Shown in pieces: positions 1-64,000 of a stretch of DNA of 64,000 bases. Both the position numbers and the translations under genes were made by a program. The notes below the pieces were generated by a model. That model was not told the origin of the DNA. It did no database searches and was given only the letters and a program-made list of their open reading frames with translations. The DNA lies in contig JAGYNO010000001.1 of assembly GCA_018399955.1 (NCBI GenBank), positions 1-64,000 on the forward strand, given 5' to 3'. Numbering within the stretch: the first letter of the stretch is position 1; each line of letters opens with the position of its first letter. This DNA is from Halanaerobium sp. (GTDB lineage Bacteria; Bacillota; Halanaerobiia; Halanaerobiales; Halanaerobiaceae).

Positions 1-2
1 TT

Positions 3-563
3 GGTCAGTCAGCTCTTAAAATTGCTGCAATGGCTGAATTAGAGGTTCCAGCAGACTGCAGAGTTTTAATCAGTGAGACTGATGGTGTTGGTAGAGACTA
101 TCCATTTTCTCGCGAGAAACTATCTCCCCTGCTTGGATTTTATACAGTTGAAAACTGGGAAGAAGGCTGTGATCAATGTATTGAAATTTTAAATTACGGC
201 GGACTTGGTCACTCACTGGGTATTCACAGTAATAATGAGGACATTATTAAAGCCTTTGCCCTGGAAAAACCTACTTCCAGAATACTTGTTAACACTCCTA
301 CAGCTCTTGGTGCAACCGGTGGAACAACTAATTTAGCTCCTTCAATGACTTTAGGCTGTGGTGCTAAGGGTGGAAATGCTACATCTGATAATATAAGTCC
401 ACTTAATTTAATTGACCGCAAACGAATTGCTTATGGAGTTAAAGATCTTGAAACCAAGAATAGTGATAAAAATAATGAATCCCAAGTTAAAAATAGTAGT
501 GTCGAAAATAAAGAAATAGAAATAATTATTGATAAAGTTTTAGAAAAATTAAATCAAAAATAA
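3..563 (+). CDS. CoA-acylating aldehyde dehydrogenase, C-terminal part (5' end outside window), BMC-associated EutE/PduP type
   Basis: Frame stays open to the window edge upstream of the listed ATG (GQSALKIAAMAELEVP...); GGLGHSLGIHS and NTPTALGATGGTTNLAPSMTLGCGAKGGNATSDNISP typical of acylating aldehyde dehydrogenases; next to BMC shell genes. Confidence 0.88.
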   Translation, partial: GQSALKIAAMAELEVPADCRVLISETDGVGRDYPFSREKLSPLLGFYTVENWEEGCDQCIEILNYGGLGHSLGIHSNNEDIIKAFALEKPTSRILVNTPTALGATGGTTNLAPSMTLGCGAKGGNATSDNISPLNLIDRKRIAYGVKDLETKNSDKNNESQVKNSSVENKEIEIIIDKVLEKLNQK

Positions 564-582
564 ATTTAGGGAGGAATAAATA

Positions 583-861
583 ATGGCAAATTCTAATGCA
601 TTAGGTTTAATAGAAACAAAAGGTCTGGTTGGTTCAATTGAGGCAGCAGATGCAATGGTTAAAGCAGCAAATGTTACACTGATCGGAAAAGAACATGTAG
701 GTGGAGGTCTGGTTGCTGTAATGGTTAGAGGAGATGTTGGAGCAGTAAAAGCTGCAACAGATGCAGGAGCGGCTGCAGCAGAAAGGGTAGGAGAATTAAT
801 TTCTGTTCATGTAATTCCAAGACCACATGATGAAGTAGAAATTATTTTACCACAAAAATAA
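583..861 (+). CDS. BMC-H shell protein (PduA/EutM-like)
   Basis: 92 aa; [26 protein letters not shown] and [21 protein letters not shown] typical of BMC-H. Confidence 0.95.
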
Positions 862-875
862 TAAATAATACTTTG

Positions 876-906
876 CCCGGGTCAGTAGAGCTTCTTCTGG
901 CCTGGG
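876..906 (+). other. Strong intercistronic hairpin, not followed by a T-tract
   Basis: CCCGGGTCAGTAGA-GCT-TCTTCTGGCCTGGG: 13 of 14 positions pair (with wobbles). Confidence 0.7.
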
Positions 907-926
907 TTAAAAAGGAATGATTTACT

Positions 927-1733
927 GTGGATTTAATAACTGAAAGCAAATTAAGAGAATTATATAAAAAAGAGAATATAGATAATCTTAAAGTCAGCAA
1001 AAATTCTATAATTACTCCTTCTGCCAGACAGTATCTAAGAGAAAAAAATATAGAACTGCTTTTTGAAGATGAAAAAGCAAGTCAGGCAGAGCAAAAGTCT
1101 AATGATTCTACTAAAGAAAGAAATAAAGAAGATTATGATGAAATAAGCAGAGGCAGAGCTAAAGTTAATAAATCAGAAAACAATTTTAAATATCAGGAAT
1201 TTTATTCTGGAGCCTATTTTATTGAAAAACCAGAAGTGATGACCCAGATTTTTGGAAATAAGCTGGTGTATAAAGATCACCCAATAATTGAATTCAGGGG
1301 TAAGATAGATAGTATGCAGTCACAGCTGCTTGAGGTTATGCTGCTGATTGAAAAAAAAGAAATAACCGGTCTTTATGATGATTTGAATGAAGTTTTAGAT
1401 ATTTTAAGACATATTCTATCTACTGAGGTAAGAGGTGAAGAGTTCAAGCTGAGAGAAGTTATTGGATTAACTTCTGCAGAAATTCGGGAACAGTCACATT
1501 ATCCTCAAAAATACTTTGGGATTAAGCACATTTTACCGGGGACTGAAATGGGAGAAGTTTTAATAAAACTAAATGGTCTTCGTAGTGCAGTTCGTGAAGT
1601 AGAAATAGCAGCTGTTAAAGCTTTCTATCAAGGAGGAAATATTGAAAGAGTAGATATCATTATGGCTTTAAACAGAATGAGCAGTGTGTTCTATGTGATG
1701 ATGTGTAAATATAAGGCTGGAGAATACAGCTAA
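927..1733 (+). CDS. eutT: EutT-like cobalamin adenosyltransferase
   Basis: N-terminal ITESKLRELY...ITPSARQYLREKNI domain plus EutT-like C-terminal domain; BMC context. Confidence 0.8.
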   Translation: MDLITESKLRELYKKENIDNLKVSKNSIITPSARQYLREKNIELLFEDEKASQAEQKSNDSTKERNKEDYDEISRGRAKVNKSENNFKYQEFYSGAYFIEKPEVMTQIFGNKLVYKDHPIIEFRGKIDSMQSQLLEVMLLIEKKEITGLYDDLNEVLDILRHILSTEVRGEEFKLREVIGLTSAEIREQSHYPQKYFGIKHILPGTEMGEVLIKLNGLRSAVREVEIAAVKAFYQGGNIERVDIIMALNRMSSVFYVMMCKYKAGEYS

Positions 1734-1744
1734 GAGGTGATTTA

Positions 1745-1900
1745 ATGGAGAAAAATGAATTAAGAACAGAGATCAAAAAATTGGTCCTCAAACTGAGGGA
1801 AGAAAGTACTGAGAAAATAATTCCCATTGAAGCCTCAGGCAGACATGTTCATTTAAGTCAGAAAGCAGTAGAAAAAAGTTGTCAGCAAAATCCGTTTTAA
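1745..1900 (+). pseudogene. Truncated PduL-type phosphotransacylase, N-terminal about 45 residues only
   Basis: Own translation: MEKNELRTEIKKLVLKLREESTEKIIPIEASGRHVHLSQKAVEKSCQQNPF*; IPIEASGRHVHLS matches the PduL N-terminal motif; rest of the enzyme absent. Confidence 0.8.
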
Positions 1901-1977
1901 ATGTTACAGATGGAGCAGTGGTTGACATTGGTAGAGGTACAATAGATATTTCAATTTTCAAAAATTCAGTTTTTTAG
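1882..1977 (+). pseudogene. Fragment of an actin-like ATPase domain protein (EutJ-like)
   Basis: Own translation in another frame: SAKSVLNVTDGAVVDIGRGTIDISIFKNSVF*; DIGxGTxDISIF phosphate-binding motif; no start, immediately stopped. Confidence 0.65.
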
Positions 1978-2037
1978 TAACTCCTCTGGGTATAACCCTA
2001 AACTGTATTTAAGTGCTTAATTAGGAGGTGAAAGTCT

Positions 2038-2724
2038 TTGCAGAATAAAGAACTTGTTGAATGTATTATCAGAGAAGTTTTAAAAAGGCTTGATCAAAAA
2101 AATATTGCTTTTAGTGATAAAAAGAAACTGCTGCTGACAGAAGATATTGAGCTTAATCTGAGTAGAAATACAAGGGCAAAATATGAGCTGAGAATTTTTG
2201 ATAAATTGGAGTTAGATGATAAATTAACAGGTTTTGAAGATTTAATTATTACAGAGTTAAATACAAAACTTCTCTTAGAAGTTTCAGAGTTAATTCAAAT
2301 AAATTCAAAAGCAGAAGTTATTTTAAAATTTCTGCTTCAGGGTAAAAATGTGTATGTATTAACAGGTGGAGTTAAGTATTATCAGTATCAAAAGACAAGC
2401 CCAAAAACTCTGTATAATAAAATTATGGAAGCCGAGAACAAATTAAGAAGCTATGGAATAGAGTTTTTAACTCTCGAAGAATTGGAGTTAAAATTGAATA
2501 AGAAATCTTCTGCAGCCAGTTTGAAGGCCCAAGAGACTGAAACTGATAGTAATAGCGAATATTTTTTGCTGGATAAAAAACTGATAGATTACTCGATTAT
2601 AAAAAATCTGCATGAAAGAAATTATAGTGAAATTGAAGTGCCGGCCAAAAGTATAGTTACAGCTCTGGCAGAAGATTTTATTAAAGATAAAAATATAAAA
2701 CTTAAAATTATAAAGGGAAGGTAG
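2038..2724 (+). CDS. BMC-associated protein of unknown function with amphipathic N-terminus
   Basis: TTG start after AGGAGGTG; N-terminus NKELVECIIREVLKRL resembles BMC encapsulation-type helices; position between eutT and eutN. Confidence 0.6.
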   Translation: MQNKELVECIIREVLKRLDQKNIAFSDKKKLLLTEDIELNLSRNTRAKYELRIFDKLELDDKLTGFEDLIITELNTKLLLEVSELIQINSKAEVILKFLLQGKNVYVLTGGVKYYQYQKTSPKTLYNKIMEAENKLRSYGIEFLTLEELELKLNKKSSAASLKAQETETDSNSEYFLLDKKLIDYSIIKNLHERNYSEIEVPAKSIVTALAEDFIKDKNIKLKIIKGR

Positions 2725-2729
2725 TTATT

Positions 2730-3020
2730 ATGATTATTGCCAGAGTTATAGGTAATGTCTGGGCCACCAGAAAAGATGAACATTTAAGCGGTTTTAAATT
2801 TATGGTAGTTCAACCTCTAGATCATGGAAGTAATAAGATCAAGGAATCTACTTTTGTGGCAGTTGATCAGATTGGAGCAGGAGTTGGCGAAACAGTTTTG
2901 ATTGTCAAAGGTAGTTCAGCACGGAGAAGTGTAGAAAAAGAAAATTTGCCAGTTGATGCTTCTATAATTGGAATTATAGACAAGGTTGAGATAAGCGGAG
3001 ATATTATTGAAGAAGAATAA
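2730..3020 (+). CDS. eutN: BMC-P pentameric vertex protein (EutN/CcmL family)
   Basis: MIIARVIGNVWATRKDEHLSGFKFMVVQPL...DQIGAGVGETVLIVKGSSAR. Confidence 0.95.
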   Translation: MIIARVIGNVWATRKDEHLSGFKFMVVQPLDHGSNKIKESTFVAVDQIGAGVGETVLIVKGSSARRSVEKENLPVDASIIGIIDKVEISGDIIEEE

Positions 3021-3064
3021 GATAATTCTCTTAAGCCAAATAGAACTAGGTGGGGGGATAAATA

Positions 3065-3328
3065 GTGGCAAAGAATTTAATTACTAAAAATACTTTAAAC
3101 AAAAGAGCTTTAGCTGAGTCATCTTTGCTTTATATTCTTGAAGATGATCTAATTACCCCGGGAGCTAAAGATTTAATTCTTCAAAAGAAATACAGGTGTA
3201 AATATCTTAAAAAAGAAGAATTAAAATCATTGATAAGGTATATCCTAACAGATGAACTGGAGTCAGCTAATTTAATTGAAGGAAAAGTTTCAAAAATCAT
3301 AGAGCAAGTTCTAACAAAAATAATTTAA
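3065..3328 (+). CDS. Small BMC-locus protein (87 aa), unknown function
   Basis: ORF between eutN and BMC-H gene; contains [15 protein letters not shown] resembling the EutT N-terminal motif. Confidence 0.6.
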
Positions 3329-3341
3329 GGAGGAATTTATT

Positions 3342-3635
3342 ATGGCAGGCAGAGAAGCACTTGGTAAGATTGAGACAAAGGGATTAGTAGCAGTGATTGA
3401 AGCAGCAGATGCAATGGTCAAAGCTGCAAATGTGACTCTGGTAGGAAAAGAACTAATTGGTGGTGGTTATGTAACTGTAATGGTCAGAGGTGATGTTGGA
3501 GCTGTTAAGGCTGCAACAGATGCAGGGGCAGCTGCCGCAGGCAAAATAGGAGAATTAGTATCTGTACATGTTATACCAAGACCTCATGCTGAATTGGAAG
3601 CAATATTACCAAAAAATGAAAGTAATGTTGAATAA
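3342..3635 (+). CDS. BMC-H shell protein, second paralog
   Basis: Near-identical family motifs to 583-861. Confidence 0.95.
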
Positions 3636-3661
3636 AAAAATAAAAAAGGGGTAGATAGCAA

Positions 3662-4780
3662 ATGAATATTAATGAAATTATTGTAAATATTATGGTAATT
3701 TTTATGATCTTAGGTGCTCTTGATAAAATAATTGGTAATAAATATGGACTTGGAGAAAAGTTTGATGAAGGTATAGAAGCAATGGGTCCACTTGCGGTTG
3801 CAATGATTGGTGTAATTTCTTTAGCACCAGTTTTGGCAAGGATTTTAAGACCTGTAGTTGTACCAGTTTATTCATTTTTAGGTGCAGACCCAGCAATGTT
3901 TGCTACCACTTTACTGGCCAATGATATGGGGGGGTATCCTCTAGCTATGGAGCTGGCTCAGACTCAAGAAGCTGGTTTATTTGCTGGTTTAATTTTAGGT
4001 GCGATGCTTGGGCCTACAATTGTATTTACCATTCCAGTTGCTCTTGGTATAATTGATAAAGAAGATCATCAGTTTTTAGCTAAAGGCGTGCTGGCAGGTA
4101 TTATTACTATACCTATTGGTTGTCTGGCTGGAGGATTAGTTGCTGGTTTCGATATGGGAATGATTTTTAGTAATCTAGTTCCTATTATTTTAGTATCTGC
4201 TTTAATAGCTTTTGGATTGTGGAGAATTCCAGAAAAAATGATAAAAGGCTTTAATAAATTTGGTAGAGGTGTGGTAATTGTAATTACCATTGGAACAGCA
4301 GCAATCATTACAGAAACCTTGACTGGTATTGTTATTATTCCAGGAATGGCACCTGTCTGGGATGGAATAGAAATTGTAGGTAGTATAGCAATTATGCTTG
4401 CCGGTGCATTTCCAATGGTTCATTTTATTACTAAGGTATTTAGAAAACCATTACTTAAAGCTGGTAAGGCGATTGGAATGGAAGAAAATGGAGCAGCTGG
4501 TATGATTGCTACTCTGGCCAATAACATCCCAATGTTTAAAATTCTAAATACAATGGAAGATAAAGGTAAAGTTTTAAATGTTGCTTTTGCAGTAAGTGCT
4601 GCTTTTGTTTTTGGCGATCACTTAGGTTTTACAGCTGGAGTAAATAGAGCTATGATTTTCCCAATGATTGTCGGCAAATTAGTAGCTGGATTTACAGCAG
4701 TGATACTTGCAATGTATATTGCAAAAAATATAAATGTAGAAATTGATACTGAAAATGAAGTAATCGAAAATGTAAATTAA
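3662..4780 (+). CDS. eutH: Ethanolamine permease EutH
   Basis: 372 aa multi-pass membrane protein; MNINEIIVNIMVIFMILGALDKIIGNKYGLGEKFDEG and FATTLLANDMGGYPLA typical of EutH. Confidence 0.92.
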   Translation: MNINEIIVNIMVIFMILGALDKIIGNKYGLGEKFDEGIEAMGPLAVAMIGVISLAPVLARILRPVVVPVYSFLGADPAMFATTLLANDMGGYPLAMELAQTQEAGLFAGLILGAMLGPTIVFTIPVALGIIDKEDHQFLAKGVLAGIITIPIGCLAGGLVAGFDMGMIFSNLVPIILVSALIAFGLWRIPEKMIKGFNKFGRGVVIVITIGTAAIITETLTGIVIIPGMAPVWDGIEIVGSIAIMLAGAFPMVHFITKVFRKPLLKAGKAIGMEENGAAGMIATLANNIPMFKILNTMEDKGKVLNVAFAVSAAFVFGDHLGFTAGVNRAMIFPMIVGKLVAGFTAVILAMYIAKNINVEIDTENEVIENVN

Positions 4781-4803
4781 TTTTCATAAAAGGAGTAGTT
4801 TTT

Positions 4804-6141
4804 ATGAACTTAATTGAGAAAATATATGAGGCAGGAGTTGTGGGAGCCGGTGGAGCCGGCTTTCCAACTCATGTTAAATATGATTGTGAAACAGAATATT
4901 TAATTATAAATGGGGCAGAATGTGAGCCTCTATTACAGACAGATAAATTTCTGATGCGAGAATACCCTGAAGAAATACTGGAAGCAGTAAGTTTGGTGGC
5001 TGAAAATATTGGAGCTAAAAAAATATACTTTGCGACTAAGAAAAAATACACTCAGGAAGTTGACTGTCTAAGAAGAATTATTGAAGATAAAGGCTATCAA
5101 AATATAGAATTATTTCTGATGGACAGCTATTACCCAGCTGGTGATGAACAGATAATGCTTTATGAAATTACAGGTAGAATAGTACCAGAAGGTGGAATTC
5201 CACTTCAGGTAGGAGCCGTAGTGACTAATGTTGGGACCTTATTTAATAGCTATCGAGCGGTTAATAATATTCCGGTTACTGATAAATATGTTTCTGTTTT
5301 AGGAGAAGTAAAAGAGCCCAGAATTATAAAAGTTCCTATTGGAACTTCAGTTAAAAATTGTATAGAAGCAGCCGGTGGAAGTATAATTAATGATTATGCT
5401 GTTATTCTTGGAGGTCCAATGATGGGTAGTAATCTGCTCAACGCTGAAATAGAGCATGCGGTGATCACTAAGACAGATGGTGCAGTTATAGTGGTGCCCC
5501 GAGATAACTTTGTCATTGAAAGAAACAGACAGAGTATTGAGCATATTAAAAATAAGGCAAAAGCAGCCTGTATCCAGTGCACTTTATGCACAGAATACTG
5601 TCCTCGTTATTTAATAGGACATGAGCTGGAGCCCCATAGAATAATGCGAGCACTTGCCTATAACGAAGAATCTGAGGTTTTAAAAGAAGCAAAGCTCTGC
5701 TGTGAGTGCGGCATCTGTGAGCTTTATGCCTGTCCAATGGGTTTATCTCCAAGGCTGGTTAATGTTTATTTTAAAGACAAAATTGACGAAAAATTTGAGA
5801 GCGGTCAGGAAGAACTGAAAGCTCATCCAATGCGTGATTATCGTAAAATCCCTACTGCGCGCCAGACAGCAAGACTTAATCTTGACAAATATGATCATCA
5901 GCCGCTGGCAGAAACTATAGAGATAGAGGTTGAGGAAGTAAGAATTCCACTTAAACAACATATTGGGGCTTCTGCAGTTTTTGCTTTAACAGAAAAAGCA
6001 GAGGTTAAAAAAGGTCAAATTATTGCAGAAGCTAAAGAAGATAGTTTGAGCACCAATATTCATGCAAGTTTAGATGGTAAGATTGAAGAAGTAAATGAGC
6101 AATATATTTTAATTAAAGCTATTGATGAGGTGGTATCATGA
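4804..6141 (+). CDS. pduS: PduS-like RnfC-type Fe-S flavoprotein (cobalamin reductase)
   Basis: GVVGAGGAGFPTHVK, INGAECEPLL, two 4Fe-4S clusters (CIQCTLCTEYCP, CCECGICELYACP). Confidence 0.88.
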   Translation: MNLIEKIYEAGVVGAGGAGFPTHVKYDCETEYLIINGAECEPLLQTDKFLMREYPEEILEAVSLVAENIGAKKIYFATKKKYTQEVDCLRRIIEDKGYQNIELFLMDSYYPAGDEQIMLYEITGRIVPEGGIPLQVGAVVTNVGTLFNSYRAVNNIPVTDKYVSVLGEVKEPRIIKVPIGTSVKNCIEAAGGSIINDYAVILGGPMMGSNLLNAEIEHAVITKTDGAVIVVPRDNFVIERNRQSIEHIKNKAKAACIQCTLCTEYCPRYLIGHELEPHRIMRALAYNEESEVLKEAKLCCECGICELYACPMGLSPRLVNVYFKDKIDEKFESGQEELKAHPMRDYRKIPTARQTARLNLDKYDHQPLAETIEIEVEEVRIPLKQHIGASAVFALTEKAEVKKGQIIAEAKEDSLSTNIHASLDGKIEEVNEQYILIKAIDEVVS

Positions 6142-6686
6142 TTATAGCAATTGGTCTGCTCGAATTTAATTCTATCAGTCAAGGAATTAAAGCTGCAGAT
6201 ATAATGAAAAAAGCAGCAGATGTCAAAATTGTTATGGCTCAGCCTACCTGTCCGGGTAAATATACAGTTTTAATTTCTGGCAGTGTCAGTGCTGTTAATG
6301 CTTCAGTTGAAAGTGGGGTTGCTAGTAGTGGTCCTTTTTTAGTTGACCATATGGTGATATCCAGGATTAATCATCAGCTATTAAGTGCAATGAACGGAAC
6401 AACTGAGATTGGAGATGTAAATGCTGTTGGCGTTTTAGAATACTTTAGTGTTGCCAGTGCCATTGTAGGAGCAGATACTGCTGTTAAATCAGCAAAAATT
6501 GATTTAATGCAGCTCAGGCTTGCAACAGGACTTGGTGGTAAAGCATATGTAACCTTTAGTGGAGATGTTGGAGCAGTAAAACAGGCACTAGAAGCTGGAG
6601 CTGCTGCCAATGAAAATAATGGTATGCTTTATAATAAAATAATTGTTTCTTCTCCAGACAAAGATTTGTTTAAAACATTATTATAA
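6138..6686 (+). CDS. pduT: PduT-like tandem BMC-T shell protein with conserved Cys loop
   Basis: Two BMC domains in 182 aa; TCPGKY loop aligned with the Fe-S cysteine loop of PduT; overlaps the pduS stop. Confidence 0.85.
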   Translation: MIIAIGLLEFNSISQGIKAADIMKKAADVKIVMAQPTCPGKYTVLISGSVSAVNASVESGVASSGPFLVDHMVISRINHQLLSAMNGTTEIGDVNAVGVLEYFSVASAIVGADTAVKSAKIDLMQLRLATGLGGKAYVTFSGDVGAVKQALEAGAAANENNGMLYNKIIVSSPDKDLFKTLL

Positions 6687-6698
6687 GGAGGAGAATCA

Positions 6699-7159
6699 AT
6701 GAGTAATTACAATTTTAAATTTCAGATTAAGACAAAAATAAAATTTGGTAGAAATAAGATTAAAGAATTACCAGAAATTTTAAAATCGAAAAATAAGAAA
6801 AGGGTAATGCTGGTAATAGATGAGGGAATAAAAAAAGTAGGAATCTTAGAAAAAATTACATTATATCTAGATGATAAATTGAATATTGTATCTTTGACAA
6901 GGTAAAATTACTAATCCAAATAACATGGAGGTCAGAGTTGAGATGTCTCTTGCCAGTCATTTTGGAGGTATAGCATTTACAAGATGAGATTGAAAAATTA
7001 GTTTCAGATATTTCTCTGACAACTCGTTTAAGAGAATTTTGAGTTGATGATTTGGATCTTATAGCTGAGCTTGCTCTTAGTGAAAAAGTTATGATTAAAA
7101 GTAATTCAAGACCTGTGATAAAATAAGATATAATTAATATTTTAGAATATTTAATTTAA
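6699..7159 (+). pseudogene. Decayed iron-containing alcohol dehydrogenase (EutG/PduQ type)
   Basis: Intact N-terminus to 6905; then fragments RVEMSLASHFGGIAFT* and DEIEKLVSDISLTTRLREF*VDDLDLIAELALSEKVMIKSNSRPVIK*DIINILEYLI with in-frame stops and large deletion. Confidence 0.8.
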
Positions 7160-7343
7160 AAATTTAAATAAGTAACTTAGTTTTAGGATTTGTCATGATA
7201 AGTAAGGATGAAGCAATTTATATTTTGATAAAATTTATATTTAGTTGAATTTTATCAATTAAAAATCTTGTTTCATCTTTTTTTGTTCTTTCTTTACTAA
7301 TCTGTTATAATAGTAACATAAGAAAGCAACAGGAGTGGAAAAA

Positions 7344-7745
7344 ATGGCTAGACCAACCAAAGATCGTATTATAGAGAAATTACCAGAAATTAAGTTTTTT
7401 AAACCTGCTGGAGTTCCAGCAAATCAGATAGAAACCGTTGAGATGACTATGGAAGAGGTTGAGGCACTGCGTCTTAAAGATGTAGAAGGTTTAAATCAAG
7501 AAGAGGCAGCAGAAATGATGAATGTTTCTCGACCTACTTTTCAGCGTGTTCTGACTTCTGCACGTCAGAAAGCTGCAGAAGCTCTTACCTGTGGAAAGGC
7601 AATCCGCTTTGCCGGCGGTGACTATCGACTTGTAAGACCGGGTTTCTGTCCCGAATGTGGTGAAAAATTAAGAGGCCGCAGGGGACATCATCATGGTGCT
7701 AAGAAGAGTAATCGTTTGTGTTCAGAATGTGATGATGAAAAATAA
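7344..7745 (+). CDS. DUF134/UPF0251 family DNA-binding protein
   Basis: MARPTKDRIIEKLPEIKFFKPAG...MTMEEVEALRLKDVEGLNQEEAAEMMNVSRPTFQRVL; C-terminal Cys motifs; ATG with AGGAG upstream (ORF track starts at GTG 7335). Confidence 0.88.
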   Translation: MARPTKDRIIEKLPEIKFFKPAGVPANQIETVEMTMEEVEALRLKDVEGLNQEEAAEMMNVSRPTFQRVLTSARQKAAEALTCGKAIRFAGGDYRLVRPGFCPECGEKLRGRRGHHHGAKKSNRLCSECDDEK

Positions 7746-7759
7746 AGGAGGTTTGATCA

Positions 7760-8173
7760 ATGAAGATAGACTTAGACTGGCAGGGTGATTTAGAATTTAA
7801 ATCTAATTTTCCTTCCGAACATAATATAACACTGGATGCTTCTGAGGAAAGTGGAGGCCGCAATAAAGGCCCCAGACCAATGGAGGTTTTACTCAGTGGT
7901 TTAGGTGGATGTACAGGAATAGATGTAGTACTGATTTTAAAAAAGATGAAGGCCGAAATTGAAGAATTTAAGCTTGATGTTAATGCAGAAAGAGCAGAAG
8001 AGCCTCCTAAACGCTTTACAAAAATACATTTAACCTATAAGTTCAAAGGTAAGAATCTTAGTGAACGAAGAGTTGAAAGAGCGATCAATCTTTCAGAAAA
8101 AAAGTATTGTTCAGCGAGCAGTTCTTTAAATGCAGATATTACTTCCAGTTATGAAATTGAGCATACAGATTAA
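7760..8173 (+). CDS. OsmC family protein
   Basis: RPMEVLLSGLGGCTGIDVVLILKKM. Confidence 0.9.
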   Translation: MKIDLDWQGDLEFKSNFPSEHNITLDASEESGGRNKGPRPMEVLLSGLGGCTGIDVVLILKKMKAEIEEFKLDVNAERAEEPPKRFTKIHLTYKFKGKNLSERRVERAINLSEKKYCSASSSLNADITSSYEIEHTD

Positions 8174-8196
8174 TTATAGTAAAATATTTAAACTTC

Positions 8197-8227
8197 AATA
8201 CCCGGTTGTATCCGGGTATTTTTTATT
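8197..8227 (+). terminator. Intrinsic terminator
   Basis: AATACCCGG-TTGTAT-CCGGGTATT then T-rich. Confidence 0.88.
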
Positions 8228-8499
8228 TTAGAGCAGTTTTTTTGCAGGATAAATTTAAATCTTATTGAATATATAAAGTGAGATTTAATTAATTTATCAG
8301 CTATAATATTTACTATCACATAAAACTTTTACTAATATAAATCAATATATATATAATATGGTAAAATAAACTATAATAATCTTAGCTTTGTTTCTATAAA
8401 ACCATTTTATTTATTATATACTGACTTATTTTAATCACTCAAAATATTTATTATTAAATATCATAATAATCAGCTTTAAAAAATATGAGGAGGAATAAC

Positions 8500-9972
8500 A
8501 TGATTAATTTAGAAATTAATGAAGACCAGCTTAAAAAGGCAGTGGAAAGAGCAAAAGAAAAAAATATTATCCTGCCTACTTTTGAGCAGATGAAAAATCC
8601 GGAACTAATACCAGATAAGATAAAGGAAAAATTGAAAGATATCGGTCTCTGGGATATCAACAGTTATAATCTTTTCCGCATCACTTGGAAAAATGAGCCA
8701 AAAAAAGATGGCGGCTTATATGATGGTGTAAATTATGTGGAAATACCTAAAGAACTTACAGGTGTAGATGCAAGGATATTTGCAGTTGTGGGTAAATGGT
8801 TTCCAACAGGTGCTCATAAAGTTGGAGCTACCTATGGCTGTCTGGCACCCGCTCTGGTAACAGGTCAGTTTGATCCGACTTCAAGCAAAGCTGTTTGGCC
8901 GTCAACGGGAAATTACTGCAGGGGGGGAGCATATAATTCACAATTATTGGCCTGTGATTCTATAGCTATTCTGCCTGAGGGAATGAGCAAAGAACGTTTT
9001 GACTGGCTTAAGAAAGTAGCTGGAGAGGTAATCCCAACTCCTGGTACAGAAAGTAATGTTAAAGAAATTTTTGATAAAGTCTGGGAACTAAGAGAAACAC
9101 GCGATAATATCACTGTGTTTAATCAGTTTGAGGAATTTGGAAATCATCTCTGGCATTATGAGGTTACAGGTTCAGCTATGGAAGAAGTTATCGAAAAGGA
9201 GATGGGTGAAGACGATAATTACTTTGCATTTTTTGCAACATCAGGCTCTGCTGGAACCCTTGGTGCAGGAGATTATCTGAAAGATAAATATCCTCAGAGC
9301 AAAATTGCTGTTGGGGAAGCACTGCAGTGTCCAACTATTTTGAGCAATGGTTTTGGTGCCCACAGAATTGAAGGGATTGGCGATAAACACATACCCTGGA
9401 TTCATAATGTGAAAAATACAGATATGGTAGTTGCTGTAGATGATGAAAGAACAATGGCTCTTTTGAGATTATTTAATGAAAAAGCTGGTAGAGATTATTT
9501 AGTTGAAAATGGAGTTCCCGAAGATTTTGTTGAAAAACTCGAGTTGATGGGAATTTCCTGTATTGCTAATGTAATCGGTTCTATTAAAATGGCCAAATAC
9601 TATGAACTTGATGAACATCAGATGATTATGACTGTTTTTACAGATTCTCTGGAATTATATACTTCCCGTTTAAAAGAGATGGAAGCCGAGATGGGAGAAT
9701 ATACACGAGAAGATGCTGTTAGAGATTACCACCGCTATTTAAGAGGAATTGATATAGAATACACGCTTGAGATGGGATTTGAAGATAGACGCCGGGTGCA
9801 TAATCTTAAGTACTATACCTGGATAGAACAGCAGGGTAGAAAAACAGAAGAATTAAATGCCCAGTGGTATGATTATGATAATTACTGGGGTGGAATTCAT
9901 TCTCAAACAGAAGAGATAGATAAGCTGATAAAAGAATTTAATACGAGAACCGGCTTATTAGATGAAATTTAA
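8500..9972 (+). CDS. Fold-type-II PLP-dependent enzyme, about 490 aa, specific reaction unknown
   Basis: PTGAHKVGATYGCL (candidate PLP lysine region), TSGSAGTLGAGDYLKDKYP; ATG 8500 preceded by GAGGAGG. Confidence 0.7.
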   Translation: MINLEINEDQLKKAVERAKEKNIILPTFEQMKNPELIPDKIKEKLKDIGLWDINSYNLFRITWKNEPKKDGGLYDGVNYVEIPKELTGVDARIFAVVGKWFPTGAHKVGATYGCLAPALVTGQFDPTSSKAVWPSTGNYCRGGAYNSQLLACDSIAILPEGMSKERFDWLKKVAGEVIPTPGTESNVKEIFDKVWELRETRDNITVFNQFEEFGNHLWHYEVTGSAMEEVIEKEMGEDDNYFAFFATSGSAGTLGAGDYLKDKYPQSKIAVGEALQCPTILSNGFGAHRIEGIGDKHIPWIHNVKNTDMVVAVDDERTMALLRLFNEKAGRDYLVENGVPEDFVEKLELMGISCIANVIGSIKMAKYYELDEHQMIMTVFTDSLELYTSRLKEMEAEMGEYTREDAVRDYHRYLRGIDIEYTLEMGFEDRRRVHNLKYYTWIEQQGRKTEELNAQWYDYDNYWGGIHSQTEEIDKLIKEFNTRTGLLDEI

Positions 9973-10035
9973 TTAAAATTATTTTAGATTGAGCTGAGGT
10001 AATTAAAAAGATAAGTAATTGAGGTGAATTTGTTA

Positions 10036-11283
10036 ATGAAATATGTAGAAGGACTGCACTGTATAAAATGTGGAAAAAAATATGAAGCAGAACCTGAGCG
10101 TTATCTCTGTGATGACTGTGAAGATGGTATTCTGGATGTAGATTATGATTACCAAAAAATTAAAGAAAATTGGTCAAAAGAAGAGCTTACAGTTAATCCG
10201 GATAAAAAGATCTGGCGTTATGAGCCTCTGCTTCCGATAATACCCGAAATAGAAAAGCCAAAATTATCTGTAGGTAATACTCCAATTTATGAGAGTGAGA
10301 TTTTGGCAGAGGAATTTGCTATTAAAAAATTGATAATTAAAGATGATGGTTTGAATCCGACAGGTTCTCTCAAAGATCGAGCTTCGGCCATGGCGGTCGT
10401 TAAAGCTCAGGAGGCAGGAGCAAAAACGGTTGCTTGTTCTTCAACTGGAAATGCTGCTTCTTCACTGGCGGGTAATATTGCATCCATGGGAGGCAGGATG
10501 AATGCGGTTATTTTTGTTCCAGATAGAGCTCCTGCAGGTAAATTAGCTCAGCTTTTAGTGTATGGGGCAGATGTTGTTTCGGTTAACGGGTCATATGAAG
10601 AAGCATTTTATCTTTCTGCTGAAGCTATTGAAAAGTGGGGCTGGTATAACCGCAATGCAGCTATTAATCCATATTTAGTTGAAGGGAAAAAAACGGTCTC
10701 ACTAGAAATGGCAGAACAGCTCAACTGGGAAATGCCCGATTGGGTTGTCTACTCAGTTGGTGATGGCTGTACGATTGCCGGAGCTTATAAAGGTTTATAT
10801 GACCTTAAAAAAATTGGTTTTATCGATAAAATACCCAAGCTGCTTGGTGTACAGGCAGATGGATGTGCACCAATAACTGAAGCCTTTAGAAGTGGTAATG
10901 AGCTTGAAATTACAGAAGAAAATACTATCGCTGATAGTATTGCAGTTGGCAAACCAAGGAACTGGATTAAGGCAGTAAGAGCAGTGAGAGATTCTGGTGG
11001 AGAGATGATTAATGTCAGTGATGAAGAAATACTTTCCATGATGAAGAATCTCGGTCAGAAAACTGGAGTTTTTGGTGAGCCGGCAGGAGTTGCTGGTCTT
11101 GCAGGACTTAAAAAAGCAGCTGAACAGGGAATAATCACTTTTGAAGAGAGTGCTGCAGCTGTAATAACAGGTAATGGTCTCAAAGATGTTAAAAATGCTC
11201 GTCGTGCTGCTGGAGATCCGATTGAGGTTAAACCCGATTTGCAGAAGCTGATAGAAATTTTTGCTGAATTGGATGTGAGCTAA
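10036..11283 (+). CDS. Threonine synthase-like PLP enzyme
   Basis: N-terminal zinc-ribbon-like CIKCGKKY..YLCDDCEDG, NPTGSLKDRASA, SSTGNAASS, FGEPAGVAGLAGL. Confidence 0.8.
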   Translation: MKYVEGLHCIKCGKKYEAEPERYLCDDCEDGILDVDYDYQKIKENWSKEELTVNPDKKIWRYEPLLPIIPEIEKPKLSVGNTPIYESEILAEEFAIKKLIIKDDGLNPTGSLKDRASAMAVVKAQEAGAKTVACSSTGNAASSLAGNIASMGGRMNAVIFVPDRAPAGKLAQLLVYGADVVSVNGSYEEAFYLSAEAIEKWGWYNRNAAINPYLVEGKKTVSLEMAEQLNWEMPDWVVYSVGDGCTIAGAYKGLYDLKKIGFIDKIPKLLGVQADGCAPITEAFRSGNELEITEENTIADSIAVGKPRNWIKAVRAVRDSGGEMINVSDEEILSMMKNLGQKTGVFGEPAGVAGLAGLKKAAEQGIITFEESAAAVITGNGLKDVKNARRAAGDPIEVKPDLQKLIEIFAELDVS

Positions 11284-11284
11284 A

Positions 11285-11836
11285 ATGGGTGATAACAAAA
11301 AATTAGGCCAGAGAATAAGAACAAAGAGAAAAGCTAGAGGTTTTAGTCTAAACCAGGTTGCAGTAAAAATTAACAAAACATCCAGTTATTTAAGTCAGGT
11401 TGAAAGGGGACTGGCCGAACCTTCTATTACTGCATTAAGAGAAATAGCTAAAGCACTTGAGGTTCCCATATTTTATTTCCTAATCGAAGAAGAAAACCAT
11501 AATGCTGTTGTTAGAAAAGCGGAAAGAAGGATCTTAAACTTTCCAGGTTCTCATCTTACTTTTGAGCTTTTATCTCCTGACTTAAATAGAGATATGGAAA
11601 TAATTGAAGCAACACTTGAGCCTGGTGCAGAGACATCAGAAGACCCATTAAATCATCTTGGTGAAGAATGTACTGTAGTATTGAAAGGAGAAATGCACAT
11701 AAAAATTGGGGATAAAGAATATGAGCTAAAAAAAGGAGATAGCATTTATTATAAGGCGAGTCTGCCTCATAAAATAAAAAGCATAGGTGAAGAAGAACTT
11801 AAATTTATTTCTGCTATTACTCCTCCTAATTTTTAG
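11285..11836 (+). CDS. XRE-family regulator with C-terminal cupin domain
   Basis: HTH LGQRIRTKRKARGFSLNQVAVKINKTSSYLSQVERG plus cupin HLGEECTVVLKGEMHIKIGDKEYELKKGDSIYY. Confidence 0.92.
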   Translation: MGDNKKLGQRIRTKRKARGFSLNQVAVKINKTSSYLSQVERGLAEPSITALREIAKALEVPIFYFLIEEENHNAVVRKAERRILNFPGSHLTFELLSPDLNRDMEIIEATLEPGAETSEDPLNHLGEECTVVLKGEMHIKIGDKEYELKKGDSIYYKASLPHKIKSIGEEELKFISAITPPNF

Positions 11837-11918
11837 AATAGAGATCAGTTCAGGTTAAGGAATCAAGCTTGCTTTAAGAATTTAATGTTAATAAATACTG
11901 CATGGAGGTGCTTAATAA

Positions 11919-13166
11919 GTGTTAAATTTTGAAAAAATATTAGCAAAAGCCGAAGAATATAAGCCGGAGATCAGTGCTTTTCTTCGTGATATGATCAGAA
12001 TACCCAGTGAAAGTTGTCAAGAAGAAAAGGTGATTTTAAGAATAAAAGAAGAAATGGAAAGAGTGGGTTTTGATAAAGTAGAAATTGATCCAATGGGAAA
12101 TATACTTGGATATATTGGCAGTGGAAGCCATGTAATTGCAATTGATGCACATATTGATACAGTTGGTGTAGGAGATGAATCACTCTGGGATTATGACCCA
12201 TATGAAGGTTATGAAGATGATGAAATAATTATCGGTAGAGGAGCCAGTGACCAGGAAGGTGGGATGGCTTCTATGGTCTATGCAGGTAAAATAATCAAAG
12301 ATTTAGGCTTAGAAGATGATTACACCCTGGTTATTACAGGTACAGTTCAGGAAGAGGACTGTGATGGACTCTGCTGGCATTATATTCTTGAAGAAGATGA
12401 TATAAAACCAGAGTTTGTAGTAATTACTGAACCGTCTTCCTGTAATATCTATCGCGGTCACCGCGGCAGAATGGAGATGAAGGTGACCACCCATGGAGTA
12501 AGCTGTCACGGGTCTGCTCCAGAAAGAGGAGATAATGCAATTTATAAGATGGCACCAATTATTAATGAATTAAAAGCACTGCATCCTAATTTAACTCCCC
12601 ATGACTTTCTTGGTAAAGGGAGCCTAACAGTTTCTGAGATCTTCTTCAGTTCACCATCACGCTGTGCGGTTGCAGATGGCTGCAGTATTTCCATTGATCG
12701 CCGTTTAACAGCTGGAGAAAGCTGGGAATTTGCTCTGCAGCAGGTTAAAAACCTACCTGCAGTTCAGGATGCTGAAGCAGAAGTTGAAATGTATAAGTAT
12801 GAAAGACCATCCTATACGGGTCTGGTTTATCCTATCGATGCATATTTCCCAACCTGGTTGATAGAAGAAGATCATCCGGTTTGTCAAACTACAGTTGATG
12901 CTTTTGAAGGTCTGTTTAAAGAAGAACCATTGGTAGATAAATGGACATTTTCAACTAATGGTGTCTCTATAATGGGGCGCCATGGAATTCCATGTATCGG
13001 CTTTGGTCCAGGTCATGAGGACCAGGCACATGCTCCAAATGAAAAAACCTGGAAGTCAGAACTGGTTAAAGCAGCTGCCCTATATGCAGCTATACCCAAA
13101 TTGTTTGTTGAAAATTATGCTGATAAGATGCCAGAAAAAACTGATAATCTCTTAGCAGTAGACTAG
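11919..13166 (+). CDS. ygeY: YgeY-type M20 family metallohydrolase
   Basis: [53 protein letters not shown]; adjacent to ygeW. Confidence 0.88.
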
Positions 13167-13176
13167 GTGACTAATA

Positions 13177-13219
13177 TTGTCGTTATCTGTTGGTACCTAG
13201 TACCAACAGATAACGACAA
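13177..13219. repeat. 43-bp palindromic element, copy 1
   Basis: TTGTCGTTATCTGTTGGTAC-CTA-GTACCAACAGATAACGACAA: perfect 20-bp arms. Confidence 0.97.
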
Positions 13220-13257
13220 GTATCAACACTCAACTAAAATCAAGGAGGAATTTTTAA

Positions 13258-14241
13258 ATGGAAACACAATTAAAAGGTAGAGACTTTATTACACTACAAG
13301 AATGGACAAAAGATGAAATTGATACTCTGCTTGAAGTATCTTTTGATTTGAAAAGAAAATTTGCAATGGGAGAACCAACTCCTTATCTGAGAGATAAAAC
13401 TGCATTTTTGATGTTTTTTGAACAGTCAACAAGAACAAGAAATTCTATGGAAGCCGGTTTGGCTCAGCTGGGAGGTCACGCAAACTTTTTAGATACAAGT
13501 ACAATGCAGGTTTCTCATGGTGAAGTTGCAAAAGATACAGGTATTATATTGGGCAGTTATGGACACGGACTTGCCTGCCGCAACTGTGTCTGGGAGATCG
13601 GTAATAAATATCTCCGTTCTCTTGCAGAACATGCAAAAGTTCCGGTAATGAATCTGCAGTGTGATCTTTATCATCCAATGCAGGGTATCGCTGATTTAAT
13701 GACTATTGTAGAAAAGAAAAAAGAGACCAGGAATCTTAAAGTTTCAATTATCTGGGCTTATGCTACAAGCCACAAAAAACCTATTTCTGTCCCATTAACT
13801 CAGGCACTGCTCTTTCCCCGCTATGGAATGGATGTAACTCTTGCTTATCCAGAAGGCTATGAAATGCCAGACTGGGTAATTGAACAGGCAAGAGAAAATG
13901 CTGAAAAAAATAATGGTAAATTTAAGATTACACATGACCAGGATGAAGCCTATAGAGAAGCAGATATTGTTATTCCAAAGAACTGGGGAAGCTGGGTTAC
14001 AAATCAAGATGATGCAGTAGTTGATGATTTATTAGAATCAAATCGCGGCTGGAAATGTACTGAAGAGAGAATGGCAGTGGCTGATGATGATGTAATGTAC
14101 ATGCATGCACTTCCTGCTGATAGAGGTAATGAGGTAGAAGACTCTGTAATAGATGGTCCACATTCTATAGTATTTACAGAAGCAGAAAACCGCTTACATA
14201 CAGCAAAAGCTGTGATGACACTTACTATGGGGGGGAAGTAA
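13258..14241 (+). CDS. ygeW: YgeW-type carbamoyltransferase
   Basis: FFEQSTRTRNSMEAGLAQLGGHANFLD, HPMQGIADLMTI, MHALPADRGNEVEDSVIDGP. Confidence 0.85.
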   Translation: METQLKGRDFITLQEWTKDEIDTLLEVSFDLKRKFAMGEPTPYLRDKTAFLMFFEQSTRTRNSMEAGLAQLGGHANFLDTSTMQVSHGEVAKDTGIILGSYGHGLACRNCVWEIGNKYLRSLAEHAKVPVMNLQCDLYHPMQGIADLMTIVEKKKETRNLKVSIIWAYATSHKKPISVPLTQALLFPRYGMDVTLAYPEGYEMPDWVIEQARENAEKNNGKFKITHDQDEAYREADIVIPKNWGSWVTNQDDAVVDDLLESNRGWKCTEERMAVADDDVMYMHALPADRGNEVEDSVIDGPHSIVFTEAENRLHTAKAVMTLTMGGK

Positions 14242-14437
14242 AAGGCACACATGATATAAAAATATATTAGGAAGGGGCTGGTAAAAGCTAATCAATTAAA
14301 TTCTCTGGGAAACATCATCATTTTGTCTCAAATCTATTCTGGCTTGATGACGATTAGTTTATTGTAAAGGCGATTTTTTATCAAATAGGATGAGAAGCTT
14401 GTAATTAGAGTAGGTAAATATATGAGGAGGAAATTTA

Positions 14438-15484
14438 ATGAAAAAGTTATTTGCTATTACATTTTTAGTTGTATTACTAATCGTTTCTTCAATGACAGTT
14501 ATGGCTCAAGATGCTAAGGTTTTAAAGCTCAGTCATTTAAATCCACAGCAGCCTAAAGAAGTTGCTACTGCAGCTATGGCAGAGGTATTTAAATCTATGG
14601 TTGAAAGTGGAACAAATGGCAATATAGTAGTGGAATTATATCCAAATGGTGTTTTAGGTAATGAAAGAGAAAGTATGGAACAGGTCCAAAATAACGTAAC
14701 TCAGAGTTATATTGCTTCTGGTGGTGGAATGGCAACATTCTATCCAAAATTCTCTATTGTTAACATTCCATTTTCAATTACCAATTACTCAGTAGCCTAT
14801 GAAGTATATGATGGTGAATTTGGACAAGAGATGGCAGCTGATATTGAAGAGGAAACCGGCTTTAAGGTGCTCGGCTTTGGTGAATCAGGTGGTTTCTTTC
14901 AGCTGAGTAATAGTGAACGTCCAATTAGAACTCCAGAAGATATGGAAGGTTTGAAGTTTAGAACAATGACTATTCCAATTCATATGGAATTTATGCGCTC
15001 ACTTGGTGCAGCTCCAACTCCTATAGCCTGGGCTGAATTATATACTGCCCTTCAGACAGGTGTTGTAGATGGACAGCATAATCCGGTACCAATTATTAAA
15101 ATTGGTAAATTGGAAGAAGTGCAGGATTATTTAACATTAACAAATCACATGTATACACCTTATGTTTGGGTATTGAACCCTGACTTTTATGCTTCCTTAA
15201 GTGAAAACGAGAAGAGTATTATAGAAGAGGCGGCCAGAGTTGCCAATCTAGCAGGACGTGGTGTAAATAGACTTATTGAAGCTTCTGATGAAGGGCTTCC
15301 CTATTTAACTGAAGAAATGGAAGTATATAAACCAACTGCAGAAGAAATGCAGATGTTTAAAGATCAGGCTATTCCTGCTTCAATGAAATTTATTGAAGAA
15401 GAATATGGAGAAGAAGGAGCAGAATTTGCTGAGAGTTATTTGAATGCAATTGAAGAAGCTCAGGAAAAATTAGGTCTAAACTAA
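14438..15484 (+). CDS. TRAP transporter substrate-binding protein DctP family
   Basis: Signal peptide; KLSHLNPQQP, DVEGLKFRT-like EDMEGLKFRTM, ALQTGVVDGQHNP. Confidence 0.93.
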   Translation: MKKLFAITFLVVLLIVSSMTVMAQDAKVLKLSHLNPQQPKEVATAAMAEVFKSMVESGTNGNIVVELYPNGVLGNERESMEQVQNNVTQSYIASGGGMATFYPKFSIVNIPFSITNYSVAYEVYDGEFGQEMAADIEEETGFKVLGFGESGGFFQLSNSERPIRTPEDMEGLKFRTMTIPIHMEFMRSLGAAPTPIAWAELYTALQTGVVDGQHNPVPIIKIGKLEEVQDYLTLTNHMYTPYVWVLNPDFYASLSENEKSIIEEAARVANLAGRGVNRLIEASDEGLPYLTEEMEVYKPTAEEMQMFKDQAIPASMKFIEEEYGEEGAEFAESYLNAIEEAQEKLGLN

Positions 15485-15493
15485 AATAATAAA

Positions 15494-15527
15494 AGGGGTA
15501 GATTTTAATCTGCCCCTCTGTTTTTTT
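15494..15527 (+). terminator. Intercistronic terminator/attenuator between dctP and dctQ
   Basis: AGGGGTAGATT-TT-AATCTGCCCCT followed by TTTTTTT. Confidence 0.85.
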
Positions 15528-15541
15528 GAGGAGTGGAGAAA

Positions 15542-16132
15542 TTGCAGAATACAAATTTATTTGAGAAATTAGAAAATTTTGCTGATAAACTTGCGAAAAT
15601 TACTCTATTTGTAGTAAAAGTGCTTACAGGAATATTGGTAATTACTGTTTTAACAGGAGTATTTTTTCGTTATGTGGTACGGGATTCGTTAAGTTGGACT
15701 GAGGAGCTGGCCCGATATTTAATGATTTGGGCTGCCTTACTGGCAGTAAGTGTGGGTATAAAAGATAAAGAACATGTTGGAATACAGCTGCTTATCAAGC
15801 AGTTTCCTCCTCTTATAACAAAAATTATTACCCTTGTAGTCTATATTATAACTATGGCTTTCTTAGGGGTCTTAACATATAAAGGATATCAGGTTGCAGG
15901 TAGGGCCAGATCTCAGCTTTCTTTAGCTTTGAATATTTCTATGTACTGGCCTTTAATGAGTATTCCCGTTTCTGGTGTTTTAGCAATTATTCAGCAGTTG
16001 ATACAGACTGTCTTAATCTTCAAACCAGGCATTGAAATTTCTGATATTTTAGGAGCTACAGATGTAGAAGAAGCTTTAAAAGAAGTAAAAAATATAAATA
16101 TAGATGAAGATACAGTTAAGGGTCAGGGGTGA
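15542..16132 (+). CDS. TRAP transporter small permease DctQ family
   Basis: FFRYVVRDSLSWTEELARYLMIWAALLAVSVGIKDKEHVGI; TTG 15542 follows GAGGAG (ORF track starts at 15533). Confidence 0.9.
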   Translation: MQNTNLFEKLENFADKLAKITLFVVKVLTGILVITVLTGVFFRYVVRDSLSWTEELARYLMIWAALLAVSVGIKDKEHVGIQLLIKQFPPLITKIITLVVYIITMAFLGVLTYKGYQVAGRARSQLSLALNISMYWPLMSIPVSGVLAIIQQLIQTVLIFKPGIEISDILGATDVEEALKEVKNINIDEDTVKGQG

Positions 16133-16138
16133 TATAAA

Positions 16139-17422
16139 TTGTTAGGAACAATCGCACTTACATTTATAATATTATTATTTGCAGGAATGCCAATTGGATT
16201 TACGATTGGGAGTGTCGCTCTATTTGCAATCTATCAGATGGATATGCCAGTAATGTTCAATATGGTTCCACAGCGTTTTTTTGCGGGGCTTGATATGTTT
16301 ACTTTAATGGCCATGCCTTTTTTTATTTTGGCAGGACAGATCATGAATAAATCTGGTATCACCCACCGCCTTGTTAATTTTGCTAATGTTTTAGTTGGCC
16401 ACCTTCGAGGTGGGCTTGCACATGCTAATATTATTGCAAGTATATTTTTCGCTGGAATGACCGGAGCAGCTGTTTCTGATACCGCTGCCATTGGTACAAT
16501 GCTAATTCCAGCTATGGTAGAAGATGGTTATGATAAAGATTTTAGTGCTGCTGTTACTGCCTCATCTTCTATTATTGGACCGACAATTCCTCCCAGCAAT
16601 ATGATGGTTATTTATGGTTCTTTAATGGGGGTTTCTATTGCAGGTTTGTTTGCAGCAGGTTTTGTGCCTGGAATTTTGCTGGGTTTAATGCTGATGATTT
16701 TGTCAGGATATATTTCTAAAAAAAGAGGTTATCCCAAAAAAGAAAAACGTTCTTCATTTAAAGAAATGATTTTTGCTTTCTGGGATGCAATTTTGGCTCT
16801 TTTAATGCCGGTAATAATTCTTGGAGGGATTTTATCAGGTGTATTTACACCAACAGAAGCAGCTGCAATTGCCGTAGCATATGCATTTTTTGTAGGTAAA
16901 TTTGTATTTAAATCTTTGAAAATGAATGATATACCAGAACTTTTAGAACAAACCGCAAGAACAACAGGAGTAGTATTTTTAATTATTGCTTCAGCTTCAA
17001 TTTTAGGCTGGATATTTGCTTCTGAACGTGTACCAGAACAGATTGCAGCAATGTTTCTGCAGATTAGTAATAACAAATATGTTATTTTGCTCTTAATAAA
17101 TATTTTAATGCTGATTGTAGGAATGTTTATGGATATTGCAGCAGCTCTTGTTATTCTCGGGCCTATACTTCATCCATTAGCAGTTAATATGGGAGTACCA
17201 CCAATACAGTTTGGTATTATAATGGTATTATCACTCAATGTTGCACTGATGACACCACCTGTTGGAGCATGTCTTTTTGTAGTAAGTGGAATAACCAATC
17301 TGTCATTAGAAAAAATATCAAAGGCAATCTGGCCTTTTATAATAGTGGAAGTTATTGCTCTATTTGCAATAACATTCATCGAGCCAATTTCTATGTTTTT
17401 CCCGCGACTATTAGGTTTTTAA
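16139..17422 (+). CDS. TRAP transporter large permease DctM family
   Basis: AGMPIGFTIG, MPFFILAGQIMNKSGIT, MTGAAVSDTAAIGTMLIPAM. Confidence 0.95.
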   Translation: MLGTIALTFIILLFAGMPIGFTIGSVALFAIYQMDMPVMFNMVPQRFFAGLDMFTLMAMPFFILAGQIMNKSGITHRLVNFANVLVGHLRGGLAHANIIASIFFAGMTGAAVSDTAAIGTMLIPAMVEDGYDKDFSAAVTASSSIIGPTIPPSNMMVIYGSLMGVSIAGLFAAGFVPGILLGLMLMILSGYISKKRGYPKKEKRSSFKEMIFAFWDAILALLMPVIILGGILSGVFTPTEAAAIAVAYAFFVGKFVFKSLKMNDIPELLEQTARTTGVVFLIIASASILGWIFASERVPEQIAAMFLQISNNKYVILLLINILMLIVGMFMDIAAALVILGPILHPLAVNMGVPPIQFGIIMVLSLNVALMTPPVGACLFVVSGITNLSLEKISKAIWPFIIVEVIALFAITFIEPISMFFPRLLGF

Positions 17423-17457
17423 AAACTGTTTAATAGTTCAGCATTAAATAAAGCCAA

Positions 17458-17492
17458 TTTAGATAGAGATTAAGGTCTCCATCTAAATAAAA
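17458..17492 (+). terminator. Probable terminator after TRAP operon
   Basis: TTTAGATAGAGA-TTAAGG-TCTCCATCTAAA (one mismatch). Confidence 0.55.
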
Positions 17493-17765
17493 AATATTAT
17501 TTTGAATGATTTTTCTTGGGAGATTGTCGATAAAAATACTTTTACTTGAAAAATATATGTAAATATATTAATTTTCTTTTCTTAATATTTAGAATAAACT
17601 TTTGATGTATCCAGCTATATTAACTCCTAAACTGTCTAAAAGATGATTTTTTCGCATTTTTTAAGCAGGATATTTACGCTTTAACTTTAATATGTTTATT
17701 AAGCAATATCTTTTATTATTTTATTTTCTTGTAAAAATAGTAGAAAAGTAAAGGAGTAGGTAAAA

Positions 17766-19115
17766 ATGGATATGAGTGCAGAGAAGCGAGAATTAGTAGT
17801 AGAAGAAGAACCAGCATTTGGTCTTGAAGATAAGCCCCCTTTTATAGAAACAATGTTGCTGGGTCTTCAGCATATGCTGGCAATGTTTGTGGGAATTATA
17901 ACACCACCTTTAATAATAGCTGGTGTAGCTGGTTTAAATGCAGCTGAAACCGGTTTTTTTGTTAGTATGGCACTGATGGTTTCTGGTGTTACCACATATA
18001 TACAGGTAACTAAATGGGGCCCTGTTGGTTCTGGTCTTTTGGCTGTTCATGGTACAAGTTTTACTTTTGTACCAATGGCAATCGCTGCAGCCAGTCAGGG
18101 TGGTATACCTTTAGTGATTGGAATGGGTTTAATTACTTCACCTGTAGAAATGATTTTGAGCCGTTTTATCAAGCAGACAAGAAAATTATTTCCACCAGTA
18201 GTTACTGGTACAGTTGTAATGTTAATTGGTCTTGGACTGATGGAAGTAGGGATTACTGATTTTGGCGGTGGAGCAGGTGCAGAAAATTATGGAGCTCCTC
18301 AAAACTTATTATTAGGATTATTTGTTTTAACTATTATAATAATTGCAAACCGTTTTGGTAAGGGTCTTGTAAAAGTTGGAGCTGTTGCAATTGGATTAGT
18401 TATCGGCTACTTTGTTTCTATACCTTTGGGTCTGGTAGATTTAACAGAAGTTGCAGAAGCAGGCTGGCTGACAATACCTCAACCTTTTAAATATGGTATT
18501 TCATTTAAGTGGAGTCTGCTTGCTCCCTGGATTATGGCCTATATAATTACAACAGTTGAATCAATTGGTGATCTTACCGCTGTTGCAGAAGTATCAGGAG
18601 AAGCAGTAGATAATCAGCAGCATATTGACAGATTAAGTGGTGGAATAATGGCTGATGGTGTAGGTAGTGCTCTGGCGGCAGTTTTTAATTCTCTTCCCAA
18701 TTCTACTTTTAGCCAGAATATAGGGGTCATTCAGATTACCAAGGTAGGCAGCAGAGTTGTAGGTATCGCAGTTGCAGCGATATTATTTCTGCTTGGACTT
18801 GTTCCTAAAATTGGAGCATTAGTAAGTGTAATGCCGAGTCCTGTACTTGGTGGAGCTACAATTGCGCTCTTTGGTATGGTTGCAACTTCAGGTATGAAAA
18901 TAGTTACTAAGGGTGGATTAACAGATAGAAAAATATTTATACTTTCTATAGCCTTAAGTTTTGGTCTTGGAGTTACTTTTAGACCAGATGTTGTTGCACA
19001 GCTGCCCGAGATTCTTTCAACTGTTTTATCTTCAGGAATCACAGTAGGTGCAATTATTGCAATTGCTTTAAATTTGATTCTTCCAAAAAAAGAAAAGAAA
19101 GTTTATACAAATTGA
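17766..19115 (+). CDS. NCS2-family xanthine/uric acid permease
   Basis: GLQHMLAMFVGIITPPLIIAGVAGL; SLPNSTFSQNIGVIQITKVGSRVVG. Confidence 0.93.
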   Translation: MDMSAEKRELVVEEEPAFGLEDKPPFIETMLLGLQHMLAMFVGIITPPLIIAGVAGLNAAETGFFVSMALMVSGVTTYIQVTKWGPVGSGLLAVHGTSFTFVPMAIAAASQGGIPLVIGMGLITSPVEMILSRFIKQTRKLFPPVVTGTVVMLIGLGLMEVGITDFGGGAGAENYGAPQNLLLGLFVLTIIIIANRFGKGLVKVGAVAIGLVIGYFVSIPLGLVDLTEVAEAGWLTIPQPFKYGISFKWSLLAPWIMAYIITTVESIGDLTAVAEVSGEAVDNQQHIDRLSGGIMADGVGSALAAVFNSLPNSTFSQNIGVIQITKVGSRVVGIAVAAILFLLGLVPKIGALVSVMPSPVLGGATIALFGMVATSGMKIVTKGGLTDRKIFILSIALSFGLGVTFRPDVVAQLPEILSTVLSSGITVGAIIAIALNLILPKKEKKVYTN

Positions 19116-19308
19116 TTTATCTGTATAAAATATGATTTAAAATAATTCTGATCATGAAAAACATTCTCATGATTTTTAAATTGCTTAGAAATTATAACTA
19201 ATCTCTTGTTGTGGATAAAAGAACTTTTATTTTAGATAATAAGCCTTAAATATAAGAAAGAAAAATCTGTTAATTTAAAATATTATGTTATATAATAGAC
19301 TTTAACAT

Positions 19309-19390
19309 GGACTTTCCCCATTTTAACATTTCTCTCACTTCTATGAGATAAATGCCTCAAATCTTATTTGGGCAAAAATGGAGAAAGTCT
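19309..19390 (+). promoter_or_regulatory. Structured 5' leader of xdh operon (candidate three-way junction)
   Basis: GACTTTCCCCATTTT pairs with AAAATGGAGAAAGTC (one mismatch), enclosing hairpins CTCA..TGAG and GCC(T)CAAAT-CTT-ATTTGGGC; TATAAT at 19291-19296. Confidence 0.5.
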
Positions 19391-19434
19391 CTTTGTTTGC
19401 AAAGTTTAAAAATATTTTAGTTGGAGGTGCAATA

Positions 19435-21726
19435 ATGACATTTAAGCACGTTAATAAAGGTATAAAAAGGGTAGATGCATATGAAAAAGTCACTGGTAAA
19501 GCTAAGTTTGGTGCCGATATGGAATTTGCAGATATGTTATTTGCCAAAGTGCTGCGGAGTGAATATTCCCATGCTGAGATAAAAAAGATAGATGTCAGTG
19601 AAGCCAAAAAAATGCCTGGAGTAAAAGGTGTTTATACAGCATTTGATATTCCAAATAATCTTTTTGGAGTTATTGTTCAGGACCAGCAGGTGTTAGCAAA
19701 GGATAAAGTAGTACTTGCAGGTGATGGGATTGTCATGGCTGCTGCAGAAAGTGAAAAAGAAGCTGCAGCTGCTTTAGAAAAAGTAAAGGTAAAATATGAA
19801 GAATTAGATGGGATATATGATGTAATGGAGGCCAGAAAAGAAGGCTCACTAAAAATACATGAAGATAAAGAGGATAATCAGGTAATTCATCATCCACTTC
19901 GTAAGGGAGATGTAGAAAAAGGTTTTGCAGAAGCTTATCTAATTTTAGAAAGAGAATATACAACTCAGCTAATTGAGCACAGCTACCTTGAGCCAGAAGC
20001 AGTAATAGTGGTACCAAATGATCAAAACCATCTGGTATCAGTTTATGGTTCTATTCAGAATCCTTATGCGGCAAGATCGGCTGTTGCTGCTGTTTTAGGG
20101 GTAGAGCTGGCAGATGTAAGGGTTATTCAGAATCATATTGGTGGCTCATTTGGAGGTAAAGATGAAGTTATTTCTGCTATGGCTGCAAGAGCTGCAGTTA
20201 TGGCCCTGGATTTAGATAGACCTGTAAAAATGGTCAATACTCGAGAAGAATCTTTTACAGAAAGTTATAAAAGACATCCTTATAATCTGAAATATAAAAT
20301 TGGTGCAACAGAAGATGGTAAATTAACTGCTATGGAAATAGAGGCAGCTGCAGATAGTGGTGGCTATGCATGTCAGACCCCTTTTGTAACCTGGCGAAGT
20401 GTTGTTCAGGCAACTGGCCCTTATGAATTAGATAATGTAAAAACTGATACTTATGGATATTATACAAATAATCCTTATACAGGTGCAATGCGTGGTTATG
20501 GTTCCCCACAGGTTATTTTTGCACAGGAATCATTGATGGATGAGTTGGCAGAAGAATTAGATATGAGTCCTGTTGAGCTGAGAAAGAAAAATATGTACAG
20601 TCAGGATTCAGTTACAGCAAGTGGGCAGAAACTTGACGGCCACACTGTGAGTCTTGCCGAAGTTATGGAAAAGGCCATGAAAGAAATAAATTATGAAGAA
20701 AAATATAAAGAATATTCTAAAGAACAATTTGGAGATAAAAAAAGAGGTATAGGTTTATCAATAAGCTTTAGAGGCTGCAGCTTAGGTGCAGAAGCAATTG
20801 ATGCAGCTGCATCATTGATTCAGATAAATAAAGATGGTAGTGCAGCTGTTTACAGTGGTCTTGCGGAAAATGGTCAGGGATTAAAAACTATTTTTACCCA
20901 GATAACAGCAGAGGTCCTTGGGATTAGAATAGAAGATATTGATTACATGGAAGTTGATACCACCTTTACTCCTGACAGCGGCTCAACAGTTGCTTCAAGA
21001 GCAACACTTATTGGTGGTAATGCTGTTAAAAATGCTGCTGAAAAATTACGGAAGAGAATTATTAATTTTGCAGCAGATAAATTTGATTTTTCAGCTGATA
21101 ATTTAGCCCTAAAAGATGGATTTTTATATGACGAATCTGGAAACAGACTGGCATTGTTTTCTGATCTGACTCAGGAGATGGGTAATACTGGGATTCTTCT
21201 TTCAGCTTATGGCTGGTATAAAGGACCTGAAATTTCCTGGGATGAAGAAAAGGGTTGTGGGAATCCATACTTCACTTATGTTTATGGATGTCAGATAGCA
21301 GAAGTTGAAGTAGATACTGGAACTGGAGAGTTAACTATTTTGGAGATGGCTGCAGCTCATGATGTAGGGAGAGCGATTAATCCTGCTAATGTTAAAGGTC
21401 AGATTTATGGTGGAGTAATGATGGGACTAGGTTATGGTATTATGGAAGAATTAGAAGTGGAAAAAGGAATGATCAAAACCAAAAACTTTCATGATTATTT
21501 AATCCCAACTATCAAGGATATGCCGGAAATCAAACCCATAATTGTAGAAAACCCTGATCCAGATGGGCCTTTTGGAGCTAAATCAATTGGCGAACCAACT
21601 CTGGAGTTGGGAAGTGCAGCTATTGCAAATGCCGTTGCACATGCTTCTGGCAGAAGAATTCGTTCCCTGCCGCTTAATCTGGAGAGAGTTTTAATCGGAA
21701 GATCTCTGCATAAGGGAGGGAAATAA
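19435..21726 (+). CDS. Xanthine dehydrogenase-family molybdopterin-binding subunit (copy A)
   Basis: GGSFGGKDE, GAMRGYGSPQ, GPFGAKSIGEPT; ATG 19435 after TTGGAGGTG. Confidence 0.93.
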   Translation: MTFKHVNKGIKRVDAYEKVTGKAKFGADMEFADMLFAKVLRSEYSHAEIKKIDVSEAKKMPGVKGVYTAFDIPNNLFGVIVQDQQVLAKDKVVLAGDGIVMAAAESEKEAAAALEKVKVKYEELDGIYDVMEARKEGSLKIHEDKEDNQVIHHPLRKGDVEKGFAEAYLILEREYTTQLIEHSYLEPEAVIVVPNDQNHLVSVYGSIQNPYAARSAVAAVLGVELADVRVIQNHIGGSFGGKDEVISAMAARAAVMALDLDRPVKMVNTREESFTESYKRHPYNLKYKIGATEDGKLTAMEIEAAADSGGYACQTPFVTWRSVVQATGPYELDNVKTDTYGYYTNNPYTGAMRGYGSPQVIFAQESLMDELAEELDMSPVELRKKNMYSQDSVTASGQKLDGHTVSLAEVMEKAMKEINYEEKYKEYSKEQFGDKKRGIGLSISFRGCSLGAEAIDAAASLIQINKDGSAAVYSGLAENGQGLKTIFTQITAEVLGIRIEDIDYMEVDTTFTPDSGSTVASRATLIGGNAVKNAAEKLRKRIINFAADKFDFSADNLALKDGFLYDESGNRLALFSDLTQEMGNTGILLSAYGWYKGPEISWDEEKGCGNPYFTYVYGCQIAEVEVDTGTGELTILEMAAAHDVGRAINPANVKGQIYGGVMMGLGYGIMEELEVEKGMIKTKNFHDYLIPTIKDMPEIKPIIVENPDPDGPFGAKSIGEPTLELGSAAIANAVAHASGRRIRSLPLNLERVLIGRSLHKGGK

Positions 21727-21727
21727 T

Positions 21728-22603
21728 ATGATTGATTATCAACTGCTTAGAGCAAGAAGTTTCAATGAAGCATTAGAGATACTTGAGAGTAAGAAAAATG
21801 TTAGATGTTTAGCTGGGGGAACTGATATACTGGTAGATTTACATCACAAGGATGAATTTTTTGATAGCGTAGATTATCTGCTTGATATAAATTCGATCGA
21901 TGAATTAAAAGGTATTAAATTAGGAAAAAAAGAGGGGGAGATTGGAAGCCTAACAACTCACTCTGAAATTATAGAAAACAAAGAACTACAGGAAAAACTA
22001 CCTTTTGTTGCTGCAGCAGCAGCTAGTATCGGTTCTACACAGATAAGAAACCGAGCTACTATTGGTGGGAATCTTGTTAACGCAGCTGCCTGTGCAGATT
22101 CATTTTCTCCGATGATTGCCTTAGAGGCTGAAGTTGTACTTGTTTCAAAAAGAGGTGAAAGGAGATTGTCTATTAGAGACTTTATTAAATCTCCATATAA
22201 AACAGCATTAGCTGAAGATGAACTGCTCAAAAAAATAGTTTTCCCAATGCCTCAGGGAGAATATTACAGCAGTTATCAGAAAATTGGTAGGCGTAAAGCT
22301 GTAAGTATTTCTCGGATTTCTTTAACTCTGCTTGCTGAAGTAAAAGCTGAAAAAATAGTGAATATCCAGGTTGTATCTGGAGCAGCTACACCTTCTCCAG
22401 TTCCATTTGAGAAGGTAAATGAATATTTATCAGCTAAAAATTTAGCAGAGGTCGACTCTAAAGAGGCGGGAAGAATTGCAGCAGAAGAAATGGTAGAAAT
22501 CACAGGCAGACGCTGGTCAACCCCTTATAAACAGCCTGCTTTGAGCAAACTCGTCGAAAGAGCAGTTGAAGATATGTTAGAGGAGGCAGGATATAATGGC
22601 TAA
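21728..22603 (+). CDS. Xanthine dehydrogenase FAD-binding subunit (copy A)
   Basis: LAGGTDILVDLH, IGSTQIRNRATIGGNLVNAAACADS. Confidence 0.93.
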   Translation: MIDYQLLRARSFNEALEILESKKNVRCLAGGTDILVDLHHKDEFFDSVDYLLDINSIDELKGIKLGKKEGEIGSLTTHSEIIENKELQEKLPFVAAAAASIGSTQIRNRATIGGNLVNAAACADSFSPMIALEAEVVLVSKRGERRLSIRDFIKSPYKTALAEDELLKKIVFPMPQGEYYSSYQKIGRRKAVSISRISLTLLAEVKAEKIVNIQVVSGAATPSPVPFEKVNEYLSAKNLAEVDSKEAGRIAAEEMVEITGRRWSTPYKQPALSKLVERAVEDMLEEAGYNG

Positions 22604-23069
22604 ATTAGATGTAGAATTAACAGTTAATGGAGAAAAATACAATCTGAAAGTTGGCAGTCAAGAAAGGCTGCTTGATACAATTAGAAAACAATTAAAACTA
22701 ACTGGAACTAAAGAAGGGTGCAGTGTTGGTGAATGTGGAGCCTGTACAGTTATTCTTGATGATAAGGCTGTAAACTCATGTATGGTTCTTACAGCTCAGG
22801 TTGACGGAAGTCAAATCATAACCGTAGAAGGGCTTGAAAGCAAAGGCGGTCTACATCCACTACAGAAAGCTTTTATTGAAAAACAGGCGATACAGTGTGG
22901 TTTCTGTACTCCGGGTATGCTTATGTCAGCTCTGGCATTAATAAAAGAAAATCCTCAGCCGAGTAAAGAAGAGATTAAGACTGCTCTGGAAGGGAATCTC
23001 TGCAGGTGTACAGGCTATCAGCAGATTATTGAAGCAGTGGAGGCGGCAGCTGAAGAATGGGGTGTATAA
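22596..23069 (+). CDS. Xanthine dehydrogenase 2Fe-2S subunit (copy A)
   Basis: GTKEGCSVGECGACTVILDDKAVNSCM, QCGFCTPGMLM, LEGNLCRCTGYQQI. Confidence 0.95.
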   Translation: MAKLDVELTVNGEKYNLKVGSQERLLDTIRKQLKLTGTKEGCSVGECGACTVILDDKAVNSCMVLTAQVDGSQIITVEGLESKGGLHPLQKAFIEKQAIQCGFCTPGMLMSALALIKENPQPSKEEIKTALEGNLCRCTGYQQIIEAVEAAAEEWGV

Positions 23070-23070
23070 T

Positions 23071-24447
23071 ATGCCTAAAATTTTAATAAAGAATATCAAA
23101 GAGATTATCACAATGAATGAGAATAGAGAACGGATAAAAAATGCCGACATGTTAATAGATGATGGTAAAATATTGGAGATGGGAAGAAGTCTCAATATAG
23201 ATCAAAATGAGGCAGACAGAGTTATTAATGGCAGAGATTATTTTCTTTTTCCCGGTTTAATAAATCTTCATCATCATTTTTATCAGACACTTACCCGTAA
23301 TCTTCCTGATGCACAGCAAGTAGAGCTTTTTGACTGGTTGAAATATCTATATCCAATCTGGTCAAGATTAACTCCTGATGCAGTCTATTATTCAACTTTG
23401 CTTGCAGCAGCAGAATTATTAAAAACTGGCTGCACAACTACAAGTGATCAATTTTATGTTTTTCCAAAATCACAGCCCAAAAATCTGCTTGATTATGAAT
23501 TTGATGCAGCAAAAGAGATAGGTATTAGATTTCATGGAACAAGGGGAAGTATGTCATTAAGTGAAAAAGATGGTGGCCTACCTCCTGATTCTGTTGTACA
23601 GACAGATGAAGAAATATTAAAAGATTCCAGGCGAGTTATAGAAAAATACCATGATAATGACCCTTATGCAATGCAGAGAGTAGTTCTGGCACCATGTTCA
23701 CCATTTTCTGTAACAGAAGAACTTATGATTAAATCGATTGAACTAGCTAGAGAATATGGTGTTCAGGCACATACACACCTTGCAGAAACCAAAGATGAAG
23801 AAAAATATGTTATGGATCGCTTCGGTATGAGGCCGTTAGAATACATGGAAAAACTGGGCTGGATAGGTAATGATGTCTGGTATGCACATGGAGTTCACTT
23901 AAATAGTGAGGAACTTCAGAAAATGGCTGATACAGGAACCGGTGTATCTCATTGTCCTGTTTCAAATATGAAACTTTCTTCTGGCACAGCTAAAGTTCCC
24001 GAAATGATCGAAAAAGGAGTGCCTCTTGGTCTTGCTGTTGATGGTAGTGCAAGCAATGATTCTTCTAATATGATCTTAGAGATGAAAGCAGGATTTCTGC
24101 TGCATAGGCTTGTGCACGGAATGATGTCAATTACAGCAGAAGATGTGCTTGCTCTAGCAACTAATGGAGGTCGGGATGTATTAAATCAACCTGCTATTGG
24201 TAGTTTAGAAATAGGCAAAGCTGCAGATATGTTTATGGTAAGCTCAAAGAGACTTGGTTATGCTGGTGGTCTTTATGATCCGGTTTCTGCATTAATAAAT
24301 ACTGGAGATACCCAAATTGTTGATTATACGATTGTAAATGGTGAGATTGTAGTAGAAAACGGTGAGCTTACTAGAGTAGATGAAGAAGAAATAATAGAAA
24401 GAGCTAATAGTATTTCTGCAGAAATGACAAAAGAAGGAATAAAGTAA
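23071..24447 (+). CDS. Amidohydrolase, guanine/8-oxoguanine deaminase-like
   Basis: FPGLINLHHHFYQTLTR, AHTHLAETKDE, HCPVSNMKLSSG, VDGSASND. Confidence 0.82.
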   Translation: MPKILIKNIKEIITMNENRERIKNADMLIDDGKILEMGRSLNIDQNEADRVINGRDYFLFPGLINLHHHFYQTLTRNLPDAQQVELFDWLKYLYPIWSRLTPDAVYYSTLLAAAELLKTGCTTTSDQFYVFPKSQPKNLLDYEFDAAKEIGIRFHGTRGSMSLSEKDGGLPPDSVVQTDEEILKDSRRVIEKYHDNDPYAMQRVVLAPCSPFSVTEELMIKSIELAREYGVQAHTHLAETKDEEKYVMDRFGMRPLEYMEKLGWIGNDVWYAHGVHLNSEELQKMADTGTGVSHCPVSNMKLSSGTAKVPEMIEKGVPLGLAVDGSASNDSSNMILEMKAGFLLHRLVHGMMSITAEDVLALATNGGRDVLNQPAIGSLEIGKAADMFMVSSKRLGYAGGLYDPVSALINTGDTQIVDYTIVNGEIVVENGELTRVDEEEIIERANSISAEMTKEGIK

Positions 24448-24552
24448 TTATAGATTTTATATATGGGAAATCAGCAAAGCTTATCTTTTAGAGCTTTGAG
24501 TTGATTCAGACATTCTGCAGAAGAAAATTATTTTCTTTAAGGAGGTTAAAAG

Positions 24553-25884
24553 TTGTTGCTTCTTAAAAATGGAACAGTACTCACAAATGATGAAGAGAAT
24601 AAAGTTTTAGAAAACGGAGCTGTTTTAATAGATGGAGAAGATATCAAAGAAATTGGAGAATCAGAAATCCTAGAATCAAAGTATCCAGATGCTGATGTTA
24701 AAGACATGCAGGGTAAACTAATTATGCCTGGTATGATAAATGCTCATATGCATATTTACAGTACTTTTGCCAGAGGAATGGATTTAAAAACGGATAGTGC
24801 TCCCAGTAATTTTGTAGAAATACTTGAAAAACTGTGGTGGAGGCTTGATAATCACCTCAATGCAGATGATATTTATTATAGTGCCTTATACTCTTTTCTT
24901 ACAGGTATAAAGCAGGGGACAACAACTGTATTTGACCACCATGCAAGTTATGGTCAGACCAAATACAGTCTTGATATTGTTTCTAAAGCGGCTGAGGAAA
25001 GTGGTATTAGAGCTGATCTCTCATATGAAATATCTGATCGTAATGGAGATTTAATGAGAGATAGTGCTCTTAAGGAAAGCGAAAAATTTTTAAATAAGAT
25101 TAGGGAAGAAAATTCAAATTATTTAAATGGACGCATTGGTCTGCATGCTTCTTTTACCCTTGAACATGAAACACTTACTAAGGTATCAGAGATGGCCGAT
25201 CAGTACAATTCCAGCTTTCACATCCATACAGCTGAAGGAAGAGCTGATTTAGAAGACAGCAGGTTGAGAGGATATAATGGTGTTGTTAAGAGATTAGATG
25301 AATATAATATCTGGCGGCCGGGAACAATTGCTGTTCATGGGGTACATCTTCAGGAAGGTGAAATGGAAATTTTAAGAGATAATGATTGTTATTTAATTCA
25401 TAATCCTGAGTCAAATATGAATAATGCAGTTGGAATCACATCAGTTAAAGAAGCCGCTGATCAAGGGTTAATGTTGGGTCTTGGTACTGATGGATATACT
25501 ACAGACATGTTTGAGAGCATTAAATTTGCAGATTTAATGTTAAAACACAGTACTCAAGATCCCCGTCTGGGTTGGTCAATTATACCTGAGATGGTTTTTA
25601 AAACAAATGCAAAGCTTGCAGAAGAGAGCTTTGGAGTTAAGCTTGGTGTTTTAAAAGAAGGTGCAGCAGCAGATATTATTGTTGTTGATTATTCACCACC
25701 TACTAAGTTGAATGCTGAAAACACATATGCACACATTTTATTTGGTCTAAATGGTGGAATGGTTGATACTACAATAGTTGGAGGAAATATTCTAATGGAA
25801 AATCGGGAGGTGCAGGTTGTTGATTATGAAAAAATCGCCCATGAAGTTAGAAAGCAGTCAGACGATTTCTGGCGTAGATTTTGA
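24553..25884 (+). CDS. ssnA: SsnA-type aminohydrolase
   Basis: MPGMINAHMHIYSTFARGMDLK, IHTAEGRADLEDS, VHGVHL, HNPESNMNNAVG. Confidence 0.82.
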   Translation: MLLLKNGTVLTNDEENKVLENGAVLIDGEDIKEIGESEILESKYPDADVKDMQGKLIMPGMINAHMHIYSTFARGMDLKTDSAPSNFVEILEKLWWRLDNHLNADDIYYSALYSFLTGIKQGTTTVFDHHASYGQTKYSLDIVSKAAEESGIRADLSYEISDRNGDLMRDSALKESEKFLNKIREENSNYLNGRIGLHASFTLEHETLTKVSEMADQYNSSFHIHTAEGRADLEDSRLRGYNGVVKRLDEYNIWRPGTIAVHGVHLQEGEMEILRDNDCYLIHNPESNMNNAVGITSVKEAADQGLMLGLGTDGYTTDMFESIKFADLMLKHSTQDPRLGWSIIPEMVFKTNAKLAEESFGVKLGVLKEGAAADIIVVDYSPPTKLNAENTYAHILFGLNGGMVDTTIVGGNILMENREVQVVDYEKIAHEVRKQSDDFWRRF

Positions 25885-26734
25885 GAACTACTTTCAGCCA
25901 GGAAGTTTAAAAGAAGCACTTGAAATTAAAGCTGAATATGGCCGCGATATAACAATTGCAGCTGGAACTACAGATCTTTTTGTTGCTTATTATGAAAGAC
26001 TTCATACAATTAAAAATTGGCTTGATTTAAGTAAAATTGATGAATTGAAATATATTAAATTCAGTGAAAAAAATGTGAAAATTGGAGCAATGACCACTCA
26101 TTTAGCTCTTAAGGAATCTGAAGAACTAAAAGGAAAATTTCCTGTTCTGCAGGCAGCTGCAGCAGATGTTGGCTCTCCACAAATTCGCAGTAGAGGAACA
26201 ATAGGTGGCAATATTGCTACTTCATCTCCTTCTGGAGATCTCTTAACTCCACTGCTCAGCTATCAGGCTCGCTTTAAATTGGAAACTGCCGGAAAAAGCC
26301 GCTGGGCAGCTGCAGAAGAATTTTTTACTGGTCCTAAACAGAATATTATGGGTCCAAAAGAAATATTAACGGAGATAGAAGTTCCACTTCCAAAAAATGA
26401 TAGCTCAGGCTACTGGATTAAGATTGGTAGAAGAAAGGCCTTAGTTATCTCTACACTTAATTTTTCACTTGTTCTTGAATTTAATAAGGAGAAAATATCT
26501 AGAGCTGGACTTGCAATGGGTTCTGCTGCTCCAACTCCAGTTAGGCTCAAAAAAATTGAAGAAATGCTCGTAGGTAAAAGCCTAGATGAGCTTGATCATA
26601 GAAAGCTTGGCGAAGAAGTTAAAAAGCAAATTGCTCCGATTGATGATGTACGCGGGACAAAGGAATATAGAGAAGATGTGGCATTTGAGACGATGATCAA
26701 TGCTTTAGAAGATATAGAGAGCAGAAGGGGGTGA
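25823..26734 (+). CDS. Xanthine dehydrogenase-family FAD subunit (copy B, YgfM-like)
   Basis: IAAGTTDLFVAYYE, VGSPQIRSRGTIGGNIATSSPSGDLL; start overlaps the end of ssnA. Confidence 0.88.
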   Translation: MMKKSPMKLESSQTISGVDFENYFQPGSLKEALEIKAEYGRDITIAAGTTDLFVAYYERLHTIKNWLDLSKIDELKYIKFSEKNVKIGAMTTHLALKESEELKGKFPVLQAAAADVGSPQIRSRGTIGGNIATSSPSGDLLTPLLSYQARFKLETAGKSRWAAAEEFFTGPKQNIMGPKEILTEIEVPLPKNDSSGYWIKIGRRKALVISTLNFSLVLEFNKEKISRAGLAMGSAAPTPVRLKKIEEMLVGKSLDELDHRKLGEEVKKQIAPIDDVRGTKEYREDVAFETMINALEDIESRRG

Positions 26735-26741
26735 GCAGCTG

Positions 26742-27230
26742 ATGCAGATTACACTTAGGGTTAATGGAGAAGAGAGAACACTTGATGTTACACCATATAC
26801 AAGACTCTTGGATTTAATTAGAGAGGATTTAGGGCTGACTGGAGTTAAAGAAGGTTGTGGCAAAGGAGAATGTGGTGCCTGTACGGTAATTATGAATGGA
26901 GAACTAACGGCTTCCTGTCTTGTTCCGGCACCACAGGCAGATGGAGCGGAAATTTTAACAATAGAAGGTCTGGCAGCTGATGGAAAACTAGATCCGATTC
27001 AGGAATCATTTATTGAAGCAGGAGCAGTACAGTGTGGATTTTGTATACCTGGTATGGTTTTAGCAGGTAAAAGGCTGCTTGATGAAAATCCTAATCCAAA
27101 TGAAGAAGATGTTCGCTATGGTCTCTCTGGGAATATCTGCCGCTGCACAGGATATGCAAAGATTATCGATGCGGTTATGATGGCCGCTGATAAACTTAAG
27201 GTAGAAGGAAGTGTAAATAATGGCGAATAA
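26742..27230 (+). CDS. Xanthine dehydrogenase-family 2Fe-2S subunit (copy B)
   Basis: GVKEGCGKGECGACTVIMNGELTASCLV, QCGFCIPGMVL, GNICRCTGYAKI. Confidence 0.93.
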   Translation: MQITLRVNGEERTLDVTPYTRLLDLIREDLGLTGVKEGCGKGECGACTVIMNGELTASCLVPAPQADGAEILTIEGLAADGKLDPIQESFIEAGAVQCGFCIPGMVLAGKRLLDENPNPNEEDVRYGLSGNICRCTGYAKIIDAVMMAADKLKVEGSVNNGE

Positions 27231-28569
27231 TAAATATGATGTTAAAGATTATTATTGTAAGCATACAACCCGCTGCACTGTAGAGGGAGAAAAAAAGAGC
27301 AAACGTTTTGTCGGACGAAATGTACTCAAAGCAGATGCAGAAGATAAGGTTACAGGAGAAGCTGTTTACCCTAATGATATTACTTTTGAAGATACACTAT
27401 ATTTAAAAGTAAAAAGGGCTGTACATCCTCATGCTTTTTTAAAAGATATTGATATATCTGAAGCAAAAAAGGTCAAAGGTGTTGTAGACATAATTACTGC
27501 TGAAGATATACCGGAAGTAAGAAAATTCGGTTTAATTATTAGGGATCAGCCTGTATTAGTTGGTATCGGAGAAAAAATGCGCTACATGGGTGATGCACTT
27601 GCAGTTGTGGTTGCAGAAAATAAAGAGGCAGCTATTAAAGCCAGAGATTTAATAAAAGTAAAAGTAGAAAAACTTGAAATAATAACAAATCCTTTTAGAG
27701 CAATGGAGGATGATGCTCCAGATATTCACCCAGATGGCAATATTTTAATCACTCATAATTTAGATAGAGGTGATGTTGAAGCAGCTTTTGCTGAGTCTGA
27801 TATAATTGTGGAAAAGAAATATCAAACTCAATTTATTGACCAGCTGCCAATGCAGAATGAGGCAGGTACTGCTTTTTATGATGAAAAGAAGGGTATAGTA
27901 AATATTTGGGCAGCCACTCAGTGGCTTCATGACACTCAGGCTGATATAGCACAGTCCCTACGTCTTGCTAAAGGTCAGGTTAGAATTATTCAGCCAACAA
28001 TTGGTGGAGCATTTGGTAAAAAAGAAGATGTTTCTGTACACATCCATTTGGCTATTGCAGCAATTAGAACTGGTAGACCTGTAAAGTTTACTTATACAAG
28101 AGAAGAATCAATGATAACTCAATCAAAAAGGCATCCAATTACTATTTATAATAAAACTGGTGTTAGTAAAGATGGCTATTTAAAAGCCTGGGAAACTAAA
28201 TTTATCGGTGATACAGGAGCTTATGCATCAAGTGGTCCTGCGGTTGTGCACAAAGGAATGTACCATGCAACTGGTCCATATGATGTAGCAAATATACGTG
28301 GTATATCTCATGCAGTTTATACAAATAATACCTATTGTGGGGCTATGCGCGGATTTGGAACTACTCAGGGGGCCTTTGCTTATGAATCACAGATGGATAT
28401 TTTAGCTGAGAAATTAGAGATGGACCCTGCTCAATTTAGACTGCAGAATGTTTATCATATTGGGTCATCTACTCCTAATGGTCAGCAGCTCAACCACAGT
28501 GTAAATGCAGAAGAAACTATAAAGAGAGTTATGGAACTGAGCGGCTGGAAAGGAGGTCAGAAAGAATGA
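27220..28569 (+). CDS. Mo-hydroxylase molybdopterin subunit, N-terminal half (copy B, split)
   Basis: KADAEDKVTGEAVYPNDI, IGGAFGKKEDVS, CGAMRGFGTTQG; ends where copy A continues. Confidence 0.88.
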   Translation: MANNKYDVKDYYCKHTTRCTVEGEKKSKRFVGRNVLKADAEDKVTGEAVYPNDITFEDTLYLKVKRAVHPHAFLKDIDISEAKKVKGVVDIITAEDIPEVRKFGLIIRDQPVLVGIGEKMRYMGDALAVVVAENKEAAIKARDLIKVKVEKLEIITNPFRAMEDDAPDIHPDGNILITHNLDRGDVEAAFAESDIIVEKKYQTQFIDQLPMQNEAGTAFYDEKKGIVNIWAATQWLHDTQADIAQSLRLAKGQVRIIQPTIGGAFGKKEDVSVHIHLAIAAIRTGRPVKFTYTREESMITQSKRHPITIYNKTGVSKDGYLKAWETKFIGDTGAYASSGPAVVHKGMYHATGPYDVANIRGISHAVYTNNTYCGAMRGFGTTQGAFAYESQMDILAEKLEMDPAQFRLQNVYHIGSSTPNGQQLNHSVNAEETIKRVMELSGWKGGQKE

Positions 28570-29564
28570 AGAAATATGGAAGAGGTTTAGCAACAATTAT
28601 GTTTGGCTTTGGTTATGGAGAGGGTTTTCCAGACCATTCTATAGCTTCTATTGAAATCAAAGAGGATGAACGTATTGTAATTAGAACCGCAGCAGCTGAT
28701 GTTGGCCAGGGAGTGATTACTACTGTTATTCAAATAGCAGCAGAAATATTAAGAATAAAACCTGATTACTTTGAGGTTATTCAGGGTGATACACATACAA
28801 CTAAAAACTCAGGCTCTACATCTGCGACCAGGCAGACATATTTTACAGGAAATGCTGTGAAAAAAGCAGCTGAAAATCTTCTGGCAAATATCTATCATTA
28901 TGGTAGTCTTGAATTTCGCAGCAATCACCCTGAGATAAATGTTGAAGATGGAAAGATTTATATGTACGATGACCCTGATAATTATATAACTTACTGGGAT
29001 CTTGCTAGAACTTTAGATCAAAATGGTAAAAAACTTGAAGCAGAGGGGTCATTTTTCCCTGTAACTTATAAGCCTGATCAAGAAGGACAGGCTGATAAGG
29101 TCTATGTAGCATATACCTTTTTATCTCAGGTTATTGAAGTAGAAGTTGATACCGATACTGGAATGATAGATTTGTTAAATGTATATACGGCAATTGATCT
29201 TGGTAAGGCTATTAATCCTAAGAATGTAGAAGGTCAAATAGAGGGTGGAACAGTACAAGGGCTTGGAATGGGAATGATGGAAGAACAGGTGATTCAAGAT
29301 GGTATAACTTTAAATCCAGATATGTCTGATTATCTTGTACCAACCAGTGTTGATATTCCAAAATTTAAACATTATCTGGTTGAAGATGAAGATTCTGAAG
29401 GTCCATTTGGAGCTAAGGGAGTTGGAGAACCAACATTGATCGCGGCAGCACCTGCACTGGCAAATGCTGTTTACGATGCTGTAGGTATTCGTTTTTTTGA
29501 ACTTCCTTTAAGTCCTTCTCGAGTCAAAAAAGCTTTGCAGGAAAAAGCTGCAGAAGATGAATAA
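28566..29564 (+). CDS. Mo-hydroxylase molybdopterin subunit, C-terminal half (copy B, split)
   Basis: GQGVITTVIQIAAEIL, SGSTSATRQTYFTGNAVK, GPFGAKGVGEPT; ATGA overlap and AGGAGG just upstream. Confidence 0.88.
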   Translation: MKKYGRGLATIMFGFGYGEGFPDHSIASIEIKEDERIVIRTAAADVGQGVITTVIQIAAEILRIKPDYFEVIQGDTHTTKNSGSTSATRQTYFTGNAVKKAAENLLANIYHYGSLEFRSNHPEINVEDGKIYMYDDPDNYITYWDLARTLDQNGKKLEAEGSFFPVTYKPDQEGQADKVYVAYTFLSQVIEVEVDTDTGMIDLLNVYTAIDLGKAINPKNVEGQIEGGTVQGLGMGMMEEQVIQDGITLNPDMSDYLVPTSVDIPKFKHYLVEDEDSEGPFGAKGVGEPTLIAAAPALANAVYDAVGIRFFELPLSPSRVKKALQEKAAEDE

Positions 29565-30201
29565 TTTCTTTTTAACAGGCAAAAAAAGAGTAGGAAAAAC
29601 GACTATTTTAAAATCTGTTTTTAGAACAGCTAATATAGTGCCTGGTGGCTATACAACTTTTAAATTGCTTGATTTTAAAAGTGGTAGACCCCTCCTTTTT
29701 CAGCTTAAAAAAGCTAAATTTTTGCTCGAAGATGAAAAATTAGTAAAGGAAGTTAAGCTGCCTGAGAGCATGAAAAGAGCAGATCTTTCTGCTGACTGCA
29801 GAGGTTTATTTAAAAAATTTTATAGCTCTAATTTTAGAAAAACAAAATCACTGCAGCTTAATAAACATTGTATTTTTGCTGAAAGACTAAATGCTGAAGA
29901 AAAATTTAATGTATATCCAGAGGTATTCGATAATTGTGGGGTGAAACTTTTAAACAGCAGCAAGAATATTATATTAATTGATGAGCTGGGGCGTTTTGAA
30001 TTAGATGCAGAGAAATTTAAAGAAAAAATATTTGCTCTTTTGGAATCAGATATTTTACTGATAGGTGTTATTAAGGCAGAATCTAATAAATTTCTTGATA
30101 AAATTAGAGCAGGAGAAGACATAGAAGTTTTTGAAACTACTAAAAATAATAGAAATAAAATTTATGATTCTCTGCTTGATATAGTAAAAAATAATGTTTA
30201 A
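29557..30201 (+). CDS. P-loop NTPase, THEP1-like nucleoside-triphosphatase
   Basis: FFLTGKKRVGKTTILKSVF (Walker A), IILIDELGRFEL (Walker B-like). Confidence 0.7.
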   Translation: MNNFFLTGKKRVGKTTILKSVFRTANIVPGGYTTFKLLDFKSGRPLLFQLKKAKFLLEDEKLVKEVKLPESMKRADLSADCRGLFKKFYSSNFRKTKSLQLNKHCIFAERLNAEEKFNVYPEVFDNCGVKLLNSSKNIILIDELGRFELDAEKFKEKIFALLESDILLIGVIKAESNKFLDKIRAGEDIEVFETTKNNRNKIYDSLLDIVKNNV

Positions 30202-30235
30202 AAATAATTTTTAAATCTATTTTTCATTAGTTACC

Positions 30236-30325
30236 CTAGGCAGCAATCATTTAATATATAAACTTGATTTTCTATTTATCTAAAACAGCCTAGAAAACTC
30301 CATCCAAGCTGCTGAATTGGGTGGA
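30236..30325 (+). other. Candidate structured leader upstream of preA-like gene
   Basis: CTAGGC...GCCTAG (30236-30241/30288-30293) and TCCATCCAA-GCTGCTGAA-TTGGGTGGA hairpin (30299-30325). Confidence 0.35.
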
Positions 30326-30398
30326 TAGGTTCATACAATAACCCCAATTAGAATATGATAGTTAATATAAAATTTAAGTAAATAGAAGGAGTGTTAAT

Positions 30399-31490
30399 AT
30401 GGCTGATATAAGTGTTAAGCTATTTGATTTTACTTTAAAAAACCCTGTTATGCCTGCTGCTGGCCCACCAATTAAAGATGCAGCTGCCGCATTTGCTGCT
30501 AAAGAAGGCGGAACAGCTGCTGTTGTTACAAAGACAATTTCTACAGAAGCTGCCGAAGTGCCCAGACCAAATATGGCACAGCTGAGAGGTGGCTTTATGA
30601 ATACAGAATTATGGTCAGAAATGGGACCAGAAAGATGGCTTGAACAGGAATATCCTGAAATTAAAAAAACTGGACTGCCGATTATTGTTGGCTTAGGTTA
30701 TAGTGCAGAACAAATAAGTAAGTTAGCAAAAGAAGTAGAACCATTTGCAGATGCATTAGAATTATCTACTCATTATCTAGGGAGTGATCCTTCACCAGTA
30801 ATTGAGAGTGTAAAGGCTGCAAAAAAAGCAGTAGATCTTCCAGTAATGGTTAAGCTGAGCCCCCAAGTAGATATTGCAAAGTTTGCAAAAGCTGCCGAAA
30901 AAGCTGGTGCAGATGGACTTGTACTTATCAATTCTTTTGGGCCAACCTTAGATTTTAACATAGAAACAGGAAAACCCCTGATGGGAAGTAAAGATGGTTA
31001 TGGCTGGCTCTCTGGTGAGGCTATTTTTCCACTTGCTTTAAGAGCTGTTTATGAAGCAGTAGAAGCAGTTGATATTCCAGTCTTAGCAGTTGGTGGGATT
31101 TCAACTGGAGAAGATGCTGTAAAAATGATAATGGCAGGTGCAGAGGCTGTTCAGGTCTGTACTGCTGCAATTTTAAAAGGTCCAGGTATTTATGCAGAGA
31201 TAGCTGATGAAATTGAAGCATATCTTGATAAACATGGATATGATAATCTGGATCAAATTAGAGGAATGGCACAAAGAAATGCTCCTAAGAAAGCAAATTA
31301 TGAGACTGTTGTACCTGATATAATAAGAGAAAATTGTACCGGCTGCAGATTGTGTATTATAAGCTGTGTTTATGATGCTAATTATCTTGATCAAGATAAT
31401 AAAATTGTTATTGACAGCGAAAAATGTGCTGGTTGTGGTCTTTGTATAACCCGCTGTAATTTTGATGCATTATCTTTAAGTGGAATCTAA
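30399..31490 (+). CDS. Dihydroorotate/dihydropyrimidine dehydrogenase-like protein with C-terminal 2x4Fe-4S (PreA-like)
   Basis: TIM-barrel motifs AVGGISTGEDAVKMIMAGAEAVQVCTAAI; CTGCRLCIISC and CAGCGLCITRC. Confidence 0.82.
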   Translation: MADISVKLFDFTLKNPVMPAAGPPIKDAAAAFAAKEGGTAAVVTKTISTEAAEVPRPNMAQLRGGFMNTELWSEMGPERWLEQEYPEIKKTGLPIIVGLGYSAEQISKLAKEVEPFADALELSTHYLGSDPSPVIESVKAAKKAVDLPVMVKLSPQVDIAKFAKAAEKAGADGLVLINSFGPTLDFNIETGKPLMGSKDGYGWLSGEAIFPLALRAVYEAVEAVDIPVLAVGGISTGEDAVKMIMAGAEAVQVCTAAILKGPGIYAEIADEIEAYLDKHGYDNLDQIRGMAQRNAPKKANYETVVPDIIRENCTGCRLCIISCVYDANYLDQDNKIVIDSEKCAGCGLCITRCNFDALSLSGI

Positions 31491-31568
31491 ATTATCAGAA
31501 GGACCCAAAATTGGATTCCAAATATAATAATGTTTATTTTTGAAGTTGGTTTAGAAAGGGGGATTTTC

Positions 31569-33320
31569 ATGAAACAGCGTCGATTATTAAAACAGGCAAG
31601 AGGGCTGGAAAAAGCTGAAAAAGTATTTAAAAATGCTCTTGTTCTGGATGTTTTTAATGAGAAATTAGAACTGACCGATGTGGCTGTTGCAGAAGGTATT
31701 ATAATTGGGACTGGTGATTATCAAGGCGAAGAAGAAATTGATATGAGTGGTCAGATTATAATTCCCGGTTTAATAGATGCTCATCTTCATTTAGAATCAT
31801 CAATGACTAATGTTGATGAATTTGCCCGGGAGATTATCCCAAGAGGAACTACAACAATTGTGGCTGATCCCCATGAAATTGCAAATGTAGCAGGATTAAC
31901 GGGAATTAAGTATTTATTAAGTGCTGGTAAAGCACAGCCCTGGAATTTCAATTTGATGCTTCCTTCTTGTGTTCCTGCAAGCTCTTTTGAGAATTCGGGA
32001 GCAGAATTATCTGCTGTGGATCTGAAACCCCTTATTGGCCAAGAGGGAATTTTTGGCCTGGGTGAGGTAATGGACTATCCTTCAGTCATAGATGGTGATA
32101 AAGATATCTGGGATAAAATTGAAATGGCTTCTGAACTATTTAAAGATGGTCATGCTCCAGAACTTTCTGGTCTTGATTTAAATGCTTACCTTCTGGCAGA
32201 TATTGCTGCTGATCATGAAGCTACAACGGCAGAAGAGGCTTTAGAAAAAGCAGCTAAAGGAATGTATATTATGATCAGAGAAGGGTCAGTAACTAGAGAT
32301 CTTGTAAGTCTGCTGCCTGCTGTCAACAGCAGTAATTGTTCACGCTTCATGTTTGCTACTGATGATAGACATCCAGAAGATTTACTTGCTGAAGGACAGA
32401 TAGATTTTGCTGTTCGTAAGGCTATTCAATATGGGTTGTCTCCAATAAGGGCTGTCAGAATGGCAACTATTAACCCAGCTCTTGCACTTGGAATGAAAAA
32501 ACTGGGAGCAATTGCACCCGGTTTTAAAGCAGATATTCTTGTGCTTGATAATTTGAGGGAGTTTAATATCAAAAGAGTCTATAAGGATGGGAAACTTGTA
32601 GCTGAAAATGGTACACTGTTAAAAGCAGTAGATGATAAGATTTCCCTTGAAAGAGAAGAAATTATTGATCCAGAAATTAAAGAAAAAATATTTAATTCTG
32701 TAAAAATAGGTGATATTTCTAAAGAAAATTTTGTGCTGCCTGCTGCTAACAAATATAGAGTTATAGAGCTGCTTAGAGATAAAGTTGTTACTGAAAGCTC
32801 TGTTTATTCTACAGAAAGAGAGTACAAAGGTGAACCTCCAGCTATAGAGCTAATTGGCCATAATCTTGTAAAACTGGCGGTAGTGGAAAGACATAAGGGT
32901 ACAGGTGATGTGGGAATTGGTCTGCTGAGAAATTTTGGGCTTCGCAGAGGAGCAATTGCTACTTCCATTGGCCATGATGCCCATAATATTATAATTGCTG
33001 GTTTAAATTCCGAAGATATGTATCTTGCTGCAAAAGAAATAGAAAAAATGCAGGGAGGCCTGGTAATTGTCCTTGATGGAGTAGTTGAAGGGAAACTTGC
33101 TTTACCAGTAGCTGGACTTATGGCTGTTAAGCCATTAAAGGAAGTTGCAGACAAATTGAAAAATATTAGAGAAACGGCTAATTCACTTGGAGTAAATAAA
33201 GACGGACCTTTTATGACCCTTTCATTTATGGCTTTAACAGTTATTCCAGAGTTAAAATTAACTGATAAAGGATTGTTTGATGTGAAGAGTTTCAAAAAAA
33301 CAGATCTTGTAATTGAATGA
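31569..33320 (+). CDS. ade: Adenine deaminase
   Basis: IPGLIDAHLHLESSMTNVDEFAREIIPRGTTTIVADPHEIANVAG; SIGHDAHNIIIAG. Confidence 0.95.
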   Translation: MKQRRLLKQARGLEKAEKVFKNALVLDVFNEKLELTDVAVAEGIIIGTGDYQGEEEIDMSGQIIIPGLIDAHLHLESSMTNVDEFAREIIPRGTTTIVADPHEIANVAGLTGIKYLLSAGKAQPWNFNLMLPSCVPASSFENSGAELSAVDLKPLIGQEGIFGLGEVMDYPSVIDGDKDIWDKIEMASELFKDGHAPELSGLDLNAYLLADIAADHEATTAEEALEKAAKGMYIMIREGSVTRDLVSLLPAVNSSNCSRFMFATDDRHPEDLLAEGQIDFAVRKAIQYGLSPIRAVRMATINPALALGMKKLGAIAPGFKADILVLDNLREFNIKRVYKDGKLVAENGTLLKAVDDKISLEREEIIDPEIKEKIFNSVKIGDISKENFVLPAANKYRVIELLRDKVVTESSVYSTEREYKGEPPAIELIGHNLVKLAVVERHKGTGDVGIGLLRNFGLRRGAIATSIGHDAHNIIIAGLNSEDMYLAAKEIEKMQGGLVIVLDGVVEGKLALPVAGLMAVKPLKEVADKLKNIRETANSLGVNKDGPFMTLSFMALTVIPELKLTDKGLFDVKSFKKTDLVIE

Positions 33321-33477
33321 CTGTGACTAAAAAATATTTGTATACAGTCTTTAAAATCCGCAATTAATTGACAAGTGATTAGACTTTAATTATAATTAAT
33401 AATGAAAAAGACATTTGAGAAAGTTTTAATTATCTAAAAAATTTTACAAAATATGAAAAAATATAAATAAGATAAAT

Positions 33478-33546
33478 CCTTATATAATTGTGGAAATATG
33501 GTTCACAAGTTTCTATTGATTAGCCGATAACTATTCAACTATAAGG
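33478..33546 (+). promoter_or_regulatory. Purine riboswitch aptamer, guanine class
   Basis: CCTTATATAATTGTGGAAATATGGTTCACAAGTTTCTATTGATTAGCCGATAACTATTCAACTATAAGG; TATAAT-P2-AAGTTTCTA-P3-AACTAT aligns with the xpt aptamer; discriminating J3/1 pyrimidine is C. Confidence 0.9.
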
Positions 33547-33629
33547 GGACACCATTTAGACTGTAGATTTAATTAAAGGTTTGGATGAAGTGGAAATATT
33601 ATATATTTCTATTCAGTTAGGGCAAAAGT

Positions 33630-33683
33630 CTGGGCTGATAGTTTCCTTTTAGTTGGGAATTATCTGCTCAGATTTTTTTCTTT
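33630..33683 (+). terminator. Intrinsic terminator of the purine riboswitch expression platform
   Basis: CTGGGCTGATAGTTTCC / GGGAATTATCTGCTCAG followed by ATTTTTTTC. Confidence 0.82.
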
Positions 33684-33775
33684 GACTATTAAAATACATC
33701 GAAAGGAGGTGTATAAGTAAGGAAATAAATTGGTTGAACTTATCTTACTTTTTTAAAAAACAAGGAGGTTAATTA

Positions 33776-35095
33776 ATGAGCAGTTCAAATGAAGGTTTAC
33801 TGGAAGACATGTTTAAACTTGAAAAAAATAATACTGATGTAAAAACAGAAGTAATTGCTGGTTTTACAACATTTATGACAATGGCATATATTATCTTTGT
33901 TAACCCTGCAATTTTAAGTGATGCAGGTATGCCTTTTGATGGTGTTTTTATTGCGACTATTATGGGGGCAGTTCTTGGTACTCTTGCAATGGCATTTTTA
34001 ACTAATTATCCATTTGCCCTTGCTTCTGGTATGGGTCTTAATGCATTTTTTGCTTATTCAGTTGTAATAGGTATGGGGGTGCCCTGGCAGGTAGCACTTG
34101 GTATTATTTTTCTTGAAGGTATATTATTTATTATTTTAAGTGTAACCCCTGTTAGAGAGATGATTGTAAATAGTATTCCGATGGCTCTCAAAACAGGAAT
34201 AAGTGCAGGTATTGGTTTATTTATTGCATTTATTGGTTTGCAAAATGCTGGTATTGTTGTTTCCGATCAGGCAACATTAGTAGCTATGGGTAATATTTTT
34301 GTTGGTCCCGGTTTGGTTGCTTTATTAGGCCTTTTGGTAACAGGTATTTTACATGCACGTAAGGTTAAAGGTGCTCTGCTTTGGGGTATTTTAATTTCTA
34401 CAGCTTTTGGCTGGACTAATGGTGTAACTCCAGCTTTTTCAGGCTTATTCGCTATGCCTCAGATGGCAGATTGGTCAGAGGTTTTATTTAAACTTGATAT
34501 AGTTTCTGCACTTGATATTGGCATGATTGGTGTACTACTATCTTTCTTATTTGTCGATATGTTTGATACTGCAGGCACTTTAGTTGGTGTTAGTCAGCAG
34601 GCTGGCTATCTTGATGAAAATGGAGATCTTCCAAAAGCAAGTAATGCCTTATTGGCTGATGCGATTGGTACTACTGGTGGTGCTTTGTTTGGAACTAGCA
34701 CAGTTACAACATATGTTGAATCTGCTTCTGGAGTTGCAGAAGGTGGAAGAACAGGATTGACTGGTGTGGTTGTTTCTATATTATTTTTCTTAGCTTTATT
34801 CTTTAAGCCTTTAATTGGTATTGTGCCAGCTGCAGCCACAGCTCCAGCACTTATTATTGTTGGTACAATGATGATGACCAATATCACAAAACTAGACTGG
34901 GATGATTTTACAGAAATACTTCCAGCTTTTGTTGCAATGATTGCAATGCCTTTAACCTATTCTATTTCAAATGGTATTGCACTTGGTTTTATTGTTTATC
35001 CAATCATTAAATTATTTACTGGAAAAGGTAAAGATGTTCACTGGTTAGTATATCTTTTAGGTGTAGTATTTATATTCTATTTTATAGTTCATTGA
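33776..35095 (+). CDS. Purine (hypoxanthine/guanine/adenine) permease, AzgA/PbuG-like
   Basis: TEVIAGFTTFMTMAYIIFVNPAIL; DMFDTAGTLVGVSQQAGYLDENG; TTYVESASGVAEGGRTGLT. Confidence 0.93.
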   Translation: MSSSNEGLLEDMFKLEKNNTDVKTEVIAGFTTFMTMAYIIFVNPAILSDAGMPFDGVFIATIMGAVLGTLAMAFLTNYPFALASGMGLNAFFAYSVVIGMGVPWQVALGIIFLEGILFIILSVTPVREMIVNSIPMALKTGISAGIGLFIAFIGLQNAGIVVSDQATLVAMGNIFVGPGLVALLGLLVTGILHARKVKGALLWGILISTAFGWTNGVTPAFSGLFAMPQMADWSEVLFKLDIVSALDIGMIGVLLSFLFVDMFDTAGTLVGVSQQAGYLDENGDLPKASNALLADAIGTTGGALFGTSTVTTYVESASGVAEGGRTGLTGVVVSILFFLALFFKPLIGIVPAAATAPALIIVGTMMMTNITKLDWDDFTEILPAFVAMIAMPLTYSISNGIALGFIVYPIIKLFTGKGKDVHWLVYLLGVVFIFYFIVH

Positions 35096-35163
35096 TGAAG
35101 ATTCAAAATCGAAACATTATTTTTAGTCATTCCTAATTGGTGAATTTAATATATTAATGATAA

Positions 35164-35196
35164 AGGAGCATATCGATTTCGATATGCTCCTAAAAT
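35164..35196. terminator. Terminator between convergent genes
   Basis: AGGAGCATATCG-ATTT-CGATATGCTCCT, perfect 12-bp stem. Confidence 0.75.
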
Positions 35197-35254
35197 TTCT
35201 ATTTAAGCTTAAATTTTTCTTTGTATTTTTATAAATATATAGCTGAAAGTAAAA

Positions 35255-35773
35255 TTAGTCATTTAATTCAGCTAGTTCAATCATTTTTTGATATGAAATT
35301 ACCCCTGATATTTTATTTATTATTACACCATTTTCATCTAAAAAATAACTTGTAGGAATACCTCTAACAAGATATTCACTCGACACTTCTTTTTCATTAT
35401 CTAAGATTACTTCAAAATCCAAATTATTTTTCATTATGAATTCTGCAGCTGTTGACTTGTTTTCACCAACATTTACAGCAATTATTGTAAAATCAGAAAA
35501 ATCTTCATCATGCAATTTCTGCATGTCCGGCATTTCTGCTCTGCATGGAGGGCACCAGCTTGCCCAAAAATTCAAAAATATTTTCTGGCCCCTGTAATCA
35601 CTCAATTTTACAGATTTATCATTAAGATCTCTTAATTCAAAATCGGGAGCACTTTTTCCAATCTCAACTCCAACTTCTGGTCTGTTATTTGTGGTCTGAT
35701 TATTAACATAAGTAAAAGCAAATATACCGATTAGTAATGTTATTATAACTAAGATTTTAATCTTTTTATTCAT
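35255..35773 (-). CDS. TlpA/ResA-like membrane-anchored thioredoxin
   Basis: N-terminal TM; FLNFWASWCPPCRAEMPDM. Confidence 0.93.
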   Translation of the reverse strand: MNKKIKILVIITLLIGIFAFTYVNNQTTNNRPEVGVEIGKSAPDFELRDLNDKSVKLSDYRGQKIFLNFWASWCPPCRAEMPDMQKLHDEDFSDFTIIAVNVGENKSTAAEFIMKNNLDFEVILDNEKEVSSEYLVRGIPTSYFLDENGVIINKISGVISYQKMIELAELND

Positions 35774-35924
35774 TTAAATTACCTCCATTGATTGTTTGTT
35801 TTAATTATATAAGTAAATCACTCGGATTTCTAGTAAGATTTTAAAAAAAGATTAATTTAAATAAATAAAAGGGTTTTTTTAATGAATCTTGAATTATAAT
35901 AAATAGAATAAGAAAATATAATAT

Positions 35925-36005
35925 TCTGGGGTGCCAACTGGCTGAGAGATATATTCAACCCTTAGAACCTGGTCTGGATAATTCCAGTGTAGGGAAGCTG
36001 AAGTA
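35925..36005 (+). promoter_or_regulatory. TPP riboswitch (THI element)
   Basis: GGGGTGCC..GGCTGAGAG..ACCCTTAGAACCTGGTCTGGATAATTCCAGTGTAGGGAAG. Confidence 0.95.
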
Positions 36006-36013
36006 ACTTTAAT

Positions 36014-36039
36014 AACTTCCCATTTAGGGAAGTTTTTTA
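36014..36039 (+). terminator. Terminator of TPP riboswitch
   Basis: AACTTCCC-ATTTA-GGGAAGTT followed by TTTTATTTT. Confidence 0.9.
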
Positions 36040-36058
36040 TTTTGAGAGGAGTGATAGA

Positions 36059-36358
36059 ATGAAATCTGCTGTTGATATACAATGTCTGCCTTTGGGTGTT
36101 TCTGATAAAGAAGAGATTTATGATTTGGTAGATAAAGCGATTGAAGTAATAAAAAAGGAAGGTCATGATTATACTGTTAGTGCTTTTTCTACAACTATTG
36201 AAGGTGAGCTGGAGGAAATATGGCCGACAGCTCTGAAAGCACATCTAGCTGTACAGGAGGCATCTAGTGAGAATGTTATCAGTTATATCAAACTGGCAAC
36301 AGGACCAGAACTCGGTACAACTGCTGAAAAAATAGACCGACAAAAGGGAAGGCATTAA
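36059..36358 (+). CDS. Thiamine-binding YkoF/MTH1187-type protein
   Basis: DIQCLPLGVSDKEEIYDLVDKAIEVIKKEG; downstream of TPP riboswitch. Confidence 0.82.
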   Translation: MKSAVDIQCLPLGVSDKEEIYDLVDKAIEVIKKEGHDYTVSAFSTTIEGELEEIWPTALKAHLAVQEASSENVISYIKLATGPELGTTAEKIDRQKGRH

Positions 36359-36360
36359 TT

Positions 36361-37140
36361 ATGGATGAGCTTAAAGAAAAAATATCTTATTATTTGCCTG
36401 TGATCATCTTTTTTATAATTACTTTGATTATCTGGGAAATAATAGTGCAGGTTTTAAATGTAGAAAGCTGGATATTACCTGCTCCGACAGCAATATTTGA
36501 GGAGATATTAAAAACCCGTTCATTATTAATTGAACATTCTCTAAGAACACTCTATGAATCAATCTTTGGGCTTACAGTTTCGGCTGCAGCAGGTATTTTA
36601 GTAGGCACTATTATATTCAATTTTAGGATTTTGGAAAGGACTCTTTATCCACTGCTGGTTATATCACAGACAGTTCCGATTGTGGTTCTTATTCCCCTGC
36701 TTGTTATCTGGTTTGGCTTTGGTCTGCTGCCTAAGATATTGATAGTTATTTTAGCCTGTTTTTTTCCGGTTGCAGTTAATACAGTTGATGGACTTAATAC
36801 AGCTGATAAAGACAAAGTTAATTTGTTGAAAGCAATGGGAGCTTCTGGCTGGCAGATTTTCAGCAAAGTTAGAGTTCCATCTGCACTGCCGATGATTTTT
36901 AGCGGCCTCAGGATTTCTGCTACTTATTCAGTTATGGCAGCAGTTGTTGCAGAATGGATGGGTAGTGATATTGGTCTTGGTGTTTTTATTGTAAGATCTT
37001 CAAATTCATATTTAACTGCAAGAGTATTTGCAGGGATAGTATTAGTCTCATTTTTTTCAATAATCTTGTTTCAATCTGTTACTTTACTTGAGAAATTTTT
37101 AATTCCCTGGAGTAATAGCAGTAAGGAGGAGAGTTATTAA
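36361..37140 (+). CDS. ABC transporter permease (ThiX-like)
   Basis: SsuC/TauC-type permease motif LLKAMGASGWQIFSKVRVPSALPMIFSGLRIS. Confidence 0.88.
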   Translation: MDELKEKISYYLPVIIFFIITLIIWEIIVQVLNVESWILPAPTAIFEEILKTRSLLIEHSLRTLYESIFGLTVSAAAGILVGTIIFNFRILERTLYPLLVISQTVPIVVLIPLLVIWFGFGLLPKILIVILACFFPVAVNTVDGLNTADKDKVNLLKAMGASGWQIFSKVRVPSALPMIFSGLRISATYSVMAAVVAEWMGSDIGLGVFIVRSSNSYLTARVFAGIVLVSFFSIILFQSVTLLEKFLIPWSNSSKEESY

Positions 37141-38105
37141 TGAAAAAATTATCTTTAATGGTTTTAATTATCATGCTGGTTTTTAGTTTTTCTGTGTCAG
37201 CTGAAGAAGTTGATTTTTTACTTGATTGGGTACCTAATACAAATCATACTGGACTATTTGCAGCAGAAGAGATGGGCTGGTTTGCAGAAGAAGATATCGA
37301 TGTCAACTTTATTCAGCCGGGTACAAACATGTCAGTTGAGCAGGTTGTTGGTGCAGGTAGAGCTGATTTGGGTATTAGTTTTCAGGAATGGGTTACTCCT
37401 GCCAGAATTCAAGGGGTACCAATTGTATCTCTTGCTGCAGTAATCCAGCATAATACATCTGGTTTTGCCGTTCTGGAGGAAAAAAATGTTGAAACTCCTG
37501 CTGATTTATCGGGAATGGATTACGGCGGCTGGGGTATGGAGATTGAAAAAGCGATTATCAGTTCACTCGTAGAAGGAACTGGTGGAGATTTTTCTGAGAT
37601 AGAATTTGTCAACATCGGCAGTGGTGATCTGCTCTCAATGCTGGACAGCAATAAGTTTGACTTTACCTGGATTTTTTATGCTTCAGATGGTATTCAGGCA
37701 GAAATTAGAGATATCGATCTAAATGTTTTTATGCTAGAAGACTATCAAGAATATGTTCCGGATTATTATACACCGGTAATTATAAGTTCTTCGAAAATGA
37801 TAGCCGAAAAACCCGAACTTTTAGATAGATTTATGCGGGTTGTCAAAAGAGGTTATGAATATGCAGCTGAAAACCCAGAAGAATCAGCGAAAATTCTGCA
37901 TAAAAAAGCTCCCGAAAACAGTCTCGAATTTTTAACTAAAAGCCAAAAATGGCTCAGCCCTAGATATATTGATGATGCACCTTATTGGGGCCATCAGGAG
38001 CTTGAAGTATGGGAAGAATTTAGTGAATGGATGTATGATCAGGGATTAATTTCGGAAGAATTTGAAGCTGAAAAAGCATTTACTAATCAATTTTTAGAAG
38101 ATTAG
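37140..38105 (+). CDS. NMT1/THI5-like thiamine-precursor-binding protein (ThiY-like)
   Basis: VDFLLDWVPNTNHTGLFAAEEMGWFAEE. Confidence 0.9.
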   Translation: MKKLSLMVLIIMLVFSFSVSAEEVDFLLDWVPNTNHTGLFAAEEMGWFAEEDIDVNFIQPGTNMSVEQVVGAGRADLGISFQEWVTPARIQGVPIVSLAAVIQHNTSGFAVLEEKNVETPADLSGMDYGGWGMEIEKAIISSLVEGTGGDFSEIEFVNIGSGDLLSMLDSNKFDFTWIFYASDGIQAEIRDIDLNVFMLEDYQEYVPDYYTPVIISSSKMIAEKPELLDRFMRVVKRGYEYAAENPEESAKILHKKAPENSLEFLTKSQKWLSPRYIDDAPYWGHQELEVWEEFSEWMYDQGLISEEFEAEKAFTNQFLED

Positions 38106-38278
38106 TAATAAAATTACTAAAAAATAATAGAAAATAGAAGTTCATAAATTGTCAATCTGATGTTTAAGCTAGAATTGGTTCTCTTTTTCGGACAGTTATA
38201 GGTTGAAAGTCTGCTTACAAACCTCGTGGGCCTGCTCTGAGGAGGATAAATATATATAAATAAGAAAAGGGTGTAACA

Positions 38279-39037
38279 ATGAAAGAAGTTCTGCTGGAAA
38301 TTACAGATATTAAATATGATTATAGAGAAGATGGTGAGGTGCTTCCAGTTCTAAATGAGATCAATCTGTCCATCCTTGAGGGTGAATTTGTCTGCATTAT
38401 TGGCCCAAGTGGATGTGGTAAAACAACTCTCTTCAATATCCTGGTTGGTTTAGAAAGGCCTGATCAAGGTAAAATTATTCTTGATGGTCAAGATATAACC
38501 TGTACCAGAGGCCATATCGCTTATATGCCGCAGGAGGATCTGCTTTTCCCCTGGCGGAAGATAATGGATAATTTGCTTTTAGGAGTAGAAATAAATAAAG
38601 GGGATTTAAAAGCGGCCAGAAAGGAAGCAGAAGGGCTGCTGCCGTTATTTGGCCTTGAAGGCTTTGCAGACAGTTATCCAGATCAGCTGTCTGGAGGGAT
38701 GAGGCAGCGGGCTGCCCTCTTAAGAACTGTGCTGACTCACCACAGTATTCTTGCTTTAGATGAACCTTTTGGAGCACTTGATGCTCTTACAAGAGCTAAG
38801 ATGCAGAAGTGGATTTTATCGATTCAGGAAAAACTCAATAAAACAATTCTTTTTGTTACCCATGATATAGAAGAGGCGATTACACTTGCTGACAGGGTCG
38901 TTGTGCTAAACGGAAGGCCGAGCACGATAACAAAAGAGCTGAAAGTGGAACTTCCTTACCCGCGGCAGAAAACAGATGTTAAGTTTATTGAATATAAAGA
39001 AGAGTTATTAGAAAGACTATCAGATACTGAATTCTGA
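38279..39037 (+). CDS. ABC transporter ATP-binding protein (ThiZ-like)
   Basis: IGPSGCGKTTLFNIL, QLSGGMRQRAALLRTV, LALDEPFGALDALTR. Confidence 0.93.
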   Translation: MKEVLLEITDIKYDYREDGEVLPVLNEINLSILEGEFVCIIGPSGCGKTTLFNILVGLERPDQGKIILDGQDITCTRGHIAYMPQEDLLFPWRKIMDNLLLGVEINKGDLKAARKEAEGLLPLFGLEGFADSYPDQLSGGMRQRAALLRTVLTHHSILALDEPFGALDALTRAKMQKWILSIQEKLNKTILFVTHDIEEAITLADRVVVLNGRPSTITKELKVELPYPRQKTDVKFIEYKEELLERLSDTEF

Positions 39038-39061
39038 TGGTCTTTTTTTCGATGTCTTTAG

Positions 39062-39286
39062 TTATTCCGGATAAAGATTAACCCAATATAAAGCTTCTAG
39101 TTCGGCCAGGGAGTGTGCAAATAAAACAAAGGAGCCTTTTTCGCCTGCAGGTTTTAGGGTTTTTCTAATTTTTTTAAGTACAGTCTTCAGTTTAATTTTT
39201 CCTTTTCAACAATAAAATTTTCTTGCTTCCAGAAAATTTCTTAATAAAAGCTGATATGTATCAGAACAGTTCAATTTTACTTTCAT
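39062..39286 (-). pseudogene. Degenerate small ORF with one in-frame TGA
   Basis: Own translation: MKVKLNCSDTYQLLLRNFLEARKFYC*KGKIKLKTVLKKIRKTLKPAGEKGSFVLFAHSLAELEALYWVNLYPE*. Confidence 0.5.
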
Positions 39287-39322
39287 AATTATTTACTTCC
39301 AGATTTTTCATTTATTTTAAAT

Positions 39323-39439
39323 TTATTTCCAAAAATTAATCCCTGAAGACATCTGTAGTACATCTTTAATACGTACATTATTATAATCACTAGCTGAAAG
39401 AATCGGTACATAGTCTGTGACTAAATCATTTAAGTTTAA
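39323..39439 (-). pseudogene. Fragment of beta-lactamase-like serine hydrolase
   Basis: Own translation: LNLNDLVTDYVPILSASDYNNVRIKDVLQMSSGINFWK*; VRIKDVLQMSSG resembles the family S-x-x-K-downstream region. Confidence 0.55.
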
Positions 39440-39638
39440 AGCCCTAGTTAATGATAGTTATTTCTTTTAATTAGTATAATCTATGATAAAATATAAATAA
39501 GAGAAAAATTAAGATAATTAGAATTAAGATAGTTTTTGTCTAGAGTCCAATAAATAAGGAGCAGATATTTTGTTTAGCTCAAATGTTTTTATGTAATGTT
39601 AGTGACCAGTATATAAATTATAATTAGGAGGAAAAATT

Positions 39639-40889
39639 ATGATAACTAAATCAACACTTAGAGATCCTGCTTTAGCAGAAGAGGGCTGGAAGAAAATACA
39701 GTGGATTGCAGATAAGATGGATATTTTAAATGAAATTTTGAAGGAATACAGAGCTGAACAGCCTCTTGCCGGCAAAAATGTGGCTATCTGTCTGCATTTG
39801 GAAGCTAAAACAGCTTATATGGCATATGTGATTAAAGAACTGGGAGCAGAGGTAGTTATTGCCGGAAGTAATCCCCTCTCAACTCAGGATGATGTGGCGG
39901 CAGGACTTGCTGCACACGGAGTTGAAGTGCACAGCTGGTATGGTTCTACTACAGAAGAATATAAATCTCATTTAAATAAAGTTTTAGATTCAGAACCTGA
40001 TCTAATAATTGATGATGGTGGAGATATGGTAGAAGCTCTACATACAGAAAGAACGGAACTTCTGGATAAGATAATCGGGGGTGCAGAAGAAACAACGACC
40101 GGAATTCACCGTCTGGAAGCAATGGAAGCAGATGGAACATTGAGCTTCCCGATGATGGCTGTTAATGATGCAAAATGCAAATCGCTTTTTGACAATAGAT
40201 ATGGTACAGGTCAGTCGACCTGGGATGGCATCATGCGCACAACCAATCTTGTGGTTGCTGGCAAAACTGCAGTAGTTGCAGGTTACGGCTGGTGTGGTAA
40301 AGGTGTTGCAATGCGTGCTAAAGGACTTGGGGCAAAGGTGATTGTTACAGAAATCGATCCAATTAAGGCTAGTGAAGCCTGGATGGATGGTTTTGAAGTT
40401 ATGCCGATGAAAGAAGCAGCCAAAAAAGGAGACTTTTTTATTACAGTTACCGGCTGTAATGATGTTATTTCTAAAGAAGATATGCAGGTTATGAAAGATG
40501 GGGCTATCTTATCTAATGCAGGTCACTTTGATGTAGAAGTAAGCAAGCCAGATTTAAATGAACTTGCTGTTGAGACTGCTGAAGTAAGAAAAAATATTAA
40601 GATGTTCAGGCTGGAAGACGGCAGGAAAATATATCTTTTAGGAGATGGCAGGTTAGTTAACCTTGCTGCAGCAGATGGTCATCCAGCAGAAATAATGGAT
40701 ATGACATTTGCTCTTCAGCTCAGTTCATTATTACATCTTAATGAAAATCAAGATTTAGAAGCTGGGGTATATAAGATTCCCGATAAAATAGATAATATGG
40801 TTGCAGAGTATAAACTTAAATCATTAGGTATAGAAATTGATCAATTAACAGCAGAGCAGCAGGAATATATAAACAGCTGGGAAAATTAA
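39639..40889 (+). CDS. ahcY: Adenosylhomocysteinase
   Basis: ICLHLEAKTAYMAYVIKELGAEV, DDGGDMV, VAGYGWCGKGVAMRAKGLGAKVIVTEIDPIKA. Confidence 0.93.
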   Translation: MITKSTLRDPALAEEGWKKIQWIADKMDILNEILKEYRAEQPLAGKNVAICLHLEAKTAYMAYVIKELGAEVVIAGSNPLSTQDDVAAGLAAHGVEVHSWYGSTTEEYKSHLNKVLDSEPDLIIDDGGDMVEALHTERTELLDKIIGGAEETTTGIHRLEAMEADGTLSFPMMAVNDAKCKSLFDNRYGTGQSTWDGIMRTTNLVVAGKTAVVAGYGWCGKGVAMRAKGLGAKVIVTEIDPIKASEAWMDGFEVMPMKEAAKKGDFFITVTGCNDVISKEDMQVMKDGAILSNAGHFDVEVSKPDLNELAVETAEVRKNIKMFRLEDGRKIYLLGDGRLVNLAAADGHPAEIMDMTFALQLSSLLHLNENQDLEAGVYKIPDKIDNMVAEYKLKSLGIEIDQLTAEQQEYINSWEN

Positions 40890-40913
40890 TAAAAGATTAT
40901 ATTCAATTTAATT

Positions 40914-40945
40914 AATTCCTGCTCTTTTAGGGCAGGAATTTTTCT
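40914..40945 (+). terminator. Terminator after ahcY, directly upstream of next gene's SD
   Basis: AATTCCTGC..GCAGGAATT then TTTCTT. Confidence 0.75.
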
Positions 40946-40959
40946 TAGGAGGAGAAGAG

Positions 40960-42075
40960 ATGAAAATAGCACCATTTGGAGTAGAAGAATGGATGAATAA
41001 ATATGAGGTAGATGCAGAATATAATATAGCAGAGACATGTGTAGAATCATTAACTGTCAAAGAACTGCTCAATTTAAGTGGTGAAGCTGAGCAAAAAATT
41101 AAAGAAATTAAAGGCATGAAGCTGACCTATGGTGATATCATGGGTTCCAAAGATTTCAAAAAAGGTGTGTGCAGCCTCTATGAAAATGTTAGACCGGAAA
41201 ATGTTCTGCCTTCACATGGGGCAATAGGAGCAAACTTTTTATTATTGTATTCACTTATAGAGGCGGGAGACAAGGTTGTTTCGGTATTCCCCACCTATCA
41301 GCAGCTTTATTCTATTCCAGAATCTTTCGGAGCAGAGGTAAAAAGGCTAGAGCTTAAATATGAAGATGGTTTTTTGCCTGATTTAGATAAGTTGAAAGAA
41401 CTGGTTGATCAAGATACAAAATTGATTGCGATAAATAATCCAAATAATCCTTCTGGAGTGATGATGGAAAGAGAGATATTAGAAGAAATTGTTGAAATTG
41501 CAAGATCAGCTGATGCCTATATTTTATCTGATGAGGTTTATAGGGGTTTAGATCCAGAAAAAGATGTACCAGCATTAGTAGATATTTATGAGAAGGGAAT
41601 TTCTGTTGGCAGCATGTCCAAAATATTTTCACTTGCAGGTTTAAGAATGGGTTGGTTAACAGGGCCAGCTGAGGTCATTGAGAAGTGCCAGCTGCACAGG
41701 GATTATACAACAATCAGTAATGGAATGATCGCTGATTATCTGTCTGTGATAGCCTTGGAAAATAAAGATAAAATTCTTAAGCGGAACTCCAAGAAGGTAA
41801 ATGAACAGCTTGCAGTACTTGATAATTGGATTAGAGCTGAAGATTTAGTTGAATATGTTAAACCTTCTGGAGGTACTACAGCATTTATCCACTACAAACT
41901 GGATATTCCTTCAGAAGAATTTGCAAAAAGATTATATAAAGAAAAGGGTGTATTAACCGTGCCCGGAACTGCTTTCGGCAGAGATAAATTTTTAAGAATT
42001 GGTTTTGCTGGGAACAAAAATGAGCTGGTAGATGGGCTTGCACTGCTTAAAGAATTTATTGCAGAAAACAAATAA
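40960..42075 (+). CDS. Class I/II PLP aminotransferase
   Basis: NNPNNPSGVMM, ILSDEVYRGL, SMSKIFSLAGLRMGWL. Confidence 0.9.
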   Translation: MKIAPFGVEEWMNKYEVDAEYNIAETCVESLTVKELLNLSGEAEQKIKEIKGMKLTYGDIMGSKDFKKGVCSLYENVRPENVLPSHGAIGANFLLLYSLIEAGDKVVSVFPTYQQLYSIPESFGAEVKRLELKYEDGFLPDLDKLKELVDQDTKLIAINNPNNPSGVMMEREILEEIVEIARSADAYILSDEVYRGLDPEKDVPALVDIYEKGISVGSMSKIFSLAGLRMGWLTGPAEVIEKCQLHRDYTTISNGMIADYLSVIALENKDKILKRNSKKVNEQLAVLDNWIRAEDLVEYVKPSGGTTAFIHYKLDIPSEEFAKRLYKEKGVLTVPGTAFGRDKFLRIGFAGNKNELVDGLALLKEFIAENK

Positions 42076-42101
42076 CAACAATAAAAAAGAGGTGTTGGAG
42101 A

Positions 42102-43196
42102 GTGGATTCAGATAAGATAATGATCAGTTATGGAGATCAGCCAAAAAAAATGGTTAAGGAACTGCTTTCTAAAGCAGAAATAGAGAAAGAAATTAATAAA
42201 GATTCTTTAATTGCCTTGAAGCCAAATTTGATTAATCCAAGCAGATCAGAGAATGGTGCGACAACAGATCCTGAACTAACCAAAGCTATAATTGAATATC
42301 TCCAGGCTAAAGATTTTAATAATATCATAATTATCGAGGGTTCCTGGGTTGGAGCAGATACAGAAGAAGCCTTTGCGAAATGCGGATATAATAAGATTGC
42401 TGAAGAATATGATATACCCCTCTATAATCTCCAGCAGGCTGAGTATACTAAAAAAAATGTGCGGGGAATGGAGATAGAAATTGCAGATAAGGCACTAGAG
42501 GTAGACTATCTGATTAATCTTCCCGTATTAAAAGGTCACTGTCAGACAAAGGTCACCTGTGCCTTGAAAAATCTTAAAGGCTGTTTATCAGATGCAGAAA
42601 AAAGAAGATTTCACAAAAGAGGCCTCCATAAGCCGATAGCCTATCTCAATGAAGTTCTGAACCAGGATTTAATAGTTGTAGACGGCATATATGGAGATCT
42701 AGATTTTGAAGAAGGGGGAAATCCGGTCAAGATGAACCGCATTCTTTTGGCAAAAGATCCCGTGCTTGTTGATAGTTATGCTGCTGAACTGCTTGGCTAT
42801 TCTGCATCTGATGTAGAGTATATAGAGATTGCAGATCAAATTGGTGTTGGAAATAAATTTATTGCTGAGAGCAGTCTGATTGAGATAAATAAAGATCAAG
42901 CTGAAGAGATTGATCACTCTTCACGCAAAATAAAAAAACTGGCAGCAATAATTAATGAAAAAGATGCCTGTTCTGCTTGTTATGGCAGTCTTGTCTATGC
43001 ATTAAAAAGAATAGAAGAAAGGGGACTACTTTCTAAAATTGAAGATCAAATAAGTATCGGGCAGGGATATAAGGGTGAGCAAATAGCTGGCCCAGGAATA
43101 GGAATTTGCTGTAAAGATGCAGAAGCAGCAGTCCTGGGATGTCCTCCAGCAGCAAAAAATATTATTAATTTTTTAGAAAAAGAATATGATTTATGA
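42102..43196 (+). CDS. DUF362 domain protein
   Basis: KPNLINPSRSENGATTDPELTKAIIEYL; LPVLKGHCQTKVTCALKNLKGCL. Confidence 0.85.
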   Translation: MDSDKIMISYGDQPKKMVKELLSKAEIEKEINKDSLIALKPNLINPSRSENGATTDPELTKAIIEYLQAKDFNNIIIIEGSWVGADTEEAFAKCGYNKIAEEYDIPLYNLQQAEYTKKNVRGMEIEIADKALEVDYLINLPVLKGHCQTKVTCALKNLKGCLSDAEKRRFHKRGLHKPIAYLNEVLNQDLIVVDGIYGDLDFEEGGNPVKMNRILLAKDPVLVDSYAAELLGYSASDVEYIEIADQIGVGNKFIAESSLIEINKDQAEEIDHSSRKIKKLAAIINEKDACSACYGSLVYALKRIEERGLLSKIEDQISIGQGYKGEQIAGPGIGICCKDAEAAVLGCPPAAKNIINFLEKEYDL

Positions 43197-43265
43197 TAAA
43201 AGCAGTCTAAAAAGTATTCAAAGAGATTGAAAAATGGAATATAAAGCTAAGGTTTTTAATTATAT

Positions 43266-43304
43266 AGTCCTCAGAGGAGTTAATCTTCTTTGAGGGCTTT
43301 TTTT
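43266..43304 (+). terminator. Intrinsic terminator
   Basis: AGTCCTCA..TGAGGGCT then TTTTTTT. Confidence 0.85.
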
Positions 43305-43595
43305 GCTTTTAGTATATTTAGAACAATTAATTAAGAATATAATTTTTAATATTATTAAAAAAATTCGAAGTTAAGACTGGAAATGAAAGCTAATAATAAT
43401 ACACCGAGCAAATATACTGATATACATAATGTATACAATTATAATTATTGCATCTATAAAAAAATAAATATAAAATCATAATATATATAACATAAACCTT
43501 ACATGAAAGTTCTGTTTAACAGTAATATGAAAGGATGAGAAAAGTAAATTGTTAAAAAGAGGAATATCTTTAAATTAAGAAGGGAGAAGATAAGT

Positions 43596-44732
43596 ATGCC
43601 AGATACAAATATTGATTTCTTATTTTTAAATGAAGAAGATATGATTAAAGCCGGAGTTAAGGATATGGGAAAATGTGTTGATGTAATGGAAGAGGTATTT
43701 CGCCTTTTGAAAATAGGTGATTACAGGATGGGAGGGCCAAATGGTAATTCTCATGGAGTTATGATGGAGTTTCCAGAAGAATCAGAGTTTCCCAATATGC
43801 CTGTACATGGACCAGACCGGAGATTTATGGCAATGCCTGCTTATCTAGGTGGTAAATATGATATGATTGGTATGAAGTGGTATGGCTCTAATGTTGAGAA
43901 TAAAGAAAAAGGTCTGCCGCGTTCAATACTTATGCTTACACTAAATGATAAAGACACTGGTGCACCAATTGCTTATATGTCTGCAAATATCCTCAGTGCC
44001 TATAGAACCGGTGCAGTGCCTGGAGTTGGGGTAAAATATTTTGCTAAAGAAGATGCAGAAGTAATTGGGGTTGTCGGTCCTGGTGTTATGGCAAAGACAA
44101 CATTTGCAGCAGCTCTGGCAGTAAGAGATAAAGTAAATAAAGTTAAGATAAAAGGGAGAAGCCAAGGTTCTATAAACAGCTTTATTGAGTATGTTGAAGA
44201 AGAGTTCCCGCAGATAGAAAATATAGAAGTAGTAGATGAAATAAAAGTGGCTGTTGAAGGCTCTGATATAGTAATTATTGCAACATCAACTACCACAGGT
44301 GATATAAGTAAATATCCATATGTTAAAGAAGATTGGATAGATCCAGGTACAGTTTTCTGCTGTCCAGCATCTGCAAGATTTGATGAAGACTTTGTTATCA
44401 ATAGGGCCAGAAATATTGCAGACAATATTCATCTCTATGAAGCATGGGCAGAGGAAATGCCTTATCCTGCATATGAGACAATACCAATTCCAGCAGTCAA
44501 CTGTATGGACTTAATAAATGATGGAAAAATGGGAAAAGATCAGGTCGATGATCTTGGAGATATCATCATGGGAGATACTCCTAAAAAGAGAGAAGAAGAT
44601 GAAATTGTTATCTTTTCAGTAGGTGGAATGCCGATTGAAGATGTTGCATGGGGAACCACAGTTTATCGTAATGCAGTAAAAAAAGGAATTGGCAAAAAGC
44701 TTAACTTATGGGGAAAACCATTTTTAGCATAA
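43596..44732 (+). CDS. Ornithine cyclodeaminase/tyramine oxidase subunit B-like protein
   Basis: IGMKWYGSNVENKEKGLPRSILMLTLNDKDTGAPIAYMSANILSAYRTGAVPGVGVKY; GVVGPGVMAK. Confidence 0.82.
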   Translation: MPDTNIDFLFLNEEDMIKAGVKDMGKCVDVMEEVFRLLKIGDYRMGGPNGNSHGVMMEFPEESEFPNMPVHGPDRRFMAMPAYLGGKYDMIGMKWYGSNVENKEKGLPRSILMLTLNDKDTGAPIAYMSANILSAYRTGAVPGVGVKYFAKEDAEVIGVVGPGVMAKTTFAAALAVRDKVNKVKIKGRSQGSINSFIEYVEEEFPQIENIEVVDEIKVAVEGSDIVIIATSTTTGDISKYPYVKEDWIDPGTVFCCPASARFDEDFVINRARNIADNIHLYEAWAEEMPYPAYETIPIPAVNCMDLINDGKMGKDQVDDLGDIIMGDTPKKREEDEIVIFSVGGMPIEDVAWGTTVYRNAVKKGIGKKLNLWGKPFLA

Positions 44733-44849
44733 GCTGATTATTATAATCAAAAAAAGAAATTTATCACTTCAATTCAAGAATTAATTTATTTGATTAATCT
44801 TGATATTAATATAGATATTTATTTCTGTTTAATCATGGAGGAATTAGAG

Positions 44850-45155
44850 ATGAGAATTCAAAAACATCCTATATTAGGAGAGTTTAAAAAAGGAAAAGAA
44901 GTTTCTTTTACACTTGATGGAAAAGAAATGAATGGCTGTGAGGGTGAACCAATCGCTGCAGCTTTAAGAGCTGTAGGGGTTATGGTTCATAGGCATACTA
45001 AAAAAGGTTTAGGTAGAGGTATTTTCTGTGCTATAGGCAGATGTACTGATTGTGTGATGATAGTTGATGGAAAACCAAATGTGAGAACCTGTATTACTCC
45101 ACTAAAAGCTGGAATGGAAGTAAAAACACAGTATGGAGTTAGTGATAAACCTTAA
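44850..45155 (+). CDS. 2Fe-2S ferredoxin-like subunit (HcnA-like)
   Basis: GEPIAAALRAVGVMVHRHTKKGLGRGIFCAIGRCTDCVMIVDGKPNVRTC; ATG 44850 after GGAGGA. Confidence 0.88.
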   Translation: MRIQKHPILGEFKKGKEVSFTLDGKEMNGCEGEPIAAALRAVGVMVHRHTKKGLGRGIFCAIGRCTDCVMIVDGKPNVRTCITPLKAGMEVKTQYGVSDKP

Positions 45156-45181
45156 TTAAGCAGGAGAGAGGAGTGATAGTT

Positions 45182-46762
45182 ATGAAGCGTTATGATCTTA
45201 TTGTCATAGGAGCTGGTCCTGCAGGTTTATCAGCTGCTGTTGAGGCAGCAAAAAGGGGTCTTGAGGCTGCTGTTTTTGATGAAAATGATAAACCTGGAGG
45301 TCAGCTATTTAAACAAATACATAAATTTTTTGGTTCAAAAGAGCATAAAGCAAAAATAAGGGGGTATAATATAGGCAAAGAGCTATTAAGAAATGCTGAT
45401 GAACTTGGTGTGAAAATAATTTTAAATGCTGAGGTTGTTGGTCTTTATCCTTTTAAAGAAGTTGTAGTAAATATAGATAAAAAGGTATTACACTATCGAG
45501 CAGATACAATAGTAGCATCCACAGGTGCTTCAGAGAAAATGATAACTTTTCCAGGCTGGACTCTGCCTGGTGTAATAGGTGCTGGTGCTGCTCAAACAAT
45601 GATGAATATTCATGGGGTCAAACCTGGTGAAAAAATACTGATGCTCGGCAGTGGTAATGTTGGGCTTGTTGTGACTTATCAGCTTCTTCAAGCGGGAATT
45701 GAAGTGGCTGCAGTTGTGGACGCATCACCCCAAATTGGAGGTTATGGAGTTCATGCAGCAAAAGTTGCTAGAACTAAAGTCCCTTTTTATACTTCTCATA
45801 CAATAGTTAGGGCCCAAGGTGAAAAAAGCGTAGAAAGTGCTGTAATTGCAGAAGTAGATGAAAACTGGAATATAATTGAAGGTACAGAACAGAGCTTTAA
45901 TGTTGATACTATCTGCCTTTCTGTTGGTTTATCACCAATGTCTAAACTTTTCAGTATGGCAGGTTGTGAGCTGGAAGAGGTACCTGCTAAAGGTGGTATG
46001 GTTCCTGTATGTGATAAATATGGTGAGACATCTGTTTCAGGCATTTATGCTGCAGGTGATGTTTCAGGTATAGAAGAGGCTAGTTCTGCTATGATTGAAG
46101 GCCGGATTGCTGGAACTGCTGCCGCACATAAACTCGGCTATATTGGGGAAAAAGAATTTTTAGCAGAAGTTAAGCTGCAGAGAGAGTCACTTGAAAGCTT
46201 GAGACAGGGCATGTTTGCACCCGAAAATAAGGGTAAAGTCTTTACAGAAACAGAAGAGGGTTATCAAATATCAGGAAGTCTTTTAGAAAAAGGCTATATT
46301 GACTGTAAGGAAATCGATGAATATCCAGGAGTAAAATCAAAAGAAGGTATTCATCCTGTTATAGAATGTACACAAAATATACCCTGTAATCCGTGTCAGG
46401 ATTCATGTCCAAATGACTGTATTGTTGTTGGTGAGATAACCTCACTACCGGAATATAAAAGGTCTGAAGAGTGCAGCGGCTGTGGCTTATGTGTTGCTTC
46501 CTGTCCCGGCCAGGCTGTATTTTTAATCAATAATGATATTGAAAATAATTACAGCTATATTACTATTCCTTATGAGTTTTCACCTTTACCTTCTGATGGA
46601 GATTTAGGAACTGCTCTTGATCGGAGTGGTAAAGAATTATGTGAAGCAGAAATAGTTGAGGTAAAATCAATCAAAGCTTTTGACAACACACATCTGCTGA
46701 CAATGAAGGTTCCTTTAGAATATTCAAAAGAAGCAAGATTTTTTAAAGCAAAAGAGGAGTGA
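45182..46762 (+). CDS. FAD-dependent oxidoreductase with Fe-S domain (HcnB-like)
   Basis: DLIVIGAGPAGLSAAVEAAKRGL; NPCQDSCPNDC and CSGCGLCVASCPG. Confidence 0.88.
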   Translation: MKRYDLIVIGAGPAGLSAAVEAAKRGLEAAVFDENDKPGGQLFKQIHKFFGSKEHKAKIRGYNIGKELLRNADELGVKIILNAEVVGLYPFKEVVVNIDKKVLHYRADTIVASTGASEKMITFPGWTLPGVIGAGAAQTMMNIHGVKPGEKILMLGSGNVGLVVTYQLLQAGIEVAAVVDASPQIGGYGVHAAKVARTKVPFYTSHTIVRAQGEKSVESAVIAEVDENWNIIEGTEQSFNVDTICLSVGLSPMSKLFSMAGCELEEVPAKGGMVPVCDKYGETSVSGIYAAGDVSGIEEASSAMIEGRIAGTAAAHKLGYIGEKEFLAEVKLQRESLESLRQGMFAPENKGKVFTETEEGYQISGSLLEKGYIDCKEIDEYPGVKSKEGIHPVIECTQNIPCNPCQDSCPNDCIVVGEITSLPEYKRSEECSGCGLCVASCPGQAVFLINNDIENNYSYITIPYEFSPLPSDGDLGTALDRSGKELCEAEIVEVKSIKAFDNTHLLTMKVPLEYSKEARFFKAKEE

Positions 46763-46767
46763 AATAC

Positions 46768-47094
46768 ATGGCCAAAATTAGTGATAGATCAATAAATCTA
46801 GGTTCTTTTATTAAAAGAGAAGATGATTCTATAGTAATCTGCAGATGTGAAGAAATCACAAAAGGTGAAATAAGAGAAGCTATTTATGCAGGCATGTTTA
46901 CTTTTCAAGAAGTAAAAAAGTTTCTGCGGACTGGTATGGGGCTCTGTCAGGGCCAGACCTGCGAAAAACTTGTGAAAAATATTATAGCAGAAGAATTGAA
47001 TATATCACCTCTTGAAACAGGAGCAGCAAAAGGAAGAGCTCCAATGAGGCCGATTCCAATGAGAATTCTTGCAAATGATAAGGAAGGGAGCTAA
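46768..47094 (+). CDS. BFD-like 2Fe-2S protein
   Basis: ICRCEEITKGEIREAI, GMGLCQGQTCEKLV. Confidence 0.88.
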   Translation: MAKISDRSINLGSFIKREDDSIVICRCEEITKGEIREAIYAGMFTFQEVKKFLRTGMGLCQGQTCEKLVKNIIAEELNISPLETGAAKGRAPMRPIPMRILANDKEGS

Positions 47095-47098
47095 GTCT

Positions 47099-48244
47099 AT
47101 GGCATCAGTAAATATTAAAAATAAAGCAGATATTGTAATAATAGGTAGTGGTGTTATAGGTAATGCTGCTGCTTATTATCTTTCTAAAGCAGGTAAAAAA
47201 GTTATAGTTTTAGAAAAAGAAGATAATATAGGTGATGGTGGTTCAACAAGAAATGGTGGTGGAGTCAGACAGTCTGGTAGACATCCAGCAGAATTAAAAC
47301 TGGCGATGTATGCTGTTAAAAATCTTTGGCCTAATCTTTCAGAAGAACTAGGTGAAGATGTTGAATATTATCAGGAAGGCAACCTCCGCTTGGGAAAAAC
47401 AAAGGAACATCTGAAAATTTTAGAAGAAATTGTGGAGAGTGGTAAAAAAGGTGGATTAGATTTAGGAATGATATCTGGAGAAGAAGCCAGAGAAATAAAT
47501 CCATACCTTTCTGATGAAGTTATTGGTGCAAGCTGGTGTCCCACAGATGGACATGCAAATCCATTAAAAGTTACATTATCCTATTATAAAAAAGCAAGAG
47601 AATTAGGGGCCCGCTTTATTACCGCTCAAAATGTTAAGAGAATAGGAAAAGTAAGAGGTTCAGCAAGAAAAGTGATTACAAAAAATGGTTCAGTTTTCGA
47701 AGGAGATAAAATAATTCTTGCAGCAGGTTATGGGAGCCGCAGTATTGCACAAAAGATAGGTATTGATATTCCCATGAAACAGGTACTGTTGGAGGTGCTT
47801 GTAACTGAACCAAGACCACCTATGTTTTATCAAATGCTTGGTACAGCAGCAGCTGACTTTTATGGTCATCAGTCAAAACACGGTTCCTTTGTTTTTGGTG
47901 GAACTTCTGGTATGGATGCATATGCAGTTGAAGATGAGAATAATCCTACTTTAAGTAAAACAGCCCCAAGTATCTGCAGAGGTATAATAAAATATTTCCC
48001 GGTGCTGCAGGATCTAAATATAATACGAACTTGGGGTGGATATATTGATGACTGTACTGACCACATACCTGTTATAAGTAATGTGGAAGAAGTTCCAGGC
48101 TTAATAATTGCCTGTGCATTTTCTGGTCATGGTTTTGGTATTTCACCAGCAGTAGGATTATTGTTGAGTGAGATGGCATTAGAGAAAAAAACAACACTTG
48201 ATATTAAACCATTCCATTATGATCGATTTAAGACTAAAATTTAA
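47099..48244 (+). CDS. FAD-dependent amino-acid/sarcosine oxidase beta-like protein (HcnC-like)
   Basis: DIVIIGSGVIGNAAAYYLSKAGKKVIVLEK; WGGYIDDCTDHIPVISNVEEVPGLIIACAFSGHGFGISPAVG. Confidence 0.88.
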   Translation: MASVNIKNKADIVIIGSGVIGNAAAYYLSKAGKKVIVLEKEDNIGDGGSTRNGGGVRQSGRHPAELKLAMYAVKNLWPNLSEELGEDVEYYQEGNLRLGKTKEHLKILEEIVESGKKGGLDLGMISGEEAREINPYLSDEVIGASWCPTDGHANPLKVTLSYYKKARELGARFITAQNVKRIGKVRGSARKVITKNGSVFEGDKIILAAGYGSRSIAQKIGIDIPMKQVLLEVLVTEPRPPMFYQMLGTAAADFYGHQSKHGSFVFGGTSGMDAYAVEDENNPTLSKTAPSICRGIIKYFPVLQDLNIIRTWGGYIDDCTDHIPVISNVEEVPGLIIACAFSGHGFGISPAVGLLLSEMALEKKTTLDIKPFHYDRFKTKI

Positions 48245-48488
48245 ATATTTATCAATATAATTGGATGTTTGATATTATCATCTGAAAAAATGTAAAAAAC
48301 TATACAGTAAAATTATACCATTCATGATAAATTACTAATAGTGATGAAAAAACGAGTAGGTAACATTTTTGGTATAAATACTCGTAAAGATAAATAATTA
48401 GCTTTTATGATTTACTATTAAATTAAGCAATTATTGAATTTAATGACTGTTTTTAAGAAATGTTAAATTTATCAGGGAGGTATAAGTA

Positions 48489-49115
48489 ATGACAAAATTA
48501 TTAGTAACTTATTACAGTTCTTATGGACACATGTATCAGATGGCTAAAGCAGCAGCCGATAAAGCGTCTGAGCATGAAGAATATGAGGTGAGGCTCAAAA
48601 AAATACCGGAGTTAGAAGCGGCACGTAAAGCGATGTCCGGTCAGGATGCATATCTGCAGGCTAGAGAAGCCCAGGAGGATGTAGAAGAAGCAGGTCTAGC
48701 TGATCTCGAATGGGCTGATGGTATAGTCTGGGGTATTCCAACTCGTTTTGGAAATATGCCTGCACAGGTTAAACAGTTTTTGGATACTGCAGGCGGCTTA
48801 TGGGCCCAGGGTAAACTGGAAGGAAAAGTGACCGGAATTATGTCCAGTACAAATACTGTTCACGGCGGCCAGGAAAGTACAATATTATCATCAATAATTC
48901 CACTGCTTCACTTTGGAATGATATTTGTAGGTTCAACATACGGTGAAAACCCAGAACTAAATGAAGATAAACTTCAGGGTGGCTCACCTTATGGACCATC
49001 AACAATTGCAGGTCCTGATGGAAGCAAGATGCCTACAGAAGGTGACCTAAATATGGCGGGCAGACTTGCCGAAAGGGTTGCCAAAGTTGCTTCTGGTGTT
49101 AAAGAAGTTTACTAA
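48489..49115 (+). CDS. wrbA: WrbA-type flavoprotein
   Basis: YYSSYGHMYQMAKA, WGIPTRFGNMPAQVKQFLD, GGQESTILS. Confidence 0.93.
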   Translation: MTKLLVTYYSSYGHMYQMAKAAADKASEHEEYEVRLKKIPELEAARKAMSGQDAYLQAREAQEDVEEAGLADLEWADGIVWGIPTRFGNMPAQVKQFLDTAGGLWAQGKLEGKVTGIMSSTNTVHGGQESTILSSIIPLLHFGMIFVGSTYGENPELNEDKLQGGSPYGPSTIAGPDGSKMPTEGDLNMAGRLAERVAKVASGVKEVY

Positions 49116-49145
49116 AAAGTAATAAATATATTATATAAACTACCT

Positions 49146-49180
49146 AACCCTGACTATTCAAGTCGGGGTTTATTATTTTG
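49146..49180 (+). terminator. Intrinsic terminator
   Basis: AACCCTGACT-ATTCA-AGTCGGGGTT then T-rich. Confidence 0.75.
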
Positions 49181-49242
49181 CCCCGCTTTTTCTTTTTAAA
49201 TCAGCTTAAATAGTATATAATTTAAATAGTGGGGTGAGTAAT

Positions 49243-49632
49243 ATGAATATCAAGCTGCCTGAAGCTATTATTGAAAAATATAAAATAGAATTGTTTATTC
49301 TTTTTGGCTCATATGCTGAAAACAGCAGTGAAGAAGGAAGTGATCTGGATTTAGCATACAAAAGCAGTAATATCTTAGAAGAAAAAGAAGAATTAGAGCT
49401 TTTAAATGAATTATCACAATTTTATAGGCGTGGAGATATTGACCTTGTTAATTTAAACAAAGCTGAACCAGTTTTGAAAGTAGAGATTGCCAAAAAAGGT
49501 AATTTATTATATGGTAAAAAAGAAAAATTTGAAGAATTTGCTATTTATGCTGCTGCTATTTATGCAGATACTAAATTTTTGCGTGAAGATAGGCGCAGAA
49601 TACTAGAACAAAGATTGGAGGCAAGACACTGA
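49243..49632 (+). CDS. mntA: MntA-type nucleotidyltransferase antitoxin
   Basis: GSYAENSSEEGSDLD fits the GS-X10-DXD motif; next to HEPN gene. Confidence 0.9.
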   Translation: MNIKLPEAIIEKYKIELFILFGSYAENSSEEGSDLDLAYKSSNILEEKEELELLNELSQFYRRGDIDLVNLNKAEPVLKVEIAKKGNLLYGKKEKFEEFAIYAAAIYADTKFLREDRRRILEQRLEARH

Positions 49633-50039
49633 TGGATGAAATAATTATAAATAAACTCATAAAAATGGAAGAATATCTCGGTGAGTTGGAAAAGTTTAAG
49701 CCTAAAAGCTATAAAAAATATGAAAATGATCAGTTGACAAGGTATGCAGTCGAGCGATTGGTTCAGTTAATTATTGATTTAGCACTTGATGTTAATAATA
49801 CTTTAATAAAAAAATCAGACAAATATCCTGCACAAGATTATTTTTCTTCATTTTTAGAATTAATTGATTTAAGAATATTACCTGAAGAATTTGCTCGAGA
49901 AATTGCTCCAAGTACAGGTATTAGAAATCGGCTCGTACATGAATATGAAAAAATTAATGATAAAATAGTTTATCTAAATCTTGATAAAATTATAAAATAT
50001 TATCTTGATTATATTAAATATGTAAATAAAAACTTATGA
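49632..50039 (+). CDS. hepT: HepT/DUF86 HEPN-domain toxin
   Basis: RNRLVHEY fits RX4HXY; overlaps the mntA stop. Confidence 0.9.
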   Translation: MDEIIINKLIKMEEYLGELEKFKPKSYKKYENDQLTRYAVERLVQLIIDLALDVNNTLIKKSDKYPAQDYFSSFLELIDLRILPEEFAREIAPSTGIRNRLVHEYEKINDKIVYLNLDKIIKYYLDYIKYVNKNL

Positions 50040-50079
50040 TTTTTAAATTATTTAAATTAATTGATAAGGAGAGTTCTAT

Positions 50080-51051
50080 ATGAAAATAATAGTTTTAGAT
50101 AGTTGTGGACTTAATCCGCAGGAATTAAGCTGGGAAGAGGTTGAGGCACTTGGTGATTTAGAGATCTATAAAAGAACTCCAGAAGCTAAAATTTTAGAAA
50201 GAGCAGAGGGCGCAGAGATTGTATTAACAAATAAAACACCTTTAAGCAGAGATACAATAAATAAACTTGATAGTTTAGAATACATAGGAGTTCTTGCCAC
50301 CGGTTATAATGTTATTGATCTTGAAGCAGCAGCAGAAAATGGAATTGAGGTGACAAATGTACCTGCCTACAGCACCGACTCTGTGGCACAATTTGTTTTT
50401 GCCTTACTTTTAGAGGTGGCCCATCATGTTGGAGAGCACAACTCTGCTGTCAAGGCGGGTGAGTGGTCTTCGGCCAAAGATTTCAGTTTTTGGAAATATC
50501 CATTGATCGAGCTTAAAGATAAGAGTATGGGGATTATTGGTTATGGAAGTATCGGGCAGCGTACAGCAGAGCTGGCCCTTGCTTTTGGGATGGATGTTAT
50601 TGTATATGATAGAAGTCCTGAGAAAAAGAAAAATGATCCTGCGGTTATGACAGATAAAATCAACTTTGTTGATAAGGATGAACTATTTAGAAATTCTGAT
50701 GTAATAAGCTTACACTGTCCTTTAACTGAACAAACTAAGGGAATAATAAATAAAGAGAGCATTGCTTTGATGAAAGAAGGTATGATAATTATTAATACTG
50801 CCAGGGGGCCGCTGATTGTTGAAGAAGATCTGGCTGCAGCTCTTAAATCAGGCAGGGTTTTTGCAGCGGCAGCAGATGTATTATCTGATGAGCCGCCTAA
50901 AGATGATAATCCACTGCTTAAATCAGATAAAACAATTATCACTCCTCATATAGCCTGGGCTTCAAAAGAGTCTAGAGAGCGCTTGATGAAGACGGCAGTA
51001 GATAATGTAAAAAGTTATCTTAATGGTGAGGTAAAAAATTCTATACTTTAG
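50080..51051 (+). CDS. D-2-hydroxyacid (glycerate/hydroxypyruvate) dehydrogenase
   Basis: MGIIGYGSIGQRTAELALAFGMDVIVYDR, NTARGPLIVEEDLAAAL. Confidence 0.92.
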   Translation: MKIIVLDSCGLNPQELSWEEVEALGDLEIYKRTPEAKILERAEGAEIVLTNKTPLSRDTINKLDSLEYIGVLATGYNVIDLEAAAENGIEVTNVPAYSTDSVAQFVFALLLEVAHHVGEHNSAVKAGEWSSAKDFSFWKYPLIELKDKSMGIIGYGSIGQRTAELALAFGMDVIVYDRSPEKKKNDPAVMTDKINFVDKDELFRNSDVISLHCPLTEQTKGIINKESIALMKEGMIIINTARGPLIVEEDLAAALKSGRVFAAAADVLSDEPPKDDNPLLKSDKTIITPHIAWASKESRERLMKTAVDNVKSYLNGEVKNSIL

Positions 51052-51130
51052 GACTTCAGTTTAAGGGTGGAGTTTCATTGTTTAATAAAAAAATCATATA
51101 ATCTTAGATAAATATTAAGGAGGATTTTTT

Positions 51131-52264
51131 ATGAATATACTTGCTGCACCAGACTCATTTAAAGGTTCTTTAACAGCTTTGGAGGCTGCAGAAAATATCA
51201 AAAAAGGAATTAAAAACTTTGATCAAAATATTAATGTCGATATATTACCGATGGCCGATGGTGGAGAAGGCACTGTGCAGTCACTTGTAGATGCAACTGA
51301 TGGTGAAATTATTAAAAAAGAAGTTACAGGGCCGCTTGGAGAAAAGGTTGAAGCATTTTATGGCATCTTAGGAGATCAGAAAACTGCTGTAATCGAAATG
51401 GCAGCAGCTTCGGGACTTCCCCTGATTCCAGCAGCAAAAAGAAATCCCCTAAAAACAACTACATATGGTACAGGTGAACTGATAGCCTCTGCTTTAGATC
51501 ATGGGGTTGAAAAAATAATTGTTGGTATTGGTGGAAGTGCGACAAATGATGCAGGGGTGGGGATGGCCCAAGCTCTGGGAGCAGAAATACTAGATAAAAA
51601 TGGTAAACAGATTGCTTTTGGAGGAGAAAAGCTCGCTGAGATTAAAGAGATTAATTTAGAAAACCTTGATTCGAGAATTACAGAAGTAGAGTTTTTGACC
51701 GCATGTGATGTAGACAATCCTCTTTTTGGTAGAAATGGTGCTGCATATGTTTATGCACCTCAAAAAGGTGCTGATCAATATATGGTAGAAAAATTAGATA
51801 ATAATCTAAGACATTTTAATGAGGTAGTGAAAAAAGAGCTCGGCAAAAATGTTAATAAGATTCCTGGTGCAGGGGCAGCAGGAGGATTGGGAGCGGGACT
51901 TGTAGCATTTTTAGGAGCAGAACTCAAAGCAGGTGTAGAGATAATTTTGGATTTGATTAATTTTGAAAAAAGACTAAACGGTATTGATCTAGTAATAACA
52001 GGAGAAGGGATGCTTGATGGCCAGAGTATTTATGGTAAAACACCGGTGGGAGTAGCAAAAAAAGCTAAAGAAAAAGGGATTCCTGTTATTGCTCTAGCCG
52101 GCACACTTGGTTTTGGTGTTGAAAAAGTTCTGGACCAAGGTATTGATGCTTATTTCAGCATCATTGATAAACCAGCAGATCTTGATGCAATTATTAAAGA
52201 AACACCAGATCTGATTCAGAAATTGAGTGAACAGATTATAAGAACAGCTTCAATTTTAAATTAA
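51131..52264 (+). CDS. Glycerate kinase
   Basis: APDSFKGSLTALEAAENIKKG, MADGGEGTVQSLVDAT, GIGGSATNDAGVGMAQALGAE. Confidence 0.95.
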   Translation: MNILAAPDSFKGSLTALEAAENIKKGIKNFDQNINVDILPMADGGEGTVQSLVDATDGEIIKKEVTGPLGEKVEAFYGILGDQKTAVIEMAAASGLPLIPAAKRNPLKTTTYGTGELIASALDHGVEKIIVGIGGSATNDAGVGMAQALGAEILDKNGKQIAFGGEKLAEIKEINLENLDSRITEVEFLTACDVDNPLFGRNGAAYVYAPQKGADQYMVEKLDNNLRHFNEVVKKELGKNVNKIPGAGAAGGLGAGLVAFLGAELKAGVEIILDLINFEKRLNGIDLVITGEGMLDGQSIYGKTPVGVAKKAKEKGIPVIALAGTLGFGVEKVLDQGIDAYFSIIDKPADLDAIIKETPDLIQKLSEQIIRTASILN

Positions 52265-52267
52265 ATA

Positions 52268-52314
52268 AATTGTCCTAAATTGTTGGTACCTGGTACCAAC
52301 AATTTAGGACAATT
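52268..52314. repeat. Palindromic element, copy 2 (43-bp core at 52270-52312)
   Basis: AATTGTCCTAAATTGTTGGTACC-T-GGTACCAACAATTTAGGACAATT: perfect 23-bp arms. Confidence 0.97.
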
Positions 52315-52349
52315 AACAATAAAAATATAAAGACAAGTGGAGAGTATTT

Positions 52350-53615
52350 ATGCTTAAATCATTTAAGAATAAATTAAGACAGAACAATTTTTTTAAAATG
52401 AAAACTGAGTTTTCAATTCTGCAGTTTTTCTTCTGGAGTACCTGGGCTGTTTATGGAGCCTATCTTGTCTATTATTTAGATGATATTGGCTACAGCAGTA
52501 TGCGTATTGGAACATTAATGTCACTAAGAACTTTAATGGGACTTATCGGTCCACCTTTAATTGGTTATACTGCAGATAAGATTGAAAATAGGAAAGCAGT
52601 ATTTATGGTCTCAATGGCTTTCTTGGGGATTACTGTAGCACCTTTTCCTTTTTATGGAGATCTGATGATAGCTCTTTCGATTGCAATGATAGGCATACTA
52701 TGGGAGCCCCAGCAGTCTGTTTTGGACAGCTGGATTCTTGAGACTTCAGATCAATTAGCGGTTAATTATGGATTTATGCGTGCCTGGGGTTCAATTGGTT
52801 TTGCTTTTACAGTTGTAATTTTTGGTCAGATTATCAACTGTTTTGGCTGGAAGATTCATTTTATGGGCTATGGTTTAATTGCATTTATAACTATTTTTAC
52901 TGCATATTTTATAAAAGATATTAGTTATCAAAATATTAAAGTTAGTCAAAAAAATACAGAATTAAGCTCACAAGATTTTAATAGAGAAGAGAAAGAGGCA
53001 GCCGAAAGAGATACAGCAAAAGATAAAAATATCCTGCGTTTATTTAAAAACAAAGGCTATATATTTATATTATTTGTTACAGTTTTGATTTTTATACCTG
53101 CAATGATGATTTTTGTTTATCTTGCACCTGCTATTAAAGCAGTTGGTGGTGATTCAAGAGACCTCGGTTATACCCTGTTTTTTAATGCATTAAGTGAAGC
53201 ACCAATATTTTTTACTGCCAAATATTTTTTGGAGAGATATAAAACAAAACCTTTATTGTTATTTGCGGCTGTATTTTATATGATCAGGATAATTATTGCT
53301 GCCTTGGCTACTTCGCCTTTTTATTTTATATTTTTTGGTATGCTGCAGTCTTTATCTTATGGAGTATTTCTTGTGACGGTACGCTATTATGTTAAATTAG
53401 TTGCCCCAGAAGATCTTAAAACAACTGCACAAAGTATTGCTTTAATGGCCGGTTTTGGTGGGGGAGGGATTATCGGCAGCCTGCTTGGAGGATATCTGAT
53501 CGATAATTTTGGGATATCAGCAATGTATAGTGTCTGTATTTCCTTGAGTTTTTTTGCAGTACTTACACTCTTGATTTCTATAATATTAGATTTAAATAAA
53601 AATCAAGCCTTTTGA
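52350..53615 (+). CDS. MFS transporter, nucleoside/sugar symporter-like
   Basis: 421 aa, multi-pass; FFWSTWAVYGAYLVYYLDDIGYSSMRIGTLMSLRTLMGLIGPPLIGYTADK. Confidence 0.82.
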   Translation: MLKSFKNKLRQNNFFKMKTEFSILQFFFWSTWAVYGAYLVYYLDDIGYSSMRIGTLMSLRTLMGLIGPPLIGYTADKIENRKAVFMVSMAFLGITVAPFPFYGDLMIALSIAMIGILWEPQQSVLDSWILETSDQLAVNYGFMRAWGSIGFAFTVVIFGQIINCFGWKIHFMGYGLIAFITIFTAYFIKDISYQNIKVSQKNTELSSQDFNREEKEAAERDTAKDKNILRLFKNKGYIFILFVTVLIFIPAMMIFVYLAPAIKAVGGDSRDLGYTLFFNALSEAPIFFTAKYFLERYKTKPLLLFAAVFYMIRIIIAALATSPFYFIFFGMLQSLSYGVFLVTVRYYVKLVAPEDLKTTAQSIALMAGFGGGGIIGSLLGGYLIDNFGISAMYSVCISLSFFAVLTLLISIILDLNKNQAF

Positions 53616-53689
53616 GCTTTATATATTCATAATAAACTTTCTACTGTCTTTCTAAAAAACAAATCTGATTCAAGGAGGTTCAAAAAACT

Positions 53690-54355
53690 ATGATTAAAGC
53701 AGTTATATTTGATATGGATGGTGTGATAGTTGATACAGAACCAATTTACGAAAGTGTAAATGAGGATTTTTACGCAAAATACGGAATAGATATGCAGGAA
53801 ATTGATACTGAAAAATATATTGGTGTAAATCTTATAGAAACCTGGAAGGATTTATTAAATAATTTTGAATTAAAAGCTGAATTTAAAGATTATAGTCTTG
53901 AAGATATAATCGAAGATCATGTACACAGCTATTATAAAGGTTTAGAAGCTTCCAATGAGCTTAAATTAATGCCGGGAATAATTGAATGGTTTAAATATTT
54001 AAAAGAAAATGGTTATAAGATGATTATTGCATCTTCATCTTATCAGCCAATTATCGAGTATATTATTCAAGAATTCGGGCTTGATGATTTTGTAGAAGGT
54101 TATGTAGATGGAAATGCAGTTGAAAATGGAAAACCTGCTCCAGATATATTTATAAAAGCTGCAGAAAAACTTGGCTTGAAAAATGAAGAGTGTTTGGTTG
54201 TAGAAGATTCTGAACATGGAATAAGTGGAGCTAAGAAAGCGGGCAGCAGGGTTGTTGGTTTTAAACAGCGTCAAGATGCTGAACAGGATCTATCAAAGGC
54301 AGATATCGTGATCGAAGAGTTCAATAAGAAAAATCTTCTTAAAATTTTTGAATAA
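53690..54355 (+). CDS. HAD hydrolase, beta-phosphoglucomutase-like
   Basis: VIFDMDGVIVDTEPIY; VVEDSEHGISGAKKAG. Confidence 0.93.
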   Translation: MIKAVIFDMDGVIVDTEPIYESVNEDFYAKYGIDMQEIDTEKYIGVNLIETWKDLLNNFELKAEFKDYSLEDIIEDHVHSYYKGLEASNELKLMPGIIEWFKYLKENGYKMIIASSSYQPIIEYIIQEFGLDDFVEGYVDGNAVENGKPAPDIFIKAAEKLGLKNEECLVVEDSEHGISGAKKAGSRVVGFKQRQDAEQDLSKADIVIEEFNKKNLLKIFE

Positions 54356-54462
54356 TATCTGATTCTTATAATCAATTTAAAGAAATTCATATTTTCTTCA
54401 CATTTTTCTCCTATAGTTATATTAAAGCAAAATACTCAAGTTTATAAGGAGATGTGATATTT

Positions 54463-54735
54463 ATGTTTAGATTTGGCCATATGGGATTTATGCCCTGGGG
54501 AGGTGGCGGTTTTATGATGTTTTTCTGGATTATTATTATTGCTGCAGTGATATATTTTGTAGTGAAAAAAGGTCAGGAAGATAAATATAATAATAGAAGA
54601 GATAATTTTCAGCAGAGAGAACAAATTGATCATTATAAAAATGATAAAGCTGAAGAAATTGCTCGAGAACGCTATGCTAAAGGTGAAATTTCAAAAGAAG
54701 AACTAAATGAGATTTTGAATAACTTAAGAAGATAA
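54463..54735 (+). CDS. SHOCT-domain small membrane protein
   Basis: N-terminal TM; AEEIARERYAKGEISKEELNEILNNL. Confidence 0.8.
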   Translation: MFRFGHMGFMPWGGGGFMMFFWIIIIAAVIYFVVKKGQEDKYNNRRDNFQQREQIDHYKNDKAEEIARERYAKGEISKEELNEILNNLRR

Positions 54736-54908
54736 ATTCTTTAAAAACCTGCAGTAAATGTTGATTATTTGCTGTAGGTATTTATTTATTTTAAATTTTC
54801 AATAAATTAAAAATATTTCTTGAATTAAAAATTATCTTATGGTAGAATTTGCTTAAACAGCACTAAAACAGCTGTTTCTTAAAATTGTATAATAAATGAT
54901 CAATAAAG

Positions 54909-54947
54909 CCTGTATATTAAATAAGAATTTTTTTATACAGGTTTTTT
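54909..54947 (+). terminator. Terminator upstream of eutA
   Basis: CCTGTATA..TATACAGG then TTTTTT. Confidence 0.65.
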
Positions 54948-54972
54948 AAATTTTTTATGCTGGAGGTGAAGA

Positions 54973-56400
54973 ATGGAAACAATTATAAGTGCTGGTATTG
55001 ATATTGGAACATCAACTACACAGATAGTCTTTAGTAATATTACCCTAGAAAATATTGCTTCAGATTATACAGTACCCCAGATAAATATTATTGATAAAGA
55101 GATTATCTATAAAAGTGATATTTATATCACACCACTTCTTTCTGAGGATGAGATCGATAGTGTAGGATTAAGAGGTATCATTGAAAAAGAATATTCTAAA
55201 GCTGATATTTCAAAAAGTGAAGTTAGTACCGGGGCAGTGATTATTACTGGAGAAACGGCTCGTAAGAAGAATGCTGAATTGATTTCAAAAGAGATGAGTG
55301 ACCTAGCGGGAGATTTTGTTGTTGCCTCTGCAGGTCCCGATTTGGAAGCGATTATTGCTGCTAAAGGTGCTGGTGTGGATCAACTATCGAAAAAAGAAAA
55401 TGCACTTGTTATTAATTTTGATATTGGAGGTGGTACAACTAATATTGCTGTTTTTGATTCTGGAGAGATTATAGATACCGCCTGTTTTGACCTCGGTGGA
55501 CGGTTAATAAAAATTGATGATAATAAAAAAATTCATCATGTTTCTGAGAAGCTAAAAAAATTAGCTGAGAGTTTAAATGTTGAGCTAGAACAGGGCAGAG
55601 AAATTGCTGTCCACGAATTGGAAGTTCTGGCTGATAAGATGGCTGATATTTTAACAGAGATCCTTTTTGCTGAAGTAAAAAGCGATGATTATATATATTT
55701 AATTACAAATCATGATTTAAAGAAAAAATATAATCCAGATTATATCTCTTTTTCTGGAGGAGTAGCTGATTATATCGGAAATCAAAGTCATCAAGATAAT
55801 TATGATAAATATAATGATCTGGGTATAATCTTAGGAGAAAAAATTACGGAATCGCCTCTATATAAAGAGAATAATATTTTCAATGCAGAAGAAACGATAA
55901 GGGCTACTGTGGTTGGAGCGGGTAGTCATACTACAAATATAAGCGGCAGTACTATTACATATACATCAGATATATTACCGCTTAAAAATATTCCTGCTGT
56001 AAAAATAGATGAGAATGAAATTAATAGTGAAGCAGAGTTTAAAACGGCAGTAAAGCAAAAAATGAACTGGTATAATTTAGAGGACGGTCATCAGGCAGCT
56101 GCACTTGCTCTTAAAGGTAAGAAAAATTATAGTTTTGCTGAAATTACAAGCTTAGCGGAAATGATCATTGAGGCTGAAGAAGAAATTGTTGAATCCGATT
56201 TTCCTTTGATAGTAATTTTAGAACATGATGCGGCAAAGGTGCTGGGACAGACTTTAAATAGAATTCTTGATCACAAAAAAAGTATTGTTTCTTTAGATGG
56301 TATTAAGATTAATGATGGTGATTATATAGATATTGGTAAACCCCTTGCAGGTGGAAAGGTGCTGCCTGTAATAATCAAAACCCTGATATTTGATAATTAA
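54973..56400 (+). CDS. eutA: Ethanolamine ammonia-lyase reactivating factor EutA
   Basis: AGIDIGTSTTQIVFS, INFDIGGGTTNIAVFDSGEI; upstream of eutBC. Confidence 0.93.
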   Translation: METIISAGIDIGTSTTQIVFSNITLENIASDYTVPQINIIDKEIIYKSDIYITPLLSEDEIDSVGLRGIIEKEYSKADISKSEVSTGAVIITGETARKKNAELISKEMSDLAGDFVVASAGPDLEAIIAAKGAGVDQLSKKENALVINFDIGGGTTNIAVFDSGEIIDTACFDLGGRLIKIDDNKKIHHVSEKLKKLAESLNVELEQGREIAVHELEVLADKMADILTEILFAEVKSDDYIYLITNHDLKKKYNPDYISFSGGVADYIGNQSHQDNYDKYNDLGIILGEKITESPLYKENNIFNAEETIRATVVGAGSHTTNISGSTITYTSDILPLKNIPAVKIDENEINSEAEFKTAVKQKMNWYNLEDGHQAAALALKGKKNYSFAEITSLAEMIIEAEEEIVESDFPLIVILEHDAAKVLGQTLNRILDHKKSIVSLDGIKINDGDYIDIGKPLAGGKVLPVIIKTLIFDN

Positions 56401-56417
56401 AAGATGAGGTGAATTTT

Positions 56418-57797
56418 ATGAATTTGAAGACCAGGTTATTTGGCGAGGTATTTAGCTTTGATTCAGTAAAAGAAGTTTTAGGAAAAGCAAATGAGGAAAA
56501 ATCAGGAGATCAGCTGGCTAAAACTGCGGCTGAATCCGTAACAGAAAGAATTGCTGCAAAGACAGTTTTGAGCAACCTTTTACTAGCTGACCTCCGCAAT
56601 CATCCAGTCGTACCATATGAAGAAGATGAGGTAACTCGGGTTATTCAGGATGACATGAACGAAAAAATATATGCTGAAATTAAAAATTGGACAGCTGCAG
56701 AGCTGAGAGAGTGGATATTAGATGACAAGATCAGAGGTAGTGATATTAAAAGGATAAGCAGAGGCTTAAGCAGTGAGATGATAGCTGCGGTTACAAAACT
56801 TATGTCAGATCTTGACCTAATCTATGCAGCCAAAAAAATTAATATTACAGCTCACTGTAATACTACTATAGGAAGAGAAGGTACACTTGCGATGCGTCTC
56901 CAGCCAAATCATCCTACTGATGATATAGATGGTATTATGCCTTCAGTTATGGAAGGTTTTTCTTATGGAAATGGAGATGCAGTGTTAGGCTTAAACCCTG
57001 TAAATGATGGGGTAAGTAATGTTGAAAATATCTTAAAACATTTTGATGAATTTAAAAATAAATGGGAGATACCAACCCAAATTTCAGTTTTGGCCCATAT
57101 TTCTACACAGATGAAGGCGGTTAAAAATGGAGCACCGATTGATATGTTTTTTCAGAGCATTGCAGGCTCAGAAAAAGGTAATGAAGCTTTTGGTGTGGAT
57201 GTCGAATTATTGACCGAAGCTAGAGAGTTAGCTTTAAAAGAAGGTACCTCTGCTGGCCCAAATGTGATGTATTTTGAGACAGGTCAGGGTTCTGAATTAT
57301 CCTCAGATGCTCATCATAGTGCAGATCAGCTGACAATGGAAGCAAGATGTTATGGCCTTGCAAAGAGATTTGAACCATTTTTGGTAAATACAGTTGTTGG
57401 ATTTATAGGACCAGAATATTTATATGACGGCAAACAGATGATAAGAGCCGGTTTAGAAGATCATTTTATGGGTAAGTTAAGCGGAATTTCTATGGGGGTA
57501 GACTGCTGTTATACAAATCATATGAAAACTGATCAAAATGATGTAGAAAAACTGGCAGTTTTGCTTGCAAATGCAGGCTGCAACTATTTCATAGGTGTAC
57601 CTGTTGGTGATGATGTAATGCTCAATTATCAGGCTGCAGGTTATCATGATGCTCAAGCAGTCAGAGAAGTTGTCGGTTTGAGGCCGATTAGAGAATTTGA
57701 AGAATGGCTGAAAAAAATGGGCTTAATGAAAAATGGAAGGTTAACTTCCAAAGCTGGTGATCCTTCGATATTCTTGAATAGTAATGGGGTGAAGTAG
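56418..57797 (+). CDS. eutB: Ethanolamine ammonia-lyase large subunit
   Basis: RLQPNHPTDDIDGIMPSVMEGFSYGNGDAVLGLNPV. Confidence 0.97.
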   Translation: MNLKTRLFGEVFSFDSVKEVLGKANEEKSGDQLAKTAAESVTERIAAKTVLSNLLLADLRNHPVVPYEEDEVTRVIQDDMNEKIYAEIKNWTAAELREWILDDKIRGSDIKRISRGLSSEMIAAVTKLMSDLDLIYAAKKINITAHCNTTIGREGTLAMRLQPNHPTDDIDGIMPSVMEGFSYGNGDAVLGLNPVNDGVSNVENILKHFDEFKNKWEIPTQISVLAHISTQMKAVKNGAPIDMFFQSIAGSEKGNEAFGVDVELLTEARELALKEGTSAGPNVMYFETGQGSELSSDAHHSADQLTMEARCYGLAKRFEPFLVNTVVGFIGPEYLYDGKQMIRAGLEDHFMGKLSGISMGVDCCYTNHMKTDQNDVEKLAVLLANAGCNYFIGVPVGDDVMLNYQAAGYHDAQAVREVVGLRPIREFEEWLKKMGLMKNGRLTSKAGDPSIFLNSNGVK

Positions 57798-58676
57798 ATG
57801 ATAAACGAAAAAGATTTAACAGAAATTGTGGAAAGAGTAATTGAAGAATTAGAAAAAGAAGAGAGCAGAGAGGCAGTTGATCAAGCTGTTAAAAGAGAAG
57901 CTAAAAGTAATAATGATGAGATTGTAGATATAACTGATGTAGACCTGAAAAAGCAGTTTTTAGTTGATAATCCAGAAAATCGGGAAGCATTTTTAAAGCT
58001 AAAGGAAAGTACTTCTGCGAGGTTAGGTGTTGGAAGAGCAGGTCCAAGATATAAAACGGAAACACTGCTCAGGTTTAGGGCTGATCATGCTGCTGCTATG
58101 GATGCTGTTTTTACAGATGTATCTGATCAATTAATTGATGATATGAATTTATTTAAAGTAAAAACTCTCTGCAGAGATAAAGATGAATATTTAAAAAGAC
58201 CGGATTTAGGTAAAAAGTTTTCAGATGAAACACTTGCAGAAATAAGCAATAAATGTGAGAAAAATCCTCAGGTGCAGATTTATGCTGCAGATGGATTAAG
58301 TTCAACCGCTGTAGAAGCTAATTTAAAGGATATTTTTCCAGCTATTAAGCAGGGGCTTGAAGGTTACAATATAAAAATTGGTACACCATTTTTTGTTCAG
58401 TATGGCCGAGTTGCCTCAATGGAGCCTATAGCAAAATGTCTGAATGCGAAGGTCTGCTGTGTACTTATTGGTGAACGTCCAGGCTTAGCTACTGCAGAGA
58501 GCTTGAGCTGTTATATGGCATATGATGCTGAAATTGGCATGCCGGAATCAAAAAGAAATGTAATCTCTAATATTCATGCAGATGGTACACCTGCAGTTGA
58601 AGCTGGTGCACATATTGCAGATGTAATAAAGGCAATGCTTGAACAAAAAACCAGTGGTTTAGATCTGGATATTTAA
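57798..58676 (+). CDS. eutC: Ethanolamine ammonia-lyase small subunit
   Basis: STSARLGVGRAGPRYKTETLLRFRADHAAAMDAVF; GERPGLATAESLSCYMAY. Confidence 0.97.
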   Translation: MINEKDLTEIVERVIEELEKEESREAVDQAVKREAKSNNDEIVDITDVDLKKQFLVDNPENREAFLKLKESTSARLGVGRAGPRYKTETLLRFRADHAAAMDAVFTDVSDQLIDDMNLFKVKTLCRDKDEYLKRPDLGKKFSDETLAEISNKCEKNPQVQIYAADGLSSTAVEANLKDIFPAIKQGLEGYNIKIGTPFFVQYGRVASMEPIAKCLNAKVCCVLIGERPGLATAESLSCYMAYDAEIGMPESKRNVISNIHADGTPAVEAGAHIADVIKAMLEQKTSGLDLDI

Positions 58677-58693
58677 AAAAGGAGGAAATTAAG

Positions 58694-59341
58694 ATGCGAA
58701 ATGATCCATTACATGCAGAAGTCTTAAGTGTTAAACTGATTTCTAATTTAAGTAATGATATAAAAAAGGAGTTAGACTTAGCGGAAGATCATGCGAGTAT
58801 TGGTATTATTACCTGTGATATAGATGATGTTGGTTATACTGCTTTAGATGATGCTACCAAAAAGGCATCTGTAGATGTAGTTTATGCAAAATCATTTTAT
58901 GGAGGTGCAGATAATGCTACAACTAAGTTAGCCGGTGAGTTTATTGGTATTCTAGCAGGCAGCACACCATCAGAAGTTAGAAGTGGTCTCGATTCTGTTG
59001 TGAATTTTATAGAAAATAACGCTTGTTTTTATAGTGCAAATGAAGATGACTCTATCTGTTATTTTAATCACTGTATTTCTAGAAGTGGAAGCTATTTATC
59101 TGAAACAGCAGGTATAAAAGAGGGAGATGCTATCGCATATTTAATAGCTCCACCGATGGAGTCTATTTATGCTCTTGATGCAGCACTTAAGGCTGCGGAT
59201 GTAAAAATAACTAATTTTTATGGGCCTCCCTCTGAGACAAACTTTGGAGGAGCATTATTAACTGGAAGTCAGTCAGCCTGTCAGGCTGCCTGTACAGCTT
59301 TTGCATCTGCAGTTAAAGAAGTTGCTGATAATCCGAAATGA
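58694..59341 (+). CDS. eutL: BMC shell protein EutL
   Basis: KSFYGGADNATTKLAGEFIGILAGSTPSEVRSGL; YGPPSETNFGGALLTGSQSACQAACTAF. Confidence 0.95.
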   Translation: MRNDPLHAEVLSVKLISNLSNDIKKELDLAEDHASIGIITCDIDDVGYTALDDATKKASVDVVYAKSFYGGADNATTKLAGEFIGILAGSTPSEVRSGLDSVVNFIENNACFYSANEDDSICYFNHCISRSGSYLSETAGIKEGDAIAYLIAPPMESIYALDAALKAADVKITNFYGPPSETNFGGALLTGSQSACQAACTAFASAVKEVADNPK

Positions 59342-59501
59342 TTTGCTCTAAAGCAGCAGTCTCTGCTATAATTAAATTATAGTATTTTTGTTAAAAAAAT
59401 ATTACTGTTAAAATTTAAATATCTTTATTAAGGAAATCTCAAATAGCTAGAAGTTATTTATGAAATAAGATATTTATTTAAAGCAGAAAAGGAGTAAGAT
59501 C

Positions 59502-60356
59502 ATGGAAGAAAAAATTGCGATAGTTACGGACAGCACTTCAGACTTAAGAAAAGATGAGTTGAACAAATATGGAATTCATTCAATCCCGCTTAAAGTAATT
59601 TATAAGGATAGACAATATCATGACAGGGTTGATATCACACCTTCAGAAGTATATGGAAATATGGAAAGAGAAGTTCCTACTACATCTATGCCTTCACCTC
59701 AGGAAATAGATGATGTCTATTCTCAACTTAGAGATGAGGGGTATACTCATATCATTTCTGTTCATATTTCTGCAGGGCTCTCAGCAACTTACGGCAACTG
59801 CAGGATGGTCGCTGATCAAATCGAAGGTATAGAAGTGGAAGTAATTGATTCTCAGATGCTGTCTAAAGGTTTAGGAAGACTTGCATTATATGCAGCTGAT
59901 TTGGTATCTGCTGAGCAATATTCATTTAATGAGATAGTGAAAAAAGTAGAGGCTAAAAAAGATAAAATCGAGACACTCTTTGTAGTAGAGACACTAAAAT
60001 TTCTTAAAAAAGGCGGCAGAATTGGAAAGGTTTCAGGGACAATAGCTGAACTGCTCAATATAAAACCAATAATTTCTATTGATGAAGATGGAGAGTATTA
60101 TACCTATGATAAGATTAGGGGACGCAGCCGCTCACTTAAAAAGATGTTTGAAATTATGAAATCGAAAATTAAAGAGAAAAAAAGATATATTGTTGACGTA
60201 GTTCATGCAGCTGCTGAGGAAGAAGCAGAAAAACTCCGTGATAAATTTAATGAACTTCCTACAATAGAAGAAACATTTTTAGGAGAAATAAGTCCTGTTA
60301 TGGTTGTTCATACTGGACCAGGTTTAATAGGTTTGGTATTAACTGAATTAGACTAA
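59502..60356 (+). CDS. DegV family protein
   Basis: IVTDSTSDLRKDEL, TTSMPSPQEI, LKFLKKGGRIGK, VMVVHTGPGLIGL. Confidence 0.95.
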   Translation: MEEKIAIVTDSTSDLRKDELNKYGIHSIPLKVIYKDRQYHDRVDITPSEVYGNMEREVPTTSMPSPQEIDDVYSQLRDEGYTHIISVHISAGLSATYGNCRMVADQIEGIEVEVIDSQMLSKGLGRLALYAADLVSAEQYSFNEIVKKVEAKKDKIETLFVVETLKFLKKGGRIGKVSGTIAELLNIKPIISIDEDGEYYTYDKIRGRSRSLKKMFEIMKSKIKEKKRYIVDVVHAAAEEEAEKLRDKFNELPTIEETFLGEISPVMVVHTGPGLIGLVLTELD

Positions 60357-60385
60357 AAAAATTTAAATATAATCACTAAAGTTTT

Positions 60386-60415
60386 AGACAGTTCTTATAA
60401 AGAGCTGTCTTTTTG
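60386..60415 (+). terminator. Intrinsic terminator
   Basis: AGACAGTTCT-TATAA-AGAGCTGTCT then TTTT. Confidence 0.88.
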
Positions 60416-60651
60416 CTATATTTTGGATTAACAAGCATAAAAAATCTAGTTATTTATATATTAAAAAAATAATCAAAAAAATTCTAAAAAATAAAGGTTA
60501 ATAATAATTGTTAGAGAAGTAGTAAAACATAAAGAATTTGTAAATTTTATATTACAAATTTATTCTTGATAATATTTAAATATTTAAGAAAATTCAACAT
60601 AAATTTAAGGCATTTTATTAATTTACTTTGCTAAAGTGAAGGGGATCTCTA

Positions 60652-61539
60652 ATGGTTTTAGATAATTTTGCTGATAAAGATAATAATTTTCAGAACATTG
60701 ACAAAAATAATGAAGAAGAAACTTATTATAAGGATGAAAATTTGCTTGAAAATAAAGATATTTTTGAGCAAAAAAATATTGTTTTATACCAACGTGGAAA
60801 ATGTCTAGAAAAAGAAGATTTAATTATTAATGAATCACCATTAACTATCTTTATAAATAAATACGAATTATTAACTTTAATGGTATTAAAAGAAAATTTA
60901 GAAGAACTTGTAATCGGCTTTTTAGCTGCAGAGGGATTAATTAAAAATATATCAGAAATAATAAATTTGGAGTTTAAACAAAATAATACTGTTATAATGG
61001 TTGAGCTCGAATCAGATTTTAAACCGGGAAGATTTAAAAAAAGAACACTCACTTCTGGTTGTGGGAGTGGATCAACATTTTTGAATTTAAAAGAATGTAC
61101 AGAAAGTCAGTTTGTTAAAAATAAGAAGCAGATAGAGGCAGTAAAAATTTTTGATTTAATGAAAAAATTACAAGAAGATTCAAGTTATTTTAAATTAACT
61201 GGTGGAACACATATTTCTGCACTTGCTGAGTCAGAAGATATACTTTTTAGAATAGAAGACATCGGCCGTCATAACACTCTTGATAAAATTATAGGTAGAG
61301 CTCTAAAAGAAAAAATTAAATTAGACGATAAGATTATATTAACTAGTGGAAGAATATCCTCAGAAATGATAATCAAGGTACTGCGGCAGGGTATCCCGTT
61401 TTTAGTTTCCCGTTCAGCACCTACAGATAAAGCGGTTAATACAGCTTTAGAGTACGGCCTAACGTTGATCGGGTTCTGCAGGGGTCAGCGCATGAATATC
61501 TATAGTGGTACTGAAAGAATTATTAAAAATCAGAAATAA
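60652..61539 (+). CDS. fdhD: FdhD-type formate dehydrogenase accessory sulfurtransferase
   Basis: FLAAEGLI, LTSGCGSGSTF, TGGTHISALAESEDILFRIEDIGRHNTLDKIIG. Confidence 0.88.
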   Translation: MVLDNFADKDNNFQNIDKNNEEETYYKDENLLENKDIFEQKNIVLYQRGKCLEKEDLIINESPLTIFINKYELLTLMVLKENLEELVIGFLAAEGLIKNISEIINLEFKQNNTVIMVELESDFKPGRFKKRTLTSGCGSGSTFLNLKECTESQFVKNKKQIEAVKIFDLMKKLQEDSSYFKLTGGTHISALAESEDILFRIEDIGRHNTLDKIIGRALKEKIKLDDKIILTSGRISSEMIIKVLRQGIPFLVSRSAPTDKAVNTALEYGLTLIGFCRGQRMNIYSGTERIIKNQK

Positions 61540-61549
61540 AGAAAGGGGT

Positions 61550-61954
61550 ATGATGATGACATTAGAAAAAACAAGAGTTCTAATTGCAAAAATTGGGCTT
61601 GATGGTCATGATAGGGGTGCTAAAGTTGTTGCTAGAGCATTAAAAGAATCTGGTATTGAGGTAATTTATACAGGTCTCCGCAGCACTCCAGACGAAGTGG
61701 TTAGAACTGCTCTCCAGGAAGATGTAGATTTGATTGGGGTCAGTATTCTTTCTGGTGCTCATCGAACTTTAATAAAAAAATTATTTAAAGTGTTTAAAGA
61801 AAAAGAAATAAAAGATCTTCCTGTATTAGTTGGTGGTATTATACCTGAAGATGATTATCAATATTTAAAAAAAATCGGGGTAGCTAAGATTTTTAGTACA
61901 GGTACTCCGATAAGTGAAATCGTAGATTTTGTAAAATCTACGACAGCTCCATAA
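61550..61954 (+). CDS. B12-binding (C-terminal) subunit of methylmalonyl-CoA mutase type
   Basis: RVLIAKIGLDGHDRGAKVVARALKESGIEVIYTGLRSTP; LIGVSILSGAH. Confidence 0.93.
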   Translation: MMMTLEKTRVLIAKIGLDGHDRGAKVVARALKESGIEVIYTGLRSTPDEVVRTALQEDVDLIGVSILSGAHRTLIKKLFKVFKEKEIKDLPVLVGGIIPEDDYQYLKKIGVAKIFSTGTPISEIVDFVKSTTAP

Positions 61955-61972
61955 TGGAAATGGAGGTTTATA

Positions 61973-62968
61973 ATGATTAAAAGCAGCTGTCTGGATAATA
62001 AATATCGATTCAATGAATTATTAACAGGAATACTGGATGCTGAAGATAAAGAACTTGGAAGAGCGATTTCTTTAATTGAAAATAGAGATAAACTAGCCTA
62101 TGAAATTCTAAAAAATTTATATGGTAAATTTAACCCTGCATATTTAATTGGGATTACAGGTCCACCTGGTGCTGGTAAAAGTACCTTAATTGATTCTTTA
62201 TTAACGGACTGGCTTAAAGAAAATAAAAAAATTGCTGTAATTGCAGTAGATCCCAGCAGTCAGATTTCTGGGGGTGCATTTTTAGGTGACCGAATAAGAA
62301 TGAAAAATATAACTAATCATAAAAATGTATTTATCCGAAGTATGGCAACAAGGGGCAGTACTGGAGGTTTAAATCCTGCAGTATATGATACAGTGATTCT
62401 GCTTTCTGCAGCTGGATTTGATATGATAGTAATCGAAACAGTCGGAGTTGGACAGACTGAGATTGATATAGTGAGGTTAGCTGATACCAGTGTTGTGGTA
62501 GCTGTTCCAGAAGCAGGTGATGAAATTCAGATATTTAAGTCTGATTTGATGGAAGTGGGAGATATATTTGTTTTAAATAAGGCCGATCTTCCAGGGGCAG
62601 CAAAAATGGAGATAATGATAAATCAGCTTTTTAATCTAAAATCAAAAACTAATAGAAATTTAGATATTAGCTGGAAACCTCAGTTGGTCAAAACTTCAAC
62701 CTATGAGAAATATGGTATAGATGAATTAAGGAATAAAATAATTGAGCATTATAATTTTTTGAAAGAAAGCAGACTTTTTGAATTAAATCATGACCAGGTT
62801 ATAGAGAAGCAGCTGATTTACCTATTGGAAGAGAAAATTTATACTGATTTTATTGGAAAAATTAGAAATTGTGACACATATAAGCAGTTACTGGAGAACA
62901 TAGTTTCTGGCCAGATAACCCCTCATCAAGCGGCAGATCAACTTTTAAAGAAAAATTTAAAATTATAA
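61973..62968 (+). CDS. meaB: MeaB-type GTPase chaperone
   Basis: GITGPPGAGKSTLID, IAVDPSSQISGGAFLGDRIRM, IVIETVGVGQTEIDI. Confidence 0.93.
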   Translation: MIKSSCLDNKYRFNELLTGILDAEDKELGRAISLIENRDKLAYEILKNLYGKFNPAYLIGITGPPGAGKSTLIDSLLTDWLKENKKIAVIAVDPSSQISGGAFLGDRIRMKNITNHKNVFIRSMATRGSTGGLNPAVYDTVILLSAAGFDMIVIETVGVGQTEIDIVRLADTSVVVAVPEAGDEIQIFKSDLMEVGDIFVLNKADLPGAAKMEIMINQLFNLKSKTNRNLDISWKPQLVKTSTYEKYGIDELRNKIIEHYNFLKESRLFELNHDQVIEKQLIYLLEEKIYTDFIGKIRNCDTYKQLLENIVSGQITPHQAADQLLKKNLKL

Positions 62969-63027
62969 GTTGACTTACGGTCAGTTATTTGCTATCCTTA
63001 ATTGTGTCGATTATACAGGAGGTAAAG

Positions 63028-63444
63028 GTGAATACAAAAAAAATTGAACATATAGGAATTGCTGTAAAAGAATTGGCAGAAAAAGTTTATTTTTATGAAG
63101 AAATACTTGGCTTAAAAAAACTTAAAGAAGAAATAGTTGAAGAACAAGGAGTTAAAATTGTTTTTTTCCAGATTGGAGAAAGTAAAATTGAACTTTTAGA
63201 ACCTTTGAATGAAGACAGTCCTATAGCAAAATTCATTCAAAAAAGAGGAGAAGGTATTCATCATTTTGCTATTTTAGTTGACAGCATTGAAGATAAGATA
63301 AAAGATATGCAGGCTAAAGGAGCTAAATTAATCGGCAGTAAAGCTACCAGAGGTGCAGATGATATGAAAATTATTTTTATTCATCCAAAATCAAGTGGTG
63401 GTGTATTACTAGAATTATGTGAAGCAATAGTTAAGGAGGAATAA
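63028..63444 (+). CDS. Methylmalonyl-CoA epimerase
   Basis: [45 protein letters not shown] start after AGGAGG. Confidence 0.92.
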
Positions 63445-63446
63445 TA

Positions 63447-64000
63447 ATGTCAGTAGATGATAGAGAACATGAACTTGTGGAAAAAAAAGAAAAAATCCAA
63501 CTTGGTGGTGGAGAAAAAAGAATAGAAAAACAGCACTCTAAAGGAAAAAAAACAGCTCGGGAGAGAATAGAATACTTATTAGATGATGGCTCATTTATTG
63601 AATTGAATATGTTTGTAGAAAATCGAAGTACTTCTTTAGGTATGGATGAAAAAGAAGTACCAGGAGAAGGAGTTGTTGTGGGTTATGGTACCATAGATGA
63701 GCGTTTAGTTTATGTCTATGCTCAGGATTTCACAGTAATGGGTGGATCAGTAGGTGAAGCACATTCCGAAAAGATCCAGGCTGTTATGGATTTAGCGATG
63801 AAAAATGGTGCTCCAATTATTGGTTTAAATGATTCAGGTGGAGCAAGAATTAATGAAGGTATAGATGCTCTTAATGGTTATGGAGAAATTTTTTATAGAA
63901 ATACAAAAGCATCTGGTGTAGTACCACAAATTTCAGCTATCTTAGGCCCATGTGCAGGTGGAGCAGTATATTCTCCTGCAATCACAGATTTTATCTTTAT
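63447..64000 (+). CDS. Carboxyltransferase (methylmalonyl-CoA decarboxylase alpha/PccB-like), 3' truncated by window
   Basis: Own translation: [65 protein letters not shown]. Confidence 0.92.

Follow-up and report, generated by a model that had tools for sequence, protein, structure and literature searches.

The palindrome at positions 52268-52314 of the window (the whole stretch of Halanaerobium DNA analysed, 64,000 nucleotides) is best read as a double-foot REP-like element of a family spread by a RAYT, and we put the probability of this reading at about 0.78. Probably it is no switch for the following gene but a small parasitic DNA that lodges downstream of genes. We regard it as a REP-like mobile repeat because related cores flank RAYT genes in relatives, because one-footed and dimeric copies exist, and because different palindromes are found at the same sites. 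Judging from these relatives (the draft genome itself yielded none), the probable agent of the family's spread is a RAYT of the HUH/Y1, single-strand-specific TnpA-REP class.

The palindrome, denoted copy 2, has the form AATTGTCCTAAATTGTTGGTACC-T-GGTACCAACAATTTAGGACAATT, and its 23-nt arms are 100% complementary with 1 nt between them. The sole other comparable inverted repeat within the 64-kb window is copy 1, with arms at 13177-13196 and 13200-13219. In shuffled sequence the arm pattern was matched 0 times and the core 0.01 times, and both palindromes are beyond chance. The features are as follows:

52268-52314, no strand assigned: copy 2, perfect palindrome read as a double-foot REP-like element, 23-bp arms, centre 52291
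52281-52301, no strand assigned: core TGTTGGTACC-T-GGTACCAACA of copy 2, sequence-conserved in all copies
52275-52280, + strand: variable inner arm of copy 2, left, covarying with 52302-52307
52302-52307, - strand: variable inner arm of copy 2, right, covarying with the left inner arm
52270-52274, + strand: left foot TTGTC of copy 2, outer part of the consensus TTGTNGA
52308-52312, - strand: right foot of copy 2, GACAA on the + strand
13177-13219, no strand assigned: copy 1 of the element, flanked by a ygeY-like gene and a carbamoyltransferase gene
51131-52264, + strand: glycerate kinase gene (TIGR00045, E 9e-157), upstream neighbour of copy 2, outside the element
52350-53615, + strand: MFS transporter gene, downstream neighbour of copy 2, outside the element

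The initial annotation had described the palindrome with its 23-bp arms and its sister, copy 1, and these held, as did the reported differences between the two copies: the inner positions differ at 4 of 6 with the opposite arm changed to match, and one central base differs, which leaves a single unpaired position in copy 1. The spacings were also as measured there, the 43-bp form of copy 2 (52270-52312) lying 5 nt past the glycerate kinase stop codon and 37 nt ahead of the next ATG, and copy 1 lying 38 nt ahead of its next ATG; copy 1 begins 10 nt past the upstream stop.

The genome carrying the window is a draft of 1.87 Mb in 154 contigs, 76% complete (24% missing), and copies were counted via pattern searches only, so that the count is a lower bound. 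The pattern TGTTGGTACC-NN-GTACCAACA occurred at 15 places (up to 3 mismatches), and the reversed pattern at 0. A search with foot, arm and half-core gave seven further places, one-footed, tandem or dimeric, for a total of at least about two dozen copies. Tandem single-foot units were located on contig C81 at about 5.38 kb, and single-foot units on the same contig at about 6.7 kb, on C107 at about 4.0 kb directly before uvrC, and on C118; compound units were located on C102, between infC-like and L20-like protein genes, and on C154, and an inverted dimer on C13. Thirteen of the 15 core copies are free of open reading frames, and the other two are overlapped by doubtful ones only. As in REP families, the element is a short intergenic palindrome in many copies, counting the 15 core copies and the seven further places.

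To describe the anatomy, the 15 core copies were aligned on their centre and positions were numbered outward from it. The core TTGGTACC-W-GGTACCAA is fixed in every copy, the A+T-rich arm next to it varies, and outermost is a foot with the consensus TTGTNGA. This is not the canonical REP foot GTAG/GTGG, and TTGTAG is present in some copies only. The core (positions 1-10) is conserved as sequence in the 15 copies. The inner arm (positions 11-16) is variable and matches its own opposite arm at 65 of 90 positions, compared with 45.4 +/- 4.5 after shuffling (0 of 20,000 shuffles as high), and at 55 of 60 versus 35.0 when only the ten two-footed copies were considered. The foot (positions 17-21, TTGTN) is again conserved as sequence, and its own-arm matches, 45/75 versus 45.8, indicate no covariation. 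A pair-count covariation score of 0.200 versus 0.114 was not reached in any of 500 shuffles, and structures slid along the alignment scored 0.05-0.09. Full compensation was restricted to c01, c02, c05, c08 and c13, in which 12-13 of 13 outer positions are paired, while c07, c11, c14 and c15 have one foot only and pair at just 2-6 of 13. The basic plan of the element is therefore a hairpin core footed on one side or on both, copy 2 being the double-foot form.

The initial annotation proposed that selection acts on pairing or two-fold symmetry and not on primary sequence, and these data bear on that. The inner-arm covariation is real. Uncompensated copies, which had been named as evidence against the proposal, were found (c07, c11, c14 and c15) beside the five compensated ones, and so count against it in part. 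Covariation does not prove selected pairing here, given that the foot does not covary and that it and the core are both kept as sequence. We consider it unlikely that the palindromes act in cis as RNA hairpins (attenuator, mRNA stabiliser or processing site) under selection for pairing, even though the inner arms covary, the site lies between co-directional genes, and the predicted RNA folds of the two window copies are very stable (-31.5 and -31.2 kcal/mol, z about -10 and -9). The four one-footed copies have unpaired arms, the predicted fold of c11 is no better than shuffled (z -1.3), and copying accounts equally well for the matching of arms; selection for an RNA hairpin, possible for individual copies, would moreover leave the one-footed copies and the RAYT link described below unexplained. 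An intrinsic terminator (hairpin plus T-run) was found on the + (gene) strand at neither window copy, copy 2 having a T-run after the hairpin on the opposite strand only, and transcription termination has no support on the gene strand. The palindromes gave no match to an Rfam family of structured RNAs.

Rfam matches elsewhere in the window were a purine riboswitch aptamer at 33460-33561 on the + strand (RF00167, 77 bits), ahead of a gene at 33776, and a TPP riboswitch aptamer at 35917-36012 on the + strand (RF00059, 58 bits, barely above threshold), ahead of genes from 36059.

Two-fold symmetry, the strong conservation of the TTGGTACC half-sites and the position of both window copies 37-38 bp ahead of a start codon would suit operators of a DNA-binding regulator (two-fold sites, e.g. 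of GntR-type repressors) controlling the downstream gene. Across the 15 copies, however, the distance to the next gene ranges from 2 to over 500 bp, and the matched spacing pointed out in the initial annotation is a coincidence. Ten of the 15 are located within 25 bp past a stop codon, adjoining unrelated genes; the neighbours of the family include uvrA, uvrC, glycerate kinase and the infC-rpmI/rplT interval, and the suggested regulation of the downstream gene found no support. An operator would not require a perfect palindrome of 43 bp whose arms covary, the family has one-footed, tandem and dimeric forms, and close relatives have retained the same genes while nearly lacking the sequence. We therefore judge control by such a regulator to be quite improbable.

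The exact core (up to 1 mismatch) was absent from 11 same-genus genomes and 49 further relatives, and it had no match in GTDB contigs or IMG/VR viral contigs, so that a phage or a widespread mobile carrier of this exact core was dropped. The shorter sequence GGTACCnGGTACC occurred 13 times in G001, 9 in G002, 18 in G003, 14 in G006 and 9 in G009, and 18 times in the genome carrying the window, and its reversed control 0 times throughout the genus. These genus sites comprise several palindrome types built on one core, e.g. GGTACCGGGTACCTGG-N9-CCAGGTACCCGGTACC. In the gap between ygeY and the carbamoyltransferase gene (ygeY-ygeW), the site of copy 1, one type is present in G001, G003 and G009 and another in G006; G010 has no element there, and G002 has a single GGTACC. 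In the uvrB-uvrA gap, the palindrome type of G006 differs from that of G003 and G005, and 3' of glycerate kinase G006 and G007 have other types, whereas several other genomes have none. The TTGTNGA-footed form is nearly limited to the species of the window, with one near-identical single-foot copy elsewhere (G006:C1:592169). No copy of this species' type yielded a clean empty site whose ends were exact: at copy 2 the gene order beside glycerate kinase differs, and at copy 1 relatives have either no element or a different one. In a separate pair of orthologous GGTACC palindromes, L107 (G003:C29) and L121 (G001:C5), the loops TGGATATTTTTTCCA and TGGAAAAAATATCCA are mutually reverse-complementary and look as though inverted between the arms.

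A pair of cores in G014 was traced to a RAYT-like protein gene lying between them. Searching the genus with PF01797 and 101 relatives with a profile gave nine close members of this group, and seven of the eight in-genus members are directly behind uvrA. Both flanks of all nine genes contain, within about 170 bp, either the core (up to 2 mismatches) or GGTACC. GGTACC occurs 26 times in 5.4 kb of flank around these genes versus 4 times in the 21.6 kb beyond, and 0 times in 6 kb around a second RAYT group, from the same genomes and two order-level relatives, which served as control. The RAYT-like protein matches PF01797/Y1_Tnp (E 9e-15) and the NCBIfam REP-associated tyrosine transposase NF047646 (E 4.5e-16; 59 bits, below the cut-off of 80), and its only PDB match is TnpA-REP 4er8 (E 0.0028). 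It has an invariant HxH (HUH) and Y---NP (Y119..N123-P124), the latter being the class 2 signature (PMC6006769). Near-complete genus genomes without this RAYT group contain 0, 0 and 2 cores (G010, G011 and G004), yet G007 and G008 carry the RAYT and hold only 0-1 exact cores. In the second RAYT group (L147-L150, L152 and L155), another flanking motif, GTACC..CCCG...TGTCGA-like and without GGTACC, was observed, and at L098 and L139 motifs of both groups are joined.

Thus a related core flanks a RAYT-like gene in nine relatives, and the 76%-complete draft carrying the window has no detected RAYT: a direct test of the draft found none, nor was a RAYT fragment found at the contig ends beside copies c06 and c14. 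At a contig edge of the same genome (G000:C144:1-1403, L176), an IS605-type TnpA fragment is followed by a full-length TnpB-like gene; this fragment, of IS200/IS605 type, was the only candidate and is not a RAYT. The inverted-repeat structure and dispersed copies could also describe a MITE with abutted terminal inverted repeats, derived from a transposon unrelated to RAYT, but a longer element bounded by these ends was not encountered, and RAYT genes of nine relatives have the core at their flanks whereas those of the second group lack it, making such an origin very improbable. A gene cassette attC site and a protelomerase site were dropped, the centre rather than the ends being conserved and the copies many and dispersed.

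In the model that we propose for the REP-like family, the unit would consist of a GGTACC-W-GGTACC hairpin core preceded by a short A+T-rich arm and, at the 5' end, the foot TTGTNGA, and the RAYT would act on a single strand, recognising foot and hairpin. For known TnpA-REP proteins, foot and hairpin are both required, to varying degrees (PMC8266576). Units would spread into intergenic places, mostly just past stop codons, and become arranged singly, in tandem, as inverted dimers or as double-foot palindromes. We infer that the double-foot form may arise from an inverted dimer (foot-core-loop-core-foot) whose middle is lost through slippage from one GGTACC to another, these repeats being at the same time direct and inverted. 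Both arms would derive from the same kind of unit and hence be complementary from the start, and template-switch copying between them could keep them matched; each double-foot copy would then have its own matched arms, with feet drifting independently. Any effect on the host would be passive at most, a stable 3' mRNA hairpin past the stop codon between co-directional genes. A broader proposal, possible and held tentatively, is that the RAYT group was kept behind uvrA in most species of the genus while its cognate repeat, and with it the repeats genome-wide, changed from species to species, and that the self-palindromic GGTACC core allows double-foot, single-foot and inverted-dimer repeats to turn into one another. 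Covariation of the arms would then come from copying and not from selection on RNA structure.

Like REP/REPIN sequences with their RAYTs, the element is a short extragenic palindrome with a conserved foot beside the hairpin, has single, tandem and inverted-dimer forms and species-specific sequence families, and has a related core flanking the RAYT gene, here in relatives. It differs in its foot (TTGTNGA versus GTAG/GTGG), in its 6-1-6 core GGTACC-W-GGTACC, in its copy number (about two dozen, i.e. tens, low for REPs, versus hundreds) and in that a RAYT was not found in its own draft. Double-foot REPs have been described for TnpAY1 subclass 2.4, with a central deletion in an inverted dimer as possible origin (Quentin et al. 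2018, PMC6006769); they share a foot and its reverse complement at the two hairpin ends, but have GT[AG]G feet and another transposase subclass. No REP-like sequences were reported beside the largest TnpA-REP subclass, 2.1 (PMC6006769). TIRYTs are RAYT-like genes with flanking GGGGWSAS repeats, partly self-complementary and occurring in dimers and clusters (Di Nocera et al. 2013, PMC3733652). Here too, RAYT-like genes are flanked by inverted, partly self-complementary repeats of moderate family size with dimers or clusters, whereas the GGTACC-based sequence, the species-specific foot and the 43-bp perfect palindrome are particular to our element.

At 80 other Firmicutes RAYT loci, G+C-rich 6-1-6 palindromes occurred at 1.08/kb within 300 bp of the gene versus 0.13/kb elsewhere, in 27 of the 80 loci and with the former rate inflated by two tandem arrays. 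Their sequences are GGGGTCAGACCCC, GGGGACAGTCCCC, GGGGCCAGGCCCC, TGAGCCAGGCTCA and GGTGCCAGGCACC; the first two fit GGGGWSAS and have the 6-1-6 design in common with our element. GGTACC-W-GGTACC itself does not match GGGGWSAS, while repeats of other Firmicutes RAYTs do (GGGGTCAG/GGGGACAG). In Rossellomorea vietnamensis (L199 and L215), TGAGCCAGGCTCA palindromes form a tandem array with a 25-bp period directly behind the RAYT gene.

The published surveys of REP-type transposases that we found say little on Firmicutes, and in the present family, from a Firmicutes genus, short palindromic repeats are linked with RAYT genes. The family connects the earlier descriptions of TIRYTs and double-foot elements, and the palindrome fits among the latter as a member of this broader kind. 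That a palindrome carries compensatory changes does not in itself prove a selected RNA structure, because inverted dimerisation or arm-to-arm copying gives the same pattern. Since closely related species have the transposase in place and a changing repeat, transposase-repeat co-evolution becomes directly testable.
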